Shown in pieces: positions 1 through 64,000 of a stretch of 64,000 nucleotides of DNA. The notes under the pieces were generated by a model, which was not told the DNA's origin, searched no databases, and saw nothing but the letters and a program-made list of their open reading frames with translations. The stretch lies in contig NZ_RBIE01000002.1 of assembly GCF_003633715.1 (NCBI RefSeq), positions 124,001 through 188,000 of the forward strand, given 5' to 3'. Within the stretch, counting starts at the first letter, position 1, and each line of letters starts with the position of its first letter. A program made the position numbers and the translations under genes. This DNA is from Thermovibrio guaymasensis. GTDB taxonomy: Bacteria > Aquificota > Aquificia > Desulfurobacteriales > Desulfurobacteriaceae.

Positions 1-643
1 AGACTGCTCCTGTAAAGGCTCCTCTCCTATAGCCGAAGAGCTCACTCTCTAGAAGTTCTGGAGGAAGGGCAGCACAGTTTATGGCAACAAAAGGAGCTCC
101 TTTCCGAGGGCTCAAGCTGTGAATAGCCTTTGCAACTACCTCCTTACCAACACCGCTTTCTCCCAGCACAAGAACGTTAACGTCGTAGGGAGCTATCTTC
201 TTTATCTTTTCCTTTAACCTCTCAATAACCTTACTCCTTCCTATAAGACCGGGAACCTCACTAGAGGAAAAACTCTTTTTTAGAAATATTTTGTCTGAAA
301 CGTTCCTTATGAGGAGCTTTAAATCGTCTAAATTAAAGGGTTTTTCCACGTAGTCGTAAACTCCAAGCTCAAAGGCCTCCTTAACTGTCTCAGTTGAGGC
401 AAAAGCAGTAATTATTATCACTTCGGTTTCAGGGGTCTTCTCCTTAATTTCCCTCACAACCTCCATCCCCGAACCGTCGGGAAGGCGCAAATCTACAAGA
501 ACAAGGTCAAACTCACCTTCCTTTAACTTCTTTCTTGCTTCCTCTAAAGTTTCCGTCTCTTCAACCTGGTAGTTAAAGTCTTCAAGTATCAGTCTAAGTA
601 TCTCCCTTAAGGAAACTTCATCCTCAAGTATTAGAACTCTCAT
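1..643 (-). CDS. Sigma-54-dependent response regulator, NtrC family (partial; C-terminus off the left edge)
   Basis: Reading leftwards from ATG at 643, an N-terminal receiver domain carries acidic residues near the start (LILEDE), a phospho-acceptor Asp at about residue 51 (LVLVDLRLPDGSG) and the late Lys in VEKPF. An AAA+ domain follows, with Walker A GESGVGKE and the sigma-54 contact motif GAFTGA just before the window edge. The family activates sigma-54 RNA polymerase by ATP hydrolysis after phosphorylation. Its start overlaps the end of the kinase gene by 20 bases, so the two are a translationally coupled two-component pair. The rest of the AAA+ domain and any DNA-binding domain lie outside the window, so the target genes cannot be read. 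Flagellar or nitrogen control are usual roles of this family. Confidence 0.93.
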   Translation of the reverse strand, partial: MRVLILEDEVSLREILRLILEDFNYQVEETETLEEARKKLKEGEFDLVLVDLRLPDGSGMEVVREIKEKTPETEVIIITAFASTETVKEAFELGVYDYVEKPFNLDDLKLLIRNVSDKIFLKKSFSSSEVPGLIGRSKVIERLKEKIKKIAPYDVNVLVLGESGVGKEVVAKAIHSLSPRKGAPFVAINCAALPPELLESELFGYRRGAFTGAV

Positions 644-1814
644 CACTCTCCCTGTAAATTGGTAACTTCATACTAAACTTAGCTCCTCCCAGAAGGCTCC
701 TATCAACTAAAATAAAACCGCCCATATCAAAGATAAACTTCTTAACTATTGCAAGGCCAAGACCCGAACCTCCATCCCTCTTTGAAAAGAAAGGCTCAAA
801 AATTCTACTCCTGTCTTCTTCTTGAACGCCGGGGCCGTCATCTTCAACTGTCAAAACAGCCCAGTTTCCCTCACGGGAAAGAGTTACCCTAACCTTAGTC
901 TTAGACCACTGAAGAGCATTAATAAGTAAGTTCTCAACTGCTGAGCGCAGAGCTCTAGGATCCGAAAGGACCATAAGGTCTTCCTTACAAACAAAATCCA
1001 TTTCCTTTCCCTTAGGAAAAGTAGATGCAATAACATCCTTTACTACTTTAGTAAGAGAGATAGGAATCCTTTCTTCAGAAGCAGGCTTACCCAAAACCAG
1101 GAAATCCTTTATTATTGAATCCAACCTCTCAGTTTCTCGTTTTATGATCCTAAGCAAATTATCACTCCTTTTACCCTCAAGCATGAGCTCCACAGAACCT
1201 TTAATTGAAGCAAGGGGATTTTTAAGCTCGTGGGCAAGGTCTGCACTTATCTCGTAAAGCCTCTTGTAGAACTCGGCCTCTCTCCTTTCCCTCTCAAGCA
1301 TCCTTATGTACTTTTCCTGAACTTCAAACCTGCTTTTAAGCCTCTTGGCAGCGAGCATCATCAAAATCAGAGCTCCGCTACTTAAGATAAACTGAACGAG
1401 AACGAGGAAGTCAAAACCCCCGTAGACTATCTGAAAGTAGAGAAATTGAAGGAAAACTCCGATAAAGAGAACGGTATACCCGTAGGGAAAGCCCAAAAAG
1501 AGTTCTGAAAAGAAGACGGGAAAGAAGAGGAAGAGGGAAAAGAAAGTGTAGGAAAAAGCTCCCTTAAATACTAATAGGAATAGGAAGAGCTCATCAAGTA
1601 AGAATTCAAAGAGATGGGGCCTCTTGGAGAAGAAGAAAATAAAAGCGCTAACTACAGAGTAAATACTGAGAACGACAAATGAATAATTATCAAAAAAGGC
1701 CTTTGAGACGGAGGAAATTGAAAGGAGGAGGAAGAGGAGGCCAACCGAGAATGTCAGCCTCCCGACCCTGTAAACTAAGTAGAACTTATCAGGGACTAAA
1801 GAGCTCTCACTCAC
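624..1814 (-). CDS. Membrane sensor histidine kinase (NtrB/AtoS-like)
   Basis: A 396-residue kinase. The first ~160 residues form about six very hydrophobic segments with almost no periplasmic loop, so the signal is probably intramembrane or cytoplasmic. A short coiled coil ([15 protein letters not shown]) leads into a HisKA domain with phospho-acceptor His195 in the motif [13 protein letters not shown]. The HATPase domain follows, with an N-box (ENLLINAL), [13 protein letters not shown] and a [11 protein letters not shown] lid. It overlaps the downstream response regulator, its probable partner. The start is GTG at 1814, overlapping the purL stop; the Shine-Dalgarno is weak, so translation may depend on coupling to purL. 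Confidence 0.92.
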
Positions 1815-4029
1815 CTAATAACTTCTTCTCTAAAGATGATTCATAAATCTCTTTTGCCTCTTTTATACTTAACCTTACAAGCTCTTTACCCTTATGCTTA
1901 ATAACTCCTTCCTCTCCACCAACCCTTCCTATAACCTTTGCAGGAACGGTTCTCTTTTTGAAGAAATCAAGAACTTCTTCTAAATTCTCGGGAGAGGTTG
2001 AAACAACAACTCTGCTCTGCTCCTCCCCGAAGAGGAGGAAGTCGCTCCTTAAATCGTCGTCAAACTCAACGGTAAAGCCGAGCTCCCGTGGAAAAGCAGA
2101 CTCAAAGAGGTTTACAGCAATACCGCCTTCACTAACGTCGTGGGCATGTTTTATCAGTCCCTCCTTTATAGCCTCTATCAAGGCTTCCTGAAGGGTCTTT
2201 TCAAACCTTAAATCTACCGACTGTCCCCTACCCTTAATACCTCCAGTTCTCAACTTCTGATACTCTGAACCTGAAACGTTACCAGTATTCTCCCCAAGGA
2301 GGATTATGTAGTCTCCCTCATCTTTAAAATCTGAGGTCATCCTCTTCTCAACGTCATCAATAACGCCAACGCACACTACTGTAGGAGTTGGATATACCGC
2401 CCTCTTTCCATCCTCAGTTTTCGTCTCGTTGTAGAAGCTAACGTTTCCACTGACAACTGGAGTTTCAAGGACTTTACAGGCATCGGCCATTCCATCTGTA
2501 GCCTTTACAAACTGCCACATAATCTCAGGGTCCTCTGGACTTCCAAAGTTGAGACAGTCGGTTATAGCTCTCGGAACGGCACCGGTACAGGCAACGTTCC
2601 TCGCTGCCTCGGCAACTGCTATCTTCCCTCCTTCGTAAGGGTTCAGGTAACAGTACCTTGAGTTACAGTCTGAGCTTATAGCTATTCCCTTCTTACTACC
2701 CTTAACCCTTAAAAGGGCAGCGTCTGAACCCGGATAGACAACAGTGTTTATCTGAACCATGTGGTCGTACTGCTCCCAAATCCACCTCTTACTTGCAATT
2801 GTCGGTGAGGATAGGAGTTCCCTAACCACCTGGTTGTAATCTTCAGGCTCGGGAATCTCCCTCTGGTCGTAAGAGGCATTTTCAAGGATGTACTTAGGAA
2901 CTTTAAAGGGGCGGTAGTAAACGGGGGCCTCGTCTGTTAAGGCCTTTATAGGGAGCTCTGCAACTTTATCACCGTGCCAATAAAGCCTTAAAACAGGCTC
3001 AGAAATAACCTCCCCTATGACGACGGCATCAAGGTCCCACTTGCGGAAGACCTCCATTATCTCCTCTTCTTTCCCCTTCTCACAAACTACCAGCATCCTC
3101 TCCTGGGACTCTGAAAGCATTATCTCGTAGGGAGTCATTCCCTCTTCCCTAGTAGGAACCCTATCAAGCCAGAGCTCCACCCCAACCCCGCCTCGGGAGG
3201 CCATCTCAACGGAAGAGGAAGTTAATCCAGCCGCTCCCATGTCCTGAATAGCAACTATACCTTCCTTCTCCATAGCCTCAAGGCAGGCCTCTATCAACAA
3301 TTTCTCCATAAATGGGTCGCCAACCTGAACGTTTACCTTCTTTTCAACCTCCTCCTCAGAGGAAAACTCCTCTGAGGCCATAGTTGCCCCATGGATTCCA
3401 TCCCTTCCCGTCTTGGCTCCAACGTATATAACAGGGTTTCCAACCCCTGCAGCCCTGGCGTAGAAGATATTATCCTTCCTAACTATTCCAAGGGCAAAGG
3501 CGTTTACGAGGGGGTTTGTCTGATAACAGGAATCAAAGTAAACCTCTCCCCCAACAGTTGGAACTCCAACGCAGTTTCCGTAGTGGCTTATTCCTGAAAC
3601 GACCCCTTTGGCAACGTAGCGCATCTTCGGATCGTGGAGCTCTCCAAACCTCAGAGAGTCCATACAGGCAACCGGACGAGCTCCCATTGTAAAGACGTCC
3701 CTCAAAATCCCCCCAACTCCAGTTGCAGCCCCGTGGAAGGGCTCAATGTAGGAGGGGTGGTTGTGGGACTCAACCTTGAAGGCTGCACATATCTCCTTCT
3801 CCTCGTCAACCATTATTATTCCGGCATTTTCACCGGGACCCTGAACAACCCAGGGAGCTTTAGTCGGGAACTTCTTTAAGTGAGGCCTTGAAGACTTATA
3901 AGAGCAGTGTTCAGACCACATTGCAGAGAAAATCCCAAGCTCAACCAGGTTTGGCTCCCTTCCAAGGAGCTCCTTTATCCTCTGGTACTCCTCCCAAGTT
4001 ACGTGGCTCTCTATAACCTTTCTATCCAT
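1807..4029 (-). CDS. purL: Phosphoribosylformylglycinamidine synthase subunit PurL
   Basis: PurL is the ATP-dependent synthetase subunit of FGAM synthase, converting FGAR to FGAM in purine synthesis with ammonia from PurQ. At 740 residues it has the length of the small PurL type that needs separate PurQ and PurS, neither of which is in this window. Family signatures are the N-terminal [10 protein letters not shown] (active-site His), the ESHNHPS motif, [14 protein letters not shown], and in the C-terminal repeat [10 protein letters not shown] and HDVSEGG. It is first in a leftward unit with the kinase and regulator, and is divergent from the histone-fold gene. The ATG at 4029 follows an AGGAG-like ribosome site. 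Confidence 0.97.
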
Positions 4030-4060
4030 TGCTTCTCCTCTTAATTCAGAATGTAGGTAA

Positions 4061-4089
4061 ATTATAGCGTTGATATAAGGCTTTGGAAA
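4061..4089 (-). promoter_or_regulatory. Candidate sigma-70 promoter for purL
   Basis: On the minus strand a perfect -10 TATAAT (4066-4061) lies 17 bases from a weak -35 TTTCCA (4089-4084), about 32 bases upstream of the purL start. It interleaves with a candidate promoter on the other strand, so the divergent genes may compete for polymerase. Confidence 0.4.
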
Positions 4090-4098
4090 ACTTAAATT
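4070..4098 (+). promoter_or_regulatory. Candidate sigma-70 promoter for the histone-fold gene
   Basis: TTGATA (4070-4075), a 17-base spacer and TAAATT (4093-4098), followed about 38 bases later by the ATG at 4136 with an AGGAGG ribosome site just before it. The spacing and hexamers fit the housekeeping consensus well. Confidence 0.5.
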
Positions 4099-4135
4099 TC
4101 AAGCAGTAGAAAAAAATACCCAAAGGAGGGAGAAG

Positions 4136-4585
4136 ATGGCAGTAGTCGGATTTGCCAAACTAGAAGCCCTTATGAGGAAAGCGGCAGGCCTTGATATTGA
4201 TAAGAACAAGGCCAAGGAAATTACAGACATCGTAGAGAAGAAACTCTACGACCTCCTCCTCATAGGAGAGAGAAACGCAAAGTTCAACGGCAGAGAGGTA
4301 ATTTGGGAGTGTGACGTTCCACTTACAAAGGGCTTCCTTGAGTCAATCCAGAAGTTTAAGGCCCTTGAAGAGGAGCTCCCACTCCAGGACATCCTTGACT
4401 TCCTCGCAACAAAACCTCCTCTAAAGTACCCACTTGAGGCAGAGCTTGAGAAGAAACTCCCTGAAATTGTCGGAACTCTCCTCTACATCCTTGCTAGGAT
4501 TATGAAGGAAGTTGACCCAGCCGTAAGGAAGCCTTCAAGTGAGGACATTGAAAGGGCTGGAAGAATACTTGACCTCACAATGTAA
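4136..4585 (+). CDS. DUF1931 histone-fold protein (AQ_328-like)
   Basis: This 149-residue protein matches the DUF1931 family in length and pattern. As I recall, the Aquifex aeolicus member AQ_328 was shown by crystallography to hold two histone folds in one chain. Visible here are two helix-strand-helix halves: residues ~1-70 (FAKLEALMRKAAGLDIDKNK, then KKLYDLLLIGERNAKFNGREVI) and ~75-149 (PLQDILDFLATKPPLKYPLE, then EIVGTLLYILARIMKEVD). It has its own promoter and an attenuator-like hairpin after the stop, so it may be expressed more strongly than the genes behind it. A DNA-packaging role is inferred from the fold; function in bacteria is not established. Confidence 0.8.
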   Translation: MAVVGFAKLEALMRKAAGLDIDKNKAKEITDIVEKKLYDLLLIGERNAKFNGREVIWECDVPLTKGFLESIQKFKALEEELPLQDILDFLATKPPLKYPLEAELEKKLPEIVGTLLYILARIMKEVDPAVRKPSSEDIERAGRILDLTM

Positions 4586-4591
4586 AAAACT

Positions 4592-4607
4592 GGGGCCCCT
4601 GGGCCCC
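4592..4607 (+). terminator. GC-only hairpin after the histone-fold gene
   Basis: GGGGCC at 4592-4597 pairs with GGCCCC at 4602-4607 across the loop CCTG, seven bases after the stop codon. No T-run follows, so it may be a partial terminator or an mRNA-stabilising hairpin that sets different levels for the gene before and the genes after. Confidence 0.45.
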
Positions 4608-4630
4608 TAAAACCACAAGGAGTAGTTAAG

Positions 4631-4831
4631 TTGGAAAAGCCCACCCTTCAGATGACCCTTAGGGAGTGTCTGGAGAAGTTCCCCCAACTGAAAGAGAAGC
4701 TTTACAGCCTAATAGAAGAGTGTGTCTACTGTGAAGGTTTCAAAGACGAGCCCTTAGAAGAGGTATTTAAAGCCCACAGACTTAACCCTGAAAAAGCCAT
4801 AAAAGAACTTGAAAGGGCCCTGGAGGAGTGA
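4631..4831 (+). CDS. Small DUF1858-like protein
   Basis: A 66-residue soluble protein starting at TTG (4631), with a ribosome site AAGGAG eight or nine bases upstream. The pattern MTLRECLEKFPQLKEKL, then ECVYCEGF, then LEEVFKAHRLNPEKAIKEL resembles DUF1858 domains. In that family a CxxC motif sits at a turn between helices, often beside hybrid-cluster or other redox proteins. The two Cys here are ECVYC. The stop overlaps the start of the next gene, a Cys-rich DUF2148 protein, which suggests a joint redox or metal role. Family assignment is by eye only. Confidence 0.55.
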   Translation: MEKPTLQMTLRECLEKFPQLKEKLYSLIEECVYCEGFKDEPLEEVFKAHRLNPEKAIKELERALEE

Positions 4832-5352
4832 TGAGCTTCCCTTACTATGGGGCAGTAAAGAACGTGGCAGAACTTATGTGCTGTAGCGCCATAACTGCAC
4901 CTAAGGGGAAAGGCGTAAATCTCATATATACGAAAATTTTTGAAGGTGAGGAAAAGGAAAGGGTTGCAGATTTAATGGAAAAGATTGGAAAAGAAAGGGA
5001 AATTCCCTTCTTCATAAGGGATGCAAGGAACATTAGGGACTCCCTCTTAGTGGTATTTATAGGAACGGAAGTTAAACCTAGAGGAGTTCCTTTTTGCGGT
5101 TTCTGCGGTTTTGAAGACTGTGAAAGGTCAGTTAAGGCAGGGGCTTACTGTTCATACGCAGTTGGAGATTTGGGAATTGCAATAGGTTCAGCAGTAAAAG
5201 TTGCAAGTGATAACAACATTGACAACAGAGTTATGTTCTCCTTCGGAAAAGCTGCAATCTTTGGAGGGTTTGTCCCTGAAAAGGTAAAGCTGGGTTACGG
5301 AATACCTCTCTCAATCAGTGGAAAGAACATTTTCTTTGACAGGAAGTTATAA
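4831..5352 (+). CDS. DUF2148 ferredoxin-like domain protein
   Basis: About 173 residues, with the DUF2148 pattern: an N-terminal segment with paired Cys (ELMCCSAITAPKGKG), then a Cys-rich centre (FCGFCGFEDCERS, GAYCSYAVGDLGIAIGSAVKVA). The family is annotated as containing a ferredoxin domain and presumably binds an Fe-S cluster; its reaction is unknown. The ATG at 4831 overlaps the previous stop (TGATG) with GGAGG upstream. An in-frame GTG at 4828 sits too close to that site and is less likely. The stop abuts the corA start (TAATG). Confidence 0.75.
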   Translation: MSFPYYGAVKNVAELMCCSAITAPKGKGVNLIYTKIFEGEEKERVADLMEKIGKEREIPFFIRDARNIRDSLLVVFIGTEVKPRGVPFCGFCGFEDCERSVKAGAYCSYAVGDLGIAIGSAVKVASDNNIDNRVMFSFGKAAIFGGFVPEKVKLGYGIPLSISGKNIFFDRKL

Positions 5353-6311
5353 TGGAAAACGTAGCCTGGCTCGTCGTTCCTTCGGGCAAAACCTTAACAA
5401 CGGTAACCTCTCCCATTTCTGCCCTCATAGAAAACCCCACCTTCCTGAAGAAGAGACCCATCTGGATACACCTTAGAAGGATTGACGAGCAGGCTGAGGA
5501 GCTCCTAAGCAAAGAGTTTAAAGTTAATGAGCTCTCAATTGAGGACTGTAAGACTGAGGAGCGCTCAAAGATTGAAAACTTTGACAGTTACATATTTTTC
5601 CTCCTGGTATACTATGACGGAGGAATAAGCAGGCAGAAGAAGCTCTGTATATTCTGGGGAAAGGACTTTATAGTAACAATAGGCAGCAGGAGGCTATTTG
5701 AGGAGGCAAAGAAAGAACTATCCCTAGAGGACGAGCCCTTCAAAGAGGGAACGGAAAAGGTCCTCTGGATAATATCATCCATAATAACGGAAAAGTTCAA
5801 ACAGGTAACGGATATACTTGAAGAGCAGGCAGACGACATTGAAGCCAAAGTCTTTAAGGAGCAAAACCCAGAGCTCCTTGAGGACATTTCCGACCTTTCA
5901 TACGAAATATTGACTCTAAGGAGAGCTTTAAAGCAGATAAGGGATTCATTTAAGCTGGGAATGTCCTACTGTGGAAAGTTCTCAAGCCCGGAAAACGTCC
6001 ACTACTTTAGAGACCTACTTGACGAGATAAGTATCCTCTACGATAGGGCTGAAACCCTTCACGAGTTCATCCAGAACGTCTTAAACGTCTTTTCCTCTCT
6101 AGTCTCCTTTAAGCTTAACGAAATTATGAAAACCCTAACGATTTTCGTTGCCGTCCTTGAGCCTCTAATGTTCATATCCTCCTTCTACGGAATGAACGTT
6201 GAGAACCTGCCCCTTGCCCAAAAGAGCTACGGAATAGCTGTGATATCCTTATTTATGTTCCTCATTAGTGTAAGCCTCATCTACTACTTTAAGAGGAAAA
6301 GGTGGATTTAA
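5352..6311 (+). CDS. corA: CorA-family magnesium/divalent metal transporter
   Basis: A 319-residue CorA-type channel protein. A long acidic cytoplasmic domain with coiled helices (ILEEQADDIEAKV, LTLRRALKQIRDS) is followed by two C-terminal membrane helices. The selectivity signature YGMN lies near residue 280 (FYGMNVENLP) between them. The C-terminus is basic (YYFKRKRWI), as expected for the inner face. It pentamerises in the inner membrane and moves Mg2+, or Co2+/Ni2+ in some relatives. It overlaps the next gene by 10 bases. No M-box or other leader can fit, because the gene starts within the previous stop codon. Confidence 0.92.
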   Translation: MENVAWLVVPSGKTLTTVTSPISALIENPTFLKKRPIWIHLRRIDEQAEELLSKEFKVNELSIEDCKTEERSKIENFDSYIFFLLVYYDGGISRQKKLCIFWGKDFIVTIGSRRLFEEAKKELSLEDEPFKEGTEKVLWIISSIITEKFKQVTDILEEQADDIEAKVFKEQNPELLEDISDLSYEILTLRRALKQIRDSFKLGMSYCGKFSSPENVHYFRDLLDEISILYDRAETLHEFIQNVLNVFSSLVSFKLNEIMKTLTIFVAVLEPLMFISSFYGMNVENLPLAQKSYGIAVISLFMFLISVSLIYYFKRKRWI

Positions 6312-8266
6312 AGAAAAAACCCATTACAGAGCCTGAGGTCTACTTACTCCTTAAAGAGGTTGGAGCTCCGACCCCAAAGTACCTCTTCGTAAAGAGGGGA
6401 GAAACTCCAAAGTGGGAGATTTTCCCAGCCTACCTAAAGGTAGTTTCAAGCAGAATCTACCATAAGAGCGAAGTTGGAGGAGTTTTAAAGGTCTACTCAA
6501 AGGAAGAATTAAATGGGAAGATTGAGGAGCTCTCAAGGAAGTTCCCCCAGGCCGAGGGATTTTTAATAGTTGAAGAGCTAAAAGGAATTGAAGCCTTCGT
6601 TGGAGTTAAAAGGGATCCTTCATTCCTCCACACTGTAGGGGCGGGAAGCGGGGGAATCTTCGTTGAGCTCTTTAAGGACGTCGTCTTTATACCTATCTCG
6701 GCCGATAGGGAAGAGACTCTAAAGAAATTAAGGGAAACAAAACTTATAAAACTGATAGGGGGATTTAGGGGACTTAGAGGGAACTTAGAACTCTTCGTTG
6801 ATTTTTTAGAAAAGGTTAAAGAGCTCTGCAGGAAAAAACCCGAAATTGAGGAGCTTGATCTTAACCCCGTCTTTATCTCTGAAGATAGGGTAGCTCCCGC
6901 AGACGCTAAAGGATTTTTATCTCCACTACCTAAAAGGAAGGAGTTTAGAGAACTTCCGGAAAACCTCTTTAGGCCGAGCTCTATTGCAGTAATAGGAGCT
7001 TCAAAGAACCCCAAGAAAGCGGGCTACGCCCTTTTAAGGAACCTTGAAAGGTTTAGGGGAAAAGTCTTCCCTGTAAACCCAAAGTATGAGGAAGTTTTAG
7101 GTTTTAAGTGCTACCCCTCTATACTTGACGTTCCATCGCCGGTTGAGTGTGCCTTAATAGCAGTTCCTCCGGAAGTTACCCTTAAAGTGGTTGAAGAGTG
7201 TGGAAAGAAAGGAGTCAAACTCTCTGTAGTTATAACGGCAGGCTTTAAAGAGGCCGGAAGAGCAGAGCTTGAGAGGGAACTGGTAGAAAAGGCAAAGAAT
7301 TTCAGAATGAGAATTTTAGGGCCCAACACTCTAGGCTTCATAGTTCCATCCCTCGGGCTGAACGCATCTTTCTCCTCAGTAACCCCTCCCCCGGGAGATA
7401 TCTCCTTCCTATCCCAGAGCGGAGCTCTAATAACCGCCGTAATTGACAGGGCAAACGAGGAGAAAATAGGCTTTTCAGAGATTATAAGCCTTGGGAACCA
7501 GTCAGACATTGAGATAACAGAAACCTTTGAACTTGCAACGAGGAAAGAGGAGACAAAGGTCATACTTGCCTACGTTGAAGGGGTAGAGCTGGGAAGGGAG
7601 CTCCTCAACTTCCTAAAAAGGAAACCGTCAGTATTCATAAAGGCAGGAAGGGGAGAGGCTGGAAAGAGGGCTGCATCATCCCACACAGGCTCTCTGGCTG
7701 GAGACTACAAGCTCTTTAAGGACTGCGTTGAGAGTAAAGGAGGAATAGTTGCAGAGTGCCTTGAGGAGGCATTTGACGTATGCCAGCTGTTAAGGGTTTA
7801 CGGAAGAATAGAGGGAAATAGACTGCTGATAGTAACAAACGCCGGAGGACCGGGAACCCTTGCGTCGGATTACGCAGAAACTTTCGGAATTGAGCTTGCA
7901 GATATTGAACCTGTTAAAGAGGAGCTCTCAGCCTTCCTCCCTCCAAACTGGAGCAAAATAAATCCTGTTGACTTAATAGGAGATGCAACTTCAGATAGGT
8001 ACAGAAAAGCCTTTAACGTCCTATCAAAGTATGAAGGTTGGGATTTCTCCCTAGTAATCGTAACCCCTCAGTCAATGACGGACATCCCCCAGATAGCTCA
8101 CGAAATTGTGAGGTTTAGGGAAATTTCAAAAAGGCCAGTAGTTGCGTGCCTGATGGGAGGCCACTCTGTAAAACTGGGAATTGAAATACTGAAAAGTGAT
8201 TCAGTTCCGGTATTTAAAGAACCCTTAAGGGCCGTAAAGAGCCTGTGGAAATCAAAGGGCAGTTAA
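6302..8266 (+). CDS. Fused ADP-forming acyl-CoA synthetase, beta-alpha order
   Basis: A 654-residue chain with two parts. Residues ~1-215 are an ATP-grasp (beta-type) domain (LKVVSSRIYHKSEVGGV, VGVKRDPSF, ELDLNPVF). Residues ~225-654 are an alpha-type unit: CoA-binding Rossmann domain (SIAVIGASKNPKKAGY), then succinyl-CoA-synthetase-like domains (FLSQSGALITAVID). The phosphorylated catalytic His is expected at 461 in SHTGSLAG. The family interconverts acetyl-CoA or other acyl-CoA + ADP + Pi with acid + CoA + ATP. Many fused members run alpha then beta; here the order is reversed. The start is GTG at 6302 inside corA. Acetate or a branched or aryl acid could be the substrate; sequence alone cannot decide. 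Confidence 0.85.
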   Translation: MDLKKKPITEPEVYLLLKEVGAPTPKYLFVKRGETPKWEIFPAYLKVVSSRIYHKSEVGGVLKVYSKEELNGKIEELSRKFPQAEGFLIVEELKGIEAFVGVKRDPSFLHTVGAGSGGIFVELFKDVVFIPISADREETLKKLRETKLIKLIGGFRGLRGNLELFVDFLEKVKELCRKKPEIEELDLNPVFISEDRVAPADAKGFLSPLPKRKEFRELPENLFRPSSIAVIGASKNPKKAGYALLRNLERFRGKVFPVNPKYEEVLGFKCYPSILDVPSPVECALIAVPPEVTLKVVEECGKKGVKLSVVITAGFKEAGRAELERELVEKAKNFRMRILGPNTLGFIVPSLGLNASFSSVTPPPGDISFLSQSGALITAVIDRANEEKIGFSEIISLGNQSDIEITETFELATRKEETKVILAYVEGVELGRELLNFLKRKPSVFIKAGRGEAGKRAASSHTGSLAGDYKLFKDCVESKGGIVAECLEEAFDVCQLLRVYGRIEGNRLLIVTNAGGPGTLASDYAETFGIELADIEPVKEELSAFLPPNWSKINPVDLIGDATSDRYRKAFNVLSKYEGWDFSLVIVTPQSMTDIPQIAHEIVRFREISKRPVVACLMGGHSVKLGIEILKSDSVPVFKEPLRAVKSLWKSKGS

Positions 8267-8335
8267 GTTCCCACGATGTAGTAAAATAAATTTAGGATAT
8301 ATCGTTTATTGTAAACGTCTAATTATGGAGGAGTT

Positions 8336-9435
8336 TTGAAGACATCCGTTGTATCAAGCACTTCTCCCACTCTTATCCTAGCACTTGAAGAAATTAGGGA
8401 AAAGCTAAAAAAGGAACCAGATTTCCTAATACTTGCCGTATCAGATAAGTACCCTGAAGAGTACGTCATTCCAAGTGTAGAAAGGACTTTTAAAACTGAA
8501 AATTTCATCGCTTTTAACGCACTAGATGCCTTTAAAGACTCTTCATTAGTTCAGGGAGTAACGGCCTGTGCACTCTACTTTACAAACTCAGGGGACTTTT
8601 CACTAAAAGAAATTCGAGACTACGGGGACAGAAAATCGTTAAACGATATTATTTTACTCATAAACGAGAAAAAGAACTGGATTCACCTGTTTATAGGTTC
8701 TACCAATGAAAGTGTAGATTCCTTCGTTAATCACCTCTCTGAAGGACTTAAGTACAGACCAATAAATAACGTAATAGGCGGTTTAGCCTCAGGGAAAAAA
8801 ACAAAGGTCTTTACAAAAAACGGAATAATTGATAGGGGCGGAATTTTTTATCCCTGAAGAACTTTTCATTCCAGATAGGCATAGCTTTAGGATTTAAGCC
8901 CTACGGCGTTACCTACACAATCACAAAAGCAAAAAACAGAAGGATTTACGAAATTGACGAAAAGCCTGCACCCCTCCTATTTAGAAAACTCCTCAAGGGC
9001 ATAGAGGAGAAAGAAAAAATCCTCTGGTTTATTCCCCTCTATATCATTGACGACAAAGAAGGATACGTCGCCACTATAAGAACTCCGGCTAAGTTAACCG
9101 ATGAATACCTGGAAGTTCACGGGGAGGTAAAAGAGGGAACGAGGTTTAAGTTGAGTTTTGCTTTCCCAGAGGATTTGCTAGAGGGATCTAAACGAGTTGC
9201 TAAGGAAGTTAAGAGGAAAATAGGAATTGTAGATTTAATAATTAACTTTTCGTGCACGGCCCGCCAGTTCCTCCTGGACGATAAAAGCGAGAAGGAACCG
9301 GAAATCTACTCTTCCGCTTTAAACTCCCACCTCTTTGGATTTTTCACCTACGGGGAGATAGGGCCTGATAGAGGCCTCAAAAAGGTAAAGCTTTACAACG
9401 AGACGTCGTTAATTGTTGCTCTCAAGGAGAAGTGA
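8336..9435 (+). pseudogene. FIST-domain sensor protein split by a one-base frameshift
   Basis: The first part (8336-8857, TTG start after GGAGGAG) has the FIST N pattern: SSTSPTLILALEEIREKLKKE, LFIGSTNESVD, NVIGGLASG. It stops at TGA 8855-8857. The missing remainder continues at once in the -1 frame (SLKNFSFQIGIALGFKPYG, then RKLLKG, then FIST C residues EIYSSALNSHLFGFFTYGEIG) to the stop at 9433-9435. The break sits in a run of six T (8844-8849). One extra T would give an intact ~366-residue protein of normal FIST length. FIST domains are thought to bind small ligands and are often next to signalling enzymes; here a GGDEF protein follows, overlapping by one base. Causes could be sequencing error, a real mutation or slippage. 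Confidence 0.82.
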
Positions 9436-10106
9436 TGACCAGAGACAGAGTTTTACTTCAACTTTTAAGGAACTTACTTGAAGAAATAACTGAGAAGTAC
9501 AACTCTTTACTCCAGTTAAAAGAAAAGCAGGCAAAGGAATTCTTCAACTTAGCCACTAAAGACCCTTTAACTTCCCTTTACAACAGGTACTTCTTCTTTG
9601 ATTTCCTGAAAGCCTCCATCTTAAGAATTCAGAGGGAGGAGGAGTTTGGCAAAAAAATTGCCTTAGTCTTTATTGACATTGACAACTTCAAACAGGTTAA
9701 CGACCTCTTCGGCCATGAAAAGGGAGATATCCTACTGAAAGAGATAGCAGAGTTCTTTAAAAGGGAGATAAGGAAATCAGACATTATTGCCCGGTTCGGG
9801 GGAGATGAGTTTGTAGTTCTCTTTGAAGGAGTTGACATAACTAAGGAGTCCATAAAGGAAAGGTTTGAGAGGATAAGGAAAAAGTTCAACGATTACTTTA
9901 AAGAGTATCAAGTTTCCTTCAGCTACGGAATTGCCTTATTTCCAGATGAACTCCCAAATTGGGAAGATAAAAGCATCTCAGACATCCAGAAATACTTAAT
10001 AAAACTGGCCGATGATAGAATGTATAAGGATAAGCTCTTAAGGAGAGAGAAAATTTCAGGAGGGAGAGATGGAGCTCTCAGTTCTAATAGGGGGGGAAGC
10101 AGGTGA
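9435..10106 (+). CDS. Diguanylate cyclase (GGDEF), soluble
   Basis: About 223 residues: an N-terminal coiled coil (~1-40) followed by a complete GGDEF domain starting at the typical DPLTSLYNRYFF. The active site RFGGDEF is intact, and an inhibitory RxxD site (RKSD) lies five residues before it, so the enzyme should make c-di-GMP with product inhibition. There is no membrane segment or sensor of its own; the FIST protein that overlaps its start is the natural partner. ATG 9435 (TGATG overlap) is preferred to the GTG at 9432. The last 38 bases overlap the next gene, whose ribosome site lies inside this one. Confidence 0.92.
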   Translation: MTRDRVLLQLLRNLLEEITEKYNSLLQLKEKQAKEFFNLATKDPLTSLYNRYFFFDFLKASILRIQREEEFGKKIALVFIDIDNFKQVNDLFGHEKGDILLKEIAEFFKREIRKSDIIARFGGDEFVVLFEGVDITKESIKERFERIRKKFNDYFKEYQVSFSYGIALFPDELPNWEDKSISDIQKYLIKLADDRMYKDKLLRREKISGGRDGALSSNRGGSR

Positions 10107-11691
10107 AGGAGTTAAAGAGTCTGCTAACCTTTTCTCAAGAGTTTTAACAAACATAGGCTACAGCGTATTTACCTACCACGACTACTCTTCACTGATAAGG
10201 GGAGGACACAATTTCTCAATAGTAAGGTTTTCAAACGAGGACGTATTTGCTCCCGTTAAGAAAGTTGACTACATTGTAGCCCTTGACTCAAAGAGCTTGG
10301 AAAAGCACAGAGAAAACGCTAAGGAAAATACAAAGTGGATAGTTGATTCAGAACTTCCGGGAAACGTTAAAGTCCCCTTTAGGAAACTGGCAAAAGGAGT
10401 AAAGAGGAGCTCTGCCATCTTGGGAGCTCTCTTAAAGACCTTCAAAATTCCTTACGAAGAAGGGCTGAGCGTCCTAAGGGAACTTCCCGACTACCAGGAG
10501 AACGAAAGGATCTTCCTTCAGGCGTACGAGATCGCAGAGGAAATAGAGGAGCTGGTTGAAGTTGAAGGGATAAAGGGAGACTACATATCTGGAAGTGAAG
10601 CTATTGCCCTTGGGGCAGTTGACGGAGGGTTAAAAATCTACATAGCCTACCCGATGACGCCGGCCTCTCCCGTTCTTCACTTCTTAGCTTCTCACAAAAG
10701 GGAACTTGGAATAAAGGTCGTTCAACCTGAGAACGAAATAGGAGCAATAAACATGGTTCTAGGGGCAGCTTACGCTGGAGGAAGGGCAATGACAGGAACT
10801 TCCGGTGGAGGTTTTGCCCTTATGACAGAGACCTTAAGCCTTGCAGGAATGAGCGAAACTCCAGTTGTTATATACGAGGCCCAGAGGGGAGCTCCCTCAA
10901 CAGGCGTTCCAACCTACACTGAACAGTCAGACCTGCTCTTTGCCCTCTTTGCAGGCCACGGAGACTTCCCCAGGATAGTCCTTGCCCCTTCAGATGCAAA
11001 GGAGAGCTACCTCTTCTCAAGGAAGGCAATGAACCTAGCGTGGAAGTTTCAAACTCCCGTGATAATTCTTTCAAGTAAGAACGTTGCAGAGAGCTTCTTC
11101 ACTCAAGAGATAAAGAGGGAAAAGCTAGTTGAGGAGCCAAAGCTGTGGAACGGAGAGGGAGAGTACAGGAGGTACGAAATAACAGACGATGGAGTATCCC
11201 CCCTAGCGTTTCCCGGAACCAAGGGAGCAGTTGTTAAGTTCAACAGCTACGAACACGACCCCTTCGGAATAACGACGGAAGAACCGGTTGAAATTAACCG
11301 TATGAAGGAAAAGAGGGAGAGGAAGAGGAGAACAGTTGAAGAGTTCGTAAGGAACGACAAAGAGTCTGTATCGGTAGGAGGAGACTTAAGTTCCGATAGG
11401 GTCATACTAACTTGGGGGGAGAACTGGGGAGTTTGCTGTGAAGTTGGGGATGAGCTGGGCTTTAAGGTCGTAAAGCCAAACTACCTTGAACCTTTCCCTT
11501 CTGAAAGGCTAAAGGAGGAAATAGGAAAGGCTAAAGAGCTAACCGTTGTGGAGCTCTCAATATCGGGACAGTTTGAGAAACTCCTTAACCTTTACGGAAT
11601 AAAGGCAAACAGTAGGTTCAGGAAGTACGACACAAGGCCCATATTTAAAGAAGAGCTAAAGGAGTTCTTGGGAGGGAGAGATGGAGCTTAA
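10069..11691 (+). CDS. 2-oxoacid:ferredoxin oxidoreductase, fused gamma-alpha subunit (two-subunit type)
   Basis: A 540-residue chain. Residues ~1-165 are the gamma domain (LIGGEAGEGVKESANL, SLIRGGHNFSIVRF). The rest is the alpha (pyrimidine plus transketolase-C) domain, with the substrate motif YPMTP, PENEIGAINMVLGAAYAGGRAMTGTSGGG and EAQRGAPSTGVPTYTEQ. With the beta subunit behind it, it forms the compact two-subunit enzyme that oxidises or reductively carboxylates 2-oxoacids with ferredoxin and CoA. Which 2-oxoacid is used is not clear from the sequence. The ribosome site GGAGGGAGAG lies within the GGDEF gene. It overlaps the beta gene by 11 bases. Confidence 0.93.
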   Translation: MELSVLIGGEAGEGVKESANLFSRVLTNIGYSVFTYHDYSSLIRGGHNFSIVRFSNEDVFAPVKKVDYIVALDSKSLEKHRENAKENTKWIVDSELPGNVKVPFRKLAKGVKRSSAILGALLKTFKIPYEEGLSVLRELPDYQENERIFLQAYEIAEEIEELVEVEGIKGDYISGSEAIALGAVDGGLKIYIAYPMTPASPVLHFLASHKRELGIKVVQPENEIGAINMVLGAAYAGGRAMTGTSGGGFALMTETLSLAGMSETPVVIYEAQRGAPSTGVPTYTEQSDLLFALFAGHGDFPRIVLAPSDAKESYLFSRKAMNLAWKFQTPVIILSSKNVAESFFTQEIKREKLVEEPKLWNGEGEYRRYEITDDGVSPLAFPGTKGAVVKFNSYEHDPFGITTEEPVEINRMKEKRERKRRTVEEFVRNDKESVSVGGDLSSDRVILTWGENWGVCCEVGDELGFKVVKPNYLEPFPSERLKEEIGKAKELTVVELSISGQFEKLLNLYGIKANSRFRKYDTRPIFKEELKEFLGGRDGA

Positions 11692-12487
11692 AACTTACGC
11701 AGAGAATACGTGGTGTCCCGGCTGTGGAAACTTCGGAATACTGAAGGCCTTTGAGGAGGCAGTTAAGGAGCTCTCCTCCGAAATACCGGTTGAAAACTTT
11801 GTAGTAGCCTCAGGAATAGGGTGCCACGGGAAAATAGCAGACTACCTAAACCTAAACAGCTTCTACTCAATACACGGAAGGGCACTAAGTAATTTGGAGG
11901 GAGCAAAGCTTATAAAGGGTAAACTCGTGTGCGTCGGCTTTGTAGGAGATGGAGATATCTACGCAGAGGGAATCTCCCACCTTATCTTCGCAGCAAAGAG
12001 GAACGTAGATATAACTGCAGTGGTCCACGATAACAGGTCTTACAGCCTTACAACCGGCCAGTTTACCCCCACCTCCCCTTCCCGCTTCAAAGGGAAGTCA
12101 ACGCCTGAGGGCCCGCCAGAAGACCCCATGAACCCAGTAGCCCTAATGCTCTCAGCAGGAGCAACTTTTGTTGCAAGGGGATTTTCAGGAGACATCCAGC
12201 ACCTTAAATGGCTCTTTAAAGAGGCCGTAAAACACAGAGGTTTCTCTTTCATAGACGTCCTTCAACCCTGCGTCTCCTTCTTTAACACTTTTCCCTTTTA
12301 CAGGAAACACTGCTACAAGCTTGAAGATGAAGGACACGACTTTACAGACTTTGAAAAGGCGATGGAAAAGGCAAGGGAGTGGGACTACAACAGGGACGAT
12401 GAAGACGTAAGGATTCCCATCGGGATTTTCTACAAAGTTCAAAAGCCAACTTATGAGGAGAGAGTAAACATTAAAGATAGCGAATAA
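11681..12487 (+). CDS. 2-oxoacid:ferredoxin oxidoreductase, beta subunit (two-subunit type)
   Basis: A 268-residue thiamine-diphosphate subunit. Cluster ligands are visible as WCPGCGNFG, GIGCHGK and LQPCVSF, enough for the single [4Fe-4S] of two-subunit enzymes. The ThDP/Mg motif is GDGD (FVGDGDIYAEG) with the later N of HDNRSYSLTTGQ. There is no separate ferredoxin (delta) subunit, so electrons leave through this single cluster to a free ferredoxin. The 3' end overlaps the convergent orphan gene by 17 bases. A second, four-subunit set lies at 35933-38803. Confidence 0.93.
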   Translation: MELKTYAENTWCPGCGNFGILKAFEEAVKELSSEIPVENFVVASGIGCHGKIADYLNLNSFYSIHGRALSNLEGAKLIKGKLVCVGFVGDGDIYAEGISHLIFAAKRNVDITAVVHDNRSYSLTTGQFTPTSPSRFKGKSTPEGPPEDPMNPVALMLSAGATFVARGFSGDIQHLKWLFKEAVKHRGFSFIDVLQPCVSFFNTFPFYRKHCYKLEDEGHDFTDFEKAMEKAREWDYNRDDEDVRIPIGIFYKVQKPTYEERVNIKDSE

Positions 12488-13253
12488 AGTCTTCAACAGT
12501 AATGATTTCAAAGTGGAGCTCCCTCCTTCCACATTCACGAACGTACTGGAGGGCGAGCTCCCTGCACCTTTTTAAGTCCACATCTGGAGCAAAGCTGGCA
12601 AGGTAAACTCTAACCTCTCTGAAAAAGAAAGATAGGAAGCGTCCAAGCTGATTAAGGTACATAACCTTCTCCCTTACCTTCCTCCCCCTCTCACCACCCC
12701 TTAAACCAAGCTCAAGGAAGAACTGGACGTTTCCCTTACACTCGTACCCTTCAACGTAACCTTTTCCCCAGAATACGACGTCAAGGTTCTTATTTGAAAG
12801 TACCCTGTTTTTGCACCTAATCTCAACCCTTTTCCTGTTAACCATAGGTTGACAGTGCATAGACGTAAGCTCAACTTTCTCTTTACTAACCGGTCCCAGA
12901 TGGTAGACGAGCTCTTCAAACAACCTACCTTTCCTGAGGGCTATAAGGTCATCCTGGGGAATAGGCTTTCCGGAGGAGTTTTCAGACTGCCTCAGGAAGA
13001 AGTTCTCTATAAGGTGCCAAAGAGCATTCCTCTCACCTGAAGAAATTGGAAGGGAAGAAAGGAACTCTTCCTTCCTCTCCTTTCTGAACCTGTAAAACTC
13101 ACTTAAGTGATCAACCTCTTGAAAGAAGCGGGCAATTGTGGATATTACAGAGAGCCTATCCTCTCTCCTTAAACAGCTTAAAAAGAGGGCAAGCTCCTTA
13201 ACGGGCTCCCCCAAAAACCTCTCAACGTCAACGTAGCAGCTAAATATTGCCAT
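12471..13253 (-). CDS. Orphan protein with a PD-(D/E)XK nuclease-like core
   Basis: I do not recognise a named family. The 260-residue soluble protein has a helical N-terminal half, then the sequence of elements typical of the restriction-endonuclease fold: a helix with acidic residues (KGRLFEELVYHLG, ~108-120), a strand ending in Asp158 (NLDVVFW), and a strand with E170-C-K172 (VEGYECKGN), then a long helix. This order D...ExK is the nuclease core, but the assignment rests on motif reading only. Its ATG overlaps the flgL stop (TAATG), so it is cotranscribed with flagellar genes. A motility role cannot be excluded. Confidence 0.55.
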   Translation of the reverse strand: MAIFSCYVDVERFLGEPVKELALFLSCLRREDRLSVISTIARFFQEVDHLSEFYRFRKERKEEFLSSLPISSGERNALWHLIENFFLRQSENSSGKPIPQDDLIALRKGRLFEELVYHLGPVSKEKVELTSMHCQPMVNRKRVEIRCKNRVLSNKNLDVVFWGKGYVEGYECKGNVQFFLELGLRGGERGRKVREKVMYLNQLGRFLSFFFREVRVYLASFAPDVDLKRCRELALQYVRECGRRELHFEIITVEDFIRYL

Positions 13254-14191
13254 TACTTTAAAAAGTTAAGTATAGAGATGTTCTGAACGTTTGAAATTGC
13301 CGCAAGGAGAGCTTGATATGCCGTCTTAGCCTTTTCATACTCTGCTATAGCTTTAGGGTAGTCTGTATCTGTTAACTCTGAGTTCAGCTCTCTCAACCTT
13401 AAAGACATTGATTCATTTTGAACCTTTAGATCAGAGGTAACCCTTCGCTTAGTTCCCAAAATTGAACGGTACTCCATCATCCTTGATAGGGCAGCATCAA
13501 AAGCATCTAGGAGCTTCATACTCTTAGTTCCATCTCCGAGGTCAACCGATATCTCCTGAGTATGGAGGTCATTTAAATTGCCAGACTGAATAATCTCAAT
13601 GACTTTATCCAGAACCTCAACTGCAAGAACTCTATTTGAAACCTTATTAACTGCAAAGTAATTCTCGCCGTTAAAGTTCGTATTCTGCTCAACCCCAGGG
13701 GCAATTGGAACTGTCGTCTCCTGGGCTGAACCTTGATAGGTTCCATCAGAGGAAAAGGGAGGAGTTTGAGTTTTAACTCCCCCAAACAGGTAAGAGTCAC
13801 CGACTTTAACGTTTCCAAGTTTAATAACGTAATTCTTTAAACTCTCAAAGTAATCGGCAAGGGTCTTTGCATCATCCTGAGTAATAGTACCGGTGTTTAA
13901 AAGCTGTATAAACTTTACTCTGGCCTCCTGAAGGACGTTAATTGCAGAGTTTACCGTTGACTCAGCAGAGTCTAGGAAAGAGGAGATAATATCTATATTC
14001 TTATTCAGCCTATCAAGTCTCTCTGAAAAGCGCTTTAACCTTAAGGAGCGTGCAAAGTCAACGGGGCTATCTGAGGGAGCTAGTATGGACTTTCCGGAGG
14101 AAAGCTCTTCCGTCTTCCTCGTAAGCTGAGTATTCCTCTGCCTATCATACTTAACTAAGATGTCATAGATCAGGTCGCCTGAAACCCTCAT
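13253..14191 (-). CDS. flgL: Flagellar hook-filament junction protein FlgL (HAP3)
   Basis: A 312-residue flagellin-like junction protein. The N-terminal helix (MRVSGDLIYDILVKYDRQRN, LSSGKSILAPSDSPVDFARSLRLK) and C-terminal coiled helix (YPKAIAEYEKAKTAYQALLAAISNVQNISILNFL) are the paired D0/D1 regions shared by flagellin and FlgL. The middle is variable. It is exported through the flagellar type III system without a cleaved signal and sits between FlgK and the filament. It follows flgK by two bases, in the usual flgN-flgK-flgL order. Confidence 0.93.
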   Translation of the reverse strand: MRVSGDLIYDILVKYDRQRNTQLTRKTEELSSGKSILAPSDSPVDFARSLRLKRFSERLDRLNKNIDIISSFLDSAESTVNSAINVLQEARVKFIQLLNTGTITQDDAKTLADYFESLKNYVIKLGNVKVGDSYLFGGVKTQTPPFSSDGTYQGSAQETTVPIAPGVEQNTNFNGENYFAVNKVSNRVLAVEVLDKVIEIIQSGNLNDLHTQEISVDLGDGTKSMKLLDAFDAALSRMMEYRSILGTKRRVTSDLKVQNESMSLRLRELNSELTDTDYPKAIAEYEKAKTAYQALLAAISNVQNISILNFLK

Positions 14192-14193
14192 GA

Positions 14194-15540
14194 CTACCTC
14201 ACCATTCCAAGGACTGTTTCAAGGAGTTCATCGGAAACCGTTACAACCCTTGCTGCCGCCTGATAAGCCTTCTGAAACTTAGTAAGTTTAATCATTTCTT
14301 CATCAACGTTGACTCCAGAAAGCTCCTTTACCTTCTCCTTAACTGCATTAAACCTCAAGGTGCTGTTTTCGTAAAGATTTTTCACACTTGCAACTTTAGA
14401 ACCGAGGGCTGAAACTATTTCACTTGCGTAGAACTCCCCAAAGCTCAAATCGTTCAGCTCAGAAAACTTCTCCTGCCCGAGCGCTATAAGGGCTTTAACG
14501 TTTTCGTTATCGGCATTCAAGTTTGAAGTAGAGGATGCAGCGGCTAACTTCTTTGGATCGTCAAAGGCCAAAACGATATTTGAAGCATCTACAGGCTGAC
14601 CGTTATCTGAGGTAAAAAGATCACCTCCTTTGTTAGCGTAAAGGTCATAGCCTGCTTTATGCTGCTGGTTTACCTTTTCGGCAAATACTGAGGTAAACTT
14701 ATTCAGCCTACTCTTCCACTCCTCAACCAAACCGATTCCGGAGAGAATTCCACCTATTGAGCCCTTTTTTAAGGAAGAAGAGATGTCACTACCGTTAACC
14801 TTTAAGTGAATTCCACTACTGTCCCTATCAGCCGAAACCTTAAAGGCCCTATCCTTCAGAACGAGGGCAAAACCTTTGGCGGTATAGAGGTTAACAGTTC
14901 CATCTTCGTTAAAAGTAACCTTTGTCTCTATAAAAGAGCTTATCTCCTCTATGAGCTTATCCCTCTGATCTAAGTACTGGTTGTAAGTTGGAGAACCTTT
15001 AGATAGAGGAATAAATTTGTTAACTTGAGATAGTTCTTTTAAAAGCTGATTAAGCCTGTCAACGCTATTAAGGAGTTTTCCGTAGTAAGTTTCCCCTATC
15101 TCCTCCAAGGAACTGTAACTCTGCCTTATTCTTCCTATCAAGGTTCGTGCAGCCCCTAAGAAACTCTCCCTTGCTGCAATATCATCAGGGTTAAGGGCCA
15201 CATCGTGAAGGGAGGAGAAGAAATAGTTTAAAGCTTCACTAAAGCCACTTCCAGTTGCATCGTTAAATACAGACTCTATTTGAGAGAGAATTGTGCTTTC
15301 CTGAGAATAGGCCTCCCTTTCCTGATTAGCACTTACGTACTGTTTAAAGAGAGCCCTGCTGAATACCCTACGGAGCTCCTCAACTGAAACTCCAGATCCG
15401 GGAACATCGGCAAATACAGGTTCTTCCCTGGAGTAACCTTCAGTGTAGGAGTTATTGATGTTCTTCGTCGTAGAGTTTACGGCAATTCTGTTTGATAGCA
15501 GGGCCTGGCTTGCTATTGAGAGAGCTCCAAAGAGAGACAT
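14194..15540 (-). CDS. flgK: Flagellar hook-associated protein FlgK (HAP1)
   Basis: 448 residues from the ATG at 15540, which gives the standard FlgK start MSLFGALSIASQALL; upstream in-frame GTGs at 15546 and 15543 are less likely. The rod/hook signature NTTKNINNSYTEGYSRE (with N for the usual A in 'ANTNT') and YVSANQEREAYSQE are at the N-terminus. The C-terminus has the conserved GVNVDEEMIKLTKFQKAYQAAARVVTVSDELLETVL helix, here cited in parts: DEEMIKLTKFQ and YQAAARV. It forms the first ring at the hook-filament junction. The short length (~450) suggests a reduced middle domain. Confidence 0.93.
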   Translation of the reverse strand: MSLFGALSIASQALLSNRIAVNSTTKNINNSYTEGYSREEPVFADVPGSGVSVEELRRVFSRALFKQYVSANQEREAYSQESTILSQIESVFNDATGSGFSEALNYFFSSLHDVALNPDDIAARESFLGAARTLIGRIRQSYSSLEEIGETYYGKLLNSVDRLNQLLKELSQVNKFIPLSKGSPTYNQYLDQRDKLIEEISSFIETKVTFNEDGTVNLYTAKGFALVLKDRAFKVSADRDSSGIHLKVNGSDISSSLKKGSIGGILSGIGLVEEWKSRLNKFTSVFAEKVNQQHKAGYDLYANKGGDLFTSDNGQPVDASNIVLAFDDPKKLAAASSTSNLNADNENVKALIALGQEKFSELNDLSFGEFYASEIVSALGSKVASVKNLYENSTLRFNAVKEKVKELSGVNVDEEMIKLTKFQKAYQAAARVVTVSDELLETVLGMVR

Positions 15541-15590
15541 CACCACCTCTCAAACCTTTTTAACCATTATCGGAGATAACCTTGTTAAGT

Positions 15591-15920
15591 TTAAACTTTT
15601 CTCTTAAAGAAAGAAGTCTTCCCTGACGGAGTGTAAGTTTCCCCCGAAGAAGGGAAAAGTTCCTTAAAGAGCTCCTCTATAAAGGTAATGTTGCTAAGTA
15701 AAAGAGCCTTCACAGACTCTTGAATCTCCTTAATCTCCCTAACAATCTCCTCAAAAGGTTTAATCTCCTCTAAATCGTACTGGGAAAGTTTCGTTAAAAG
15801 TTTCCTCTTTTCCTCCTGAAGGGATAGGAACTCCTCTGGATCTCCCTGAGGGAATTTTATTAGGAGTTCCCTCTCTCTTTGGCAAACTCTTTTTAACTCC
15901 TCCAAAGTTTCCTTAACCAT
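15591..15920 (-). CDS. flgN: FlgN-like export chaperone
   Basis: A 109-residue, all-helical, charged protein (ETLEELKRVCQRERELLIKF, EEKRKLLTKLSQYDLEEIKP) just before flgK. FlgN proteins are small helical chaperones that keep FlgK and FlgL soluble and bring them to the export gate. The assignment rests on size, helicity and position; the family has little sequence conservation. It starts two bases after the PilZ gene and is followed by a 50-base gap before flgK. Confidence 0.7.
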   Translation of the reverse strand: MVKETLEELKRVCQRERELLIKFPQGDPEEFLSLQEEKRKLLTKLSQYDLEEIKPFEEIVREIKEIQESVKALLLSNITFIEELFKELFPSSGETYTPSGKTSFFKRKV

Positions 15921-15922
15921 AA

Positions 15923-16588
15923 CTACTCCACTAAATCCCTTATTTTACTTAAAATTTCCTTCTGCCTTGCCATAACGTAATCTCTCAAGAGTTTCTTCTC
16001 CCTCTCTCTAATTGAAAACTTTATACCAAACCTGTTCTTATCTCCCAGCGGCTCTGAAGAAACTACTTTACCCTCTAAAAGGAGTTCTCCTCTAGGGAGA
16101 ATCAACTTCGATTTTATAGGCTCTCCTACTTTTAAAAAGCCTTTTTCTCCAACAACTCCTACTCCTTCCTCTGAAATATCCCTAACCGGGAGAGCAATTT
16201 CTTCTCCGCTTTCAGAAAGGAGGTAGAACTTTACCGGAAGCTTTTCAGACGTAGTAACTCTAACAATCTGTCTGCCAAACCTAGGATCGGAAAAGGGTTT
16301 AGGAAAAGTGGTCTCAATGAAGGAATTTCCATAGTAAGTAACATCGGCACCGAGAAGCCTCTTTTCCTTGTAGAGAGGGTCGTTAAAGTAAAAGAAGAAC
16401 TTCCCATCGTCTGAAGCAGTAAGGTAAAGCTTAGGGTTATATTCCCACTGAAGGAAATTTTCATCAAAATCAAGGAGTTTCGTCTTTACCCTTATTGGGA
16501 GCTCTTGGTAAAAGCCTATAACCTCCACAGGTACTTCCTTTTCCTTAAGCTCGCTTAACCAGTTAAAAATCCTATTCTTTACTTCCAA
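15923..16588 (-). CDS. PilZ-domain protein, YcgR-like
   Basis: 221 residues: an N-terminal YcgR-N-like beta domain (~1-105) and a C-terminal PilZ domain. The c-di-GMP-binding elements are visible: R-Q-I-V-R (RxxxR) at the domain junction and D-I-S-E-E-G (the D/NxSxxG motif). YcgR-type proteins bind c-di-GMP and brake or re-bias the flagellar motor. The position directly before flgN-flgK-flgL supports motility control, and the GGDEF enzyme at 9435 and the HD-GYP protein at 31650 are candidate suppliers and removers of the ligand. The start codon is read from 16588, near GGGGGAGG. Confidence 0.88.
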   Translation of the reverse strand: MEVKNRIFNWLSELKEKEVPVEVIGFYQELPIRVKTKLLDFDENFLQWEYNPKLYLTASDDGKFFFYFNDPLYKEKRLLGADVTYYGNSFIETTFPKPFSDPRFGRQIVRVTTSEKLPVKFYLLSESGEEIALPVRDISEEGVGVVGEKGFLKVGEPIKSKLILPRGELLLEGKVVSSEPLGDKNRFGIKFSIREREKKLLRDYVMARQKEILSKIRDLVE

Positions 16589-16602
16589 TTTTTACCTCCC
16601 CC

Positions 16603-16631
16603 TTGCCAAATTCCAAATATTGTCCTAAATT
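16603..16631 (+). promoter_or_regulatory. Promoter of the tRNA-Pro/tRNA-Arg unit
   Basis: TTGCCA (16603-16608), an exact 17-base spacer and TAAATT (16626-16631), ending 15 bases before the mature 5' end of tRNA-Pro. The tRNAs are on the opposite strand to both flanking genes and need their own promoter. Confidence 0.6.
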
Positions 16632-16646
16632 TTTCAGCGTCAGGTT

Positions 16647-16724
16647 CGGGGCATAGCTCAGCTTGGTTAGAGCGCGTGCCTTGGGAGCACGAGGTCGCCC
16701 GTTCAAATCGGGCTGCCCCGACCA
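16647..16724 (+). tRNA. tRNA-Pro (anticodon TGG)
   Basis: A full cloverleaf can be drawn by hand: acceptor CGGGGCA/TGCCCCG, D stem GCTC/GAGC, anticodon stem CGTGC/GCACG with loop CTTGGGA (anticodon TGG at 16682-16684), T stem GCCCG/CGGGC with loop TTCAAAT, discriminator A and an encoded CCA end. Confidence 0.97.
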
Positions 16725-16750
16725 TTTTACATCCCTCCTAAAATTCCCAA

Positions 16751-17573
<823 letters not shown>

Positions 17574-17577
<4 letters not shown>

Positions 17578-18503
17578 AACCTTAAAGTACTCCTAAATCC
17601 CATATCCCTAATTAACTGAGCATCGTCTTTTAGACTCCTTCCCTTCGTTGTAAGGTAGTTGCCTACCATCAGAGAATCAACAACGAGTAGGGCTAGAGAC
17701 TGGAGCTCCCTTAAGTTAAACTCCCTCCCACCGCAAACCCTTATTTGAGCTTTAGGAAGGGCAAACCTTAAAGCAACTAAAATCTTTAAACACTTTAAAG
17801 GTGTAAGGTAATTAGCGTTTTCTAGAGGAGTCCCTTTAATCGGATGGAGGAAATTTACAGGAACAGAGTCAACGTTGATGTCTTTTAAAGTCCCTATTAG
17901 AGAAACGACATCATCCTCTCCCTCTCCCAAACCAAAAATCCCGCCACAACAAACCGAAAGTCCGACTTCCTTTGCCCTTAGAACCGTTTTTAACCTGTCC
18001 TCCCACCTCTGAACCGTAGATATTTTGGGATAGAACTCTCGGGACGTTTCAAGGTTGTGGTGATAACGGTCAAGTCCACACTCTTTTAAGAACCTCAACT
18101 CCTCTTTACCGATTTGGCCAAGGGAAGCACATATCTTAAAGCTACTACTTTCTCCCTTTAATTTCTCAATAACGCGTCCTAAAATCCTTAAATCTTCTTT
18201 AGTTGGAAAAATACCGCTTATTACAAAGCTAAACCTGCTTATTCCAAGATTAAAAACCTCTTTCGCTCTAGAGTAGAGTTCCTTTTCATCTAGAAGAGGA
18301 TAGGTCTTTATAGGTATCTTAAACTTTGAAGACTGAGCGCAAAATTTACAGTCTGAAGGACACTTACCGCTCTTTGCGTTTAAAATTGCACAGGTCTCAA
18401 TTGAATCTCCAAAGTTTTGAAGTTTTAAATTAAAAGATTTTAAAAGTAAAGGGTAAAACTCTTTTAGTGAACTTCTTAGAACTTTTAGGATTTCCTCTTT
18501 CAC
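17574..18503 (-). CDS. bioB: Biotin synthase
   Basis: A 309-residue radical-SAM enzyme that inserts sulfur into dethiobiotin. The SAM cluster motif CPSDCKFCAQSS (CxxxCxxC) is intact. Ligands of the auxiliary [2Fe-2S] cluster are visible as FKICASLG, the C of FLKECGLDRYHHNLETS, GLSVCCGGIFGLGE, and the Arg in QIRVCGGRE. NFLHPIKGTPL and the C-terminal MVGNYLTTKGR are also typical. It overlaps mglA before it and ydcF after it. bioA is at 38912. The synthesis genes are scattered rather than in one operon. Confidence 0.96.
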
Positions 18504-19081
18504 GACTTTATTTTCTTCAAAACCTGTCTTGTTATTTCTTTAAAGGTTTCAAGAACACCCACCCCTTTTGTAGCAATTGCTTCAAAGTCAGGTCTGCCCC
18601 ATCTATTAAGGTCTGCCCGCAGCTTTTCAACAGACAAAACGTTAGGAAGGTCTCTCTTGTTGTACTGGAAAACAAGAGGTATTTCTTCAATATTAATTTC
18701 ATAATCCTTCAAGTTTTCAAGCATATCATCAAGAGTATCTAAATTTGCATCGTGTCTCTCTTCTTGAGAATCAGCAACAAAAACAATACCGTCAACCCCC
18801 TTTAAAATCAACTTCCTGCTTGCCTGATAGATAATCTGCCCTGGAGTCGTATACAGATGAAACCTTACTTTAAATCCTCTAACGTTTGAAACCTCAATGG
18901 GAACGAAATCAAAGAAGAGAGTTCTCTCTGTTTCAGTAGCAAGAGTTATCATTTCACCCTTATTTTCAGGTTTTATGTGATCGTAAATCCATTTTATATT
19001 AGTCGTCTTTCCCGACAGTCCCGGACCGTAATAGACTATCTTACAGTTAATTTCTTTAGTAGCAAAATTTATAAACGGCAT
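18500..19081 (-). CDS. mglA: MglA-like small Ras-type GTPase
   Basis: 193 residues. The P-loop is GPGLSGKTT, the switch region carries TTPGQ (YTTPGQIIYQASRKLIL), the base-specificity motif is NKRD, and G5 is ATKG. MglA is a bacterial Ras-like switch that sets cell polarity and places motility machinery at the leading pole. MglB, its GAP/exchange partner, lies directly upstream. The N-terminus MPFINFATKEINCKIVYYG matches the family. Confidence 0.92.
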   Translation of the reverse strand: MPFINFATKEINCKIVYYGPGLSGKTTNIKWIYDHIKPENKGEMITLATETERTLFFDFVPIEVSNVRGFKVRFHLYTTPGQIIYQASRKLILKGVDGIVFVADSQEERHDANLDTLDDMLENLKDYEINIEEIPLVFQYNKRDLPNVLSVEKLRADLNRWGRPDFEAIATKGVGVLETFKEITRQVLKKIKS

Positions 19082-19089
19082 CTAAGCTC

Positions 19090-19563
19090 CTACTCAAAGA
19101 GAGTATCTAGGTCTATATCTTCCACATCAATTTCCGTAGGAATAGAACTTTCCTCCTCAGCTCTCTTTTCTATCTCCCTCAGGATTCTCTCCAACTCAGA
19201 ATAATACTTCTTTATCTTGACTCTTACAATACCTAAGTTAGAGACCTTCTTATCAAAAATTGAAACTAATATGTACTTATCAGCAATCAATATCATATAA
19301 ATTCCTTCTTCCTCAGTCTCAGTAAACATGTGACTTAAGTTTTTATCTCCTAGGAGCTTTGAAAGGGCCTCTGAAGCAGCAACGTTCCCTGCGGTTAAAG
19401 AGGCAAAAGTCACATCATCTGAAGAAAAAGCCGGAGAATCACTCCGGCTTATTAACTGTCCAGACTTATCAATGAGGAGAACTATTTTAGCCTTACTCTC
19501 ATTATTAAGGTTTGTAAGGAGTTCCTTTAACCTCTCGTTCTCTTCTGGTCTTAAACTTAACAT
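19090..19563 (-). CDS. mglB: MglB-like roadblock/LC7 regulator of MglA
   Basis: 157 residues with the roadblock/LC7 pattern: LLTNLNNESKAKIVLLIDKSGQLISR, FASLTAGNVAASEALSKLLG, EEGIYMILIADKYILVSIFD. MglB dimers act on MglA nucleotide state. The C-terminal tail is unusually acidic (EEESSIPTEIDVEDIDLDTLFE, read as two halves), which could mediate binding to MglA or another partner. The start overlaps the porB stop by one base, and mglA follows eight bases downstream. Confidence 0.88.
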   Translation of the reverse strand: MLSLRPEENERLKELLTNLNNESKAKIVLLIDKSGQLISRSDSPAFSSDDVTFASLTAGNVAASEALSKLLGDKNLSHMFTETEEEGIYMILIADKYILVSIFDKKVSNLGIVRVKIKKYYSELERILREIEKRAEEESSIPTEIDVEDIDLDTLFE

Positions 19564-20543
19564 TACCCTTCCCTATTAGTGAGTTCTTCCATCTTGTTAA
19601 GCCACTCCCAGCGCCTATTAACTTCTTCCTGCAGCTCTCTAATTTTATCCTGATTTTCTGGTTTAAACAAATGCTTAAACCTTCCTTGAAGCTTAAGGTA
19701 CTCTTCAATAGGCTTAGGATTCTTAGGCTTATGGGTTATTCTCCACTTACCGTTCTCAACTTCAAAAAGGGGCCAGTAGTTCGTCTCAACTGCAAGCTTT
19801 GAAATCTTTATTCCTTCCTCTTCTTTACTCCTCCAACCCCTTGGACAGACTGAAAAGGCGTTAATGAAAGCAGGACCTTCTGTTAAAAGGGCCTTTTTAA
19901 ACTTATCCATAAGGTCTTTCCAGTGGGAAGGAGAAACCTGAGCAACGTAAGGAATTCCATGGGCAGCAGCAACTTCAGGAAGCCACTTTTTATGCTGTGG
20001 CTTACCTAAACTCTCTGAACCTACCGGCTGAGTTGTAGTATTTGCGTACTTTGGAGTAGCAGAAGAACGCTGAATTCCAGTGTTCATGTAAGCTTCGTTG
20101 TCGTAGCAAACGTAAACAAAGTCATGCCCTCTCTCTAGGGCCCCAGAAAGGGACTGAAAACCTATGTCGTAGGTTCCACCATCTCCACCAAGGGCTATAA
20201 ACTTAACTTTCTTATCTGAAGGGAGTCTGCCCTTTTTCTTTAAAGCTTTATAAGCTGCTTCCACTCCTGAAATAGTCGCTGCAGCGTTCTCAAAAGCGTT
20301 GTGTATCCAAGGGGACTTCCAAGAAGTGTAGGGGTAAATCGTCGTACAAACTTCAACACAGCCTGTTGCATTTGCCCAGACAAGCTCGTAACCCAGGGCA
20401 TTTGCAACCATGTACATCTGTCTGATGATAATTGAAGCTCCACAACCTGCACATAGTCTGTGACCGGGAGCCAACTTTTCAGGGTAGTTCGTTAACTTCT
20501 TTAAAGGTGGAAGCTTTATCTCTGAAGGTTTTACTTGAGCCAT
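19563..20543 (-). CDS. porB: Pyruvate synthase (pyruvate:ferredoxin oxidoreductase) beta subunit
   Basis: About 326 residues. Cluster ligands are LCAGCGAS, ATGCVEVC and SVCPRGWR; the ThDP/Mg motif is GGDGG (ALGGDGGTYDIG) with NEAYMNTGIQRS. This is the catalytic thiamine subunit that makes pyruvate from acetyl-CoA, CO2 and reduced ferredoxin. The start at 20543 has an ideal GGAGGAAATA ribosome site; an in-frame ATG at 20555 would overlap that site and is less likely. Confidence 0.95.
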   Translation of the reverse strand: MAQVKPSEIKLPPLKKLTNYPEKLAPGHRLCAGCGASIIIRQMYMVANALGYELVWANATGCVEVCTTIYPYTSWKSPWIHNAFENAAATISGVEAAYKALKKKGRLPSDKKVKFIALGGDGGTYDIGFQSLSGALERGHDFVYVCYDNEAYMNTGIQRSSATPKYANTTTQPVGSESLGKPQHKKWLPEVAAAHGIPYVAQVSPSHWKDLMDKFKKALLTEGPAFINAFSVCPRGWRSKEEEGIKISKLAVETNYWPLFEVENGKWRITHKPKNPKPIEEYLKLQGRFKHLFKPENQDKIRELQEEVNRRWEWLNKMEELTNREG

Positions 20544-20554
20544 TATTTCCTCCA

Positions 20555-21763
20555 TTACTCGTTAAGGTTAAGGTAGTTTATAAGTGGAACTTCTTTCCCA
20601 GCTGCCTTTGCCATTACCTTATCAATGGCCTCTTCAATGTGGTGAACGTTTGTATCCCTTCCACCGAGTCCGTATATAAAGCTCACGATAGGGTAAGTTT
20701 TACCCCTCAAGTACATGGCTGTTGCTACGTCACTGTAAAGAGGCCCTCCAACTGCACCGAAAGTCTCCGCTCTATCAAAAACACCAACAGCCTTAGCGTT
20801 TGAGGCTTCCAGTGCATCCATAACGTCGTAGTAAGGGAACGGCCTATAAGTTCTTATCTTGATTAAACCTACCTTTATTCCTTTCTCTTCTCTTAACTTC
20901 TTAATCACGTACTTAGCAGTTCCAGCAGTTGAACCTATAATAATTAGAACGTAGTCTGCATCATCAATCATGTAGGTCTCAATGTGTTCATACTTCCTTC
21001 CAAAGGCCTCTTCAAACTGCTGGCCTACCTCCCTTATAACCTTATAGGCCTCCATCATGGCTTCTCTCTGCTGACGCTTAAACTCCATGTAAGAGTCGGT
21101 CATAGCAACGGGGCCGTGAGTTACAGGGTTATCTACGTCAAGAAGTGGGAACATAACCTTGGGCTCTCCCACAAATTCCTCAACTGCCTTATCTGGAAGG
21201 AGCCTAACTCTCTCTATTGCATGGGAGATAACGAAACCGTCCATTCCTACCATAACTGGAAGGCGGGTTCTCTCATCCTCGGCAATCTTAAAGGCCTGTA
21301 CTAAGTTGTCGTACTGCTCCTCTGCATTCTCTGAAAAGAGCATAATCCAACCTTGATCCCTTGCTCCCATCATATCCGACTGGTCTCCGTGAATGTTAAT
21401 GGGAGCAGAGAGAGCTCTATTAACAACCGTCATAACGATCGGCAACCTCATTCCTGAAGCTATTCCTAGAACTTCCCACATGTAGGCAAGTCCAGGACCT
21501 GCAGTAGCCGTCATAGCCCTGCTACCGGCCGCAGCAGCACCTACACAGGCAGACATAGCAGAGTGCTCACTCTCAACGGGAATGTACTCCGTATCAACGA
21601 GACCGTTTGCAACGAAATCTGCAAAGAACTGCATAAGCTCAGTTTGGGGAGTAATAGGGTAGGCAGCTACAACGTCAGGGTTAATCTGCCTCATAGCCTC
21701 TGCAGCTGCCATGTTTCCCGAATAGGGAACGTAGGTAACCTCTTTTATAAGCTCAGGCCTCAT
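20555..21763 (-). CDS. porA: Pyruvate synthase alpha subunit
   Basis: 402 residues. YPITPQTELMQFFADFV carries the YPITP motif that contacts thiamine and substrate; PVESEHSAMSACVGAAAAGSRAMTATAGPG is the typical pyrimidine-domain core (quoted in parts: ESEHSAMSA and TATAGPG). NIHGDQSDMMGARDQGW and the transketolase-C part GTAKYVIKKLREEKGIKVGL follow. It belongs to the four-subunit archaeal-type enzyme and is the third gene of porGDAB. Confidence 0.95.
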   Translation of the reverse strand: MRPELIKEVTYVPYSGNMAAAEAMRQINPDVVAAYPITPQTELMQFFADFVANGLVDTEYIPVESEHSAMSACVGAAAAGSRAMTATAGPGLAYMWEVLGIASGMRLPIVMTVVNRALSAPINIHGDQSDMMGARDQGWIMLFSENAEEQYDNLVQAFKIAEDERTRLPVMVGMDGFVISHAIERVRLLPDKAVEEFVGEPKVMFPLLDVDNPVTHGPVAMTDSYMEFKRQQREAMMEAYKVIREVGQQFEEAFGRKYEHIETYMIDDADYVLIIIGSTAGTAKYVIKKLREEKGIKVGLIKIRTYRPFPYYDVMDALEASNAKAVGVFDRAETFGAVGGPLYSDVATAMYLRGKTYPIVSFIYGLGGRDTNVHHIEEAIDKVMAKAAGKEVPLINYLNLNE

Positions 21764-21765
21764 AG

Positions 21766-22062
21766 TTAGTCCTCCTCACGGAACAGGTATTCTGGTTTCA
21801 TCTTAAGGGCATTTGTAGGACACTCATGGGCACAGATTCCGCACCCTTTACAGTGGTCGTAATCAACTCCTACCATCTTTTCTTCTTTAACTAAGATACA
21901 CGAATCGGGACAGAACACCCAGCAGATCATACAGTTAACGCACTTTTCAGCCTCAAATACAGGCCTCCAGGCCCTCCACTCTCCAGTATTGTACTTCTCA
22001 CTTGAACCAGGTTCTGGTATTACTGCACCTATTGGCATTTCTCTCCAGCTCTTCCCGTTCAT
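21766..22062 (-). CDS. porD: Pyruvate synthase delta subunit (2x[4Fe-4S] ferredoxin)
   Basis: 98 residues with two full ferredoxin motifs: CVNCMICWVFCPDSC and CKGCGICAHECPTNA. It carries electrons between the beta-subunit cluster and external ferredoxin. An N-terminal extension (MNGKSWREMPIGAVIPEPG) precedes the clusters, as in archaeal PorD. It overlaps porG by four bases. Confidence 0.95.
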   Translation of the reverse strand: MNGKSWREMPIGAVIPEPGSSEKYNTGEWRAWRPVFEAEKCVNCMICWVFCPDSCILVKEEKMVGVDYDHCKGCGICAHECPTNALKMKPEYLFREED

Positions 22063-22625
22063 TCTGACTGTACCTCCTCGTAAGCTCTGTATAGAGCCCT
22101 TACGTTTGCATTAAGGGCATTTTCAGAGAGTTTCTTACCAAAGGTCTTTTTAATTTCCTCCTCAACCGTTTCAACCTTTACAATACTGCCAAGAACCTTA
22201 ACCAGAGCTCCAAGCATGGGAACGTTCATTAGAGGTCTCTTAAGCTCCTCCATAGCGATCTTTGTGGCATCTACCGTGTAGATCTTCCTTCCCTGAATGC
22301 CGTACTTCTCCCTTATCTCGCTAGGCGTCTTATCAGTGTTGATAATTAAAGTCGCACTCTCATCAGTTCCTTCTAAGAAGGGAACTGCCTTAAGGAGAGT
22401 TGGGTCAACTACTACAACTATATCCGGATTGATGACCATACAGTGAAGTGTTATAGGTTCTTCAGAAACCCTGTTGTAGGCCCTCAGCGGAGCTCCACTC
22501 CTCTCAGCTCCGTAATCTGGGTTACTTTGGGCATACTTACCTTCCTTAATTACAGCAGAAGCCAACATCTTTGATGCCGTAACGGCACCCTGACCTCCAC
22601 GGGCGTGCCATCTAATTTCTATCAT
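22059..22625 (-). CDS. porG: Pyruvate synthase gamma subunit
   Basis: 188 residues beginning MIEIRWHARGGQGAVTASKM, the standard GxGGQG start of gamma subunits, with YGAERSGAPLRAYNR typical of the pyruvate group and NVPMLGALVKV near the end. It binds CoA with the alpha subunit. The start codon overlaps the recR stop. Confidence 0.95.
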   Translation of the reverse strand: MIEIRWHARGGQGAVTASKMLASAVIKEGKYAQSNPDYGAERSGAPLRAYNRVSEEPITLHCMVINPDIVVVVDPTLLKAVPFLEGTDESATLIINTDKTPSEIREKYGIQGRKIYTVDATKIAMEELKRPLMNVPMLGALVKVLGSIVKVETVEEEIKKTFGKKLSENALNANVRALYRAYEEVQSE

Positions 22626-23233
22626 TACTCTCCTCCAGATATGAGTTTCTTATCCTCAAAGGCTTTCCTGAGCGTAAGCTCATCTGAAGCGTCAATAGTT
22701 CCTCCGTAGGGGATTCCGTACCCTATCCTGTAAACCTTCACACCCATCTTTGACAGCCTATCAAGGAGAAACTTTGAAGTTGCTTCCCCCTCAACTGTTG
22801 GATTAAGGGCAATTATTACGCTTTCTATACCCTTTTCCTTAATTCTTGAAAAGAGCTTTTCTATATTAAGGTCTTCAGGAGATACATCTTCTAAAGGGGA
22901 GATGACCCCCCCCAAAACGTGGTAAAGTCCGTTAAACTCACCTAACTTCTCTATTGAAAGGGCATCCCTTGGCTGTTCGACTACACAAACTACTTTCCTA
23001 TCCCTTTCCTCATCAGTGCAGATCCTACAAAGTTGACCTGAAGAAGAGGGAAGACCACACTCTGGACAAGGTGTAACCTCTTCAAGCTCCCTCAGGGCAT
23101 TTATAACAACCCTCTTTCTCTCCTCCGGAAGTTTTGAAAGTAGGAGAACAACCCTTTCAGCTGCCCTCTCACTAATTCCCGGAACCTCTGAAAGGTACTC
23201 AATTAAGAGTTCAAGGTTCTCAGGATATATCAA
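22625..23233 (-). CDS. recR: Recombination mediator RecR
   Basis: 202 residues in the RecR order: a helix-hairpin-helix near the N-terminus (EVPGISERAAERVVLLL), a four-Cys zinc finger (CPECGLPSSSGQLCRIC), a Toprim domain (VVCVVEQPRDALSIEKLGEFNG, VIIALNPTVEGEAT), and a C-terminal Walker-B-like strand (YRIGYGIPYGGTIDASDELTL, read in parts). It works with RecF/RecO to load RecA. It sits behind ebfC, a common pair, and ahead of por genes, an uncommon neighbour. Confidence 0.95.
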   Translation of the reverse strand: MIYPENLELLIEYLSEVPGISERAAERVVLLLSKLPEERKRVVINALRELEEVTPCPECGLPSSSGQLCRICTDEERDRKVVCVVEQPRDALSIEKLGEFNGLYHVLGGVISPLEDVSPEDLNIEKLFSRIKEKGIESVIIALNPTVEGEATSKFLLDRLSKMGVKVYRIGYGIPYGGTIDASDELTLRKAFEDKKLISGGE

Positions 23234-23556
23234 AACAGACCTCCAAGGTCTATTCCAAGGCCACCCGTTAACCTCTCCATCTCCTTAGCTAAAGTCTCCC
23301 TACCCTCTTTGAGGGCCTGATTGGCTGCAACTACTATTAAATCCTGAACCATCTCCTTCTCTTCAGGGTTTAAAAGCTCTGGAGAGATTTCAACCGAGAC
23401 TATCTCTCCTGAACCCTTTGCAACAACCTTTACAGCTCCACCGCCGGCAGTTCCTACAAACTCCCTACTCTCAATCTCCTCTTTCAGTTTTGCAGCTTGC
23501 TGTTGAAGCTGCTTAGCCATTTTCATGAGCTGGTTTATATTTCCACCTCTGAACAT
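23230..23556 (-). CDS. ebfC: YbaB/EbfC nucleoid-associated protein
   Basis: 108 residues from the ATG at 23556, preceded by GGAGGT. An N-terminal Met- and Gln-rich helix (NINQLMKMAKQLQQQAAKLK), a central GGGAVKVVAKGSGEIVSVEI sheet and a C-terminal helix ending ERLTGGLGIDLGGLF fit the family, which forms dimeric tweezers on DNA. It leads the ten-gene unit that includes recR, porGDAB, mglBA and bioB. A longer reading frame to 23775 runs into hflX and lacks a ribosome site. Confidence 0.93.
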   Translation of the reverse strand: MFRGGNINQLMKMAKQLQQQAAKLKEEIESREFVGTAGGGAVKVVAKGSGEIVSVEISPELLNPEEKEMVQDLIVVAANQALKEGRETLAKEMERLTGGLGIDLGGLF

Positions 23557-23624
23557 AGTACCTCCAGTCTTTATAGGTAACTTAAATTGTAAACAAATTG
23601 TAAAAAGTTCACAACGGGGAAGAG

Positions 23625-24701
23625 ATGGAGCTAGAGAAAGAAAAAGTTGTAGTAATAGCTGTAAAGAGACCAAAGGAAGAAATTGACCTAGAGGAACTAA
23701 AAGGACTTGTGGAAGCACTGGGAGGAGAGGTCGTAGGTGAGGTAGTTCAAAAGAGGGCTTCCTTTTCACCTTCAACTTACATAGGGAAGGGAAAACTTAA
23801 AGAGGCAGACCTTTCAAAGGCAACTCTCCTTGTTGCCTACCACCCTCTAAGTGCTTCACAGAAGAGGAATATTGAGGAACTAACCGGCCTACCGGTAATA
23901 GACAGGACAGAGGTAATCCTTGAAATATTTGCAAGGAGGGCAAAAACAAAGGAGGCAAAGCTCCAGGTTGAACTAGCAAAGAGCTACTACCAGCTTTCCC
24001 ACCTTAGGGGGTTCGGTAAGGAACTTTCAAGGTTAGGAGGAGGAGTTGGAACGAGAGGTCCAGGAGAGACAAAGAGTGAAGTTGAAGCCAGGGCTATAAG
24101 GAGGAAGATCCACAAGCTTAGGAAGGAGCTCAACGAGGTCTTAAAGAGACAGGATTTAATGAGAGGTTCCAGAAGGAAGAGAGGTTTTAAGACGATAGCA
24201 GTTGTAGGCTATACAAACGTTGGAAAGTCCACGCTAGTAAAAGCCCTTACTAAAAAGGACGTCTTTATAAAGGACATGCCCTTTGCAACCCTTGACGTAA
24301 AAACTGGTAGCCTCTTCCTTGACGGAAGGCAGGTTTTAATCTCCGACACTGTAGGTTTTATAAAGAACCTTCCCCACGAGCTGGTCGCCTCCTTTAGGGC
24401 TACCTTAAGCGAAGTAAGAGAAGCCGACCTCCTACTAATAGTCTTTGATATATCCTCTGATAAAGTTGAGGAAGAGCTCCGTTCAGTTGAAGAAACCCTA
24501 AAGAAGTTAAAGAGCTGGGATAAGCCCAAGATCTTCGTGGCAAATAAGGTTGATAAGCTCGTAAGGAGCCCCCAAGAGGCAAAGGAACTCTACCACAGAA
24601 TTGCCGGCGTAATTCCGGAAGATACTCCCGTCGTCTTCGTTTCAGCGACTAAAGGCTGGGGGCTAAAAGAGCTCAAAGAGGAAATAAAAAGGAGGATTTA
24701 G
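23625..24701 (+). CDS. hflX: Ribosome-associated GTPase HflX
   Basis: 358 residues. The N-terminal HflX domain has TYIGKGKLKE and LSASQKRNIEELTGLPVIDRTEVIL, and the glycine-rich loop LGGGVGTRGPGETKSE. The GTPase domain has G1 GYTNVGKST, G2/G3 FATLD and DTVGFIKNLPHELVASFRAT, and G4 NKVDK. HflX splits or rescues stalled ribosomes, notably after heat stress. It is divergent from ebfC with a 68-base gap. The stop overlaps the convergent TPR gene by four bases. Confidence 0.95.
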   Translation: MELEKEKVVVIAVKRPKEEIDLEELKGLVEALGGEVVGEVVQKRASFSPSTYIGKGKLKEADLSKATLLVAYHPLSASQKRNIEELTGLPVIDRTEVILEIFARRAKTKEAKLQVELAKSYYQLSHLRGFGKELSRLGGGVGTRGPGETKSEVEARAIRRKIHKLRKELNEVLKRQDLMRGSRRKRGFKTIAVVGYTNVGKSTLVKALTKKDVFIKDMPFATLDVKTGSLFLDGRQVLISDTVGFIKNLPHELVASFRATLSEVREADLLLIVFDISSDKVEEELRSVEETLKKLKSWDKPKIFVANKVDKLVRSPQEAKELYHRIAGVIPEDTPVVFVSATKGWGLKELKEEIKRRI

Positions 24702-25942
24702 AGGAGCTTCTCAAGCTCCTTTATCTCCTTAATCTCATCAACCTTCTCTTTTACCCTCTTAATGAGTTTCTGGTCAGTTGAAACTTCAAGGACCTGGTTG
24801 TAAAAGTCTAAAGCTTCCTCTACTTTGCCTTCCTCAAAGAGAGCATCTGCAACTATCTCTCCGACTTCCCCAAACTCCTCATCGCTAATCTCAGGGTTTT
24901 CAAGGACCTCCTTTCCTGCCCTAACTATATCTGAATACCTCTCCTGCTCAATTAGGATAACTGCAAGCTCAGAGAAGGCATCCATGAGAACCCAGAAGTT
25001 ATCGGTATTCTTAAGGAGGTCCCAGAGGATCTCCTCAGCCTGGTCGTACCTTCCTTTCTCAACAAAGAACTCGGCAAGGAGCTTTTGAGCGTCCTCCTTC
25101 ATAAAACCTTCAGAGACCGAAACAGCCTTCCTGTAGTAGTACTCTGCAAGCTCTTCATTTCCGAGCATATCGTAGAGAGCTCCGGCACTCTGAAGGACGT
25201 AAACAGCCTCCGGGTAGAGCTCCAAAGTTCCAAGAACTACATCTAGAGCCTCTTCGTACTCCTCCTCACTTACCAAAACTTCTGCCAACTTCTGCCTGTA
25301 CTCAACGTTCTTAAAGTCAAGCCTGCAGGCCTTCCTGAGCTCCTCTTTGGCCTCCTCGGTCTTACCCCACTCGGCATAGACCTTCCCAAGCTCATAGTGG
25401 ATTTCTGGGCTTTCAATCCTCTCAGAGGCCTCCCTTAGAACATCTGCCGCCTTACTGAAGCGCCTCCTTAATAAGTAGTGCTTTGCAAGCTCAAGGTAAG
25501 GGAAGGCCATGTAAGGCTCTAAAGTAATGAGCTCCTCAAGGGTCTTTACCATCTTCTTGTGGTTGTTAGTTTCCCTGTAGAGGCGGTAGAGCTCCAAATA
25601 GGTTTCCTTCTCAAAAGGATTGAGCTTTAAGCTCTCAAGGAGCTCCTTCTCCGCAGCCTTAAAGTTCCTCATGGAGGCCAGCGTAATACCCCTTTGAAGG
25701 AGCTCCCTAGAACGGAGTTCAGTATCAAGGAAGCGGGCCTCCTCTAAGTAACTCTCAGCCTTCTCGTGGTTACCTAAACCCTCATAGGCCTGAGCAAGGA
25801 GAAGGTAGTAGTCAACATCCCTGAATTTAACCCTCTCCAGCTCTTCAACTGCCCTCTTAAAGCTTTTAAGTTCAATCAATTTTTCAGCTTTCCTGAGAAT
25901 GTCTCTAAGCTCCTCTTTCCTCTCCTGAAAACCTTTTTTCAC
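24698..25942 (-). CDS. Tetratricopeptide-repeat protein
   Basis: 414 residues, almost entirely TPR-like helical pairs, for example DYYLLLAQAYEGLGNHEKAESYLEEA (in parts), ELGKVYAEWGKTEEAKEEL and EYYYRKAVSVSEGF, about ten to eleven repeats. There is no signal peptide or membrane segment, so it is probably cytosolic. TPR proteins are scaffolds; no specific partner can be named. It is a single leftward gene between convergent hflX and the divergent PpiD-like gene. Confidence 0.8.
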   Translation of the reverse strand: MKKGFQERKEELRDILRKAEKLIELKSFKRAVEELERVKFRDVDYYLLLAQAYEGLGNHEKAESYLEEARFLDTELRSRELLQRGITLASMRNFKAAEKELLESLKLNPFEKETYLELYRLYRETNNHKKMVKTLEELITLEPYMAFPYLELAKHYLLRRRFSKAADVLREASERIESPEIHYELGKVYAEWGKTEEAKEELRKACRLDFKNVEYRQKLAEVLVSEEEYEEALDVVLGTLELYPEAVYVLQSAGALYDMLGNEELAEYYYRKAVSVSEGFMKEDAQKLLAEFFVEKGRYDQAEEILWDLLKNTDNFWVLMDAFSELAVILIEQERYSDIVRAGKEVLENPEISDEEFGEVGEIVADALFEEGKVEEALDFYNQVLEVSTDQKLIKRVKEKVDEIKEIKELEKLL

Positions 25943-25954
25943 CTAGAAACTCCC

Positions 25955-25983
25955 TTGAGATAATTCCTGATTTTAAGTATAAA
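25955..25983 (+). promoter_or_regulatory. Promoter of the PpiD-like/yicC/gmk/rpoZ/pyrK unit
   Basis: TTGAGA (25955-25960), an exact 17-base spacer and TATAAA (25978-25983), ending 31 bases before the first ATG. The agreement with the housekeeping consensus is good. Confidence 0.6.
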
Positions 25984-26014
25984 TCTGGCCAACCGATTTT
26001 CAACCGGAGGGTTA

Positions 26015-27331
26015 ATGCTTTCAAAAATTAGGAAGAACTTAAGGGCCTTTAGCTTTCCCCTGTGGATTGTAGCAGCCTCATTTATAGGAACCATCTTCTT
26101 AGTGTGGGGAAAAGGGTCTGTTTCAGGCCCTTCAGGTAACGAAGTTGCAACGGTTAACGGTGAAGGAATTACACTTACCGAGTTTAACAGGGAATACCAG
26201 AACACCGTCACCTCACTTAAGAAGAAGTTAGGAGACAACTTCAGGAAGTTCGTTAAGGAAGACGACATTAAGAAAATAACACTGAACAGACTTATCACTA
26301 GGAAACTCCTACTCCAGCTTGCAGAGGAAGAAGGTTTAAAAGTTAGCGACTGGGCTGTTGCAAAGTACATTGAGGAAATCCCGGCGTTCCAGGAAAATGG
26401 AAAGTTCTCACTTGAGCTCTACAAGAAGTTCTTAGAGTCAAGACGTATGACCCCTCAAACCTTTGAGGATATGGTTAGGGAGGACTTACTGATTCAGAAA
26501 GTCCTTACAGCCGTTAATAGGGCTCCATCTGTAAGCCAGTTTGAGATTAAAGAGCTCTACAGGAAAGTATTTGGAAAGAGGAACTTCAAGTATAAACTGT
26601 TCTTGAGCAAGGACTTTAAGCCGCAAGTTTCCCAGAAGGAGATTGAGGAATTTTACAAAAACAACAGGGAAATCTTTAAGAAAGGAGAGAGGGAAAGCTA
26701 CTACGTCTTAAAGTTTCCAAAGACTAAAGAAGGAGAGGAAAGGGCGAGAAAGGCCTACAAATTGGCAAAAGAGGGCAAGTTCAAGGAGCTAATGGAAATG
26801 AAACCTCAGCCCCTCAAGGATAAGGAGCTCATAGAGAAAGTTAAAGAAAAGGGATTCTCTTTTCGCTCACAGGAAAATGGCCTGGAGCTGGCCTTTAAAT
26901 TAAAGGAGGAACAGTATAAAAGCCTTAACGAAGTTAGAGGGGAAATAGAGAGGGCACTAAGGGAGCAGAAAGCCCTTGAGATGGCAAAAAAGGAGGCAGA
27001 AACTTTTAAAGGAGAGTTAAATGAGGAAACTGGGAAAGTTGACGTATCAGAGCTCGTTAAGAAGTTAAAGCTCCTTCCAACTACAAACCCTGAAGAGCTC
27101 CTTAATGCAAAGGTAGGAAAGAAGTTAATCCTTCCGGTTGAAGGGGGATTTGCAGTTTTAGTTCCAACTACCGAGCCTGAAGTCAATGAGTTTGAAGAGG
27201 ATAAACTGAAGAGGTTAAAGGAGTTTGTCCTCAACGTAAAGAGAGATAGTGACTACCAGAACCTACTAAACCTACTTAGGCAGAAGGCAACCATTAAAGT
27301 TAACCAATCCCTCTTTAGGAGTGTCCAGTGA
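26015..27331 (+). CDS. PpiD/SurA-like membrane-anchored periplasmic chaperone
   Basis: 438 residues: one N-terminal membrane helix after a basic stretch (LWIVAASFIGTIFLVWG, ~18-34), then a SurA-N/PpiD-type domain (VATVNGEGITLTEFNREYQN, TLNRLITRKLLLQLAEEEGL, FSLELYKKFLESRRMTPQTFE, in parts). A reduced, divergent parvulin-like segment lies at ~255-400. PpiD is ~620 residues, so the chaperone part is kept and the isomerase part is shortened or lost. It probably helps outer-membrane or periplasmic proteins fold. Confidence 0.75.
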   Translation: MLSKIRKNLRAFSFPLWIVAASFIGTIFLVWGKGSVSGPSGNEVATVNGEGITLTEFNREYQNTVTSLKKKLGDNFRKFVKEDDIKKITLNRLITRKLLLQLAEEEGLKVSDWAVAKYIEEIPAFQENGKFSLELYKKFLESRRMTPQTFEDMVREDLLIQKVLTAVNRAPSVSQFEIKELYRKVFGKRNFKYKLFLSKDFKPQVSQKEIEEFYKNNREIFKKGERESYYVLKFPKTKEGEERARKAYKLAKEGKFKELMEMKPQPLKDKELIEKVKEKGFSFRSQENGLELAFKLKEEQYKSLNEVRGEIERALREQKALEMAKKEAETFKGELNEETGKVDVSELVKKLKLLPTTNPEELLNAKVGKKLILPVEGGFAVLVPTTEPEVNEFEEDKLKRLKEFVLNVKRDSDYQNLLNLLRQKATIKVNQSLFRSVQ

Positions 27332-28209
27332 AGAGTATGACAGGCTTCGGAAGGGCAGTAGCAGAAGATGAGAAAATACGCATAACCGTTGAAATAAAAA
27401 GCGTTAACGGGAAGAATTTAAGAGTCAGGTTTAACATCCCAAGGCTCTTTAACCCTCTAATAAACCAGATAAACTCTGAGGTAGAAAAGGTTTTGAAGAG
27501 GGGAGACGTTGACCTCAACGTAAGCTACCGCTTTTCCCCCGGATTTCAGGTTCCGATTGAGATAAACTACGCTGAAGCCATCAAGATTATAGAAGTTGCA
27601 AGGAGGCTTTCTGCCCTCTCAAACTCCAAAGTTTCAGTAAACTTAAAGGACGTCCTTTCATTTCCAGAAGTCCTAATAAAGGACGAGCTAAACCCTGAAC
27701 CCTTTAAGGAAACCTTATTTAAAGCACTCCGGGAAGCCCTAGAGGAACTTGATAGAGCAAGGAGAAGCGAAGGAGAGAAACTAAAGGTCTACTTTGAAGA
27801 GAGGCTTAAAAACATTGAGGAAACTCTGAGTCAAATTGAAAGGGAACTTCCCCAGATAAAGGAGAAGCTCTTTAAAAAGTTAAAGGAAAACCTAAAGAAG
27901 TTACTTGAAGGTGAGGAGTTAAGTCAGGACTTTACAAAGAGAGTTGAGCTTGAAGTCGCGTTCCTTGCAGAGAGGCAGGACGTATCAGAGGAGGTATCAA
28001 GGCTAAAGGCCCACATAAAGAGGTTTAGGGAGCTCCTAAAAGTTGAAGACGAACCTGTAGGAAAGACTCTTGACTTCCTCTGCCAGGAGATGCACAGGGA
28101 GATAAACACTCTCGGGAATAAAGTTAAGGAGATTGACGTTACAGAACCGGTTATAAAGATAAAGTCTGAAATTGCAAAGATAAAGGAGCAGGTCCAAAAT
28201 GTTGAGTAG
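27328..28209 (+). CDS. yicC: YicC-family endoribonuclease-like protein
   Basis: 293 residues starting, in the usual way, just before SMTGFGRA; the GTG at 27328 overlaps the previous stop. The C-terminal DUF1732 part has AFLAERQDVSEEVSRLKAHI and GKTLDFLCQEMHREINTLGNK (quoted in parts), the most conserved region. The family has been described as an RNase acting on regulatory RNA. It precedes gmk and rpoZ, an arrangement common in many bacteria. Confidence 0.92.
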   Translation: MKSMTGFGRAVAEDEKIRITVEIKSVNGKNLRVRFNIPRLFNPLINQINSEVEKVLKRGDVDLNVSYRFSPGFQVPIEINYAEAIKIIEVARRLSALSNSKVSVNLKDVLSFPEVLIKDELNPEPFKETLFKALREALEELDRARRSEGEKLKVYFEERLKNIEETLSQIERELPQIKEKLFKKLKENLKKLLEGEELSQDFTKRVELEVAFLAERQDVSEEVSRLKAHIKRFRELLKVEDEPVGKTLDFLCQEMHREINTLGNKVKEIDVTEPVIKIKSEIAKIKEQVQNVE

Positions 28210-28879
28210 AGAAAGGGGACTTTTGATAGTAATCTCAGCCCCTTCTGGAACGGGCAAAACTACCCTCACTCGCATGCTTTTAAAAGAGTTTCCGAACATA
28301 GAGTTCTCCATTTCATTTACAACGAGGAAGCCAAGGCCTGGAGAGGTAAACGGGAAGGACTACTGGTTCATTTCAAGGGAGGAGTTCTTAAAAAGGATAG
28401 AAGAAGGGGACTTCCTTGAGTGGGCTGAAGTTTATGGAAACCTCTACGGGACGAGCAAAAGTCAGGTTCTAAAGGCTCTAAACGAGGGAAAGGACGTCCT
28501 CCTTGACATAGATACTCAGGGAGCCCTTCAAGTTAAGAAAAACTTCCCTGAAGCAGTCTTAATCTTTATACTTCCCCCATCCTTAGAGGAACTTGAAAGG
28601 AGACTTAGGAATAGGGGAACAGACCCGGAAGAGGTCATAGAAAAAAGGTTAAAGGTAGCAAGGGAAGAGATTAAGAGAGCTAAGTTTTACGATTACATAG
28701 TTGTAAATGACGTATTAGAAGTTGCCTATAATAAGTTAAAGTCTATCATTAGTGCTGAAAAGTGTAAAACTAAGAGGTTCCTTAAAAACCTTGAGTTCCA
28801 CATAAAGGATGAAGAAATAGTTAAACTGCTGAAAGGAGGAAAGAATGGCCAAGAGGATACCTTTAGAGCCGATAGTTAA
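28199..28879 (+). CDS. gmk: Guanylate kinase
   Basis: 226 residues. P-loop SAPSGTGKTT; GMP-binding residues in SFTTRKPRPGEVNGKDYWF (in parts) and FLEWAEVYGNLYGTS; LDIDTQGALQVK; lid region RLRNRGTDPEEVIEKRL. It makes GDP from GMP and ATP. The C-terminus runs about 20 residues beyond the usual end and overlaps rpoZ by 35 bases, so rpoZ translation probably starts within gmk. Confidence 0.95.
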   Translation: MLSRERGLLIVISAPSGTGKTTLTRMLLKEFPNIEFSISFTTRKPRPGEVNGKDYWFISREEFLKRIEEGDFLEWAEVYGNLYGTSKSQVLKALNEGKDVLLDIDTQGALQVKKNFPEAVLIFILPPSLEELERRLRNRGTDPEEVIEKRLKVAREEIKRAKFYDYIVVNDVLEVAYNKLKSIISAEKCKTKRFLKNLEFHIKDEEIVKLLKGGKNGQEDTFRADS

Positions 28880-29054
28880 TAAGGTCGGGAACTACTACGA
28901 GACAGTTCACGTTGCTGCAAAGAGGGCAAGATACCTCTACACAACCGACTCCTACACATTCGGAGTTGATGAGAAAGGAGAGGAACACAAGAAAACTGTT
29001 ATAGCTCTCCTTGAAATCCTAGATGGGAAAATCTGCCCAAAGAGAGAAAAGTAA
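28845..29054 (+). CDS. rpoZ: RNA polymerase omega subunit
   Basis: 69 residues. The order I-P-L-E-P-I-V-N-K, then VHVAAKRARYL, then KKTVIALLEILDGKI follows the omega pattern, in which a conserved small-side-chain/Arg-Ala-Arg helix contacts beta-prime. It helps polymerase assembly. It starts inside gmk at GGAGGAAAG-ATG and its stop abuts the pyrK ATG directly. Confidence 0.85.
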   Translation: MAKRIPLEPIVNKVGNYYETVHVAAKRARYLYTTDSYTFGVDEKGEEHKKTVIALLEILDGKICPKREK

Positions 29055-29801
29055 ATGGGACTTAAAGTAGTTGAAAACAGACACCTTAAAGGGAACGACT
29101 ACTTACTAACGGTCAAATCAGACGGGGAAACCGTTAAGAGGATAAAACCTGGCCAGTTTGCAATGATCCAGGTTAGAACAAAACTTCAGTTTGACCCCCT
29201 TCTGAGAAGGCCTTTAGGCATTTTTAACGTTGAAGAAGACAAAGTCTCCTTCATATACAGGGTTTACGGAAGGGGAACGAAACTACTAAGCCAGATTGAA
29301 CCGGGAGAAGAGATAGAAGTACTAATGCCCCTGGGAAACTGGATCCCGGACACTAAGGATAACTATCTCTTCATAGCCGGTGGAATAGGAATAGGAGGCC
29401 TCTTCTTAGCTGCAAAGGAATTTAAAGAAAGGGGTAAAAACGTTTTTCTCCTATACGGGGAGAGGTCTAAGAAGACCCTCTCAGCCCTTGAGTTCATTGA
29501 AGAGTACGGGATTAACTTTAAGGTCTACACTGAAGACGGCTCCTTTGGAGAGGAAGGATTTGTTACAAAGGGACTTCACTTGTTTAAAGATTTTACATGG
29601 GTAGCTTGCGGACCAACCCCCATGCTAAGGGCGGTTAAGGAAATAGCTAAGGAGAACGGTGTAGAGTGCTTCCTCTCACTTGATAGAAGAATGGCCTGCG
29701 GAGTTGGAGCCTGTCTCGGGTGTACAGTTAAGACGACTAAAGGTTATAAAAGGTGCTGCGTTGAAGGGCCGATTTTCCCTGCAGAAGAGGTTTTATTTTA
29801 A
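29055..29801 (+). CDS. pyrK: Dihydroorotate dehydrogenase electron-transfer subunit PyrK-like
   Basis: 248 residues in the ferredoxin-reductase fold: an FAD domain (LLRRPLGIF, YRVYGRGTKLLS), an NAD domain (FIAGGIGIGGLFLAAKEF, WVACGPTPMLRAVKE) and a C-terminal four-Cys [2Fe-2S] motif (CGVGACLGCTVKTTKG, then CCVEGPIF). This is the PyrK signature. No pyrD is next to it, so the partner must be elsewhere. A related role in an NADH:ferredoxin transhydrogenase cannot be excluded. Confidence 0.85.
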   Translation: MGLKVVENRHLKGNDYLLTVKSDGETVKRIKPGQFAMIQVRTKLQFDPLLRRPLGIFNVEEDKVSFIYRVYGRGTKLLSQIEPGEEIEVLMPLGNWIPDTKDNYLFIAGGIGIGGLFLAAKEFKERGKNVFLLYGERSKKTLSALEFIEEYGINFKVYTEDGSFGEEGFVTKGLHLFKDFTWVACGPTPMLRAVKEIAKENGVECFLSLDRRMACGVGACLGCTVKTTKGYKRCCVEGPIFPAEEVLF

Positions 29802-29880
29802 TCTCTTTTCACTTGCAAATTCTTGCCAGTTAACCTGAAGGGTTATAGGTTTAACTACCTATCCGCTTTAGGAGTAGTTA

Positions 29881-31110
29881 ATGGAAAAAAGGGAAATAGC
29901 CGGAATAAGTGAAGAACTCCTTCAAAAGTGTGTAAGGTGTGGTTCCTGCAGACAGGTCTGCCCCGTCTTTAATGTTACCCACGAAGAGCCCTCCGTAGCA
30001 AGGGGAAAGATCTTCTTAGCAGATATGGTTAATAAGGGAAAGGTGGAACTAGATAAAGAGATTGCAGGCTTCTTTAACCTGTGTACAACATGCTTAAGGT
30101 GTGCGGAGATTTGTCCAGTAATGGTTGATTATGAAAAGATAATAATATCTGCAAGAGCTCTTGCTGCTAAAAAGGTTGGAATAAACCCCGAAAAGGAATT
30201 AGCCATAAAGTTCTTCTCAAACAGGAAGCTACTTGAAACTACTGGGAAAATCGCCTCTCCCTTTACCAAGCTCTTCACTAAGAAATCAAGAAGTCCCGGT
30301 AATAGGCTCTTACCCGTTAAAGTTCCAAAACTTGGAAAGGTTCTCCTTCCAGAGATCAAGTCAAAGCCGTTTAACAGTAAAGACAAAATCTTTCCAGCTA
30401 GGGGAAAGGAAAAGGGTAAGGTCCTCTTCTTTACAGGGTGTATGTTTAACAACTTCTACACAGAAACGGCTGAAAACACTGTAAAGGTCCTAAATATACT
30501 GGGATACACTGTAATAGTACCAAGGGAGCAGTACTGCTGTGGAGCTCCAGCCTTCTTTGCTGGAGACCTTGAAACTTTTGAAAAAATGAAAGAGAAAAAC
30601 TTAAAAGGACTCTCAAGCTTAAAAGTTGACTTCTGCGTTACAGCCTGTGCAACCTGCGGTCACGTCCTAAAGAAGGAGTACGGGGAACTCCTGTTTCCAG
30701 TAAGGGAGCTCGTAGAGGTTCTCTTTGAAAACATTGAAGAGATTGGTAAGTGGAAGTACCCAGAGAGGGTAAAAGTAACCTGGCACCACCCGTGCCACAT
30801 AGTAAGAGGACAGAAGATTCCAAGAAGCTACCCTATAGACGTTTTGAAAGTTCTCCAAAACGTAGAGTTTATTCCCATGGAGGAAGCTGATAACTGTTGC
30901 GGAATGGGAGGTTCATTTAAGCTTTCACATCCAGAAATCTCCAAGGAAATTCAGATAAAGAAGGCAAAGAATACGGACAAGACCGACGCAAAGTTTGTTC
31001 TTACAGAATGCCCCGGCTGTGTTATGAACATAGCTGAAGGTCTAGAGAGAATTAACTCTCAGGTTAAATCCCTCCACATAAGCGATCTTCTTGCAGAGTG
31101 CATTAAATAG
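29881..31110 (+). CDS. GlcF/LutA-like Fe-S oxidoreductase with two CCG domains
   Basis: 409 residues. Two [4Fe-4S] motifs open the protein (CVRCGSCRQVCPVF and CTTCLRCAEICPVM). Two Cys-rich CCG domains follow: GCMFNNFYTET...YCCGAPAFFAGD...CATCGHVLKKEY and HHPCHIVRG...NCCGMGGSFKLS...CPGCVMN. The arrangement is that of glycolate/lactate oxidase iron-sulfur subunits and HdrD-like proteins. There is no flavoprotein partner next door. CCG domains can bind noncubane clusters and reduce disulfides, so it may serve as an HdrB-like reductase. A weak TTGCCA-type promoter may lie in the 79-base gap before it. Confidence 0.82.
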   Translation: MEKREIAGISEELLQKCVRCGSCRQVCPVFNVTHEEPSVARGKIFLADMVNKGKVELDKEIAGFFNLCTTCLRCAEICPVMVDYEKIIISARALAAKKVGINPEKELAIKFFSNRKLLETTGKIASPFTKLFTKKSRSPGNRLLPVKVPKLGKVLLPEIKSKPFNSKDKIFPARGKEKGKVLFFTGCMFNNFYTETAENTVKVLNILGYTVIVPREQYCCGAPAFFAGDLETFEKMKEKNLKGLSSLKVDFCVTACATCGHVLKKEYGELLFPVRELVEVLFENIEEIGKWKYPERVKVTWHHPCHIVRGQKIPRSYPIDVLKVLQNVEFIPMEEADNCCGMGGSFKLSHPEISKEIQIKKAKNTDKTDAKFVLTECPGCVMNIAEGLERINSQVKSLHISDLLAECIK

Positions 31111-31134
31111 TTTTTGAAGTAAAATATTACCACT

Positions 31135-31653
31135 ATGAAACTTAAGCTTAATTTAACTATTGTATTGTTAATTACTATCTTTCTCTTGGGGTGCCATCAC
31201 GAGGAGACGTTCTACGCAATTACATCCGATAAACAAGTTTCTCTTCCTTTCAAGGCAAGTGGATTTTTTGGATATTTTAAAAAAAGAGGCATTAAATTCA
31301 AAATTGATTCAACTAAAAATACAAAAGAATTAATAAAATTCATTAACTTAAGTAAGTACACTATTGTAATAACAGACGAAGAAACGGGGAAAAAAGTAGA
31401 ATCCCTATCGGAAAACTGGAAGAAAATTTGCACCGTTGCTTTAAAGTTTAATAGAGAAGTGCCAACAGCAAAAAAGAAATTTGTACTAATCGTTAAAAGT
31501 AGATTACTTAAGAGAAAGGAAAAGCTAATTGAAATTCTAAAGGGATGGAACTACGGAGTTGACCTCCTGAAAGACGGAGCAGTTATTTACTACCTAACTG
31601 GAAAAGAGAAGTTAGAAGGAATAAAATTCCTAAAGTGCCAAGGTAGTAAATGA
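31135..31653 (+). CDS. Small lipoprotein, possible sensor partner of the HD-GYP protein
   Basis: 172 residues. A lipoprotein signal (hydrophobic ~5-18, lipobox LLGC, Cys near 20) places it in the periplasm. The body vaguely resembles one lobe of a periplasmic solute-binding protein (SLPFKASGFFGYFKKRGIKF, YTIVITDEE, FVLIVKSRLLKRKEKLIEIL), but is too short for a whole one. I do not recognise the family. Its stop overlaps the start of the HD-GYP sensor by four bases, so it may feed a signal to that protein's periplasmic domain. Confidence 0.6.
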   Translation: MKLKLNLTIVLLITIFLLGCHHEETFYAITSDKQVSLPFKASGFFGYFKKRGIKFKIDSTKNTKELIKFINLSKYTIVITDEETGKKVESLSENWKKICTVALKFNREVPTAKKKFVLIVKSRLLKRKEKLIEILKGWNYGVDLLKDGAVIYYLTGKEKLEGIKFLKCQGSK

Positions 31654-33767
31654 AAAGTAACAAATACTGGGTTTTAACCTTCTTAGCCCTTTTAATAACT
31701 CTCGGAATAGGGTTGGGCAGTTACTTTCTAACTTATGAGTTTTCTAAGGAGTACTTCTTAAAGTCCAGTCTAGAAAACGCCCTTAACTACGCCGAAGTAA
31801 GTGCTGTCTCTGTAGGTAGCAAAAAGAAAGCTGATGAAATCAAAGAAATCCTTGAAAGAGCTCCCTACATAAAGAGGGTAGAAATAAAAGATGGCTCCCC
31901 TAATTCACCTTATGAGCTAAAGAAAGAGTTTCTGTTTCCAGATGGAAAACTTAACGTCGTAATAGAGCTTGATAAGGAAATGCTAAATAAGAGAGCTTCC
32001 AGCATTGCAAAGAATGTATCAACGGCAGTAAGTGTACTAACAGGATTCTTCCTTTTCATTTACTTAGTGGCAATTAAGAAACTATACTTAGAACCACTTT
32101 CAAAGATTAAAAGGGACATTGACAGAATTTATAAAGGAACCCTTGAAAAAATCCCCCTCTCAGGAAAGGATGAATTTGGAAAGATAAGGGAAAGTATTAA
32201 CAGAATGATTGATAGTATTAAGGACAGGGATAAGAGAGCAGAAATAATCTCCCAATTTATACAACTTCTTACAGTCGGTAAGGGATTTAACGGCGAATTT
32301 ATAGAATTAATGAGGAAAGTATTAAAATTAACTAAAACCGACGGAGTAATAATTGGGATTAAGAATTTTGATAACAATAGAATCAAGGTTAAATTAATAA
32401 CTCAAGGGGAAAGCAAGGAGTTAATGAAAGAACTAAATAAATTAGAAGGAATAGAACCTTATATACTTGAACTTGGAAGGGAAGTCGAAACTACAAAAGT
32501 AAGTATTCTATCAAGAGAAGAGCAAAAACTCGGCATAAAGTACGTATTTGGAATACCCCTTACAGTTTTCTCTAACGTTTTAGGATACGTAATTTTCTTT
32601 AGAAGAACAGATAAAAAGCTTACAGAGGAGAATAAAAATTTAATTAAGAATATTACAAAATCAATTGCAATCTCTGTCCAAATAAAAAACCTTATAGAGA
32701 ACCTCCAGAAACAGCTTAAAAGAGAAAAGGAATTCCTTGATAAAGTCATTAAGAGTCTCATAAGAGGTATAGAAATAAGGGACTCCTACACTAGAGGCCA
32801 CTCTGAAAGAGTAGCCTTCTTTTCTAAAAGGATAGCTCAAGAAATGGGTTTACCAGAGGATGAGGTCAATAAAATTTACATTGCAGCACTTCTTCACGAC
32901 ATCGGAAAAATAGGAATTCCTGATAGCATCCTTCTAAAGCCTGGAAAACTGACAGACAGAGAGTACGAAATAATAAAACTCCATCCAATTCTAAGTTACG
33001 AACTCCTTAAGAACCTTGACTTCCTCAAAGATGCACTTGACGGAATCAAGTATCACCACGAAAGGTGGGACGGAAGTGGCTATCCAGAAGGTCTAAAGGG
33101 AGAGGAGATACCACTACCTGCAAGAATAATAGCAGTAGCAGACTCCTACGATGCAATGACGAGCAAAAGGATATATAGAGAAGCTTTAGACAGAAAAAAA
33201 GCGATAAATGAAATAAGGGAACTTTCCGGAAAGTCTTACGACCCGGAGGTAGTAAGGTCTGCCCTTCCTGTACTCCTAGAAGAACCTCCAGAACCGGAGG
33301 AAGAATACCTGGAAGGAGAAATAATAAGTGAAATTGAGGAAAGAAGGCTTGACTACTTCCTGAGGGATTCTCTAACAGGAGTTTTCAATAGAAATGCCTT
33401 AGAGCTTGCATACCAAATAGCAAAAGACAGGTTTAAGGAACTTTCCGGAATAGTCGTTGACATCATTAAACTAAGAGAGATCAATATAAAGGAGGGCTGG
33501 GAGAAGGGGGATGAAATCCTTAAAAAAGTAGTAAATGAAATCCAGAAAAGAACCTCTGACGTTACAATGGTCAGGTATTCAGGCGATAACTTCTTACTCT
33601 TTACCCCTAGAGAAAAAGCTAAGGAAACCGCAAGAGTAATAAAAGAAATTGAAGAGGAAACATCAATAAATCTCAGAGTAGTTGAAATACCTAAAATAGA
33701 TAATATTGAAAAACTCCAAAGAGAGCTTACAGAACTGGAGTTTGAGGGCAGTCTCTCATCAATGTAA
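31650..33767 (+). CDS. Membrane c-di-GMP phosphodiesterase sensor (HAMP-GAF-HD-GYP) with a decayed GGDEF tail
   Basis: 705 residues: membrane helix ~6-28, a short periplasmic domain (~30-115), helix ~118-140, HAMP, a GAF-like region (~200-340) and an HD-GYP domain (~375-550). The HD-GYP motifs are present: [43 protein letters not shown]-terminal GGDEF-like domain (~570-700) has YSGDN in place of GGDEF, so it should not make c-di-GMP and may only bind GTP. Family knowledge says HD-GYP domains hydrolyse c-di-GMP. Overlap with the lipoprotein suggests a shared periplasmic signal. Confidence 0.88.
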
Positions 33768-33822
33768 AAATTCTGTAAAAATTTTGTTAAAATGTTTATC
33801 AATTCAAAGGTGGGAGGCAAAA

Positions 33823-34992
33823 ATGAAAATACACGAGTACCAAGCAAAGGAAATCTTCAAAAAGTATGGCCTGCCAATTCCAAGGGGTATAGTTGCCCAT
33901 AACGCTCACGAAGCTGAGTGTGCCGCAAAAGAGCTTGGAACCCCCGTTGTTGTAGTAAAGGCACAGGTTCATGCTGGAGGAAGGGGAAAGGCAGGAGGGG
34001 TAAAACTTGCCAAAAGCCCCGAAGAAGCAGGAAAAATTGCTGCAGAAATGATAGGAAGCCGACTCAAGACTTATCAAAACCCCGAGGGCTTACCAATTAA
34101 CTGCGTTCTAGTTGAGGAAGGAGTTAACATAGACAAGGAGTTCTACGTAGGCTTAACCCTTGATAGGGAAAATTCTAGGCCTGTTTTCATGGTTTCTGCA
34201 GCCGGCGGAATGGAAATTGAGGAAATTGCCAAAACCAATCCAGAACTCATAATAAAGGAACATATAGACCCTGCTATAGGTTTACTCCCTTACCAGGCAA
34301 GGAAAATTGCCTTTAAAATAGGATTAAGTGACAGGAAACTTATAAATCAATTCGTAAAAATCCTTTTAACTCTTTCAAAAATGTACTTTGAACTTGATGC
34401 TTCTCTCATAGAGATCAACCCTCTCGTAAAGACAAAGGAGGATAACTTTATCTGTCTTGACGCAAAAATTGACTTTGACGACAACGCCCTCTACCGTCAC
34501 CCTGATGTTCAGGAGCTAGAGGATACAACCCAGATAGATCCTCTAGAGCTTGAAGCTAAAAAGTGGGACCTAAACTACGTTCGTCTTAACGGCAACATCG
34601 GCTGCATGGTCAACGGTGCGGGCCTTGCAATGGCAACTATGGACACAATTAAGTTCTTTGGAGGAGAGCCTGCAAACTTCCTTGACGTTGGCGGAACTGC
34701 AACTGTAGAAAGGGTTGCTGCTGCTTTTAAGCTCCTCCTTTCAGACCCAAAGGTAAAGGCAATTTTCGTAAACATCTTCGGCGGAATAGTAAGGTGTGAC
34801 AGGATCGCCGGAGGAATTATTGAGGCTGCAAAACAGGTTGAGCTTGATAGACCTTTAATCGTCCGCTTAGAGGGAACGAACGTTGAAATCGGCAGGAAGA
34901 TGCTTGAGGAAAGCGGCCTCAACATAATCCCAGCCAAAGACATGGCAGATGGAGCTCAAAAGGCTGTAAAAGCAGCTAAAGGTGAACTTTAA
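33823..34992 (+). CDS. sucC: Succinyl-CoA synthetase (ADP-forming) beta subunit
   Basis: 389 residues from the ATG at 33823 ([12 protein letters not shown]), preceded by GGGAGG. Reading could extend upstream to 33706 but that lies within the HD-GYP gene. ATP-grasp features are [38 protein letters not shown] and the CoA-ligase part [28 protein letters not shown] (in parts). It makes succinyl-CoA from succinate, ATP and CoA, the step before 2-oxoglutarate synthase in the reverse TCA cycle. Confidence 0.97.
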
Positions 34993-35009
34993 GGATAAGG
35001 GAGGACGAG

Positions 35010-35912
35010 ATGAGCGTTTTAATAGATAAAAATACAAAAGTTGTAGTTCAAGGATTAACCGGTAAAGAGGGTTCCTTTCACGCAAAGCAGTGTCTTGATT
35101 ATGGAACGAAAATAGTTGCCGGAGTTACTCCCGGTAAAGGTGGATTAACCTGGACCGATGATGAAGGGAAGTACCAAGTTCCAGTCTTTAATACTGTAGA
35201 GGAAGCCGTTAAGGAAACAGGAGCCAACGCTTCTCTAATTTTCGTTCCCCCTGCCTTTGCCGCAGACGCAATTATGGAGGCGGCAGATGCAGGAATAAAG
35301 CTGATCGTCTGTATCACAGAGGGAATCCCCGTAAACGATATGGTAAAGGTAAAGAGAGCCCTTGAAGGAACCGAGGTCAGATACGTTGGACCGAACTGTC
35401 CAGGCGTTATCACCCCGGAAGAGTGTAAAATGGGAATAATGCCGGGCCACATCTTTAAGAAGGGAAGGGTCGGCATTGTTTCCCGCTCGGGAACACTTAC
35501 TTACGAAGCTGCCTACCAGCTTACAAGCAGAGGAATCGGCCAATCTACAGTTATAGGAATCGGAGGAGATCCCGTTCCAGGAACTACCCATAAAGAAGCA
35601 GTTGAGATGTTTAACAATGACCCTGAAACAGACGCAATAGTTCTAATCGGTGAAATCGGCGGAACTATGGAAGAAGAGGCGGCAGAGTACATTAAAGAAT
35701 GTGTTGACAAACCTGTTATAGCCTACATCGCCGGAGTTACAGCACCTCCGGGAAGGAGAATGGGACACGCAGGAGCAATTATCTCCGGCGGTAAAGGAGA
35801 CGCAAAGAGTAAGATGGAGGCTTTAAAAGCTGCGGGAGTATATGTGTGCAACACCCCGGCAGAAATCGGAGAGATGGTTGAGAAAGCCCTCAAAGAAAGA
35901 GGGCTTCTTTAA
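35010..35912 (+). CDS. sucD: Succinyl-CoA synthetase alpha subunit
   Basis: 300 residues: CoA-binding Rossmann domain ([22 protein letters not shown], in parts; [20 protein letters not shown]), [14 protein letters not shown], and the phosphorylated active-site His in [18 protein letters not shown]. It follows sucC by 17 bases and is directly followed by the 2-oxoglutarate synthase genes. Confidence 0.97.
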
Positions 35913-35932
35913 AGAAAAGTAAGGAGGAAAAG

Positions 35933-36160
35933 ATGGCAGCAAAGGGAATAGTTATAGTTAAGGAAGACTGGTGTAAAGGGTGCAACATCTGTGCTGCAGT
36001 TTGTCCCACACAGGTTCTCAAGCTTGATAAGGTTAAAGCAATTATGACTGTTGCCCACCCCGAAAAGTGTATAGGGTGCAAGCAGTGTGAGATGATTTGC
36101 CCCGACTTCTGCATCTACGTCTTTACACCTGAGGAGTACGAAGAAATAGTAAGCGCATAG
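35933..36160 (+). CDS. korD: 2-oxoglutarate synthase delta subunit (ferredoxin)
   Basis: 75 residues with two [4Fe-4S] motifs: CKGCNICAAVCPTQV and CIGCKQCEMICPDFC. It is the first of a four-gene set in the order delta-alpha-beta-gamma, and hands electrons to or from the thiamine subunit. The ribosome site AAGGAGGAAAAG is strong. Confidence 0.95.
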   Translation: MAAKGIVIVKEDWCKGCNICAAVCPTQVLKLDKVKAIMTVAHPEKCIGCKQCEMICPDFCIYVFTPEEYEEIVSA

Positions 36161-36171
36161 GGAGGAAGGAT

Positions 36172-37323
36172 ATGGCAAAGTTAGAGTTAAAGTACGGAAA
36201 CCATGCCTGTGCAGAGGCTGCAATAATTGCAGGTTGTAGGTTCTACGCAGGCTACCCGATTACACCCTCTTCTGAAATTGCCGAGAAGATGGCGGAGCTC
36301 CTACCTAAGTACGGAGGAGTCTTTATCCAGATGGAAGACGAAATCGCTGCAATGGGAGCAACGGTAGGAGGCTCCTTTGCAGGCCTCAAGTCAATGACGG
36401 CAACTTCCGGACCTGGATTCTCCCTTAAACAGGAGAACCTCGGATACGCCTTCATGGTTGAGGCTCCCTGCGTAGTTGTAAACGTTCAAAGAGGCGGTCC
36501 CTCAACCGGTCTTCCGACCCAACCAGGTCAGCAGGAAATCATGCAGTCTCTCTGGGGGACACACGGAGATAAGCTCATTCCTGTCTTCTACCCGGGGAAC
36601 GTTCAGGAAATTATGGAGGAGACAATAAGGGCTTTCAACTGGGCAGAGAGGCTCAGAACCCCGGTAGTCCTTCTTCTTGACGAAGTTCTCGGCCACATGA
36701 GGGAAACCGTTGATATGGAACAGTTTGCTTCTGACAAGGTGGAAATCTGGGATAGAAAAATGCCCGACGTTCCACCTGAAGAGTACCTTCCTTATAAGCC
36801 TGGAGAGGACGACGTTCCAGCTATAGCTCCTTACGGAACTCCCGGATATCGCGGCCACGCTACAGGTCTTCACCACGACTACACCGGTTTTCCCACAACC
36901 GACCCGGAGACGTGTCAAGAACTAATTGATAGATTGATTAGGAAGGTTAAGAACAGGCAGCCGGAGCTTGAGAAGAACGAAGAGTACAAGCTTGACGACG
37001 CTGAAATTGCAATTGTTACCTTCGGAACGACCGCAAGGGCGGCAAAGACCGCAGTTGACCTTGCAAGGGAAAAGGGAATCAAAGTAGGCCTTTTAAGGGT
37101 AATCACAATTTGGCCTTCACCAGAAGAGACCCTCAATAAACTCGCAAAGAGCGTAAAAGCAATCCTCGTTCCCGAGCTCAACATGGGACAGTACGTCCTT
37201 GAGGTTGAAAGGTGTGCCAAGGGGGAAGCTCCCGTTTACAGGCTCAACAGGGCTAACGGGAAGATTATCTATCCCCATGAAATCCTCGCAAAGATAGAGG
37301 AAATTGCTAAAGGAGGTAAGTAA
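36172..37323 (+). CDS. korA: 2-oxoglutarate synthase alpha subunit
   Basis: 383 residues. AGYPITPSSEIAEKMAELL holds the YPITP motif, followed by MEDEIAAMGATVGGSFAGLKS, TATSGPGFSLKQENLG and VNVQRGGPSTGLPTQPGQ, characteristic of 2-oxoglutarate enzymes. A transketolase-C part follows (AIVTFGTTARAAKTAVDLA). Adjacent sucCD makes 2-oxoglutarate by far the likeliest product. Confidence 0.94.
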   Translation: MAKLELKYGNHACAEAAIIAGCRFYAGYPITPSSEIAEKMAELLPKYGGVFIQMEDEIAAMGATVGGSFAGLKSMTATSGPGFSLKQENLGYAFMVEAPCVVVNVQRGGPSTGLPTQPGQQEIMQSLWGTHGDKLIPVFYPGNVQEIMEETIRAFNWAERLRTPVVLLLDEVLGHMRETVDMEQFASDKVEIWDRKMPDVPPEEYLPYKPGEDDVPAIAPYGTPGYRGHATGLHHDYTGFPTTDPETCQELIDRLIRKVKNRQPELEKNEEYKLDDAEIAIVTFGTTARAAKTAVDLAREKGIKVGLLRVITIWPSPEETLNKLAKSVKAILVPELNMGQYVLEVERCAKGEAPVYRLNRANGKIIYPHEILAKIEEIAKGGK

Positions 37324-38180
37324 TGAGTACTCCTAACATTCCTATGGAGAAAATCATAGAAAAAAAGCCTTACTTTAAATACCTCCGTCTCAACAAGATG
37401 CCCACAATTTGGTGTCCGGGCTGCGGAATTGGTCAGGCCTTCAGGGCCACCTGTATGGCACTTGACGAGCTGGGAATTCCCAACGACAAGGTTGCAATGG
37501 TTTCGGGTATCGGGTGCTCTTCAAGAACTCCCGGATACTTTGACGGCTTTACTCTCCACACTACCCACGGAAGGGCTCCAACTTTCGCAACTGGCCTTAA
37601 GCTCGCAAGGCCGGAGCTCACGACAATCGTTTTTACCGGAGACGGCGACGCCCTTGCAATCGGCGGAAACCACTTCATCCACGCAGCCAGGAGGAACATT
37701 GACCTTACAGTAGTCCTCATAAACAACTGGATTTACGGTATGACCGGTGGGCAGGTTTCACCTACAACTCCAACTGGCTCTTACGCAACAACAACCCCCT
37801 ACGGTAACTACGAACCCCAGTTTGATATCGCCAAACTCGCAATTGCCGCCGGTGCTACCTACGTAGCAAGGGGAACTGCTTACCACGCAATGGAACTGAA
37901 GAAGTTAATCATGGACGGAATTAAACATAAAGGTTTTTCACTGATTGAGGTCCTCTCTCCCTGTACAATCGTCTACGGTAGGAAGAACAGAATGAGCATA
38001 GAGGAAATGTACTTCTGGTTTAAGGAAAACACGATACCTGTTAAGGCGTGGGAGAAACTCCCTGAAGAGAAGAGAGCTGGAAAGATACCTAGAGGAGTTC
38101 TGTACCACGATGATTCCCGTCCAGAGTACACAGAGCTCTACTGGAACAAGGTAAAGGAGCTATCCGGAGGTGAAAAATGA
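37323..38180 (+). CDS. korB: 2-oxoglutarate synthase beta subunit
   Basis: 285 residues. Cluster ligands IWCPGCGIGQ, SGIGCSSRTPGYF and LSPCTIVYGR; ThDP/Mg motif TGDGDALAIGGNHFIHAARRN (in parts) and the substrate loop NNWIYGMTGGQVSPTTPTG. It performs reductive carboxylation of succinyl-CoA. The start overlaps the korA stop by one base, and the end overlaps korC by four bases. Confidence 0.95.
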   Translation: MSTPNIPMEKIIEKKPYFKYLRLNKMPTIWCPGCGIGQAFRATCMALDELGIPNDKVAMVSGIGCSSRTPGYFDGFTLHTTHGRAPTFATGLKLARPELTTIVFTGDGDALAIGGNHFIHAARRNIDLTVVLINNWIYGMTGGQVSPTTPTGSYATTTPYGNYEPQFDIAKLAIAAGATYVARGTAYHAMELKKLIMDGIKHKGFSLIEVLSPCTIVYGRKNRMSIEEMYFWFKENTIPVKAWEKLPEEKRAGKIPRGVLYHDDSRPEYTELYWNKVKELSGGEK

Positions 38181-38803
38181 GGTACGAAGTTAGAGTTATA
38201 GGCTCTGCCGGTCAAGGTTCTATTCTGGCTGCAGTCGTTCTTGCCAGCGCTGCAGCTGAGGAAGGTCTATGGGCTGCTCAAACAGCCACCTACGGTGCAG
38301 CAATGAGAAGCGGAGTTTCACTTGGAGACGTTGTAATTTCAGATAGACCTATTGACTTCCCAAAAACAACCGAACTTGACGCAGTAATAATCCAGTCCCA
38401 AGAAGCCTACGACGATATGGTAAAGGGAAAACCTATTCGCCTTGACCCTGAGTGCAGTGAGGCTGATGCAGACATACTTGTAAACGTTAAGCCGGGAGCT
38501 CTCGTTATCGTTGATGAAGACCTCGTCCAGTGCGACCTTGACTGCAACATGTACAGAGTAGTTTCAGCCCCCATTGCAAGGACTGCTGCTGAAGTCCTCG
38601 GAAGAAGACAAGTTATGAACATCGTAGCCCTGGGAGTTTTCCAGGTAGCAACTACCCTCCAGTTTGACGGAAAGCCGTTAATCTCTGAAGAGTCATTCCT
38701 AAAGGCAATTGAAAAGAGCGTTCCTTCCCGCTTCATTGACCTCAACAGGAACGCCTTTATAGAAGGAGTTAAGATAGGTAAAGCCGCCCTCCAAAAGGCT
38801 TAA
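38177..38803 (+). CDS. korC: 2-oxoglutarate synthase gamma subunit
   Basis: 208 residues starting with RVIGSAGQGSILAAVVLASA (the GxGGQG-like CoA loop, here G-S-A-G-Q-G) and YGAAMRSGVSLGDVVISD, typical of the 2-oxoglutarate gamma group. It ends with the usual LNRNAFIEGVKIGKA. It closes the sucCD-korDABC operon and is followed by a strong hairpin. Confidence 0.94.
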   Translation: MRYEVRVIGSAGQGSILAAVVLASAAAEEGLWAAQTATYGAAMRSGVSLGDVVISDRPIDFPKTTELDAVIIQSQEAYDDMVKGKPIRLDPECSEADADILVNVKPGALVIVDEDLVQCDLDCNMYRVVSAPIARTAAEVLGRRQVMNIVALGVFQVATTLQFDGKPLISEESFLKAIEKSVPSRFIDLNRNAFIEGVKIGKAALQKA

Positions 38804-38806
38804 GAT

Positions 38807-38828
38807 AAGAGGGGAGCTTTCCCCTCTT
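38807..38828 (+). terminator. Hairpin terminator of the sucCD-kor operon
   Basis: AAGAGGGGA (38807-38815) pairs with TCCCCTCTT (38820-38828) across the tetraloop GCTT, three bases after the korC stop. The run after it is C/T-rich rather than pure T. Confidence 0.65.
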
Positions 38829-38911
38829 CCCCTCCATCCTATACTAAATTTCCCTTTAAAATTCAGTACTTTCACTTAAATTTATCAGTTAGCTAACGCT
38901 CTCAAGAGGTA

Positions 38912-40261
38912 ATGATGAAAAAGGTCTTGAAAGAATGGGATAAGAAGTACGTCTGGCACCCCTTTACTCAAATGGCTGAGTACGTTAAACACGAACCGAT
39001 AGTCATTGAAAGGGGAGAAGGGTGCTGGCTTATAGATATAGATGGAAAACGTTACCTTGATGCAGTTGGCTCAGTTTGGTGCAACGTTCACGGCCATAAC
39101 GTAAAAGAACTAAACGAAGCCATAATAGAACAGGTTAACAAAATTGCCCACTCAACCCTCCTTGGACTTGCAAACGTCCCTTCAATTCTCCTTGCAAAGG
39201 AAGTAGTAGATATCGCCCCAGAAGGTTTAAACCACGTCTTTTACTCAGATGACGGCTCAACTGCTATGGAAGTGGCCCTTAAAATGGCCTACCAGTACTG
39301 GCAGTTAAAGGGAGAGAAAAGGAGGACGAAGTTTGTAAAGCTTGAAGAGGCCTACCACGGGGATACAATAGGTTCGGTAAGTATAGGAGGGATTGACCTC
39401 TTTCACTCAATGTTTAGAGAATTGATGTTTGAAACTTTTAAAATTCCGGCTCCCCACCCTTACCGTTTTGAAGGTACAGCTGAAGAGTGCAAAAACTACT
39501 CGCTAAGTAAACTTGAGGAAATTCTCAAAGAAAGAGGAGACGAGATAGCCGCAGTCGTTATGGAACCTCTAGTTCAGGCAGCTGCCGGAATAATTGCCCA
39601 CCCAGAAGGATTTTTAAGGGGAGTAAGGGAGCTCTGCGATAAATATGGAGTTCTTTTAATCCTTGATGAAGTTGCAACCGGCTTTGGGAAAACGGGCAAG
39701 TGGTTTGCCTGTCAGCACGAAAAGGTCACTCCCGACATAATGGCAATTTCAAAAGGTTTAACTGCAGGTTACATGCCTTTAGCCATAACCCTCGCAACTG
39801 ACGAGGTTTACGACGCATTCTGGGGAGGAGATTACGGAAGCGGAAAGACCTTCTTCCACGGCCACACGTTTACTGGAAATCAGCTTGGATGTGCAGTTGC
39901 CCTGAAAAACATAGAGCTCTTTAAACGAAAGGGGTGGCCCGAAGGGCTTAAAGGGAAAATAGACTACCTCTGGAAAAGACTAAAAGAGGAGCTCTCAGAG
40001 CTAAAACACGTAGGCGATATTAGGGGAAAGGGCTTTATGGTTGGAATTGAACTCGTTAAGGACAAGAGAACAAAAGAGGGCTTTTCATGGAAGGACGATG
40101 TTGGAAGGAGGATCTCAAGGAGAATCGTTGAAAAGGGAGTATTTACCAGACCCCTTGGCCCGGTTCTCGTTATTATGCCTCCCCTTGCAATAAGCGAGGA
40201 GGAAATAGACTTCATGGTAAAAACCTACAGGGATGCAATTGTTGAAGTTCTCGGAAATTGA
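38912..40261 (+). CDS. bioA: Adenosylmethionine-8-amino-7-oxononanoate aminotransferase
   Basis: 449 residues of the class-III aminotransferase fold, with BioA traits: VWHPFTQMAEY at the N-terminus, DDGSTAMEVALKMAYQYW, AYHGDTIGSVSIGGI, LILDEVATGFGKTG (PLP-binding Asp in DEVATGFG), ISKGLTAGYMPLA (PLP Lys) and FFHGHTFTGNQLGCAVAL. It makes 7,8-diaminopelargonate for biotin. A 10-base palindrome GTTAGCTAAC lies 15 bases before the start (38888-38897) and could be an operator. bioB is at 17574. Confidence 0.95.
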   Translation: MMKKVLKEWDKKYVWHPFTQMAEYVKHEPIVIERGEGCWLIDIDGKRYLDAVGSVWCNVHGHNVKELNEAIIEQVNKIAHSTLLGLANVPSILLAKEVVDIAPEGLNHVFYSDDGSTAMEVALKMAYQYWQLKGEKRRTKFVKLEEAYHGDTIGSVSIGGIDLFHSMFRELMFETFKIPAPHPYRFEGTAEECKNYSLSKLEEILKERGDEIAAVVMEPLVQAAAGIIAHPEGFLRGVRELCDKYGVLLILDEVATGFGKTGKWFACQHEKVTPDIMAISKGLTAGYMPLAITLATDEVYDAFWGGDYGSGKTFFHGHTFTGNQLGCAVALKNIELFKRKGWPEGLKGKIDYLWKRLKEELSELKHVGDIRGKGFMVGIELVKDKRTKEGFSWKDDVGRRISRRIVEKGVFTRPLGPVLVIMPPLAISEEEIDFMVKTYRDAIVEVLGN

Positions 40262-40281
40262 GGGGAGGTCTAAACCTCCCC
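40262..40281. terminator. Bidirectional hairpin between bioA and uspA
   Basis: GGGGAGGT (40262-40269) and ACCTCCCC (40274-40281) form a perfect 8-bp stem with loop CTAA. It touches the bioA stop and contains the stop codon of the convergent uspA gene, so it serves both directions. Confidence 0.65.
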
Positions 40282-40755
40282 GTCCTCCTCTTCAGGAGTT
40301 TTTACTATAAGGATTGGCTCTTTTACAGCCTTTATCACATCAACAATCTTCCCAATTCTAAAGAAAGAGAGGGACTCTGAAGTTACCCCAATAGCTACAA
40401 GCTTCATACCGTACTTATCTGCATACCAAGATAGAACCTCGTCAAGCTCACCCGGAATGATAACAACCCTCGTTTTAATTCCGTTCTCCTCAAACTCCTT
40501 AGAAATTTCCTTCATTTTGTTAAATATTTTAAAAAGACCATCTACAAAACCCTCTTCCATAGTTCCCTTAAGGGCTTCAAGCTTTTCTTGGCTATCAAAC
40601 TCCTCCTTTGAAAGGAGGCCCCACTCCGAAGGGATCATCACGTAAACCATATGAACTTCTTTACAGCCAGCGTCCTTCAGCTTAAGGATGTAAGGCTTAA
40701 CGTTAAGGCTGGCCTTCCTCATGTCAAAAGGATAGAGGACTTTTTCAAATAGCAT
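40270..40755 (-). CDS. Universal-stress-protein (UspA) family, divergent copy
   Basis: About 161 residues from the ATG at 40755 (MLFEKVLYPFDM), which has GGGAGGAGTG upstream; a frame extension to 40791 lies inside the previous gene. The UspA alpha/beta fold is seen in KVLYPFDM, EVHMVYVMIPSE, GIKTRVVIIPGELDEVLSWY and MKLVAIGVTSES. The G-2x-G-9x-G(S/T) ATP motif of the neighbour is not kept (GVTSESLSFFRIGKIVDV), so it may not bind ATP. It overlaps the next usp gene's stop (TGATG) and may form a heterodimer with it. Confidence 0.82.
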   Translation of the reverse strand: MLFEKVLYPFDMRKASLNVKPYILKLKDAGCKEVHMVYVMIPSEWGLLSKEEFDSQEKLEALKGTMEEGFVDGLFKIFNKMKEISKEFEENGIKTRVVIIPGELDEVLSWYADKYGMKLVAIGVTSESLSFFRIGKIVDVIKAVKEPILIVKTPEEEDGEV

Positions 40756-41225
40756 CACTCCTCCCTCTTCTTTACGATTAAGACGGGACACTTTGCGTGT
40801 CTTATAACGTCTGTTGATACGCTTCCAAGTAAAATCTCGCTTAAAAGCCCTTTTCCATGAGCTCCCATAACTATAATGTTTACACTTTCCTCATCGGCAA
40901 CAGAGACAATTTGTTTAGGAATATTCCCATACTTCAAGTAGAGCTTTACCTTAAGGTTTTCATCTTCAAGGATCTCTTTAATGGAATTCAGCTTTTCAAT
41001 TAAGTTTACAACGTACTCCTGGTCAACTTCAGGAAGTATCTTAAAAACATCCTTCTCCTTTATAAGGTCCGTTCCGTCTGGGAGCTCTACAGAAAGGTCG
41101 TCAACTACGTGAACAACAACAACCTCCTCCTCTCCAGCCTCCTTTAGTTTCTTAACGTAATCTAAGGCAACCTCAGCTAAAGGTGAAAAGTCTGTTGAGT
41201 AAAGGGTCTTCTTAAAAAGTGGCAT
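40755..41225 (-). CDS. Universal stress protein (UspA), ATP-binding type
   Basis: 156 residues: TLYSTDFSPLAEVALDYV at the start, VVVVHVVDD, and the nucleotide motif GAHGKGLLSEILLGSVS (G-2x-G-9x-G-S) intact, then HAKCPVLIVKK. UspA proteins bind ATP or stay as signalling dimers under stress; the client is not known. It is followed by a degenerate copy and preceded by the PP-loop ATPase, 10 bases away. Confidence 0.88.
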   Translation of the reverse strand: MPLFKKTLYSTDFSPLAEVALDYVKKLKEAGEEEVVVVHVVDDLSVELPDGTDLIKEKDVFKILPEVDQEYVVNLIEKLNSIKEILEDENLKVKLYLKYGNIPKQIVSVADEESVNIIVMGAHGKGLLSEILLGSVSTDVIRHAKCPVLIVKKREE

Positions 41226-41235
41226 CTCTCCCTCC

Positions 41236-42225
41236 TTAAACCTTTAAAGCGTATTTATCGGTATTAAAGTTAGGTTGAACTTTAATCACCTCTATTAGTT
41301 TACCACTCCTGTAGACAGAAACGGGAACCTCCTTCTCCCTTTTAGCGTCAGAGTAGCGGGCAACTATCCCAGCAGCAGTCTCTAGAACTCCCCTTTCTGG
41401 TTCTCCCTCACACCTTAAAAGACCAACGGGGGAAGGAGCTACCTCAACTTTCAATATTAGGTCCTTATCCTTTGAAAAAGAAGCTATTTTCTCGTTCTCT
41501 TCCCTATTCCTTCCAACAACCAGCTTACATTTGCCGATCCTAAAGTGCCTTCCGAGCTTTAAGAGTTTTACGTTCTCCCAGGTCAACTGGTCATGTTCAA
41601 TAAGGTCTTTAACCTTAACTGCAAAAGAGGGTTCGGTTAGAAGACACCCTCCGGCTGGAGTTGGGAGCTCCCCGCTTAAACCCAACTTCCTTAAAATTTC
41701 AGGGTACCTCTTCCTTGAGCGCCCCCTTAAGTCAAGGAGCTCCCTCTTATCCACAACTCCCTCCCTTTCATAAACCGTCTCCGGAAGGAGCTTTCCAGAA
41801 AGGGGCCTCAAGACTCTTCCCCTCAAACCTGCTAACTTCTCAATACTCCTAAAGGCATCTAGCCTTTGGGACATGGGTCTCTGGCCCAAAACTTCGCCGG
41901 TTGCAATTATCCCTTCTTCCCCTGCAACCTCCTTTAACTTCTTAAGCATGTAAGCTTTACAGTCTATACAAGGGTTAACGTTCTTACCGTAGCCGTAAAC
42001 TGGACTTTTCAACATCTCAAGGTAATCTTCTCCAGCCTCAACAACCTTAAGCTCAATCCCCAGCCTATCTGCAAGCTCTTTTACCTTTGAAAGGTCCTTC
42101 TCAAAGAAGGGGGAAGTTATGTGAACTCCAACAACTTGAAATCCTAAGTTTTGAAGTAACTTTGCGGCTATAACGCTATCAAGACCTCCAGAGAATAACA
42201 GGTAAACCTTTTTCTCCCTCTCCAT
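41236..42225 (-). CDS. PP-loop ATPase, MnmA/ThiI-like, probable tRNA thiolation
   Basis: About 329 residues. The pyrophosphatase loop SGGLDS opens the protein (LFSGGLDSVIAAKLLQ). Cys pairs that could carry sulfur or a cluster are NPCIDCKAYML and PAGGCLLTEP; GEVLGQRPMSQ is typical of tRNA-thiouridylase-like proteins. The C-terminal third looks like an RNA-binding NFACT-R-type region (LKLGRHFRIGKCKLVVGRN). It probably adenylates a tRNA base for sulfur transfer; the exact base is unknown. The start at 42225 is preferred (GGGAG seven bases upstream) over a GTG at 42231. Confidence 0.72.
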   Translation of the reverse strand: MEREKKVYLLFSGGLDSVIAAKLLQNLGFQVVGVHITSPFFEKDLSKVKELADRLGIELKVVEAGEDYLEMLKSPVYGYGKNVNPCIDCKAYMLKKLKEVAGEEGIIATGEVLGQRPMSQRLDAFRSIEKLAGLRGRVLRPLSGKLLPETVYEREGVVDKRELLDLRGRSRKRYPEILRKLGLSGELPTPAGGCLLTEPSFAVKVKDLIEHDQLTWENVKLLKLGRHFRIGKCKLVVGRNREENEKIASFSKDKDLILKVEVAPSPVGLLRCEGEPERGVLETAAGIVARYSDAKREKEVPVSVYRSGKLIEVIKVQPNFNTDKYALKV

Positions 42226-42286
42226 AGACACTCTCCCAATAAAGTCTTTAATTTAAAAGTAAGAGATAAAAGAAAAGGAGGAAGGG

Positions 42287-42850
42287 ATGGCACAGCTAAA
42301 GCTCAACCTAATTGGCCACGGGATTGACCTAACCGGTGCAATCAAGAACACACTTGAGGAAAAGTTTAAAAGGCTTGAGAAGTACTTGGGGGATGACGAC
42401 AGAAGGGAGGTGTTCGCAGACGTAATAGTTAGAAAGGAGAAGTACCGCTCAGGGGTTGAGATAGTAATCTATAACGTCTTTGACCACACACTAAGAATTA
42501 AAAAAGAAACCGATGACCTCTACACCGCCGTTGACTACGTTGTTGATGCGGCCGAAAAGCAGCTGAGGAGGTTAAAGGAGAAAGTTAAAACGTCTGCAAA
42601 ACATGAAGCCCAAAGGGCAAAAAGGCAGCTAACTCTAGTTGAAGAGGAAGTTGTTGAAAAGCCTATAGAGATAGTTGAAGTTGAGCCGGAACTCTACAAG
42701 CCCATCTCAGTTGAAGACGCAGTCTTAAAGCTCCTTGGCTCAAACAGGGAGTTCTTCGTCTTCTGCAACGCCGAGACGGGAAACGCAACAGTAGTCTATA
42801 AGAGAAAAGACGGAAACGTCGGCCTCATCCAGATGCCTTCCTGCAAGTAA
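42287..42850 (+). CDS. hpf: Long-form ribosome hibernation promoting factor
   Basis: 187 residues: an N-terminal S30AE domain (LIGHGIDLTGAIKNTLEEKF, DDLYTAVDYVVDAAEKQLRRLKEK in parts), an acidic linker (~115-140) and the C-terminal dimerisation domain (ELYKPISVEDAVLKLL, REFFVFCNAETGNATVVYKRKDG in parts). Long HPF pairs 70S ribosomes into 100S dimers in stress. A strong hairpin terminator follows. Confidence 0.95.
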   Translation: MAQLKLNLIGHGIDLTGAIKNTLEEKFKRLEKYLGDDDRREVFADVIVRKEKYRSGVEIVIYNVFDHTLRIKKETDDLYTAVDYVVDAAEKQLRRLKEKVKTSAKHEAQRAKRQLTLVEEEVVEKPIEIVEVEPELYKPISVEDAVLKLLGSNREFFVFCNAETGNATVVYKRKDGNVGLIQMPSCK

Positions 42851-42871
42851 TAGGGGGATTTTTTCCCCCTA
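42851..42871 (+). terminator. Terminator of hpf
   Basis: TAGGGGGA (42851-42858) pairs with TCCCCCTA (42864-42871) across a T5 loop; it directly follows the hpf stop. A pyrimidine-rich stretch follows it. Confidence 0.65.
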
Positions 42872-42912
42872 CTTTCCCTTCTATCAACGGGTAATAGTCA
42901 CTCTTGCCTTCC

Positions 42913-42940
42913 TTGATTAATCGTATTTCATGAATAAAAT
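42913..42940 (+). promoter_or_regulatory. Candidate promoter of the hydrogenase operon
   Basis: TTGATT (42913-42918), a 16-base spacer and TAAAAT (42935-42940), 33 bases before the hdrA ATG. The region is AT-rich, so chance matches are possible. Confidence 0.4.
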
Positions 42941-42973
42941 AAAAATGCGAAATCAATAATTGAGGGGTGTCTG

Positions 42974-45274
42974 ATGGAAAAAGAAACCCGAATAGGAGTA
43001 GTTCTCTGTACCTGTGGAAACTGTTTAAGCTCCAAGATAGACTTTGATTCCCTTAAGAAATACGCAGAGAGTTTACCCAGTGTTGCAAAAGTAATTGTTA
43101 CAAAAGACTTCTGCAAATCACCCGAGAAGCAGGCTTCAGAGTTTAAAGGAAAGGTTGATGCCCTAATCTTTGGAGGGTGCTCCGAGAGGTCATCCCTCCA
43201 ATTTAACGAGGATAGAATTGAAAAACTAATGGTTTCACTAGGCTTAGACCTTGCTGCGTGGGAAACCGTCAACCTAAAGGAACAGTGCTTCTACATTCAC
43301 GACAACCTTGAGCAGATTAACAGGAAAGCAAAAGACATGCTCCTAATGGCCTACGAGAAGGTTAAAACAAACGTTCCGGCACTTAAAGAGGAAATTAAGA
43401 AAAAAGTCTTAGTGGTTGGCGGTGGAGTTGCAGGCCAGCGCTGCGCCCAAGCTTTAGCAGACCTTGGAGTTGAAACAACCTTAGTTGAAGAAAAGCCCTA
43501 CCTAGGAGGTAACGCTGCAAGGATAGCCCTCCTATGGCAGTCTGAGTACTCTCCTTCAGTCTGTACCAGCGAGTGCGTCATTCCGGTAGTCGGCAGAAAT
43601 ACAATGCTGAGAGACAACATTAAGGTAATGGTTAACTCTGAAGTTGTAGGAGTCACTAAAGAAAAAGGGGACTTTAAAGTAAGAATACTTCAAAAAGCAC
43701 AAAAAGTTGACCCTACAAAGTGTGTCTCGTGCGGTGAGTGTGCAAAAGTCTGCCCGGTTGAAATTCCTAATCCCTTCAACCTCGGAAAAACAAAGAGAAA
43801 GGCGATTGATAAGGATTTTCCTCTAGCAATTCCGGATTCCTACAACATAGTTGACTCAGCCTGTACAGAGTGTGGAAAGTGCGTTGAAGTGTGCCCAACA
43901 GGAGCAATTGACCTAAGGGCTGAAGATAAGTACGTAGAAGACGAGTTTGGAGCGGTAGTTATCGCCACCGGTATCACTGGAAAGGATATGAGCGTCTACG
44001 AGGAGCTAGGATATAAATACCCGGAAGTTGTGACCCTCTTTGAGTACGAAAGGTTTGTAGCAAACAACTTCTTCGGCAAAAAACCTAAAGAGATAGCCTT
44101 TGTCCTCTGTAAGAAGGACGCAGAAGGCTACTGTTCAAGGCTCTGCTGTTTAGCAACGGTTAAAGACGCAGCCCTCTTAGCCAAAAACCACCCAGACGTA
44201 AAGGTAAAGGTCTTTTATAAGAGCCTAAAGACAACCGGAAGGGCCTTTGAGGAGCTAAGGAGGAGGGCTGAAAAGGGAGGAGTTGAGTTTATCCAGGCCC
44301 CGGTTGAGAGGATAGAGAAGGAGAATGGAAAGCTGAAAATTAAGTCTCCTGCAGGAACTTTCACTGTAGATATGGCGGTTCTTGCGGAACCTTTAGTTCC
44401 GGCTCAGTTAAAACTAACGAGGATGCTAGACGTTCAAACTGATAAGTTCGGTTTCCCAATAGAGTTCCAGCCAAGGGTAATTGACCCCCTTGAGACTTAC
44501 GTTGAGAGAGTATTCGTTGCAGGAAGTGCAAAGGGATTCAAGGACGTTCAAGAGAGCATAGAGTCTGGACTTGGAGCAGCAGTTAAAGTTTATAAGGCCC
44601 TTAAAGGAGAAACTAAGAAGTACTACTCAGAAATAATTCAAGAGAAGTGTTCAAGGTGTGAAACCTGTCTAATGTGCTGCCCCCACGGAGCCATCAGCCT
44701 TAAGAAAAGGGAAAACGGGGAAGAACCCTTTGTTGAAATAGACCCTAATCTCTGTAGAGGGTGCGGCCTCTGTTACTCTGCATGTCCCTCAAAGGCCATT
44801 AAGTTCTCTAACCTTGAAGATAGACAGCTCATAAAAATGGCTGAGGTGGCCTTTAAGAACCTCCCTGAAGGACAGCCGAGAATCCTTGCCTTCCTATGCT
44901 ACTGGTGTGCCTACGGAGCTGCAGACTTAATGGGAGTTAAGCTAAAGGAGAAGTTACCTGAAAACTTTAGGAGCATAAGGGTTAGGTGCTCAGCCTCTCT
45001 AAGCCTTGACGTCATAGCCGAGATTATTGAGAGGGATTTAGCAGACGGAATCATCGTTGCTGGATGTCCAAAGGATAACTGCCACCACATCTGGGGTAAC
45101 TACATGCAGGAAAACAGAATAGAGATGTTTAACGAGTCCCTTAAGCTCTTAGGAGTTAAGGATAAGGTCGTCCGCTGGGAGTACATAGGAGTTCCTCAAG
45201 GTAAAAAACTTGCAAACGCAATTAGAGAAGTGAACGAAACCCTTCTTAAAGTAAAGGGAGGCTGCCATGTCTAA
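42974..45274 (+). CDS. hdrA: HdrA-MvhD fusion: flavin Fe-S subunit of a hydrogenase/heterodisulfide-reductase-type complex
   Basis: 766 residues. N-terminal HdrA part (GVVLCTCGNCLSSKIDF), FAD domain (VLVVGGGVAGQRCAQALADLG, in parts), the CS-rich HdrA segment EGYCSRLCCLATVKDAALLA, and four [4Fe-4S] motifs: CVSCGECAKVCPVE, CTECGKCVEVCPTG, CSRCETCLMCCPHG and CRGCGLCYSACPSK. From ~640 a fused MvhD domain follows (AFLCYWCAYGAADLMG, CPKDNCHHIWGNYM) that would link to the hydrogenase. HdrA is the bifurcating flavoprotein in methanogens. The mvhG and mvhA genes follow; no HdrB or HdrC is present. Confidence 0.93.
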   Translation: MEKETRIGVVLCTCGNCLSSKIDFDSLKKYAESLPSVAKVIVTKDFCKSPEKQASEFKGKVDALIFGGCSERSSLQFNEDRIEKLMVSLGLDLAAWETVNLKEQCFYIHDNLEQINRKAKDMLLMAYEKVKTNVPALKEEIKKKVLVVGGGVAGQRCAQALADLGVETTLVEEKPYLGGNAARIALLWQSEYSPSVCTSECVIPVVGRNTMLRDNIKVMVNSEVVGVTKEKGDFKVRILQKAQKVDPTKCVSCGECAKVCPVEIPNPFNLGKTKRKAIDKDFPLAIPDSYNIVDSACTECGKCVEVCPTGAIDLRAEDKYVEDEFGAVVIATGITGKDMSVYEELGYKYPEVVTLFEYERFVANNFFGKKPKEIAFVLCKKDAEGYCSRLCCLATVKDAALLAKNHPDVKVKVFYKSLKTTGRAFEELRRRAEKGGVEFIQAPVERIEKENGKLKIKSPAGTFTVDMAVLAEPLVPAQLKLTRMLDVQTDKFGFPIEFQPRVIDPLETYVERVFVAGSAKGFKDVQESIESGLGAAVKVYKALKGETKKYYSEIIQEKCSRCETCLMCCPHGAISLKKRENGEEPFVEIDPNLCRGCGLCYSACPSKAIKFSNLEDRQLIKMAEVAFKNLPEGQPRILAFLCYWCAYGAADLMGVKLKEKLPENFRSIRVRCSASLSLDVIAEIIERDLADGIIVAGCPKDNCHHIWGNYMQENRIEMFNESLKLLGVKDKVVRWEYIGVPQGKKLANAIREVNETLLKVKGGCHV

Positions 45275-46217
45275 GCCCCGATTTGCCTATTACCTCGCCG
45301 GTGGATGCGCCGGTTGTGATACTTCCCTAATTGATACCTCAGAGAAGCTCGTTAAGTTTTTGGAAAACGTGGAGCTCATGTTCTTTGCCCCTACAGTTGC
45401 AGACTTCAAGTACAAGGATTTAGAGGCCCTTCCGGACCAGTCTGTTGACTTTGGCTTCTTCAGCGGAAACGTAAGGAACTCTGAACACGAGCACATGGCA
45501 AAGTTAATGAGGAGGAAGTGCAAAACTTTAATCGCCTTTGGAATATGTGCAAGCTTGGGTGGAATAAAGGGACTAGTTAATCTCTTCCCTCAAAAGGAGC
45601 TCCTTAAAAAGGCCTACGTGGAAACTCCATCAACTGACAACCCTGAAGGAGTTCTTCCCTCTCCGAAGGTTACAGTTGAAGGGAAGTACGAGCTGGATCT
45701 GCCAGTTCTAAAGCCTGCAAAGGCCCTTGACCAGGTTGTAGAGGTTGACTACTACGTAGGAGGATGTCCTCCATCCTACAACCACATAAAGTGGATTTTA
45801 GAAAAGCTACTATCAGGGGACCTTCCTCCTAAAGGAAGTTGGCTCACTATGGGTAAGGCCGTCTGCGACGTCTGTCCAAGGAACCCCATAAGACACGGAG
45901 GAATAAAGAAAAGGCCGACTGAAGTTAAAAGGGTTCTGGGCCAAATGCCCGAAGACGTATGTCTCCTTGAGGCTGGTTATCTGTGTTTAGGTCCAGTCAC
46001 ACAGGGAGACTGCAGTGCAGCTTGTTTAAGAGTAAACGTTCCATGCAGGGGCTGTGGAGGACCTATTCCGGGAGTTAGGGACTTTGGGGTTAAGGCAATA
46101 AGCACAATTGCAACTGCAATGGGAAGTGTTGATGTCCTTAAGAAAATCCCAGATCCGATTCACCTCTTCTACAGGTACAGCCTTCCTAAATCTTCTGTTA
46201 TTAAACCAAAGGAATAG
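45267..46217 (+). CDS. mvhG: [NiFe]-hydrogenase small subunit, MvhG type
   Basis: 316 residues. The proximal cluster motif GGCAGCDTSLIDTSE is present, followed by FGICASLGGIKGL, YVGGCPPSYNHI, and Cys-rich C-terminal ferredoxin-like segments (VCDVCPRNPI, CSAACLRVNVPCRGCGGPIPG in parts), suited to three [4Fe-4S] clusters. There is no twin-arginine signal, so the enzyme is cytosolic as expected for Mvh (group 3). It overlaps hdrA by eight bases. Confidence 0.94.
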   Translation: MSKPRFAYYLAGGCAGCDTSLIDTSEKLVKFLENVELMFFAPTVADFKYKDLEALPDQSVDFGFFSGNVRNSEHEHMAKLMRRKCKTLIAFGICASLGGIKGLVNLFPQKELLKKAYVETPSTDNPEGVLPSPKVTVEGKYELDLPVLKPAKALDQVVEVDYYVGGCPPSYNHIKWILEKLLSGDLPPKGSWLTMGKAVCDVCPRNPIRHGGIKKRPTEVKRVLGQMPEDVCLLEAGYLCLGPVTQGDCSAACLRVNVPCRGCGGPIPGVRDFGVKAISTIATAMGSVDVLKKIPDPIHLFYRYSLPKSSVIKPKE

Positions 46218-46229
46218 TCGGGGGAAACG

Positions 46230-47687
46230 ATGAAAAAACTCGTAGTAGAGCCTATTACAAGGCTTGAAGGTCACGGGAAGATAACAGTCTTCCTTGACGA
46301 TAAAGGAAACGTTGAAGATGCATTCCTCCAAGTTGTTGAGTTTATGGGATACGAGAAGTTCCTCCAGGGAATGCCCATGGAGGAAGTACCGAGAACTGCA
46401 AGTACAATCTGCGGTGTATGTAGAGCTGTTCACTTTACGGCCTCTTTGAAGGCTGCAGACCAGATATTCTCAGCAGAACCTCCCCCTGCGGCGAAAAAGA
46501 TAAGGGAGCTCCTCCTCCTTGCTCACCACATAGAAGACCACACGGAAGTACTTTACGCCCTCGGCCTTCCTGACTTCATCTGCGGGCCAACTGCCCCTCC
46601 CCAGGAAAGGAACCTGATGGGAGTGGCTAAGAAACTGGGAAAGGAAATTGTAAAGGACATCCTCAAAAAGAGATTTTCAGCAGCAAGGATAGTTGAAATC
46701 TTAGGAGGAAAGCCTGTTCACCCGGCAGCGGCAGTTCCCGGAGGTTGGGCAAAGAGGGTAACCGAGGAGGAAAAGGAGGAAATTGAAAGGTTATCTGACG
46801 ACCTAATTGAGCTTGGAAAGGTAAGCGTTGAGCTCTTTAAGGAAGTGGTCCTTAAAAACCCAGAGTACTCAAAGCTATTAAAGGAAGAGAGCTTCAACGT
46901 TGTTACCAACTACATGGGAACGGTTGATGAGAACAAAAAAGTCACTTACTACGACGGAACTCAGGTTGTAGTATCACCTGAAGGTAAAGAGATAATAAGG
47001 TTTACAGGAAAAGAGTACCTCAACGTCCTGGCAGAAAAGACCCTTCCCTGGAGCTACGCAAAGTTCCCTTACCTTAAAGAAGTTGGCTGGAAAGGGTTAA
47101 AGGATGGTAAAGATACCTCCCTATGTAGCGTTGGACCCTTAGGAAGGTTAAACGTTTCAGAAGGCTACTCAACTCCTTTAGCCCAAAAGGCTTACGAGGA
47201 GATGGTTGAGTTCTTTGGCGGAAAACCTATCTACAACGTCTTTGCCTACCACTGGGCAAGGGCAATTGAAGTACTAAACCAGGCTGAACTCATAAAAGAA
47301 ATCCTCAAGTCACCAGAGTTCACAGACGAAAACGTAGTAACCCCTCCAAGGAAAGTAACTGGTGAAGGAATCGGAATAATTGAAGCTCCAAGGGGAACTC
47401 TGATTCACCACTACTGGACCGATGAAGAGGGGCTCGTGACCGATGCAAACCTCATAGTTCCCACAACTATAAACAACGGTTCCATCCAAGTATCGGTAAA
47501 GAAGGCAGCAAAGTACTTCATCAAAAACGGTGAAGTTGACGAAGGAACCCTCAACCTGATAGAGATGGCCCACAGGCCTTACGACCTTTGCCTTGCCTGT
47601 GCAACCCACGTTTACCCCGGCCACTACCCAACAAACGTGGTTATCTATAAAGGCGGTAAGAAAGTCAAGGAGCTGAGGAACTATTGA
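46230..47687 (+). CDS. mvhA: [NiFe]-hydrogenase large subunit, MvhA type
   Basis: 485 residues. Nickel ligands are in the N-terminal motif ICGVCRAVH and in the C-terminal DLCLACATH. The second motif has Leu (codon ctt) where nearly all family members have Pro (DPCxxC). A 25-residue tail after the His (VYPGHYPTNVVIY...) is the extension that the maturation protease removes once Ni is inserted. RLEGHGKITV at the start is typical. It is the H2-splitting subunit; electrons go through MvhG and the MvhD domain to HdrA. Confidence 0.94.
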   Translation: MKKLVVEPITRLEGHGKITVFLDDKGNVEDAFLQVVEFMGYEKFLQGMPMEEVPRTASTICGVCRAVHFTASLKAADQIFSAEPPPAAKKIRELLLLAHHIEDHTEVLYALGLPDFICGPTAPPQERNLMGVAKKLGKEIVKDILKKRFSAARIVEILGGKPVHPAAAVPGGWAKRVTEEEKEEIERLSDDLIELGKVSVELFKEVVLKNPEYSKLLKEESFNVVTNYMGTVDENKKVTYYDGTQVVVSPEGKEIIRFTGKEYLNVLAEKTLPWSYAKFPYLKEVGWKGLKDGKDTSLCSVGPLGRLNVSEGYSTPLAQKAYEEMVEFFGGKPIYNVFAYHWARAIEVLNQAELIKEILKSPEFTDENVVTPPRKVTGEGIGIIEAPRGTLIHHYWTDEEGLVTDANLIVPTTINNGSIQVSVKKAAKYFIKNGEVDEGTLNLIEMAHRPYDLCLACATHVYPGHYPTNVVIYKGGKKVKELRNY

Positions 47688-48127
47688 AGGCTATAGTCAT
47701 TGGAGTTGGAAACCCCTCTTTTGGAGACGACGGAGCAGGAGCAGAAGTAGTTAAAGAACTCAAAGGGAAGGTGGCAACATGCCACCTCCTTTCCCCCTCT
47801 CTTGAGATATTAGAAAGGGTAAAAGGGTACGATTTAGCAGTTCTAGTTGACGCAGTTGATGTTGGCCTAAAACCGGGTGAGATAGTTGAGTTCTCAGTTG
47901 AAAAGGGAAGAAATAGGGAGCGATTCGGAGGTTTAACTCACTCCTTATCAATGGAGGAAGTTATAACAACAGGCTATGAACTCTTCCCTGAAACAATGCC
48001 AAAAAAGGTAATCTTTATTGGAATTCAGGTTAAAGAAATGTCCCCCTTTAAGGGGAAACTTAGCAGTGAAGTTAAAAAAGCAGTTAAAAAGGTAAAGGAG
48101 AGAGTAGAGGAACTACTCAACCTTTAA
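47684..48127 (+). CDS. Hydrogenase maturation protease (HycI/HyaD/FrcD family)
   Basis: 147 residues starting at TTG 47684 (overlap with mvhA stop; ribosome site AAGGAG). The start [20 protein letters not shown] has the G-N-x-x-x-x-D-D-G-x-G pattern with the Ni-sensing Asp; the second acidic residue is in VLVDAVDVG and the His in [11 protein letters not shown]. It cleaves the large-subunit C-terminus after nickel insertion. Its end overlaps convergent lepA by 15 bases. Confidence 0.92.
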
Positions 48128-49909
48128 AACGGCTAAGAAAGCTTCTTGGGGAACTTCAACTTTACCAAGCATCTTCATTCTTTTCTTACCCTCTTTCTGC
48201 TTCTCAAGTAACTTTTTCTTCCTAGTAACGTCACCGCCGTAGCACTTTGCAAGGACGTCCTTCCTCAAGGCCTTTACGTTTGAACGGGCAATAATCTTGT
48301 TCCCGATTGCCGCCTGAATAGCAACCTCAAAGAGCTGCCTTGGGATAATCTCCTTTAGCTTATCTACAAGCTGCCTTCCCCTCTGGTAGGCTTTATCCCT
48401 GTGAACTATCACAGAAAGGGCATCAACGGGTTTACCGTTTATAAGGATATCAAGCTTTACAAGGTCTGAAGGCCTATAGCCTGCAAACTCATAATCAAAT
48501 GAGGCATAGCCCCTTGAAACTGACTTTAGCTTATCAAAGAAGTCAAAGAGGATCTCAGATAGAGGCATGTCGTAGCGGAGCTCCACCCTTGACTGGTCAA
48601 GGTAGGTAAAGCCTATCTGAATTCCGCGCCTATCCTGACACAGCTGCATTATCGGGCCTACGTACTCAGAAGGGGTAATTATTGAGGCGGAGATGTAGGG
48701 CTCCTCAATCCTCTCAATCTTCTCAGGTGGAGGCATCTCCGCAGGGTTTTGGACGTTAACAACGCTACCGTCCTTTAAGCAAACCTTGTAGATAACGCTT
48801 GGAGCAGTAGCTATGAGGTTTAGGCCGAACTCCCTCTCCAACCTCTCCTTAATGACCTCCATGTGAAGGAGCCCTAAGAAGCCACACCTAAAGCCAAAAC
48901 CGAGGGCTGCGGAAGTCTCAGGTTCAAAGAAGAGAGCTGCATCGTTTAACTTTAACTTCTCAAGGGCCTCTTTTAAGTTCTCGTAGTCATCTGAATCTAC
49001 AGGGTAAAGCCCTGCAAATACCATAGGTTTAGCCGGCCTAAATCCCGGGCAAGGCTCAGGAGTTGGGTTCTCTGCGTCTGTAATCGTATCCCCGACCTGA
49101 GTATCCTCAATATTCTTAATGTTTGCAGCTATCCAGCCGACCTCCCCCGCTGAAAGCTTATCAACCTTAACCATGTTGGGAGACTGGGTTCCAACCTCTA
49201 CTACTTCAAACTCCTTCTCGTTTGACATCAGCTTAATTTTCATTCCCGGCTTTATCTCACCGTCAAAGACCCTTATGAAGGGGATAACCCCCTTGTAGTT
49301 GTCGTAGAAGGAGTCAAAGATGAGAGCCTTTAGAGGCTTATTCGGGTCTCCGCTGGGAGGGGGAACCCTCTTAACTATCGCCTCCAAAATCTCTTTAATC
49401 CCGATTCCTTCCTTCGCAGAGGCCAAAATTGCCTCGTCAGGGTCAAGGCCTAGAACCTCTCCTATCTGCTCCTTAACCCATTCAGGGTTGGCGCTTGGAA
49501 GGTCTATCTTGTTTATTACCGGGATAATCTCAAGGCCTGCATCAAGGGCAAGGAAGAAGTTTGCAATAGTTTGGGCTTCTATTCCCTGAGTTGCGTCTAT
49601 TACAAGCAGAGCTCCCTCACAAGCCGAGAGACTCCTTGAGACCTCATAGGTAAAGTCAACGTGGCCGGGGGTGTCAATGAGGTGCATAGTGTAGGTTTTA
49701 CCGTCGTCGGCCTTGTAATTCATCCTGACGGCGTTTAGCTTAATCGTAATTCCCCTTTCCCTTTCAAGCTCTAAGGTGTCAAGCATCTGCTCCTTGAGCT
49801 CCCTCTTTGAAACAGTACCAGTGTACTCAAGGAGCCTATCTGCCAGCGTTGACTTACCGTGGTCTATGTGGGCTATTATGCAGAAGTTCCTAATTAACTC
49901 CTGGTTCAT
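48113..49909 (-). CDS. lepA: Translation factor LepA (EF4)
   Basis: 598 residues, full family length. GTPase motifs: [45 protein letters not shown], and SAKEG. LepA-specific C-terminal regions are [24 protein letters not shown] (in parts) and the basic end [27 protein letters not shown] (in parts). It back-translocates or remodels stalled ribosomes. The gene stands alone and has 87 bases of AT-rich upstream sequence, probably its own promoter. Confidence 0.96.
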
Positions 49910-49996
49910 AGAGAGCTCCTTTATTTACAGAAATTTCCACACATAATATATTTCACGTGTATAGCAAATTAAAGCTGGAGCTCTCCCATTTTAACT

Positions 49997-51361
49997 CTAT
50001 TGAGTTGATATTTTTCTACTAAAAACCACTCGTTCTACAACAAATTCATATATTGATCCATCATCTGGATAAGCATTAACATACATATTTTTGCAAATAA
50101 TTTCATCCTTTGTCGAATCAAAATTACATTCAAAAAAGTTGGGACTTACACCGTTCTTCTCTAAATTGTCATTAAAAAGAAATGCGAACTGGTCCTTGCC
50201 TACAACAAGCCCTACTACACTTTCTTCTGTAGTAGCTTCTGAAGTTAACTTAACTGTACAACTTCCAAAAGATTCAGGTAAAGCACTTGAATATTGAGAA
50301 AAAGTGATTCCAGCATCAGTATCAGATTCAGGCTGATTATAAGAACATGCATTCAAGTTAATAGCGTTATCATTCAAAATATCCTTGCATTTGATCAATT
50401 CTACTGAGTTTTTACTATTATAGATAAAATTATCTTTAAACTTTGACTGTAAATACTCGCAATCAGAAGGTTTAGGATAACTTATCCTTTTAGTTGTAAA
50501 CTCCCCCTTTAAGGTTAAGTTTCCTCGAGAATCAGGTATTAGAATTTGAAACCTCACATTCTGTTCATCAGAGATTCCAAACTCAGCTAAAAGCACAACA
50601 TCTTCACCTGTAATTAAACTTATACCTTTTAAACGAACAGTAACCGTGTTGTTCTTTTCTCTATAATCCAACGGAAGAAATTTATAAAAGTCCACCTTTA
50701 CTCTACCGTCAGGATAAACCCACTCTATAACTCCTCCACCTTTCGAACCATCAAACAACAGTTTAGCCAATACAGTGACATTTTCTACAGGAAAATTTAT
50801 TCCTTCAACAGGATCAGGTTCTGTAACGTATTCTCCAAAAAGATTTTGTTCAGCAAATTTTTTTGATGCCTCATCAAGAGAATTCTTAATTCTTTCATTT
50901 CGTTTTAATTCATCAATAGATTTTGCTACATTAGTTATACCTGCCACTATATTCCTTATTTTTTCTTCATCTACTGATATTCCATCTTCAGGTTTGTTAT
51001 TTGAGTCAGAAAGTTGAAGAATAGCCGAAAGAACTATACCTTCAGAAACAGTATCTGCAAGATGAACCGGAGTAATAACTGAAGAAGCTTTTGCTTCTCC
51101 AAATTCGATAATCTTCTCTTTATCTACGAAAAATTTTATTTTTCCATTCTTTAAATACTTAAAACTACCTTCATTATCCGTCTTTCCAGAATAAACAACA
51201 TTGCCTTTGCTATCTATAACCTCATAATACAAGTTACTGACAGGCGCATCTACAAATTTACCTGTTTCTAAATCCAATGTACTCGAACTATCTGCCGTAC
51301 CACCACCGCATCCGGCATAAAATATAGAAAATGCAGATACCACCACTATTAACTTTCTCAT
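49997..51361 (-). CDS. AT-rich orphan lipoprotein with a carboxypeptidase-regulatory-like N-terminal repeat
   Basis: About 454 residues. A lipobox (IFYAGC, Cys near 18) anchors it to a membrane. Residues ~30-75 follow a pattern frequent in bacterial surface lipoproteins: GKFVDAPVSNLYYEVIDSKG, then YSGKTDNEGSFKYLKNGKIKFFV (in parts), then ITPVHLADTVSEGIVLSA. The rest is Asn/Ser-rich with scattered Cys pairs (YLQS, LIKCKDIL, NACSYNQ, GSCTV, FFECNF, IICKN) that could form disulfides. I do not recognise a family. Base composition and codon use are clearly more AT-rich than lepA or ppa on either side, which suggests recent transfer. The start at 51361 is favoured by GGAGG. Confidence 0.72.
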   Translation of the reverse strand: MRKLIVVVSAFSIFYAGCGGGTADSSSTLDLETGKFVDAPVSNLYYEVIDSKGNVVYSGKTDNEGSFKYLKNGKIKFFVDKEKIIEFGEAKASSVITPVHLADTVSEGIVLSAILQLSDSNNKPEDGISVDEEKIRNIVAGITNVAKSIDELKRNERIKNSLDEASKKFAEQNLFGEYVTEPDPVEGINFPVENVTVLAKLLFDGSKGGGVIEWVYPDGRVKVDFYKFLPLDYREKNNTVTVRLKGISLITGEDVVLLAEFGISDEQNVRFQILIPDSRGNLTLKGEFTTKRISYPKPSDCEYLQSKFKDNFIYNSKNSVELIKCKDILNDNAINLNACSYNQPESDTDAGITFSQYSSALPESFGSCTVKLTSEATTEESVVGLVVGKDQFAFLFNDNLEKNGVSPNFFECNFDSTKDEIICKNMYVNAYPDDGSIYEFVVERVVFSRKISTQ

Positions 51362-51422
51362 CACTTCCTCCGTACGAAAAGTTACTGTGTTTAATCTTCT
51401 ATTCTTCAGCTATATCAATTAT

Positions 51423-51451
51423 AAAAAAAGAGAGGGAGAGTAGTTCCCCCC
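51423..51451 (-). terminator. Intrinsic terminator of ppa
   Basis: On the minus strand, six bases after the ppa stop, GGGGGA pairs with TCTCCC across ACTAC, followed by a run of seven T interrupted only by CTC near the stem. It separates ppa from the lipoprotein gene downstream. Confidence 0.6.
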
Positions 51452-51456
51452 AAGAA

Positions 51457-51984
51457 TCAATTAGACTTAAAGTTCTCAATTGCCTTTTTAATCATCTCTT
51501 TGGCTTCGGCACTCCCTTTGTACTCCTTAACCTTTACCCACTTACCGGGTTCAAGGTCTTTGTAGTGTTCAAAGAAGTGCTTGATTTCATTAAGGATAGC
51601 TTCGGGAAGGTCGGTAATCTCCTTAACGTTCTTGAAGGTAAGGTCAAGCTTATCAACGGGAACGGCGAGAATTTTCTCGTCCTGACCGCTTTCGTCCTCC
51701 ATAACTAAAACCCCGATAGGCCTACACCTTATTACGCTTCCCGGAACTACAGGCTGGCGGGAGATTACGAGAACGTCAATAGGATCGCCGTCATCTGCAA
51801 GGGTATTTGGAACAAATCCGTAGTTTGCAGGGTAGAACATAGGAGTAAAGAGGAAACGGTCAACGAAAACTGCACCACTCTCCTTGTCAACCTCATACTT
51901 AACATTTGAACCCTGAGGAATCTCTATTACTGCATAGATGTCTTCAGGCGGATTTTTTCCCGGTGGTATTTTCTTAACGTCCAT
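51457..51984 (-). CDS. ppa: Inorganic pyrophosphatase (family I)
   Basis: 175 residues from the ATG at 51984 ([25 protein letters not shown], in parts), with AAAGGAGGAG before it; an upstream extension to 52041 has no ribosome site. The active-site Asp cluster is in [13 protein letters not shown] and VPVDKLD, with [18 protein letters not shown] and [12 protein letters not shown] (in parts). It drives biosynthetic reactions by splitting PPi. A perfect -10 TATAAT at 52021-52016 (minus) lies upstream, with a poor -35. Confidence 0.96.
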
Positions 51985-52034
51985 AACTCCTCCTTTCCTG
52001 AAATTTTTGAAGTAGATTATATTACGTCTCCTAG

Positions 52035-52063
52035 TTGACACTACTTAATAAAGTTAATATCAT
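52035..52063 (+). promoter_or_regulatory. Promoter of feoAB
   Basis: A consensus -35 TTGACA (52035-52040), a 17-base spacer and TATCAT (52058-52063), ending 21 bases before the feoA ATG. GTTA...TAAC (52053-52068) across the -10 is a possible operator; it does not look like a textbook Fur box. Confidence 0.62.
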
Positions 52064-52084
52064 CTAACTCAGGAGGACGGGAAA

Positions 52085-52303
52085 ATGACTCTTTCACAAG
52101 TTAAAGCAGGAGAGAAAGTTAGAATCGTGAATATAACCGGTGGACACGGTCTAAAGAACAGACTTGCAGCAATAGGTATTTTCCCTGGAGCAGAGGTAAA
52201 AGTGGTTAAGTCCCCTCCAGGACCTGTAATAGTTGAAGTTGCCGGTAGCAGAGTAGCAATAGGTCAAGGAATGGCAAGGAAGGTGGAGGTTGAGAAGGTA
52301 TGA
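52085..52303 (+). CDS. feoA: FeoA SH3-like cytosolic protein
   Basis: 72 residues of the FeoA type: LSQVKAGEKVRIVNITGGHG, LKNRLAAIGIFPGAEVKVVK, GPVIVEVAGSRVAIGQGMARK. FeoA binds FeoB and supports Fe(II) uptake. It ends four bases into feoB. It carries an AGGAGG ribosome site. Confidence 0.94.
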   Translation: MTLSQVKAGEKVRIVNITGGHGLKNRLAAIGIFPGAEVKVVKSPPGPVIVEVAGSRVAIGQGMARKVEVEKV

Positions 52304-54318
52304 GGAGAATTAGAGTAGCCCTGGCCGGGAATCCGAACGTAGGGAAAACTGCAATTATGAACGCCCTTGCAGGAACGAGCGAAAAGGTAGGGAACTGGCC
52401 GGGAGTTACCGTTCAGAAAAAAGTTGGAAAGTACAACTTCAGAGGGTTTGAAATTGAGCTAATTGACCTACCTGGAATATACAGCTTAACCTCCTACACT
52501 CTAGAGGAAAAGGTAGCGAGGAACTTCTTACTGAAAGAGGACTACGACGTTGTAGCAGACGTTATTGATGTAACGCTACTTGGAAGGAACCTCTACTTAA
52601 CTTTAGAGCTCCTTGAAATGGGAATAAAGCCTGTAATTGTCCTAAATAAAATTGACGAGCTTGAAAACTACGGATATACAATAGATAAAAGTGCCCTTGA
52701 AGATGTCCTAAAGCTCCCGGTAGTTGAAGTCTCAGCCACAAAGAGAAAAGGCCTTGAGGAACTCTCTGAAACCTTCTTAAGAGTGGCAACTGGAGACCTT
52801 AAACCTGAAGGATTTATACCTACCTACTCAGAAGAGCTTGAGAACATAATTTCCTTAATAGAGTTAAGACTAAAGGAGGAACTTCCCCAAAACTTCCCCT
52901 TCAACCTGAGGTGGTTTGCGATAAAGCTCCTTGAAAAGGACCCTGAAATAGTTGACTACCTGAAGGAAGATTTCAAGAAGTGGGAAAAAATCTTAAAAGA
53001 GATTGAAAGCATTGAGGAGGAGATAAAGAGGAGGCACAGAATTGACCTCCCATCGTTCGTCGCAAGAGAGAGGTTCCTCCTTGCCTCAAGGATTGCAACT
53101 GTAGCAATAAGGAGCGTTGTAGAGCTCCCGATTGAAAAACTAAGCGATAAAGTTGATAGGATAGTAACTCACCCATTAACGGGAATACCCATCTTTTTCT
53201 TCATAATGTGGCTAGTATTCAAGGCGACCTTTGACCTTAGCGCTCCAATTAGCGATTTAATAGACAACCTTTTCAGCCAAACTCTGCCTGAGTTGGTTGA
53301 AAAAGCTTTGAGCGGAGCTCCACCCTTCATCGTTTCACTGGTTAACGATGGAGTCCTTGCTGGAGTTGGAGCTGTTCTAGTCTTCCTTCCAGTTCTGGGA
53401 ATCCTTTACTTCCTCATGTCAATTCTTGAGGATACGGGATACATGGCAAGGGCTGCAGCCCTGTGGGACAATTTTATGAGGCTCTTCGGCCTTTCAGGCT
53501 CTTCTGTTATCCCAATGATCTTAGGTTTCGGATGCAACGTTCCTGCAGTTTATGCAACTAGGGCAATGCGTTCAAGCAAACAAAGGCTAATAACGATGAT
53601 GATAATTCCCTGGATTTCCTGTAGCGCAAGACTCCCCGTTTACGCAGTGTTTACAGCAGCCTTCTTCTCAAAAAATCAGTCTTTAGTTCTCCTCTCCCTC
53701 TACGGACTAGGAATTGCTCTTGCCCTACTGTTTGCCCTTGTCCTATCAAAAATTACAGGAGCTAAGGAGGAGTGTGAGTTCTTCATAGAACTTCCTCCCT
53801 ATAAACCTCCGGCCTGGAACGTAGTAATTAATCAAACCTGGATTGAGTTAAGGGAGTTTATCTTTAAGGCTGGAACTGTAATATTTGCCGTTTCAGTCTT
53901 CATATGGGCTTTGGCCTCACTACCGCCGGGAGTTTCATACGCAGGAGAAGGTTCAGTAGTGGGCTACTTCGGAAAACTTCTCCTCCCAGTATTTGAACCC
54001 CTTGGAATTACAGACTGGAAACCTGTAGTTGCCCTTATTTTTGGAGCTCTAGCTAAAGAAGTAGTAGTTGGAACCCTTGGAACACTTTATGGAACCGGAG
54101 AAGAGGGTCTTGAGAAAGCCCTTGCCCAGACGTTTACTCCAGAAAGTGCCCTCGCCTATATGGTCTTTACCCTCCTTTACATCCCCTGCGTTGCAACAAT
54201 TGCTGCAATAAAGCAGGAGAGCGGAAACTGGAGATATCCACTAATACTGGTTGCCGTTGAACTTACCGTGGCCTGGATTGTTGCATTTACCGTTTACCAG
54301 ATGGCCCTTCTCATATAA
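52300..54318 (+). CDS. feoB: Fe(II) transporter FeoB
   Basis: 672 residues. N-terminal GTPase: G1 GNPNVGKT, LIDLPGIYSLTSYTLEE, NKIDE, and SATKRKG. The guanine-dissociation-inhibitor-like helical stretch follows (~180-290), then about eight membrane helices with the FeoB segments FLPVLGILYFLMSILEDTGYMARAA (in parts), GFGCNVPAVYATRAM (Cys in a Gate region) and IPCVATIAAIKQE. It is slightly short of the 770-residue enteric type, mainly because it has a small C-terminal end and no FeoC. It supplies iron for the many Fe-S and heme proteins nearby. Confidence 0.96.
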   Translation: MRRIRVALAGNPNVGKTAIMNALAGTSEKVGNWPGVTVQKKVGKYNFRGFEIELIDLPGIYSLTSYTLEEKVARNFLLKEDYDVVADVIDVTLLGRNLYLTLELLEMGIKPVIVLNKIDELENYGYTIDKSALEDVLKLPVVEVSATKRKGLEELSETFLRVATGDLKPEGFIPTYSEELENIISLIELRLKEELPQNFPFNLRWFAIKLLEKDPEIVDYLKEDFKKWEKILKEIESIEEEIKRRHRIDLPSFVARERFLLASRIATVAIRSVVELPIEKLSDKVDRIVTHPLTGIPIFFFIMWLVFKATFDLSAPISDLIDNLFSQTLPELVEKALSGAPPFIVSLVNDGVLAGVGAVLVFLPVLGILYFLMSILEDTGYMARAAALWDNFMRLFGLSGSSVIPMILGFGCNVPAVYATRAMRSSKQRLITMMIIPWISCSARLPVYAVFTAAFFSKNQSLVLLSLYGLGIALALLFALVLSKITGAKEECEFFIELPPYKPPAWNVVINQTWIELREFIFKAGTVIFAVSVFIWALASLPPGVSYAGEGSVVGYFGKLLLPVFEPLGITDWKPVVALIFGALAKEVVVGTLGTLYGTGEEGLEKALAQTFTPESALAYMVFTLLYIPCVATIAAIKQESGNWRYPLILVAVELTVAWIVAFTVYQMALLI

Positions 54319-54329
54319 GAGTGAGTTAA

Positions 54330-54350
54330 AAGGGGGCGCGATGCCCCCTT
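54330..54350. terminator. Bidirectional terminator between feoB and the cytochrome
   Basis: AAGGGGGC (54330-54337) pairs with GCCCCCTT (54343-54350) across GCGAT. It lies between the feoB stop and the stop codon of the convergent cytochrome gene, and has A-rich and T-rich flanks suited to both directions. Confidence 0.7.
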
Positions 54351-54352
54351 AA

Positions 54353-57300
54353 TTAGTTCTTCTTCCTCTTCCTTCCGATGAAGAGACCAAGTAGACCTGA
54401 AAGGAGAGCTCCAAGGTTAGCTAAGCCGCTGGTTGCACTCTGAGGAGCTCCAATTGAACAACCGCCACCTCCACCGCCACCGCTTGAGGAGGAAGTTGAA
54501 GCAGTTGAAACTGAGGAAGAAGCACTTCCAACAACTGCAAAGTAGCTGAGCCTCTGCCTTGCAAAGGTTACGTATGGGTTTTCAGGATCAACGTTAAACT
54601 CAGTTAGCTTAATCCAGCTACGGCCGTCTTCACTTACCATAACGGCAACTTTTCCTGAAACCTTTGAAGGATTGTACTTAATGGTAAATGTAACTGGCGA
54701 GTTGAACTTGTTGTCTTTAGTATGAATGTCAAAAATGTCGGTAGCTAAAACAGGCTCTCTAATTCCTTCCTCCTTGGCTTTTTCAAGGGCACCCTCTTCA
54801 AGTTTAGGATCCTCAACTTTTTCAACTTTAACTGCTGTAGGAACTTCAACTGCTCCAGGTTGTGCAGAAATCGCAATCTCTTCGCTTTCCGGCCCGGTAA
54901 CTGTTCCATCCGGTGTTAGTAGGAAGTAACCGGCGTACTCTTTACTCTCAACAGGAACGGAGGTAAACCTTGCCATTGCTCCTTGAGTTATAACGAACTT
55001 ACCGTCCTTTACTTTAACTCCCTCTGGAACCTTCCAGTATCCGGCCTCTTTAGACTCCTTAATTGCCTCATCCGGTAGGGCGTAGGGAGCTAAGGTAATC
55101 TCCCTTCCTGCCTTCTCATCCCCACTCAAAACTGCAGGGCTGAGTCTGTTCTTACTTTCATCTTCACTGTGGCAAGCGTTACAGGAGAATACCCCGCTCT
55201 TCCTTGCACCGAGGGAGTACTCCTTCGGTAAAACTCCATGGTCAACTCCAAAGGGCGCAGTAAAGAAGAGGATTACTGGGTCGTGAGGATGGTCAGGGTC
55301 CTCAGCCTCAAGAACCTGCTTCAGAGCCTCCTTCATAGCCCTATACTCTTGGTCCGTGTTAATCTCAGGCTGGCCGTCACCATTATCATCGTCAATGTAG
55401 TCAGGAAGACCTCCGGGGTTCCCCTTAACCCAGTGAATTTTGAACGCAAACTTGTGGGTGTTAGGATCAATCGTTATACCCGGAACGCTCTTTTCCGGCT
55501 CTTCCGGATCAACGGTTGAGCATCCTAGAGGTTTACCGCTGCTATCATAAGCAGTTCCGTCAATTACCATGTTCATTTCCCTTGAGTAGAGGGCTCTTCC
55601 GGTCTTCGCATCAACCCAGGTTATAACCTGAATCGGGTTAATTAGACCGGCCTTAACAACGTCCTGACCGTCATCTCCAACCGTGTGCCTCCTGATGATT
55701 ACCGGCTCCCACCTCCACGGGAAGAGGCCTTTTTTAATCTCCCAAGCGCCGAATGAGCTATTGTTTACCCTCATTTGAGCCCTGTACGGGTCCATATCAA
55801 TACTTGTTATTGGCAAGAGAGTATCGTTCCCGTCGTTAGTCGTCTGCGCTATTACGTAGGAGAAGTTTAGGCCGTAAGTTGGAGAAGGTCCGAAAGCCGG
55901 AATTGCCCACTCAGGTGGAAACTGACTGATTTTAATGTTGCCGTTTTCAACCGTTAGGTTCATAAACCTGTTGTCAAACTGGTTAACGTATCCCATTGAA
56001 TCGTCAAAGAACCTGAAGGTCCAGTAGGTTTTAAAGGGTATGTGGCATACCTGGCACATAATTGAGGAGATGTGGGCCTCTGCAGCAGGTCCAAACCAGT
56101 TTTCGTGAACCTTTGCAGCTGCCTTGTCTGAACCCCAGTGACACTTCTCGCAGGTCTGAACTGAAGGGTTGTAGTCAAGTGCTGGCATAACCTCACCGGC
56201 AGGGTCGTTCCCCTTTAGGAAGTTGTGGGGATTGTGCTTTAACTTCTCCTCCTCGCTAAGGTTGTCCTGGCCGTGACATGAGAGACAGCTGAGATCTCCC
56301 TTTTCACTGTCAAAGTGAACGTCGTAACCTACAGGAAGGCCTTCCGTTGCGCTTAAATCGGTGTTGATTTCCCCGTTTGAGTCAATGGCTATCGGAGCAA
56401 CTGACGCATCGTTCTCGTGCTCCTCAGGAGCGTAAACCGCTGCTCTCTTAACTACGTCTGCTCCAAGGCCGATAATTCCCCTCCTTACGTACCAAGAAGG
56501 GAAGAAATTCTGGCCGTCAGGAGTCCACTTATTTCCTGTATCGGGAATTGCAAAGTGGCACTGGGCACACATAAGCCCCAGGTCCTTATCGCCACTTCCG
56601 GTGTGGTACTTTGAAACTCCATTCTCTTTTGAGCTATCCGGCTTAGCAAGTGAATAGGCTCCTGACGTTTCAAGTATGGGAAGGTCAACGTTTGAAAGGT
56701 CAACATCTGAAGCATAGTAAGTTTTAGCTTCAAACTGGCCCGTCTGTGGATCCTTTTTGAGGACGACAAAGGCAAGTGGTTTAGTTGGATCGTTAGGGTT
56801 TGCTACTCCCATGAGAGTTCCAGAGTCTGCCCAACCGAAGAAGAAACCAGCCCTTGCAAGGTTAACGATTTTTGCCTTTTCATTAGGGTCAAAGGGCTTA
56901 TAAGAAAAGCCGCTGCTCATATCCGTTTGCCTTACGTAGAAACCACCTCCAACGTAAGGCTGCCCCTCAACCGTTGACTCGTAGAAGGCGTTCCTCAAGT
57001 AATCCCTTGCGGAGAAGTTTGGAGCTCCAAGATCAACGTAGAAACTGTCAAAGAAAGATGAGAGCCTGTTTTTATTCTGAGAGTCGTTATAGGTAAACTT
57101 GTTACCACCAAAAGGAGTATAGTCAATCTCAAACGAAGAGGTATTACCGTGCCTTAAGTTTCCGGTAATCACTGCTACTGTATAGCTTTGAAGCTTCTGT
57201 TTAGTCTGCTGGTCAACATTACTCAAGTCAATTCCAGAGTGCTGAAGGCAGTAACCGACCACGTCTGAGTAGTAGAGGGAAACTAACCTCTCAAGTGGAT

Positions 57301-58306
57301 CAGAGTAAAAGGCTGCAGAATCTACCGTGTAGCCACTACTAATTTCATCACTTGTCAATTTTGGAGGAAATCCTAGGCTAACTTCAACAACTTTACCGTT
57401 AGGGTCCTTCTTAACAAATATGAAGACTCTCGGGTTTGCAGGAGTCGGATTTTCAGCCTTCCAACCGTTAGCAGTCTGAACAACTAAATTCTCTTTCTCT
57501 GCAAGGCTCCTTGAAGCGTGGCAGAGGAAACAGTCCGTATCAAGGACTCCAGACTTCTTCCAGTTAAACTTATGGGGCTTTCCTACGTAACCCCTTGCAT
57601 ACTCATCCTGGGTGTAAGAGAAAAGGTCCCCATCAACCTCTGAATCGCTGTAGTCTGCCTTTGAGAAGAAGCCCCTTCCATCCTTATCTTCGCTCCAGCT
57701 CTCCCCAACGTCGTGCCTCTCTCCCGTCTCCCTGTCAAACTCCATAATTCCACCGGAGTGACAAGCAGCACAGGTGAAAATCTTATCAGGAGTTCCTGCG
57801 TCAAAGGCGTAAGTAACGTTTCCTCTATAGTCTATCCCGTTGTTAAGCTCCGGAGCTAAACCTGGCTCCCTTGCTGGGTGTTTTGCCGCCAACTGGCGGT
57901 AGGAAGGAGGTCACCAGGCTCCATCATCACCAAAGGAGCGAATGAACTTACGCCAATCCTTCCCTTCAAGAACCCTCTTGGCTCCAAAGTCGTCGCTTAA
58001 CTCATCCCATCCCCTTCCTACGTGGTAAGCTGAGTGGATAGGACCGGGAGACTTAACACCTCCCTTCACGTTTCCAGTAATTTTGGGGTGGCAATAACCA
58101 CAGGTGGCCTCCCAGCTTACTGGAGCACCAGCACAGTACCTCTTCCCCCCCACAGTTATACAGTCATTTTCATTTAAAGTGTCAGCAATCTCATTTCCGT
58201 TAATGTCCCTTAAGGAAACTGATGGGTGAGAAAAGGCCTGAGCCGTTAGGGCCAGAAGGAAGGTAGAGCTCATCGTCAGAGCCCTCTTCCACCTAAAACT
58301 TTTCAT
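54353..58306 (-). CDS. Candidate selenocysteine-containing octaheme c-type cytochrome, UGA at codon 132, sorted by a Gly/Cys-tail
   Basis: One frame of 1318 codons from ATG 58306 to TAA 54353, broken only by TGA at 57913-57911. Codons 1-131 hold a signal peptide (~1-25) and one heme site, CGYCH (Cys69-His73). After the TGA the frame continues PPSYRQLAAKHPAREPGLAP and holds seven more CxxCH sites: CAACH, CFLCH, CAQCH, CLSCH, CEKCH, CQVCH and CNACH (total eight). The second part alone would begin at a TTG with no ribosome site and no signal peptide, useless for a c-type cytochrome. The C-terminus is Ser/Gly-rich, then Cys, a hydrophobic helix and RKRKK: a Cys-containing sorting signal like JDVT- or Synergist-CTERM, suggesting surface anchoring. 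A strong AGGAGG precedes the ATG. A nonsense mutation or sequencing error is the main alternative. Confidence 0.72.
57866..57913 (-). promoter_or_regulatory. Candidate bacterial SECIS hairpin after the in-frame UGA
   Basis: The UGA (57913-57911) is followed by C, a weak stop context. Sixteen bases later comes the loop AGUU (57894-57891), closed by a perfect five-pair stem CCGCC/GGCGG (57899-57895 with 57890-57886). The loop has G in its second place, and the distance and stem size fit the usual description of bacterial SECIS elements. A lower stem CUCCUU (57909-57904) can pair with AAGGGAG (57872-57866) across an uneven internal loop. Confidence 0.55.
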
Positions 58307-58372
58307 TGTCCCCTCCTAATTAGAGCAATTTAAAGTTTATTTTAATTAGATTTTTAGAAAATTCAATATTAC

Positions 58373-58389
58373 TTTTTATTGAATAAAAA
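58373..58389. repeat. AT palindrome A upstream of the cytochrome (7-1-7 layout)
   Basis: The 17-base TTTTTATTGAATAAAAA is a perfect inverted repeat with a single central base. Its 15-base core TTTTATTNAATAAAA is repeated 52 bases away at 58425-58441. The 7-1-7 arrangement is that of Fur/PerR-family boxes, but the sequence is low in complexity. Confidence 0.5.
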
Positions 58390-58424
58390 AATCATAATGA
58401 ATGACTCTTAAGAAAATAAAGTTT

Positions 58425-58441
58425 GTTTTATTAAATAAAAC
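58425..58441. repeat. AT palindrome B upstream of the cytochrome (7-1-7 layout)
   Basis: GTTTTATTAAATAAAAC shares the core TTTTATTNAATAAAA with palindrome A; the centres are 52 bases (about five helical turns) apart. It also lies 18 bases past the prfB stop, so it could act as a weak terminator hairpin, although no T-run follows it. Confidence 0.5.
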
Positions 58442-58458
58442 GAAAAAGGGAAAGAGAC

Positions 58459-59578
58459 CTACTCCTCTCCCTCCGAAGCCTTTTTCTTAAGGTAGGCCTC
58501 TATAAACTGGTCAATATCACCGTCCATTACAGAGTTTACGTTGGAAGTCTCAACGCCGGTTCTCAGGTCTTTTACCATCTTATACGGGTGAAAAACGTAA
58601 GAGCGTATCTGATTACCCCAGGCTATACTCTTATGTTCTCCCCTTGCCTGGGCAATTTTCTCCTCCCTCTTCCTCCTCTCATACTCGTAGAGGCGAGCCT
58701 TTAAAATCTTCATTGCCCTTTGTCTGTTCTGTATCTGAGAACGTTCACTCTGGCAAGTTACAACTATCCCAGTTGGAAGGTGTGTAATCCTTACTGCTGA
58801 GTCCGTTGTGTTTACGTGCTGCCCCCCTGCACCTGAGGAGCGGTAGGTATCTATCTTTAGGTCTTCCTCCCTTATCTCAATATCTATCTCATCCTCAATC
58901 TCTGGGACGACAATTACTCCACAGAAGGAGGTATGCCTTCTGGCGTTTGAATCAAAGGGAGAAATCCTTACGAGCCTGTGGGTTCCATGTTCAGCCCTGA
59001 GTAAGCCGTATGCATAGGGCCCTTTTATAAGGAGGGTTGCACTCTTAATTCCGGCCTCTTCGTTCTCTTGAAGGTCAAGGATTTCCACATCATATCCCTT
59101 CCTCTCTGCCCACCTAGTGTACATTCTCATGAGCATCTGGGCCCAGTCGCAGGACTCCGTTCCGCCTGCACCGGCGTGAATGGTCACTATCGCGTTGTTC
59201 TTATCAAACTCCCCCGATAAAACTTTCTTTATCTCAAGCTTTTCAAGTTTTTCCTCTACCTCTTTTAGTAAACCTTCAGCCTCGTTAAGGAGGGAAGTTT
59301 CACCTTCCTCTTCCGCCATCTCTATCAGGACTTCAACCTCTTCAACTTTCTCCTCAACGTCCTTAACGGAGGAAATCTCTCCCTCTATCCTGTTTCTCTC
59401 CATTGAAACTTTCTGGGCCCTCTGGGAGTCACTCCAGAAGTCTGGAGAGGACATCTCCTCCTCAAGTTCCCTTAACCGTTTCTCAAGCTGGGGAAGGTCA
59501 AAAATACCCCCTTACTTCCGATAGTTTCTCCTTAACCTTTGAGAGCTCCTCCTTTAAATCCTGAACCTTCTCTATCAT
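58459..59578 (-). CDS. prfB: Peptide chain release factor 2 with programmed +1 frameshift
   Basis: The ORF starts at ATG 59578 (MIEKVQDLKEELSKVKEKL) and meets an in-frame TGA at codon 27. A +1 shift at TTT joins it to the main frame (DLPQLEKRLRELEEEMSSP), giving 372 residues, close to E. coli RF2 (365). The main part carries GAGGTESCDWAQMLMRMY, the stop-codon reading region with SPFDSNARRHTSF, and the catalytic GGQ motif (SSGAGGQHVNTTDSAVR). RF2 reads UGA and UAA; frameshifting rises when RF2 is scarce, an autoregulatory loop known across bacteria. Confidence 0.96.
59497..59512 (-). promoter_or_regulatory. prfB +1 frameshift site
   Basis: AGGGGGTATTTTTGAC: an internal Shine-Dalgarno-like AGGGGG, three bases, the slippery codon TTT, then TGA and C. 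It matches the classical AGGGGGTATCTTTGAC with TTT in place of CTT. The reading passes from codon 26 to GAC by skipping the T of TGA. Confidence 0.93.
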
Positions 59579-59611
59579 AAAACTTCCTCCAGATTTTCTT
59601 CAGCTAATAAT

Positions 59612-60703
59612 TTACGCTTCTACTCTGTAAAGGCCCACCTTTATTCCACCGTTATCAAAGTAAGTAACCATCTCACTATCGGGACTGACTTCTCTAGCAA
59701 GGTTCCTATCTGGAGAGAGGAAGTAAAGGCTATACTCTCTAAAGGAATGCCTCACCCAGTTCCCAAGCTGTCTGTATATAAGCTCTGTATTCTTATAGCT
59801 CAACCTCTTTCCGTAGGGAGGATTTGTAACAATAACTGCCCTTTCAAAACTTAAATGGGGAAAAGATAAGTTCTTAAACTCTACCCACCTATCAACTCCC
59901 GCAGCCTTTGAATTTTCAACGGCCGAATCAACTGCAAGTGGGTCTATATCAAATCCAAGAATTGGAACATTCACCTTCCTTACTTTACTTAGAGCTTCCT
60001 CCTTTAAGGCCTCCCAGAGTCCTCTATCAAAGTTTTCCCACTTCATAAAGGCAAATTCCCTCTTTATCTCGGGAGGGATATTTGCAGCTATCAGTGCAGC
60101 TTCTATAGGAATTGTTCCCGAACCGCAGAAGGGGTCTATGAAAGGGACCTCTCCCCTCCAGCCCGAGATTAGAACCATTGCGGCAGCAAGGTTTTCCCTT
60201 AAAGGGGCTTCAACGTCTTTAACCCTGTAGCCCCGCTTGTGGAGGAGAGCTCCCGAGCTGTTTATACTTATAGTGCAGACGTCATTTTCAAACCTAACTA
60301 TTACGCTCGTTCCCTCATCCTCGTAGGTCGTTAAGGGCGGTGTAAAGCCTAAGGCTTGACCTATTGCCTTTAAAACCCTCTCCTCAATTGCCTTCGTATG
60401 GTAGAGCTTTGAGTGGCGGGAGGTCGCCCTAATCTTTATCGGGAGCTCCCTCGTTATAAAACCCTTCCAGGGACACTTTGAAGCCTTCCTTACAAGTTCT
60501 CCAAAGTGCTTTGCCCTAAAGGTACACAGCCTAACTAAAACCCTGCTGGCGCCCCTAAGCCAAAGGTTCGTTAAGTAAACCTCCCTTAAACCTCCCTCAA
60601 ACTCAACTCCTCCGGGAACAACCTTTCCATCAATACCAAGCTCCTTCAACTCCCCATTAGTCACTTCCTCTAAACCCGGCTGTGCCACTGCAAAGAGCTT
60701 CAA
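59612..60703 (-). CDS. THUMP-domain RNA N2-guanine methyltransferase, RlmL/YpsC-like
   Basis: 363 residues: an N-terminal ferredoxin-like/THUMP region (~1-160; AVAQPGLEEVTNGELKELGI) and a Rossmann methylase. The SAM loop is in FIDPFCGSGTIPIEAALIAA, the acidic strand in ILGFDIDPLAVDSAVEN, and the catalytic motif NPPYGKRL (NPPY). The family methylates guanine in 23S rRNA (G2445 in E. coli) or tRNA. It overlaps lpxB by four bases. Confidence 0.87.
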   Translation of the reverse strand: MKLFAVAQPGLEEVTNGELKELGIDGKVVPGGVEFEGGLREVYLTNLWLRGASRVLVRLCTFRAKHFGELVRKASKCPWKGFITRELPIKIRATSRHSKLYHTKAIEERVLKAIGQALGFTPPLTTYEDEGTSVIVRFENDVCTISINSSGALLHKRGYRVKDVEAPLRENLAAAMVLISGWRGEVPFIDPFCGSGTIPIEAALIAANIPPEIKREFAFMKWENFDRGLWEALKEEALSKVRKVNVPILGFDIDPLAVDSAVENSKAAGVDRWVEFKNLSFPHLSFERAVIVTNPPYGKRLSYKNTELIYRQLGNWVRHSFREYSLYFLSPDRNLAREVSPDSEMVTYFDNGGIKVGLYRVEA

Positions 60704-61788
60704 CTTAACTCCTCCAAAATCTCTTCAGCCAAACGCTTAAAACAGTTTCCCTTTAATTTATTAACAACCTCCTCCCTCAAAGCCTCCTTAATCTCATCCC
60801 TCTTCCTATCAACCTCCTCAAGGGCCCTCAAAATCTCCTTCGGCTCCACCCTATCCTGAAGGAGCTCCGGAAGGACCTCCCTACCTGCAATTATGTTTGG
60901 AAGAGAAACAAATTTGGTCTTAACAACCTTTCTTGCAACCCAGTAAGTTAAGGGATTAAGCCTATAAACGACAACGTGGGGAAGATTAAGGAGGGCCGCT
61001 TCAAGGGAAGCTGTCCCGGAGGCTATCACTCCTAAACGGGAGTTAGACATAAGGTCGTAGCGCAAGCTCTCCGGTAGAAGTTTAACCGACGGGTTAATCC
61101 TATCCCTTCTTAGCTTTACTCTGTGAAAATCAACGGTTGAAGCAACTGGAATTGCCCAGTTTCCCTTAAAAACCTTTGAAGTTTCAAGGAGGGGTTTTAG
61201 TAGGTAACTAATTTCACTTTCGCGACTTCCCGGAAGTAAACAGTAAAGCTCTTCACTTAAACCGGTATTTTTAGAGAGCTCCTCTTTAGTTAAAGAGGGC
61301 TTAACGATATCAAAGAGGGGATTTCCTATAAAGGTCGCCTCAACTCCAAAACCCCTGTAGAAGTCAACCTCAAAGGGGAAGATAACAAAGAGCCTATCAA
61401 CAAGCTCCCTTATTTTCTTTACTCTCCCCTCTCCCCAGGCCCACAGCTTTGGAGGAATGAAGTAAAGGACCTTTATTCCCCTCTTCTTGGACTCCTGGGC
61501 AACTTTAAGGTTGAACCCCGGAAAGTCTATGAGGAGAACCGCTTCTGGCTTCTCCCTATCAAGAAACTCACTGATTAACTTTTTAGCCTTTAGTATTCTC
61601 GGAACCTTCCTTAAAACCTCAAAGAGGCCAAAGGCCGTTATCTCTTTTGAGTCGTAAATCCTCTCAACTCCGCTTACTTTCCTGTGGAAAACCCCGTAGA
61701 GCTTCAAACTGGGAGAGAGCTCCCTCGCAATCCTCTCACCGTAAATTGAGCCTGAGAGCTCCCCCGTCACTATGAGGAGTTTCTTCAT
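60700..61788 (-). CDS. lpxB: Lipid-A-disaccharide synthase
   Basis: 362 residues, slightly short of the usual ~380. TGELSGSIYGERIARELS is the family start (GExSGD has become GELSGS), then LLIDFPGFNLKVAQ, YFIPPKLWAWGEGRVKK, FIGNPLFD, LLPGSRESEISYLLKPL, VIASGTASLEAALLNLPHVVVYR and LPNIIAG. It joins UDP-diacylglucosamine and lipid X in outer-membrane lipid A. It shows the cell is Gram-negative with lipid A. It lies between trpG and the rRNA methylase. Confidence 0.94.
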   Translation of the reverse strand: MKKLLIVTGELSGSIYGERIARELSPSLKLYGVFHRKVSGVERIYDSKEITAFGLFEVLRKVPRILKAKKLISEFLDREKPEAVLLIDFPGFNLKVAQESKKRGIKVLYFIPPKLWAWGEGRVKKIRELVDRLFVIFPFEVDFYRGFGVEATFIGNPLFDIVKPSLTKEELSKNTGLSEELYCLLPGSRESEISYLLKPLLETSKVFKGNWAIPVASTVDFHRVKLRRDRINPSVKLLPESLRYDLMSNSRLGVIASGTASLEAALLNLPHVVVYRLNPLTYWVARKVVKTKFVSLPNIIAGREVLPELLQDRVEPKEILRALEEVDRKRDEIKEALREEVVNKLKGNCFKRLAEEILEELS

Positions 61789-61790
61789 AG

Positions 61791-62360
61791 TTAGATTAGC
61801 TTTAAGAAGTTTTCAATTATCTTTATTCCATCTTCAGTTAAGATTGACTCCGGGTGAAACTGAACTCCGTATATGGGGTACTCTTTATGCCTTATTCCCA
61901 TTATCTCCCCGTCATCCTCACTTTCGGCGGTTACTAAGAGCTCCGGCGGCAAGCTCTCCCTATCTATCACCAGCGAGTGGTACCTTATTGCAGAAAAGGG
62001 GTTTTTCATACCCTCAAAGAGGTACTTACCGTCGTGTAGAACGTTTGAAGCCTTCCCGTGCATTAACTTCTTAGCCCTAACTATCCTTGCCCCGAAGGCA
62101 AAACCTATCGATTGGTGGCCGAGACATATACCCAGAATTGGAACTTTCCCAGCAAAGTGTCTTATCGCCTCAACGGAAACTCCAGCCTCTCTAGGGGTAC
62201 AGGGGCCAGGAGATATGATAAGGGCCTCCGGTCTCTTCCTCTCTATCTCATCAACGGTTATCCTATCGTTCCTGTAGACCTCAATGTCAGCCCCTAGCTT
62301 GCCGAAGTACTGGACTACGTTGTAGGTAAAGGAATCGTAGTTGTCTATCATCAAAATCAT
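61791..62360 (-). CDS. trpG: Anthranilate/aminodeoxychorismate synthase glutamine amidotransferase
   Basis: About 189 residues from the ATG at 62360 (AAAGGAG upstream). A class-I amidotransferase: [29 protein letters not shown], nucleophile Cys in [14 protein letters not shown], and the His-Glu dyad in [14 protein letters not shown]. It gives ammonia to TrpE (tryptophan) or PabB (folate); the same protein often serves both. No trpE or pabB is in this window, so the assignment between the two is open. Confidence 0.9.
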
Positions 62361-62364
62361 CACC

Positions 62365-63195
62365 TTACTCCTTTAAAGAGGTACATATTTTCTCTCCCCA
62401 GCTAGATAAGGCTTTTACGTAATTTCCCTCCGGAAGCGGATTGAGAATAAGGACCTTTGCTCCTACTTCCCTTGCAACGGTTTCGGGAACTTTCCTATCA
62501 GCAAAAACCTCACCTATTACAAGCTTTGCACCCTCTTTTTTAGCTTCTTCAATAACTTCCTTCAACCTCTCTGGAGTTATCCTCTCTTCGGGAGTCCTGG
62601 CTATTTCAATTACCCTAAGCCCGAAGGTTTCTAAAAGGGGCTTCCATACGGGGTGGTAGATTACAACGGCCCTACTCTTTGCACCCTTAAGGCAGGAACC
62701 TATCCTACCGACAAGCTGATCAATCATAGCAGCGTAGTCTTCAGCCCTCTTTGTGTAGTAAGTTTCCTTCTTCGGATAGAAAGCCGTTAACCTCCGTGCA
62801 ACTTCAAAGTAAACCTCCTCCATAAGGATAGGGTTCATCCAGAGGTGATAGCCGGGCTCCTTAACCTTCGGGTACTTCTTTGAAAAGAGGGCTCCAAGGT
62901 TCAGTACCTTATTCTCATCAACTCCCTTAAGGGCCCAGTCGTCCAAACCGAGGCCGTGAACTATTACCAGCGAAGCCTCCTTTTCAAGCTTTACGTCCGA
63001 AGGTTTTGGCTCGTAGCCGTGGGGGGAAACACCACTTTTTAAAATTGAGTGGTACCTAAAGTCCCTTCCCCCTATGTACTCTGCAACGCTCTTCCAGACT
63101 GGAAGAGTTGTCACTACAAGGGGTTTTCTGCTCTTTTCCTCAAAACACCCAAAGAGAAAAGCTAGACCCAGTAGAACAAAGACTAGTCTTTTCAT
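62365..63195 (-). CDS. ZnuA-like metal-binding lipoprotein (cluster A-I)
   Basis: 276 residues with a lipoprotein signal (LFGC, Cys near 17). Metal ligands fit ZnuA: His in [13 protein letters not shown], His in [16 protein letters not shown], His in [16 protein letters not shown], and Glu/Asp in [13 protein letters not shown]. Family members bring Zn2+ or Mn2+ to an ABC importer. The importer genes are not next to it; the gene directly upstream is carA, divergent. It leads the leftward unit that includes trpG and lpxB. Confidence 0.87.
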
Positions 63196-63220
63196 TACTT
63201 TAACCTCCGCCAGCTGTCAC

Positions 63221-63229
63221 TGGTATAAT
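63221..63229 (+). promoter_or_regulatory. Extended -10 promoter element of carA
   Basis: TGG followed directly by TATAAT (63224-63229), the TGN extended -10 form. The -35 region (about 63201-63206, TAACCT) is poor, as is usual for extended -10 promoters. It ends 29 bases before the carA ATG. Confidence 0.5.
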
Positions 63230-63258
63230 TTAAGCCAATTTCCAAGTGGAGTAGGCAA

Positions 63259-64000
63259 ATGCTAAAGAGGAAGAAAGCAATTCTCGCTTTAGAAGACGGA
63301 ACTTACTACGAAGGCCTCAGTTTTGGGGCAGAAGGGGAAACTTACGGAGAAGTAGTATTCACAACGTCTATGACGGGGTATCAGGAGATAATAACCGACC
63401 CCTCATTTAAAGGACAGATAGTAACGATGACCTGCCCTTTAATAGGGAACGTCGGAGCAAACAGAGAAGACGTTGAGTCTGATGGACCAAAAGCTGAAGG
63501 ATTCATAGTAAAGGAGATATCTGAGATCTATTCCAACTGGAGGGCGGAAAAGTCCTTTGAAGACTACCTGAAGGAGTACGGAGTAGTAGGAATCTGTGAA
63601 ATTGACACTAGGGAACTAACGAAGAAGCTAAGAAGTGCAGGAACTATGAGGGGAGTTATCTCAACAGTTGACCTTGACGTAGACAGTCTAATTTCAAAGG
63701 CCCGTTCAATTCCTCCAATGGAAGGTTTAAACCTCGTTGATGAAGTTACAACGAAAGAGCCCTACGAGTGGGAACTTGGAACCTGGAAGCTGGGAGAGGG
63801 ATACCCAAGGAGAAAGGACTTTAAGTACTCCGTTGTAGTCCTAGACTTTGGAATCAGGTACAACATCTTAAGGAACCTGGTTGACGTAGGCATAAAACCT
63901 ACAGTAGTTCCGGCAAACACTCCCCCTGAAGATATCCTGAAGATGAAGCCTGATGGAATATTCCTATCCTGCGGCCCGGGAGACCCTGCCGCAGTAACCT
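63259..64000 (+). CDS. carA: Carbamoyl-phosphate synthase small subunit (partial; C-terminus off the right edge)
   Basis: 247 codons from ATG 63259. N-terminal CarA domain: [39 protein letters not shown] and [20 protein letters not shown] (in parts). The amidotransferase domain has begun ([18 protein letters not shown]), and FLSCGPGDP is the motif just before the catalytic Cys, which lies beyond the edge. It makes ammonia from glutamine for carbamoyl phosphate in pyrimidine and arginine synthesis. Confidence 0.95.

What the first reader, a model, noticed from the sequence alone, without database searches (positions are those of the whole stretch)
54353..58306. Probable selenocysteine-containing octaheme cytochrome read through an in-frame UGA
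Seen: ATG 58306 to TAA 54353 is a single frame broken by one UGA (57913-57911). The short first ORF has the signal peptide and one CxxCH; the second has seven CxxCH but no signal peptide and no ribosome site at its only nearby start (TTG 57892). Protein sequence is smooth across the UGA (GDDGAW, then PPSYRQLAAKHP). A UGA-C context and a GC-rich hairpin with G in the loop begin right after it. Known: bacterial Sec insertion needs a UGA and an adjacent downstream SECIS hairpin, and Aquificota relatives use selenocysteine in formate dehydrogenase. Inferred: Sec at residue 132, three residues after a GDDG turn and close to heme 1, could be a catalytic ligand of an octaheme reductase at the cell surface.
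Basis: partly seen in the sequence, partly recalled or inferred. Interest (0 to 1): 0.9.

Follow-up and report, generated by a model that had tools for sequence, protein, structure and literature searches.

The report
Selenium-containing octaheme cytochrome family
A heat-loving hydrothermal-vent bacterium and its relatives appear to build three related families of eight-heme electron-carrying proteins that each contain one atom of selenium, because a "stop" signal in the gene is read as the rare amino acid selenocysteine.

Summary
The finding is real, and larger than reported. The gene at 58306-54353 (-) encodes a 1,317-residue octaheme c-type cytochrome with one in-frame UGA at codon 132. All 24 complete genes of two paralogous families (36-82% identity) keep UGA at that codon in the motif WUPPSYRQLAAK, never a sense codon. 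A third family, also present in this genome, keeps KLU[P/A]PAYRQLAP. The 15 nt TACCGCCAGUUGGCG, 10-24 nt after the UGA, are identical in 33 distinct genes and form a hairpin meeting the published bacterial SECIS model. Codons +4 to +8 are the only run in the alignment with no synonymous change (hypergeometric P about 5e-9). The genome has selA, selB, tRNA-Sec(UCA) and selD. Its own fdhA and selD carry in-frame UGAs followed by hairpins of the same design. Selenocysteine is therefore close to certain computationally, though no protein evidence exists. A Sec-less paralogue has Ser at the Sec column; no Cys homologue was found. Closest known cases are Geobacter ExtKL and one GenBank-annotated Sec octaheme; this family matches neither model. 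Substrate is unknown; sulfur-compound reduction is my best guess.

The parts
54353..58306 (-). octaheme selenocytochrome gene, family O (1,317 aa with Sec132)
58312..58317 (-). ribosome-binding site AGGAGG
   Evidence: sequence
57911..57913 (-). in-frame UGA read as selenocysteine (codon 132)
   Evidence: UGA at this column in all O, P and Q genes:
57886..57899 (-). SECIS hairpin CCGCC-AGUU-GGCGG, 11 nt after the UGA, loop 16 nt after it
   Evidence: identical in 24 O/P genes; core invariant in 33 genes; meets the bSECIS model of PMC13188914
57887..57901 (-). 15-nt stretch TACCGCCAGTTGGCG invariant in 33 genes of three families
58088..58102 (-). heme 1 motif CGYCH (codons 69-73), the only one before the UGA
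57758..57772 (-). heme 2 motif CAACH (codons 179-183)
57518..57532 (-). heme 3 motif CFLCH (codons 259-263)
56555..56569 (-). heme 4 motif CAQCH (codons 580-584)
56273..56287 (-). heme 5 motif CLSCH (codons 674-678)
56138..56152 (-). heme 6 motif CEKCH (codons 719-723)
56042..56056 (-). heme 7 motif CQVCH (codons 751-755)
55169..55183 (-). heme 8 motif CNACH (codons 1042-1046)
54356..54490 (-). C-terminal tail: Ser/Gly-rich stretch, Cys, hydrophobic stretch, RKRKK (anchor- or sorting-like); shared by families O, P, Q and X
   Evidence: function inferred
58459..59578 (-). neighbour prfB (RF2, the UGA release factor) with its own programmed +1 frameshift UGA at 59500-59498; not part of the selenocytochrome gene but syntenic upstream of it

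Best explanation
The gene encodes an exported octaheme c-type cytochrome in which UGA132 is co-translationally decoded as selenocysteine. tRNA-Sec is delivered by SelB, which binds the mRNA hairpin CCGCC-AGUU-GGCGG 11 nt downstream. Read-through joins a secreted N-terminal piece (signal peptide, heme 1) to the remaining seven hemes, so without selenium only a one-heme stub would be exported. It is one of three paralogous selenocytochrome families (O, P, Q) in this genome and in Desulfurobacteriaceae. Shown by computation: the conserved UGA, the RNA element, the Sec machinery and the paralogues. Inferred (about 0.55): the strictly kept loop U-[P/A]-P-x-Y-R-Q-L-A between hemes 1 and 2 is a redox-active site, in which the selenolate attacks the substrate and the heme chain supplies electrons. 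Guess (about 0.3): the substrate is an S-S (polysulfide, thiosulfate, tetrathionate) or other chalcogen compound met at the cell surface or in the periplasm. The confidence given below is for the Sec read-through part.
For: UGA and only UGA at this codon in 24 O and P genes at 36-82% identity, in 3 further O/P fragments and in 9 Q genes. Of 220 amino-acid-invariant degenerate columns, 7 use a single codon in all 24 genes, and 5 of these are codons +4..+8 after the UGA; all three single-codon 4-/6-fold columns lie there, although CGC, TTG and GCG are minor codons in the gene (P about 5e-9). TACCGCCAGTTGGCG is invariant in 33 genes. It meets the bSECIS model: 5 bp, G second in the loop, 16-nt spacing, hairpin -9.4 kcal/mol. 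GCCAGTT(N)GGC occurs 7 times in the 1.6-Mb genome, 4 of them 13-15 nt after an in-frame UGA (fdhA and the three cytochromes); none of the other 3 is. The genome has SelA, tRNA-Sec with UCA anticodon, SelB and SelD, itself with a UGA. All carriers have SelA. Seven universal non-motif His for eight hemes.
Against: No protein, 75Se or mass-spectrometry evidence. Hairpin stability alone is within shuffles (z -0.79). No Cys homologue exists to confirm a redox role by Sec/Cys exchange, and the Sec-less paralogue has Ser. Four sampled genomes of one genus (g7) and G010 have SelA but none of these cytochromes. Structure models failed (pLDDT 52.5 and 46.6), so the distance of Sec to a heme is unknown. 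Substrate assignment has no direct support.
Confidence: 0.92

Rival explanations
1. The UGA is a true stop: the locus is two conserved adjacent ORFs (or a decaying gene), the second starting at TTG 57892.
For: A UGA is a stop by default; Fujita et al. 2007 raised this alternative for the Geobacter case (PMC1914089).
Against: No Shine-Dalgarno before any in-frame start within 60 codons in 32/33 genes; the only start shared by all is the TTG inside the hairpin loop. The second ORF has seven heme sites but no signal peptide, and c-type heme attachment occurs outside the cytoplasm (established knowledge). Both sides are conserved through three paralogous families. Decay would give varied lesions, not the same UGA.
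Confidence: 0.03
2. The UGA is read through, but by near-cognate suppression or frameshifting as Trp, Cys or another residue, not Sec.
For: prfB next door uses UGA recoding.
Against: Complete Sec machinery; a hairpin of the same design as in fdhA and selD of the same genome, at Sec spacing; no homologue with Trp or Cys at the site.
Confidence: 0.03
3. Sec is present but is a heme axial ligand or a structural/redox-sensing residue, not the substrate-attacking residue.
For: Only seven universal non-motif histidines for eight hemes, so one heme lacks a conserved His ligand; Sec is between hemes 1 and 2.
Against: Invariant Lys (620, 698 in O numbering) could be the eighth ligand, or the site may be open. 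Family X has the same seven histidines yet Ser at the Sec column. No structure.
Confidence: 0.2
4. Sec is catalytic, but the substrate is a nitrogen oxide (nitrite to ammonium), filling the unresolved step of nitrate ammonification in Thermovibrio.
For: Known octaheme reductases act on nitrite or hydroxylamine (knowledge); the T. ammonificans route from nitrite to ammonium is unresolved (PMC5441870).
Confidence: 0.12

Closest known systems
ExtKL (NCBIfam NF040886), Geobacter pentaheme selenocytochrome (GSU2937-2936)
   Same: c-type multiheme cytochrome gene interrupted by one conserved UGA in Sec-using bacteria; predicted selenoprotein lacking non-Sec homologues (PMC1914089)
   Different: 5 hemes all N-terminal to the UGA versus 1 before and 7 after; sits in an ext cluster with a porin and other cytochromes (PMC5877670), here a lone gene; no SECIS was found for it in 2007, here a clear one; no hit of this protein to NF040886
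Tetrathionate reductase family octaheme cytochrome (TIGR04315); one Sec member WP_331457571.1 listed as GenBank-annotated in PMC13188914
   Same: eight hemes; weak partial similarity over the heme 5-7 region (32.7 bits O, 44.6 bits Q)
   Different: far below the family cut-off of 375 bits, only about 80 of 440 model positions matched; protein much larger; the listed Sec member's site and organism could not be checked here
OmcA/MtrC outer-membrane decaheme cytochromes (TIGR03507, PF22113)
   Same: large multiheme protein; local match 672-763 (27.6 bits; 20.1 bits)
   Different: 8 not 10 hemes, below both cut-offs, no MtrB-type porin gene adjacent
FdhA and SelD of the same genome (known selenoproteins)
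   Same: in-frame UGA followed by a 4-5 bp hairpin with loop AGUUU or GGUC at 17-18 nt
   Different: unrelated proteins; used here as controls

Membership tests
Bacterial selenoprotein | in-frame UGA conserved or exchanged with Cys in homologues | tested here: met
   UGA in all 24 complete O/P genes, 3 O/P fragments and 9 Q genes; no Cys form found
Bacterial selenoprotein | SECIS hairpin immediately downstream meeting the bSECIS model (3-9 nt loop, 4-16 bp, G in first two loop positions, 16-37 nt spacing, MFE <= -7.5) | tested here: met
   AGUU loop, 5 bp, 16 nt, -9.4 kcal/mol; the Q hairpin core is 4 bp and some Q stretches fold at about -7
Bacterial selenoprotein | selA, selB, selC, selD in the genome | tested here: met
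Bacterial selenoprotein | Sec demonstrated in the protein | not testable with these tools
   needs 75Se labelling or mass spectrometry
Multiheme c-type cytochrome | exported protein with several CxxCH motifs | tested here: met
   8 CxxCH; N-terminal signal-like sequence read by eye, no predictor run; heme attachment not testable
ExtKL (NF040886) | match above the family model | tested here: not met
   no hit at E <= 0.1
TIGR04315 tetrathionate reductase octaheme | score above 375 bits | tested here: not met
   32.7 bits O, 44.6 bits Q, partial
OmcA/MtrC (TIGR03507) | ten hemes and score above 209.3 bits | tested here: not met
   8 hemes, 20.1 bits
Rhombosortase GlyGly-CTERM-type surface protein | Gly-rich motif, hydrophobic stretch, basic end, plus a cognate rhombosortase in the genome | tested here: inconclusive
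   tail looks right with a Cys after the Gly run; best rhombosortase match 34 bits, below cut-off 84, and the model also rings in all 14 control genomes

The most novel reading that the evidence does not exclude
The eighth heme, which lacks a conserved histidine, is ligated by or directly opposed to the selenolate of Sec132. This would be a natural selenolate-heme site in a respiratory octaheme enzyme, kept in three paralogous families with no cysteine version.
Probability: 0.1. Interest if true: 0.93.

Novelty: new variant of a known kind. Interest (0 to 1): 0.75.

Why it matters
Selenoprotein cytochromes are nearly unknown: one predicted Geobacter family and one database-annotated case were found in the literature searched. 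Here is a second, clearly SECIS-supported group: three paralogous octaheme families in vent autotrophs whose sulfur and nitrite reductases are described as unresolved (PMC5441870). It makes the joint use of selenium and heme directly testable in a cultured genus. It also means that annotation without UGA decoding would split these genes into a stub plus a cytochrome with no export signal. With prfB next door, a UGA-decoded gene sits beside the gene for the factor that competes for UGA.

Tried and rejected
Structure prediction of the O/P alignment (pLDDT 52.5) and of Q with the other families (46.6) was too poor to place Sec relative to a heme; Foldseek against PDB gave nothing. PDB sequence search gave only a marginal generic cytochrome hit with the single sequence and none with the profile. 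A search of 136 genomes of the phylum found no Cys homologue. Plasmid tblastn with the Q protein gave no match. PHROGs gave none. Arguing from hairpin folding energy alone was dropped because shuffles fold equally well. Helix covariation could not be used because the stem does not vary. An MtrC-type conduit was considered and rejected for lack of a porin neighbour.

Full report
OBSERVATION. The frame 58306-54353 (-) is open except for one UGA at 57913-57911, codon 132 of 1,317. Eight CxxCH motifs lie at codons 69, 179, 259, 580, 674, 719, 751 and 1042, one before the UGA and seven after. A good ribosome-binding site (AGGAGG) precedes the ATG and none precedes the TTG at 57892.

IS THE UGA CONSERVED? 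A search of 101 related genomes found relatives in 17, from six genera of one family. Contig titles from a second collection name them as Desulfurobacteriaceae and Thermovibrio MAGs. Twenty-four genes were complete enough to align: 11 orthologues (family O) and 13 paralogues (family P, 36-40% identical to O over the aligned region). Each has UGA at the same codon. The motif is GDDGAW-U-PPSYRQLAAK in O and SHYGGW-U-PPSYRQLAAK in P. Three fragments (G011 and G020 of O, G015 of P) also have the UGA.

A THIRD FAMILY. A profile of the N-terminal part, searched over 136 genomes of the phylum, brought up short matches, again with one UGA. These are octaheme proteins of about 810-920 residues (family Q, motif KL-U-[P/A]-PAYRQLAP) in nine genomes including this one (G000:C1:152580-155033). 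Profile comparison of Q with O/P gives 99.9% probability over the Sec region, with the Sec columns aligned. This genome thus has three selenocytochrome genes (window; G000:C4 from 51.3 kb; G000:C1 near 155 kb), lying apart among housekeeping genes.

RNA ELEMENT. After the UGA come 11 nt and then CCGCC-AGUU-GGCGG, identical in all 24 O and P genes. In Q the stem is CGCC-AGUU-GGCG. Nucleotides 13-27 counted from the U of the UGA (TACCGCCAGTTGGCG) are invariant in 33 distinct genes. The cleanest test is codon use. In the O/P alignment 220 degenerate columns have an invariant amino acid; 7 of them use one codon in all 24 genes, and five of those are the consecutive codons +4 to +8. If columns are exchangeable, the chance of that is about 5e-9; the same tree underlies all columns, so relatedness does not explain it. 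The codons kept (CGC, TTG, GCG) are minor ones in the gene: Arg is 37 AGG to 2 CGC. The element meets every point of the bSECIS model quoted in PMC13188914. Folding energy itself is not unusual against shuffles, and only 3 of 2,129 UGA triplets in the window have such a hairpin.

CONTROLS IN THE SAME GENOME. fdhA (ARI-U-HST) has a hairpin with core GGCC-AGUUU-GGCC, and selD (ASG-U-GAK) has AGCCC-GGUC-GGGCU, both at similar spacing. The string GCCAGTT(N)GGC occurs seven times in the genome; four of these lie 13-15 nt after an in-frame UGA in a long frame, namely fdhA and the three cytochromes, and the other three do not.

MACHINERY. SelA, tRNA-Sec with anticodon UCA, SelB and SelD are all present. 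SelA is in all 22 sampled members of the family, including five without these cytochromes, so the cytochromes are not the only reason for Sec use.

ALTERNATIVES TO SEC. In 32 of 33 genes no in-frame start within 60 codons after the UGA has a Shine-Dalgarno sequence, and a separate second product would carry seven heme sites without an export signal. Read-through as another residue is unlikely, because no homologue shows a sense codon there and the hairpin matches those of known selenoproteins.

SEC-LESS PARALOGUE. Family X (this genome G000:C1:215945-217597, and others) aligns with Q without gaps at GMYNRVSVPHMFHLAP versus GMYGKLUPPAYRQLAP, when placed by eye between the flanking GMY and LAP; MAFFT with O, P and Q also puts Ser at the Sec column. 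It has lost PPxYRQ. So Sec and the PPxYRQ motif go together, and no Cys form was found in the phylum.

WHAT IT DOES. Seven non-motif histidines are invariant in O, P and Q, and in Q these are the only invariant ones. With eight hemes, one heme then lacks a conserved histidine partner. That is what a catalytic heme would look like, but invariant lysines (620, 698) could serve instead. O and P have additional family-specific histidines, so the count is suggestive only. The Gly-run, Cys, hydrophobic and basic C-terminus shared by O, P, Q and X looks like an anchoring or sorting tail; the matching peptidase search was inconclusive. I propose that the exported cytochrome uses Sec as nucleophile and the hemes as electron supply. 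Sulfur respiration is the commonest energy trait of the family as I know it, and its enzyme in Thermovibrio is described as unclear (PMC5441870), so sulfur compounds are my first guess (about 0.3), nitrite second (0.12).

WHAT IS KNOWN. Fujita et al. 2007 predicted a pentaheme selenocytochrome in Geobacter without finding a SECIS (PMC1914089), later named ExtKL (PMC5877670). A 2026 review lists ExtKL and a GenBank-annotated Sec member of TIGR04315 (PMC13188914). The window protein has no hit to ExtKL and only 32.7 bits to TIGR04315 against a cut-off of 375. No held paper mentions both Desulfurobacteriaceae and selenoproteins. T. ammonificans and D. thermolithotrophum are reported to have tRNA-Sec (PMC4227106).

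LIMITS. No cross-phylum search of these families was possible beyond one scan with the O protein. Structure prediction failed. Whether RefSeq already annotates any of these genes as selenoproteins was not checked.

Noticed in passing
window 59578-58459 (-), UGA at 59500-59498: prfB (RF2) is split by the classical programmed frameshift (AGGGGGTATTTTTGAC). It lies directly upstream of the selenocytochrome in genera g1 and g6, so a UGA-release-factor gene and a UGA-recoded gene are neighbours; whether this matters is unknown.
   Followed up: partly
G000:C4:51358-55875 (L027, L057): Second selenocytochrome (family P, about 1,510 aa) in the same genome, followed by a predicted 427-aa lipoprotein-like gene.
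   Followed up: yes
G000:C1:152580-155033 (L103): Third selenocytochrome (family Q, 819 aa) in the same genome, with the same UGA and hairpin.
   Followed up: yes
G000:C1:215945-217597 (L139); L054, L055, L137, L138: Sec-less octaheme paralogue (family X) with Ser at the Sec column and the PPxYRQ motif lost. In G016 the copy has an in-frame TAG.
   Followed up: partly
G000:C1:38087-39013 (L140): SelD is itself a selenoprotein (ASG-U-GAK) with an E. coli-like GGUC SECIS loop.
   Followed up: partly
C-termini of families O, P, Q and X: Common tail GGG(G)C-hydrophobic-RRKR resembling CTERM sorting signals; no confident sorting peptidase found.
   Followed up: partly
L018/L058 (G005:C1:346603-350577): The search tool reports one in-frame TAA besides the UGA in the G005 orthologue, while my own extraction of that locus shows one frame through all eight hemes with UGAs only; the difference probably concerns the region before the start or the end and was not examined.
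   Followed up: no
window 49997-51364 (-): 455-aa ORF without Pfam match and only a weak nickel/cobalt ECF subunit hit; unassigned.
   Followed up: no
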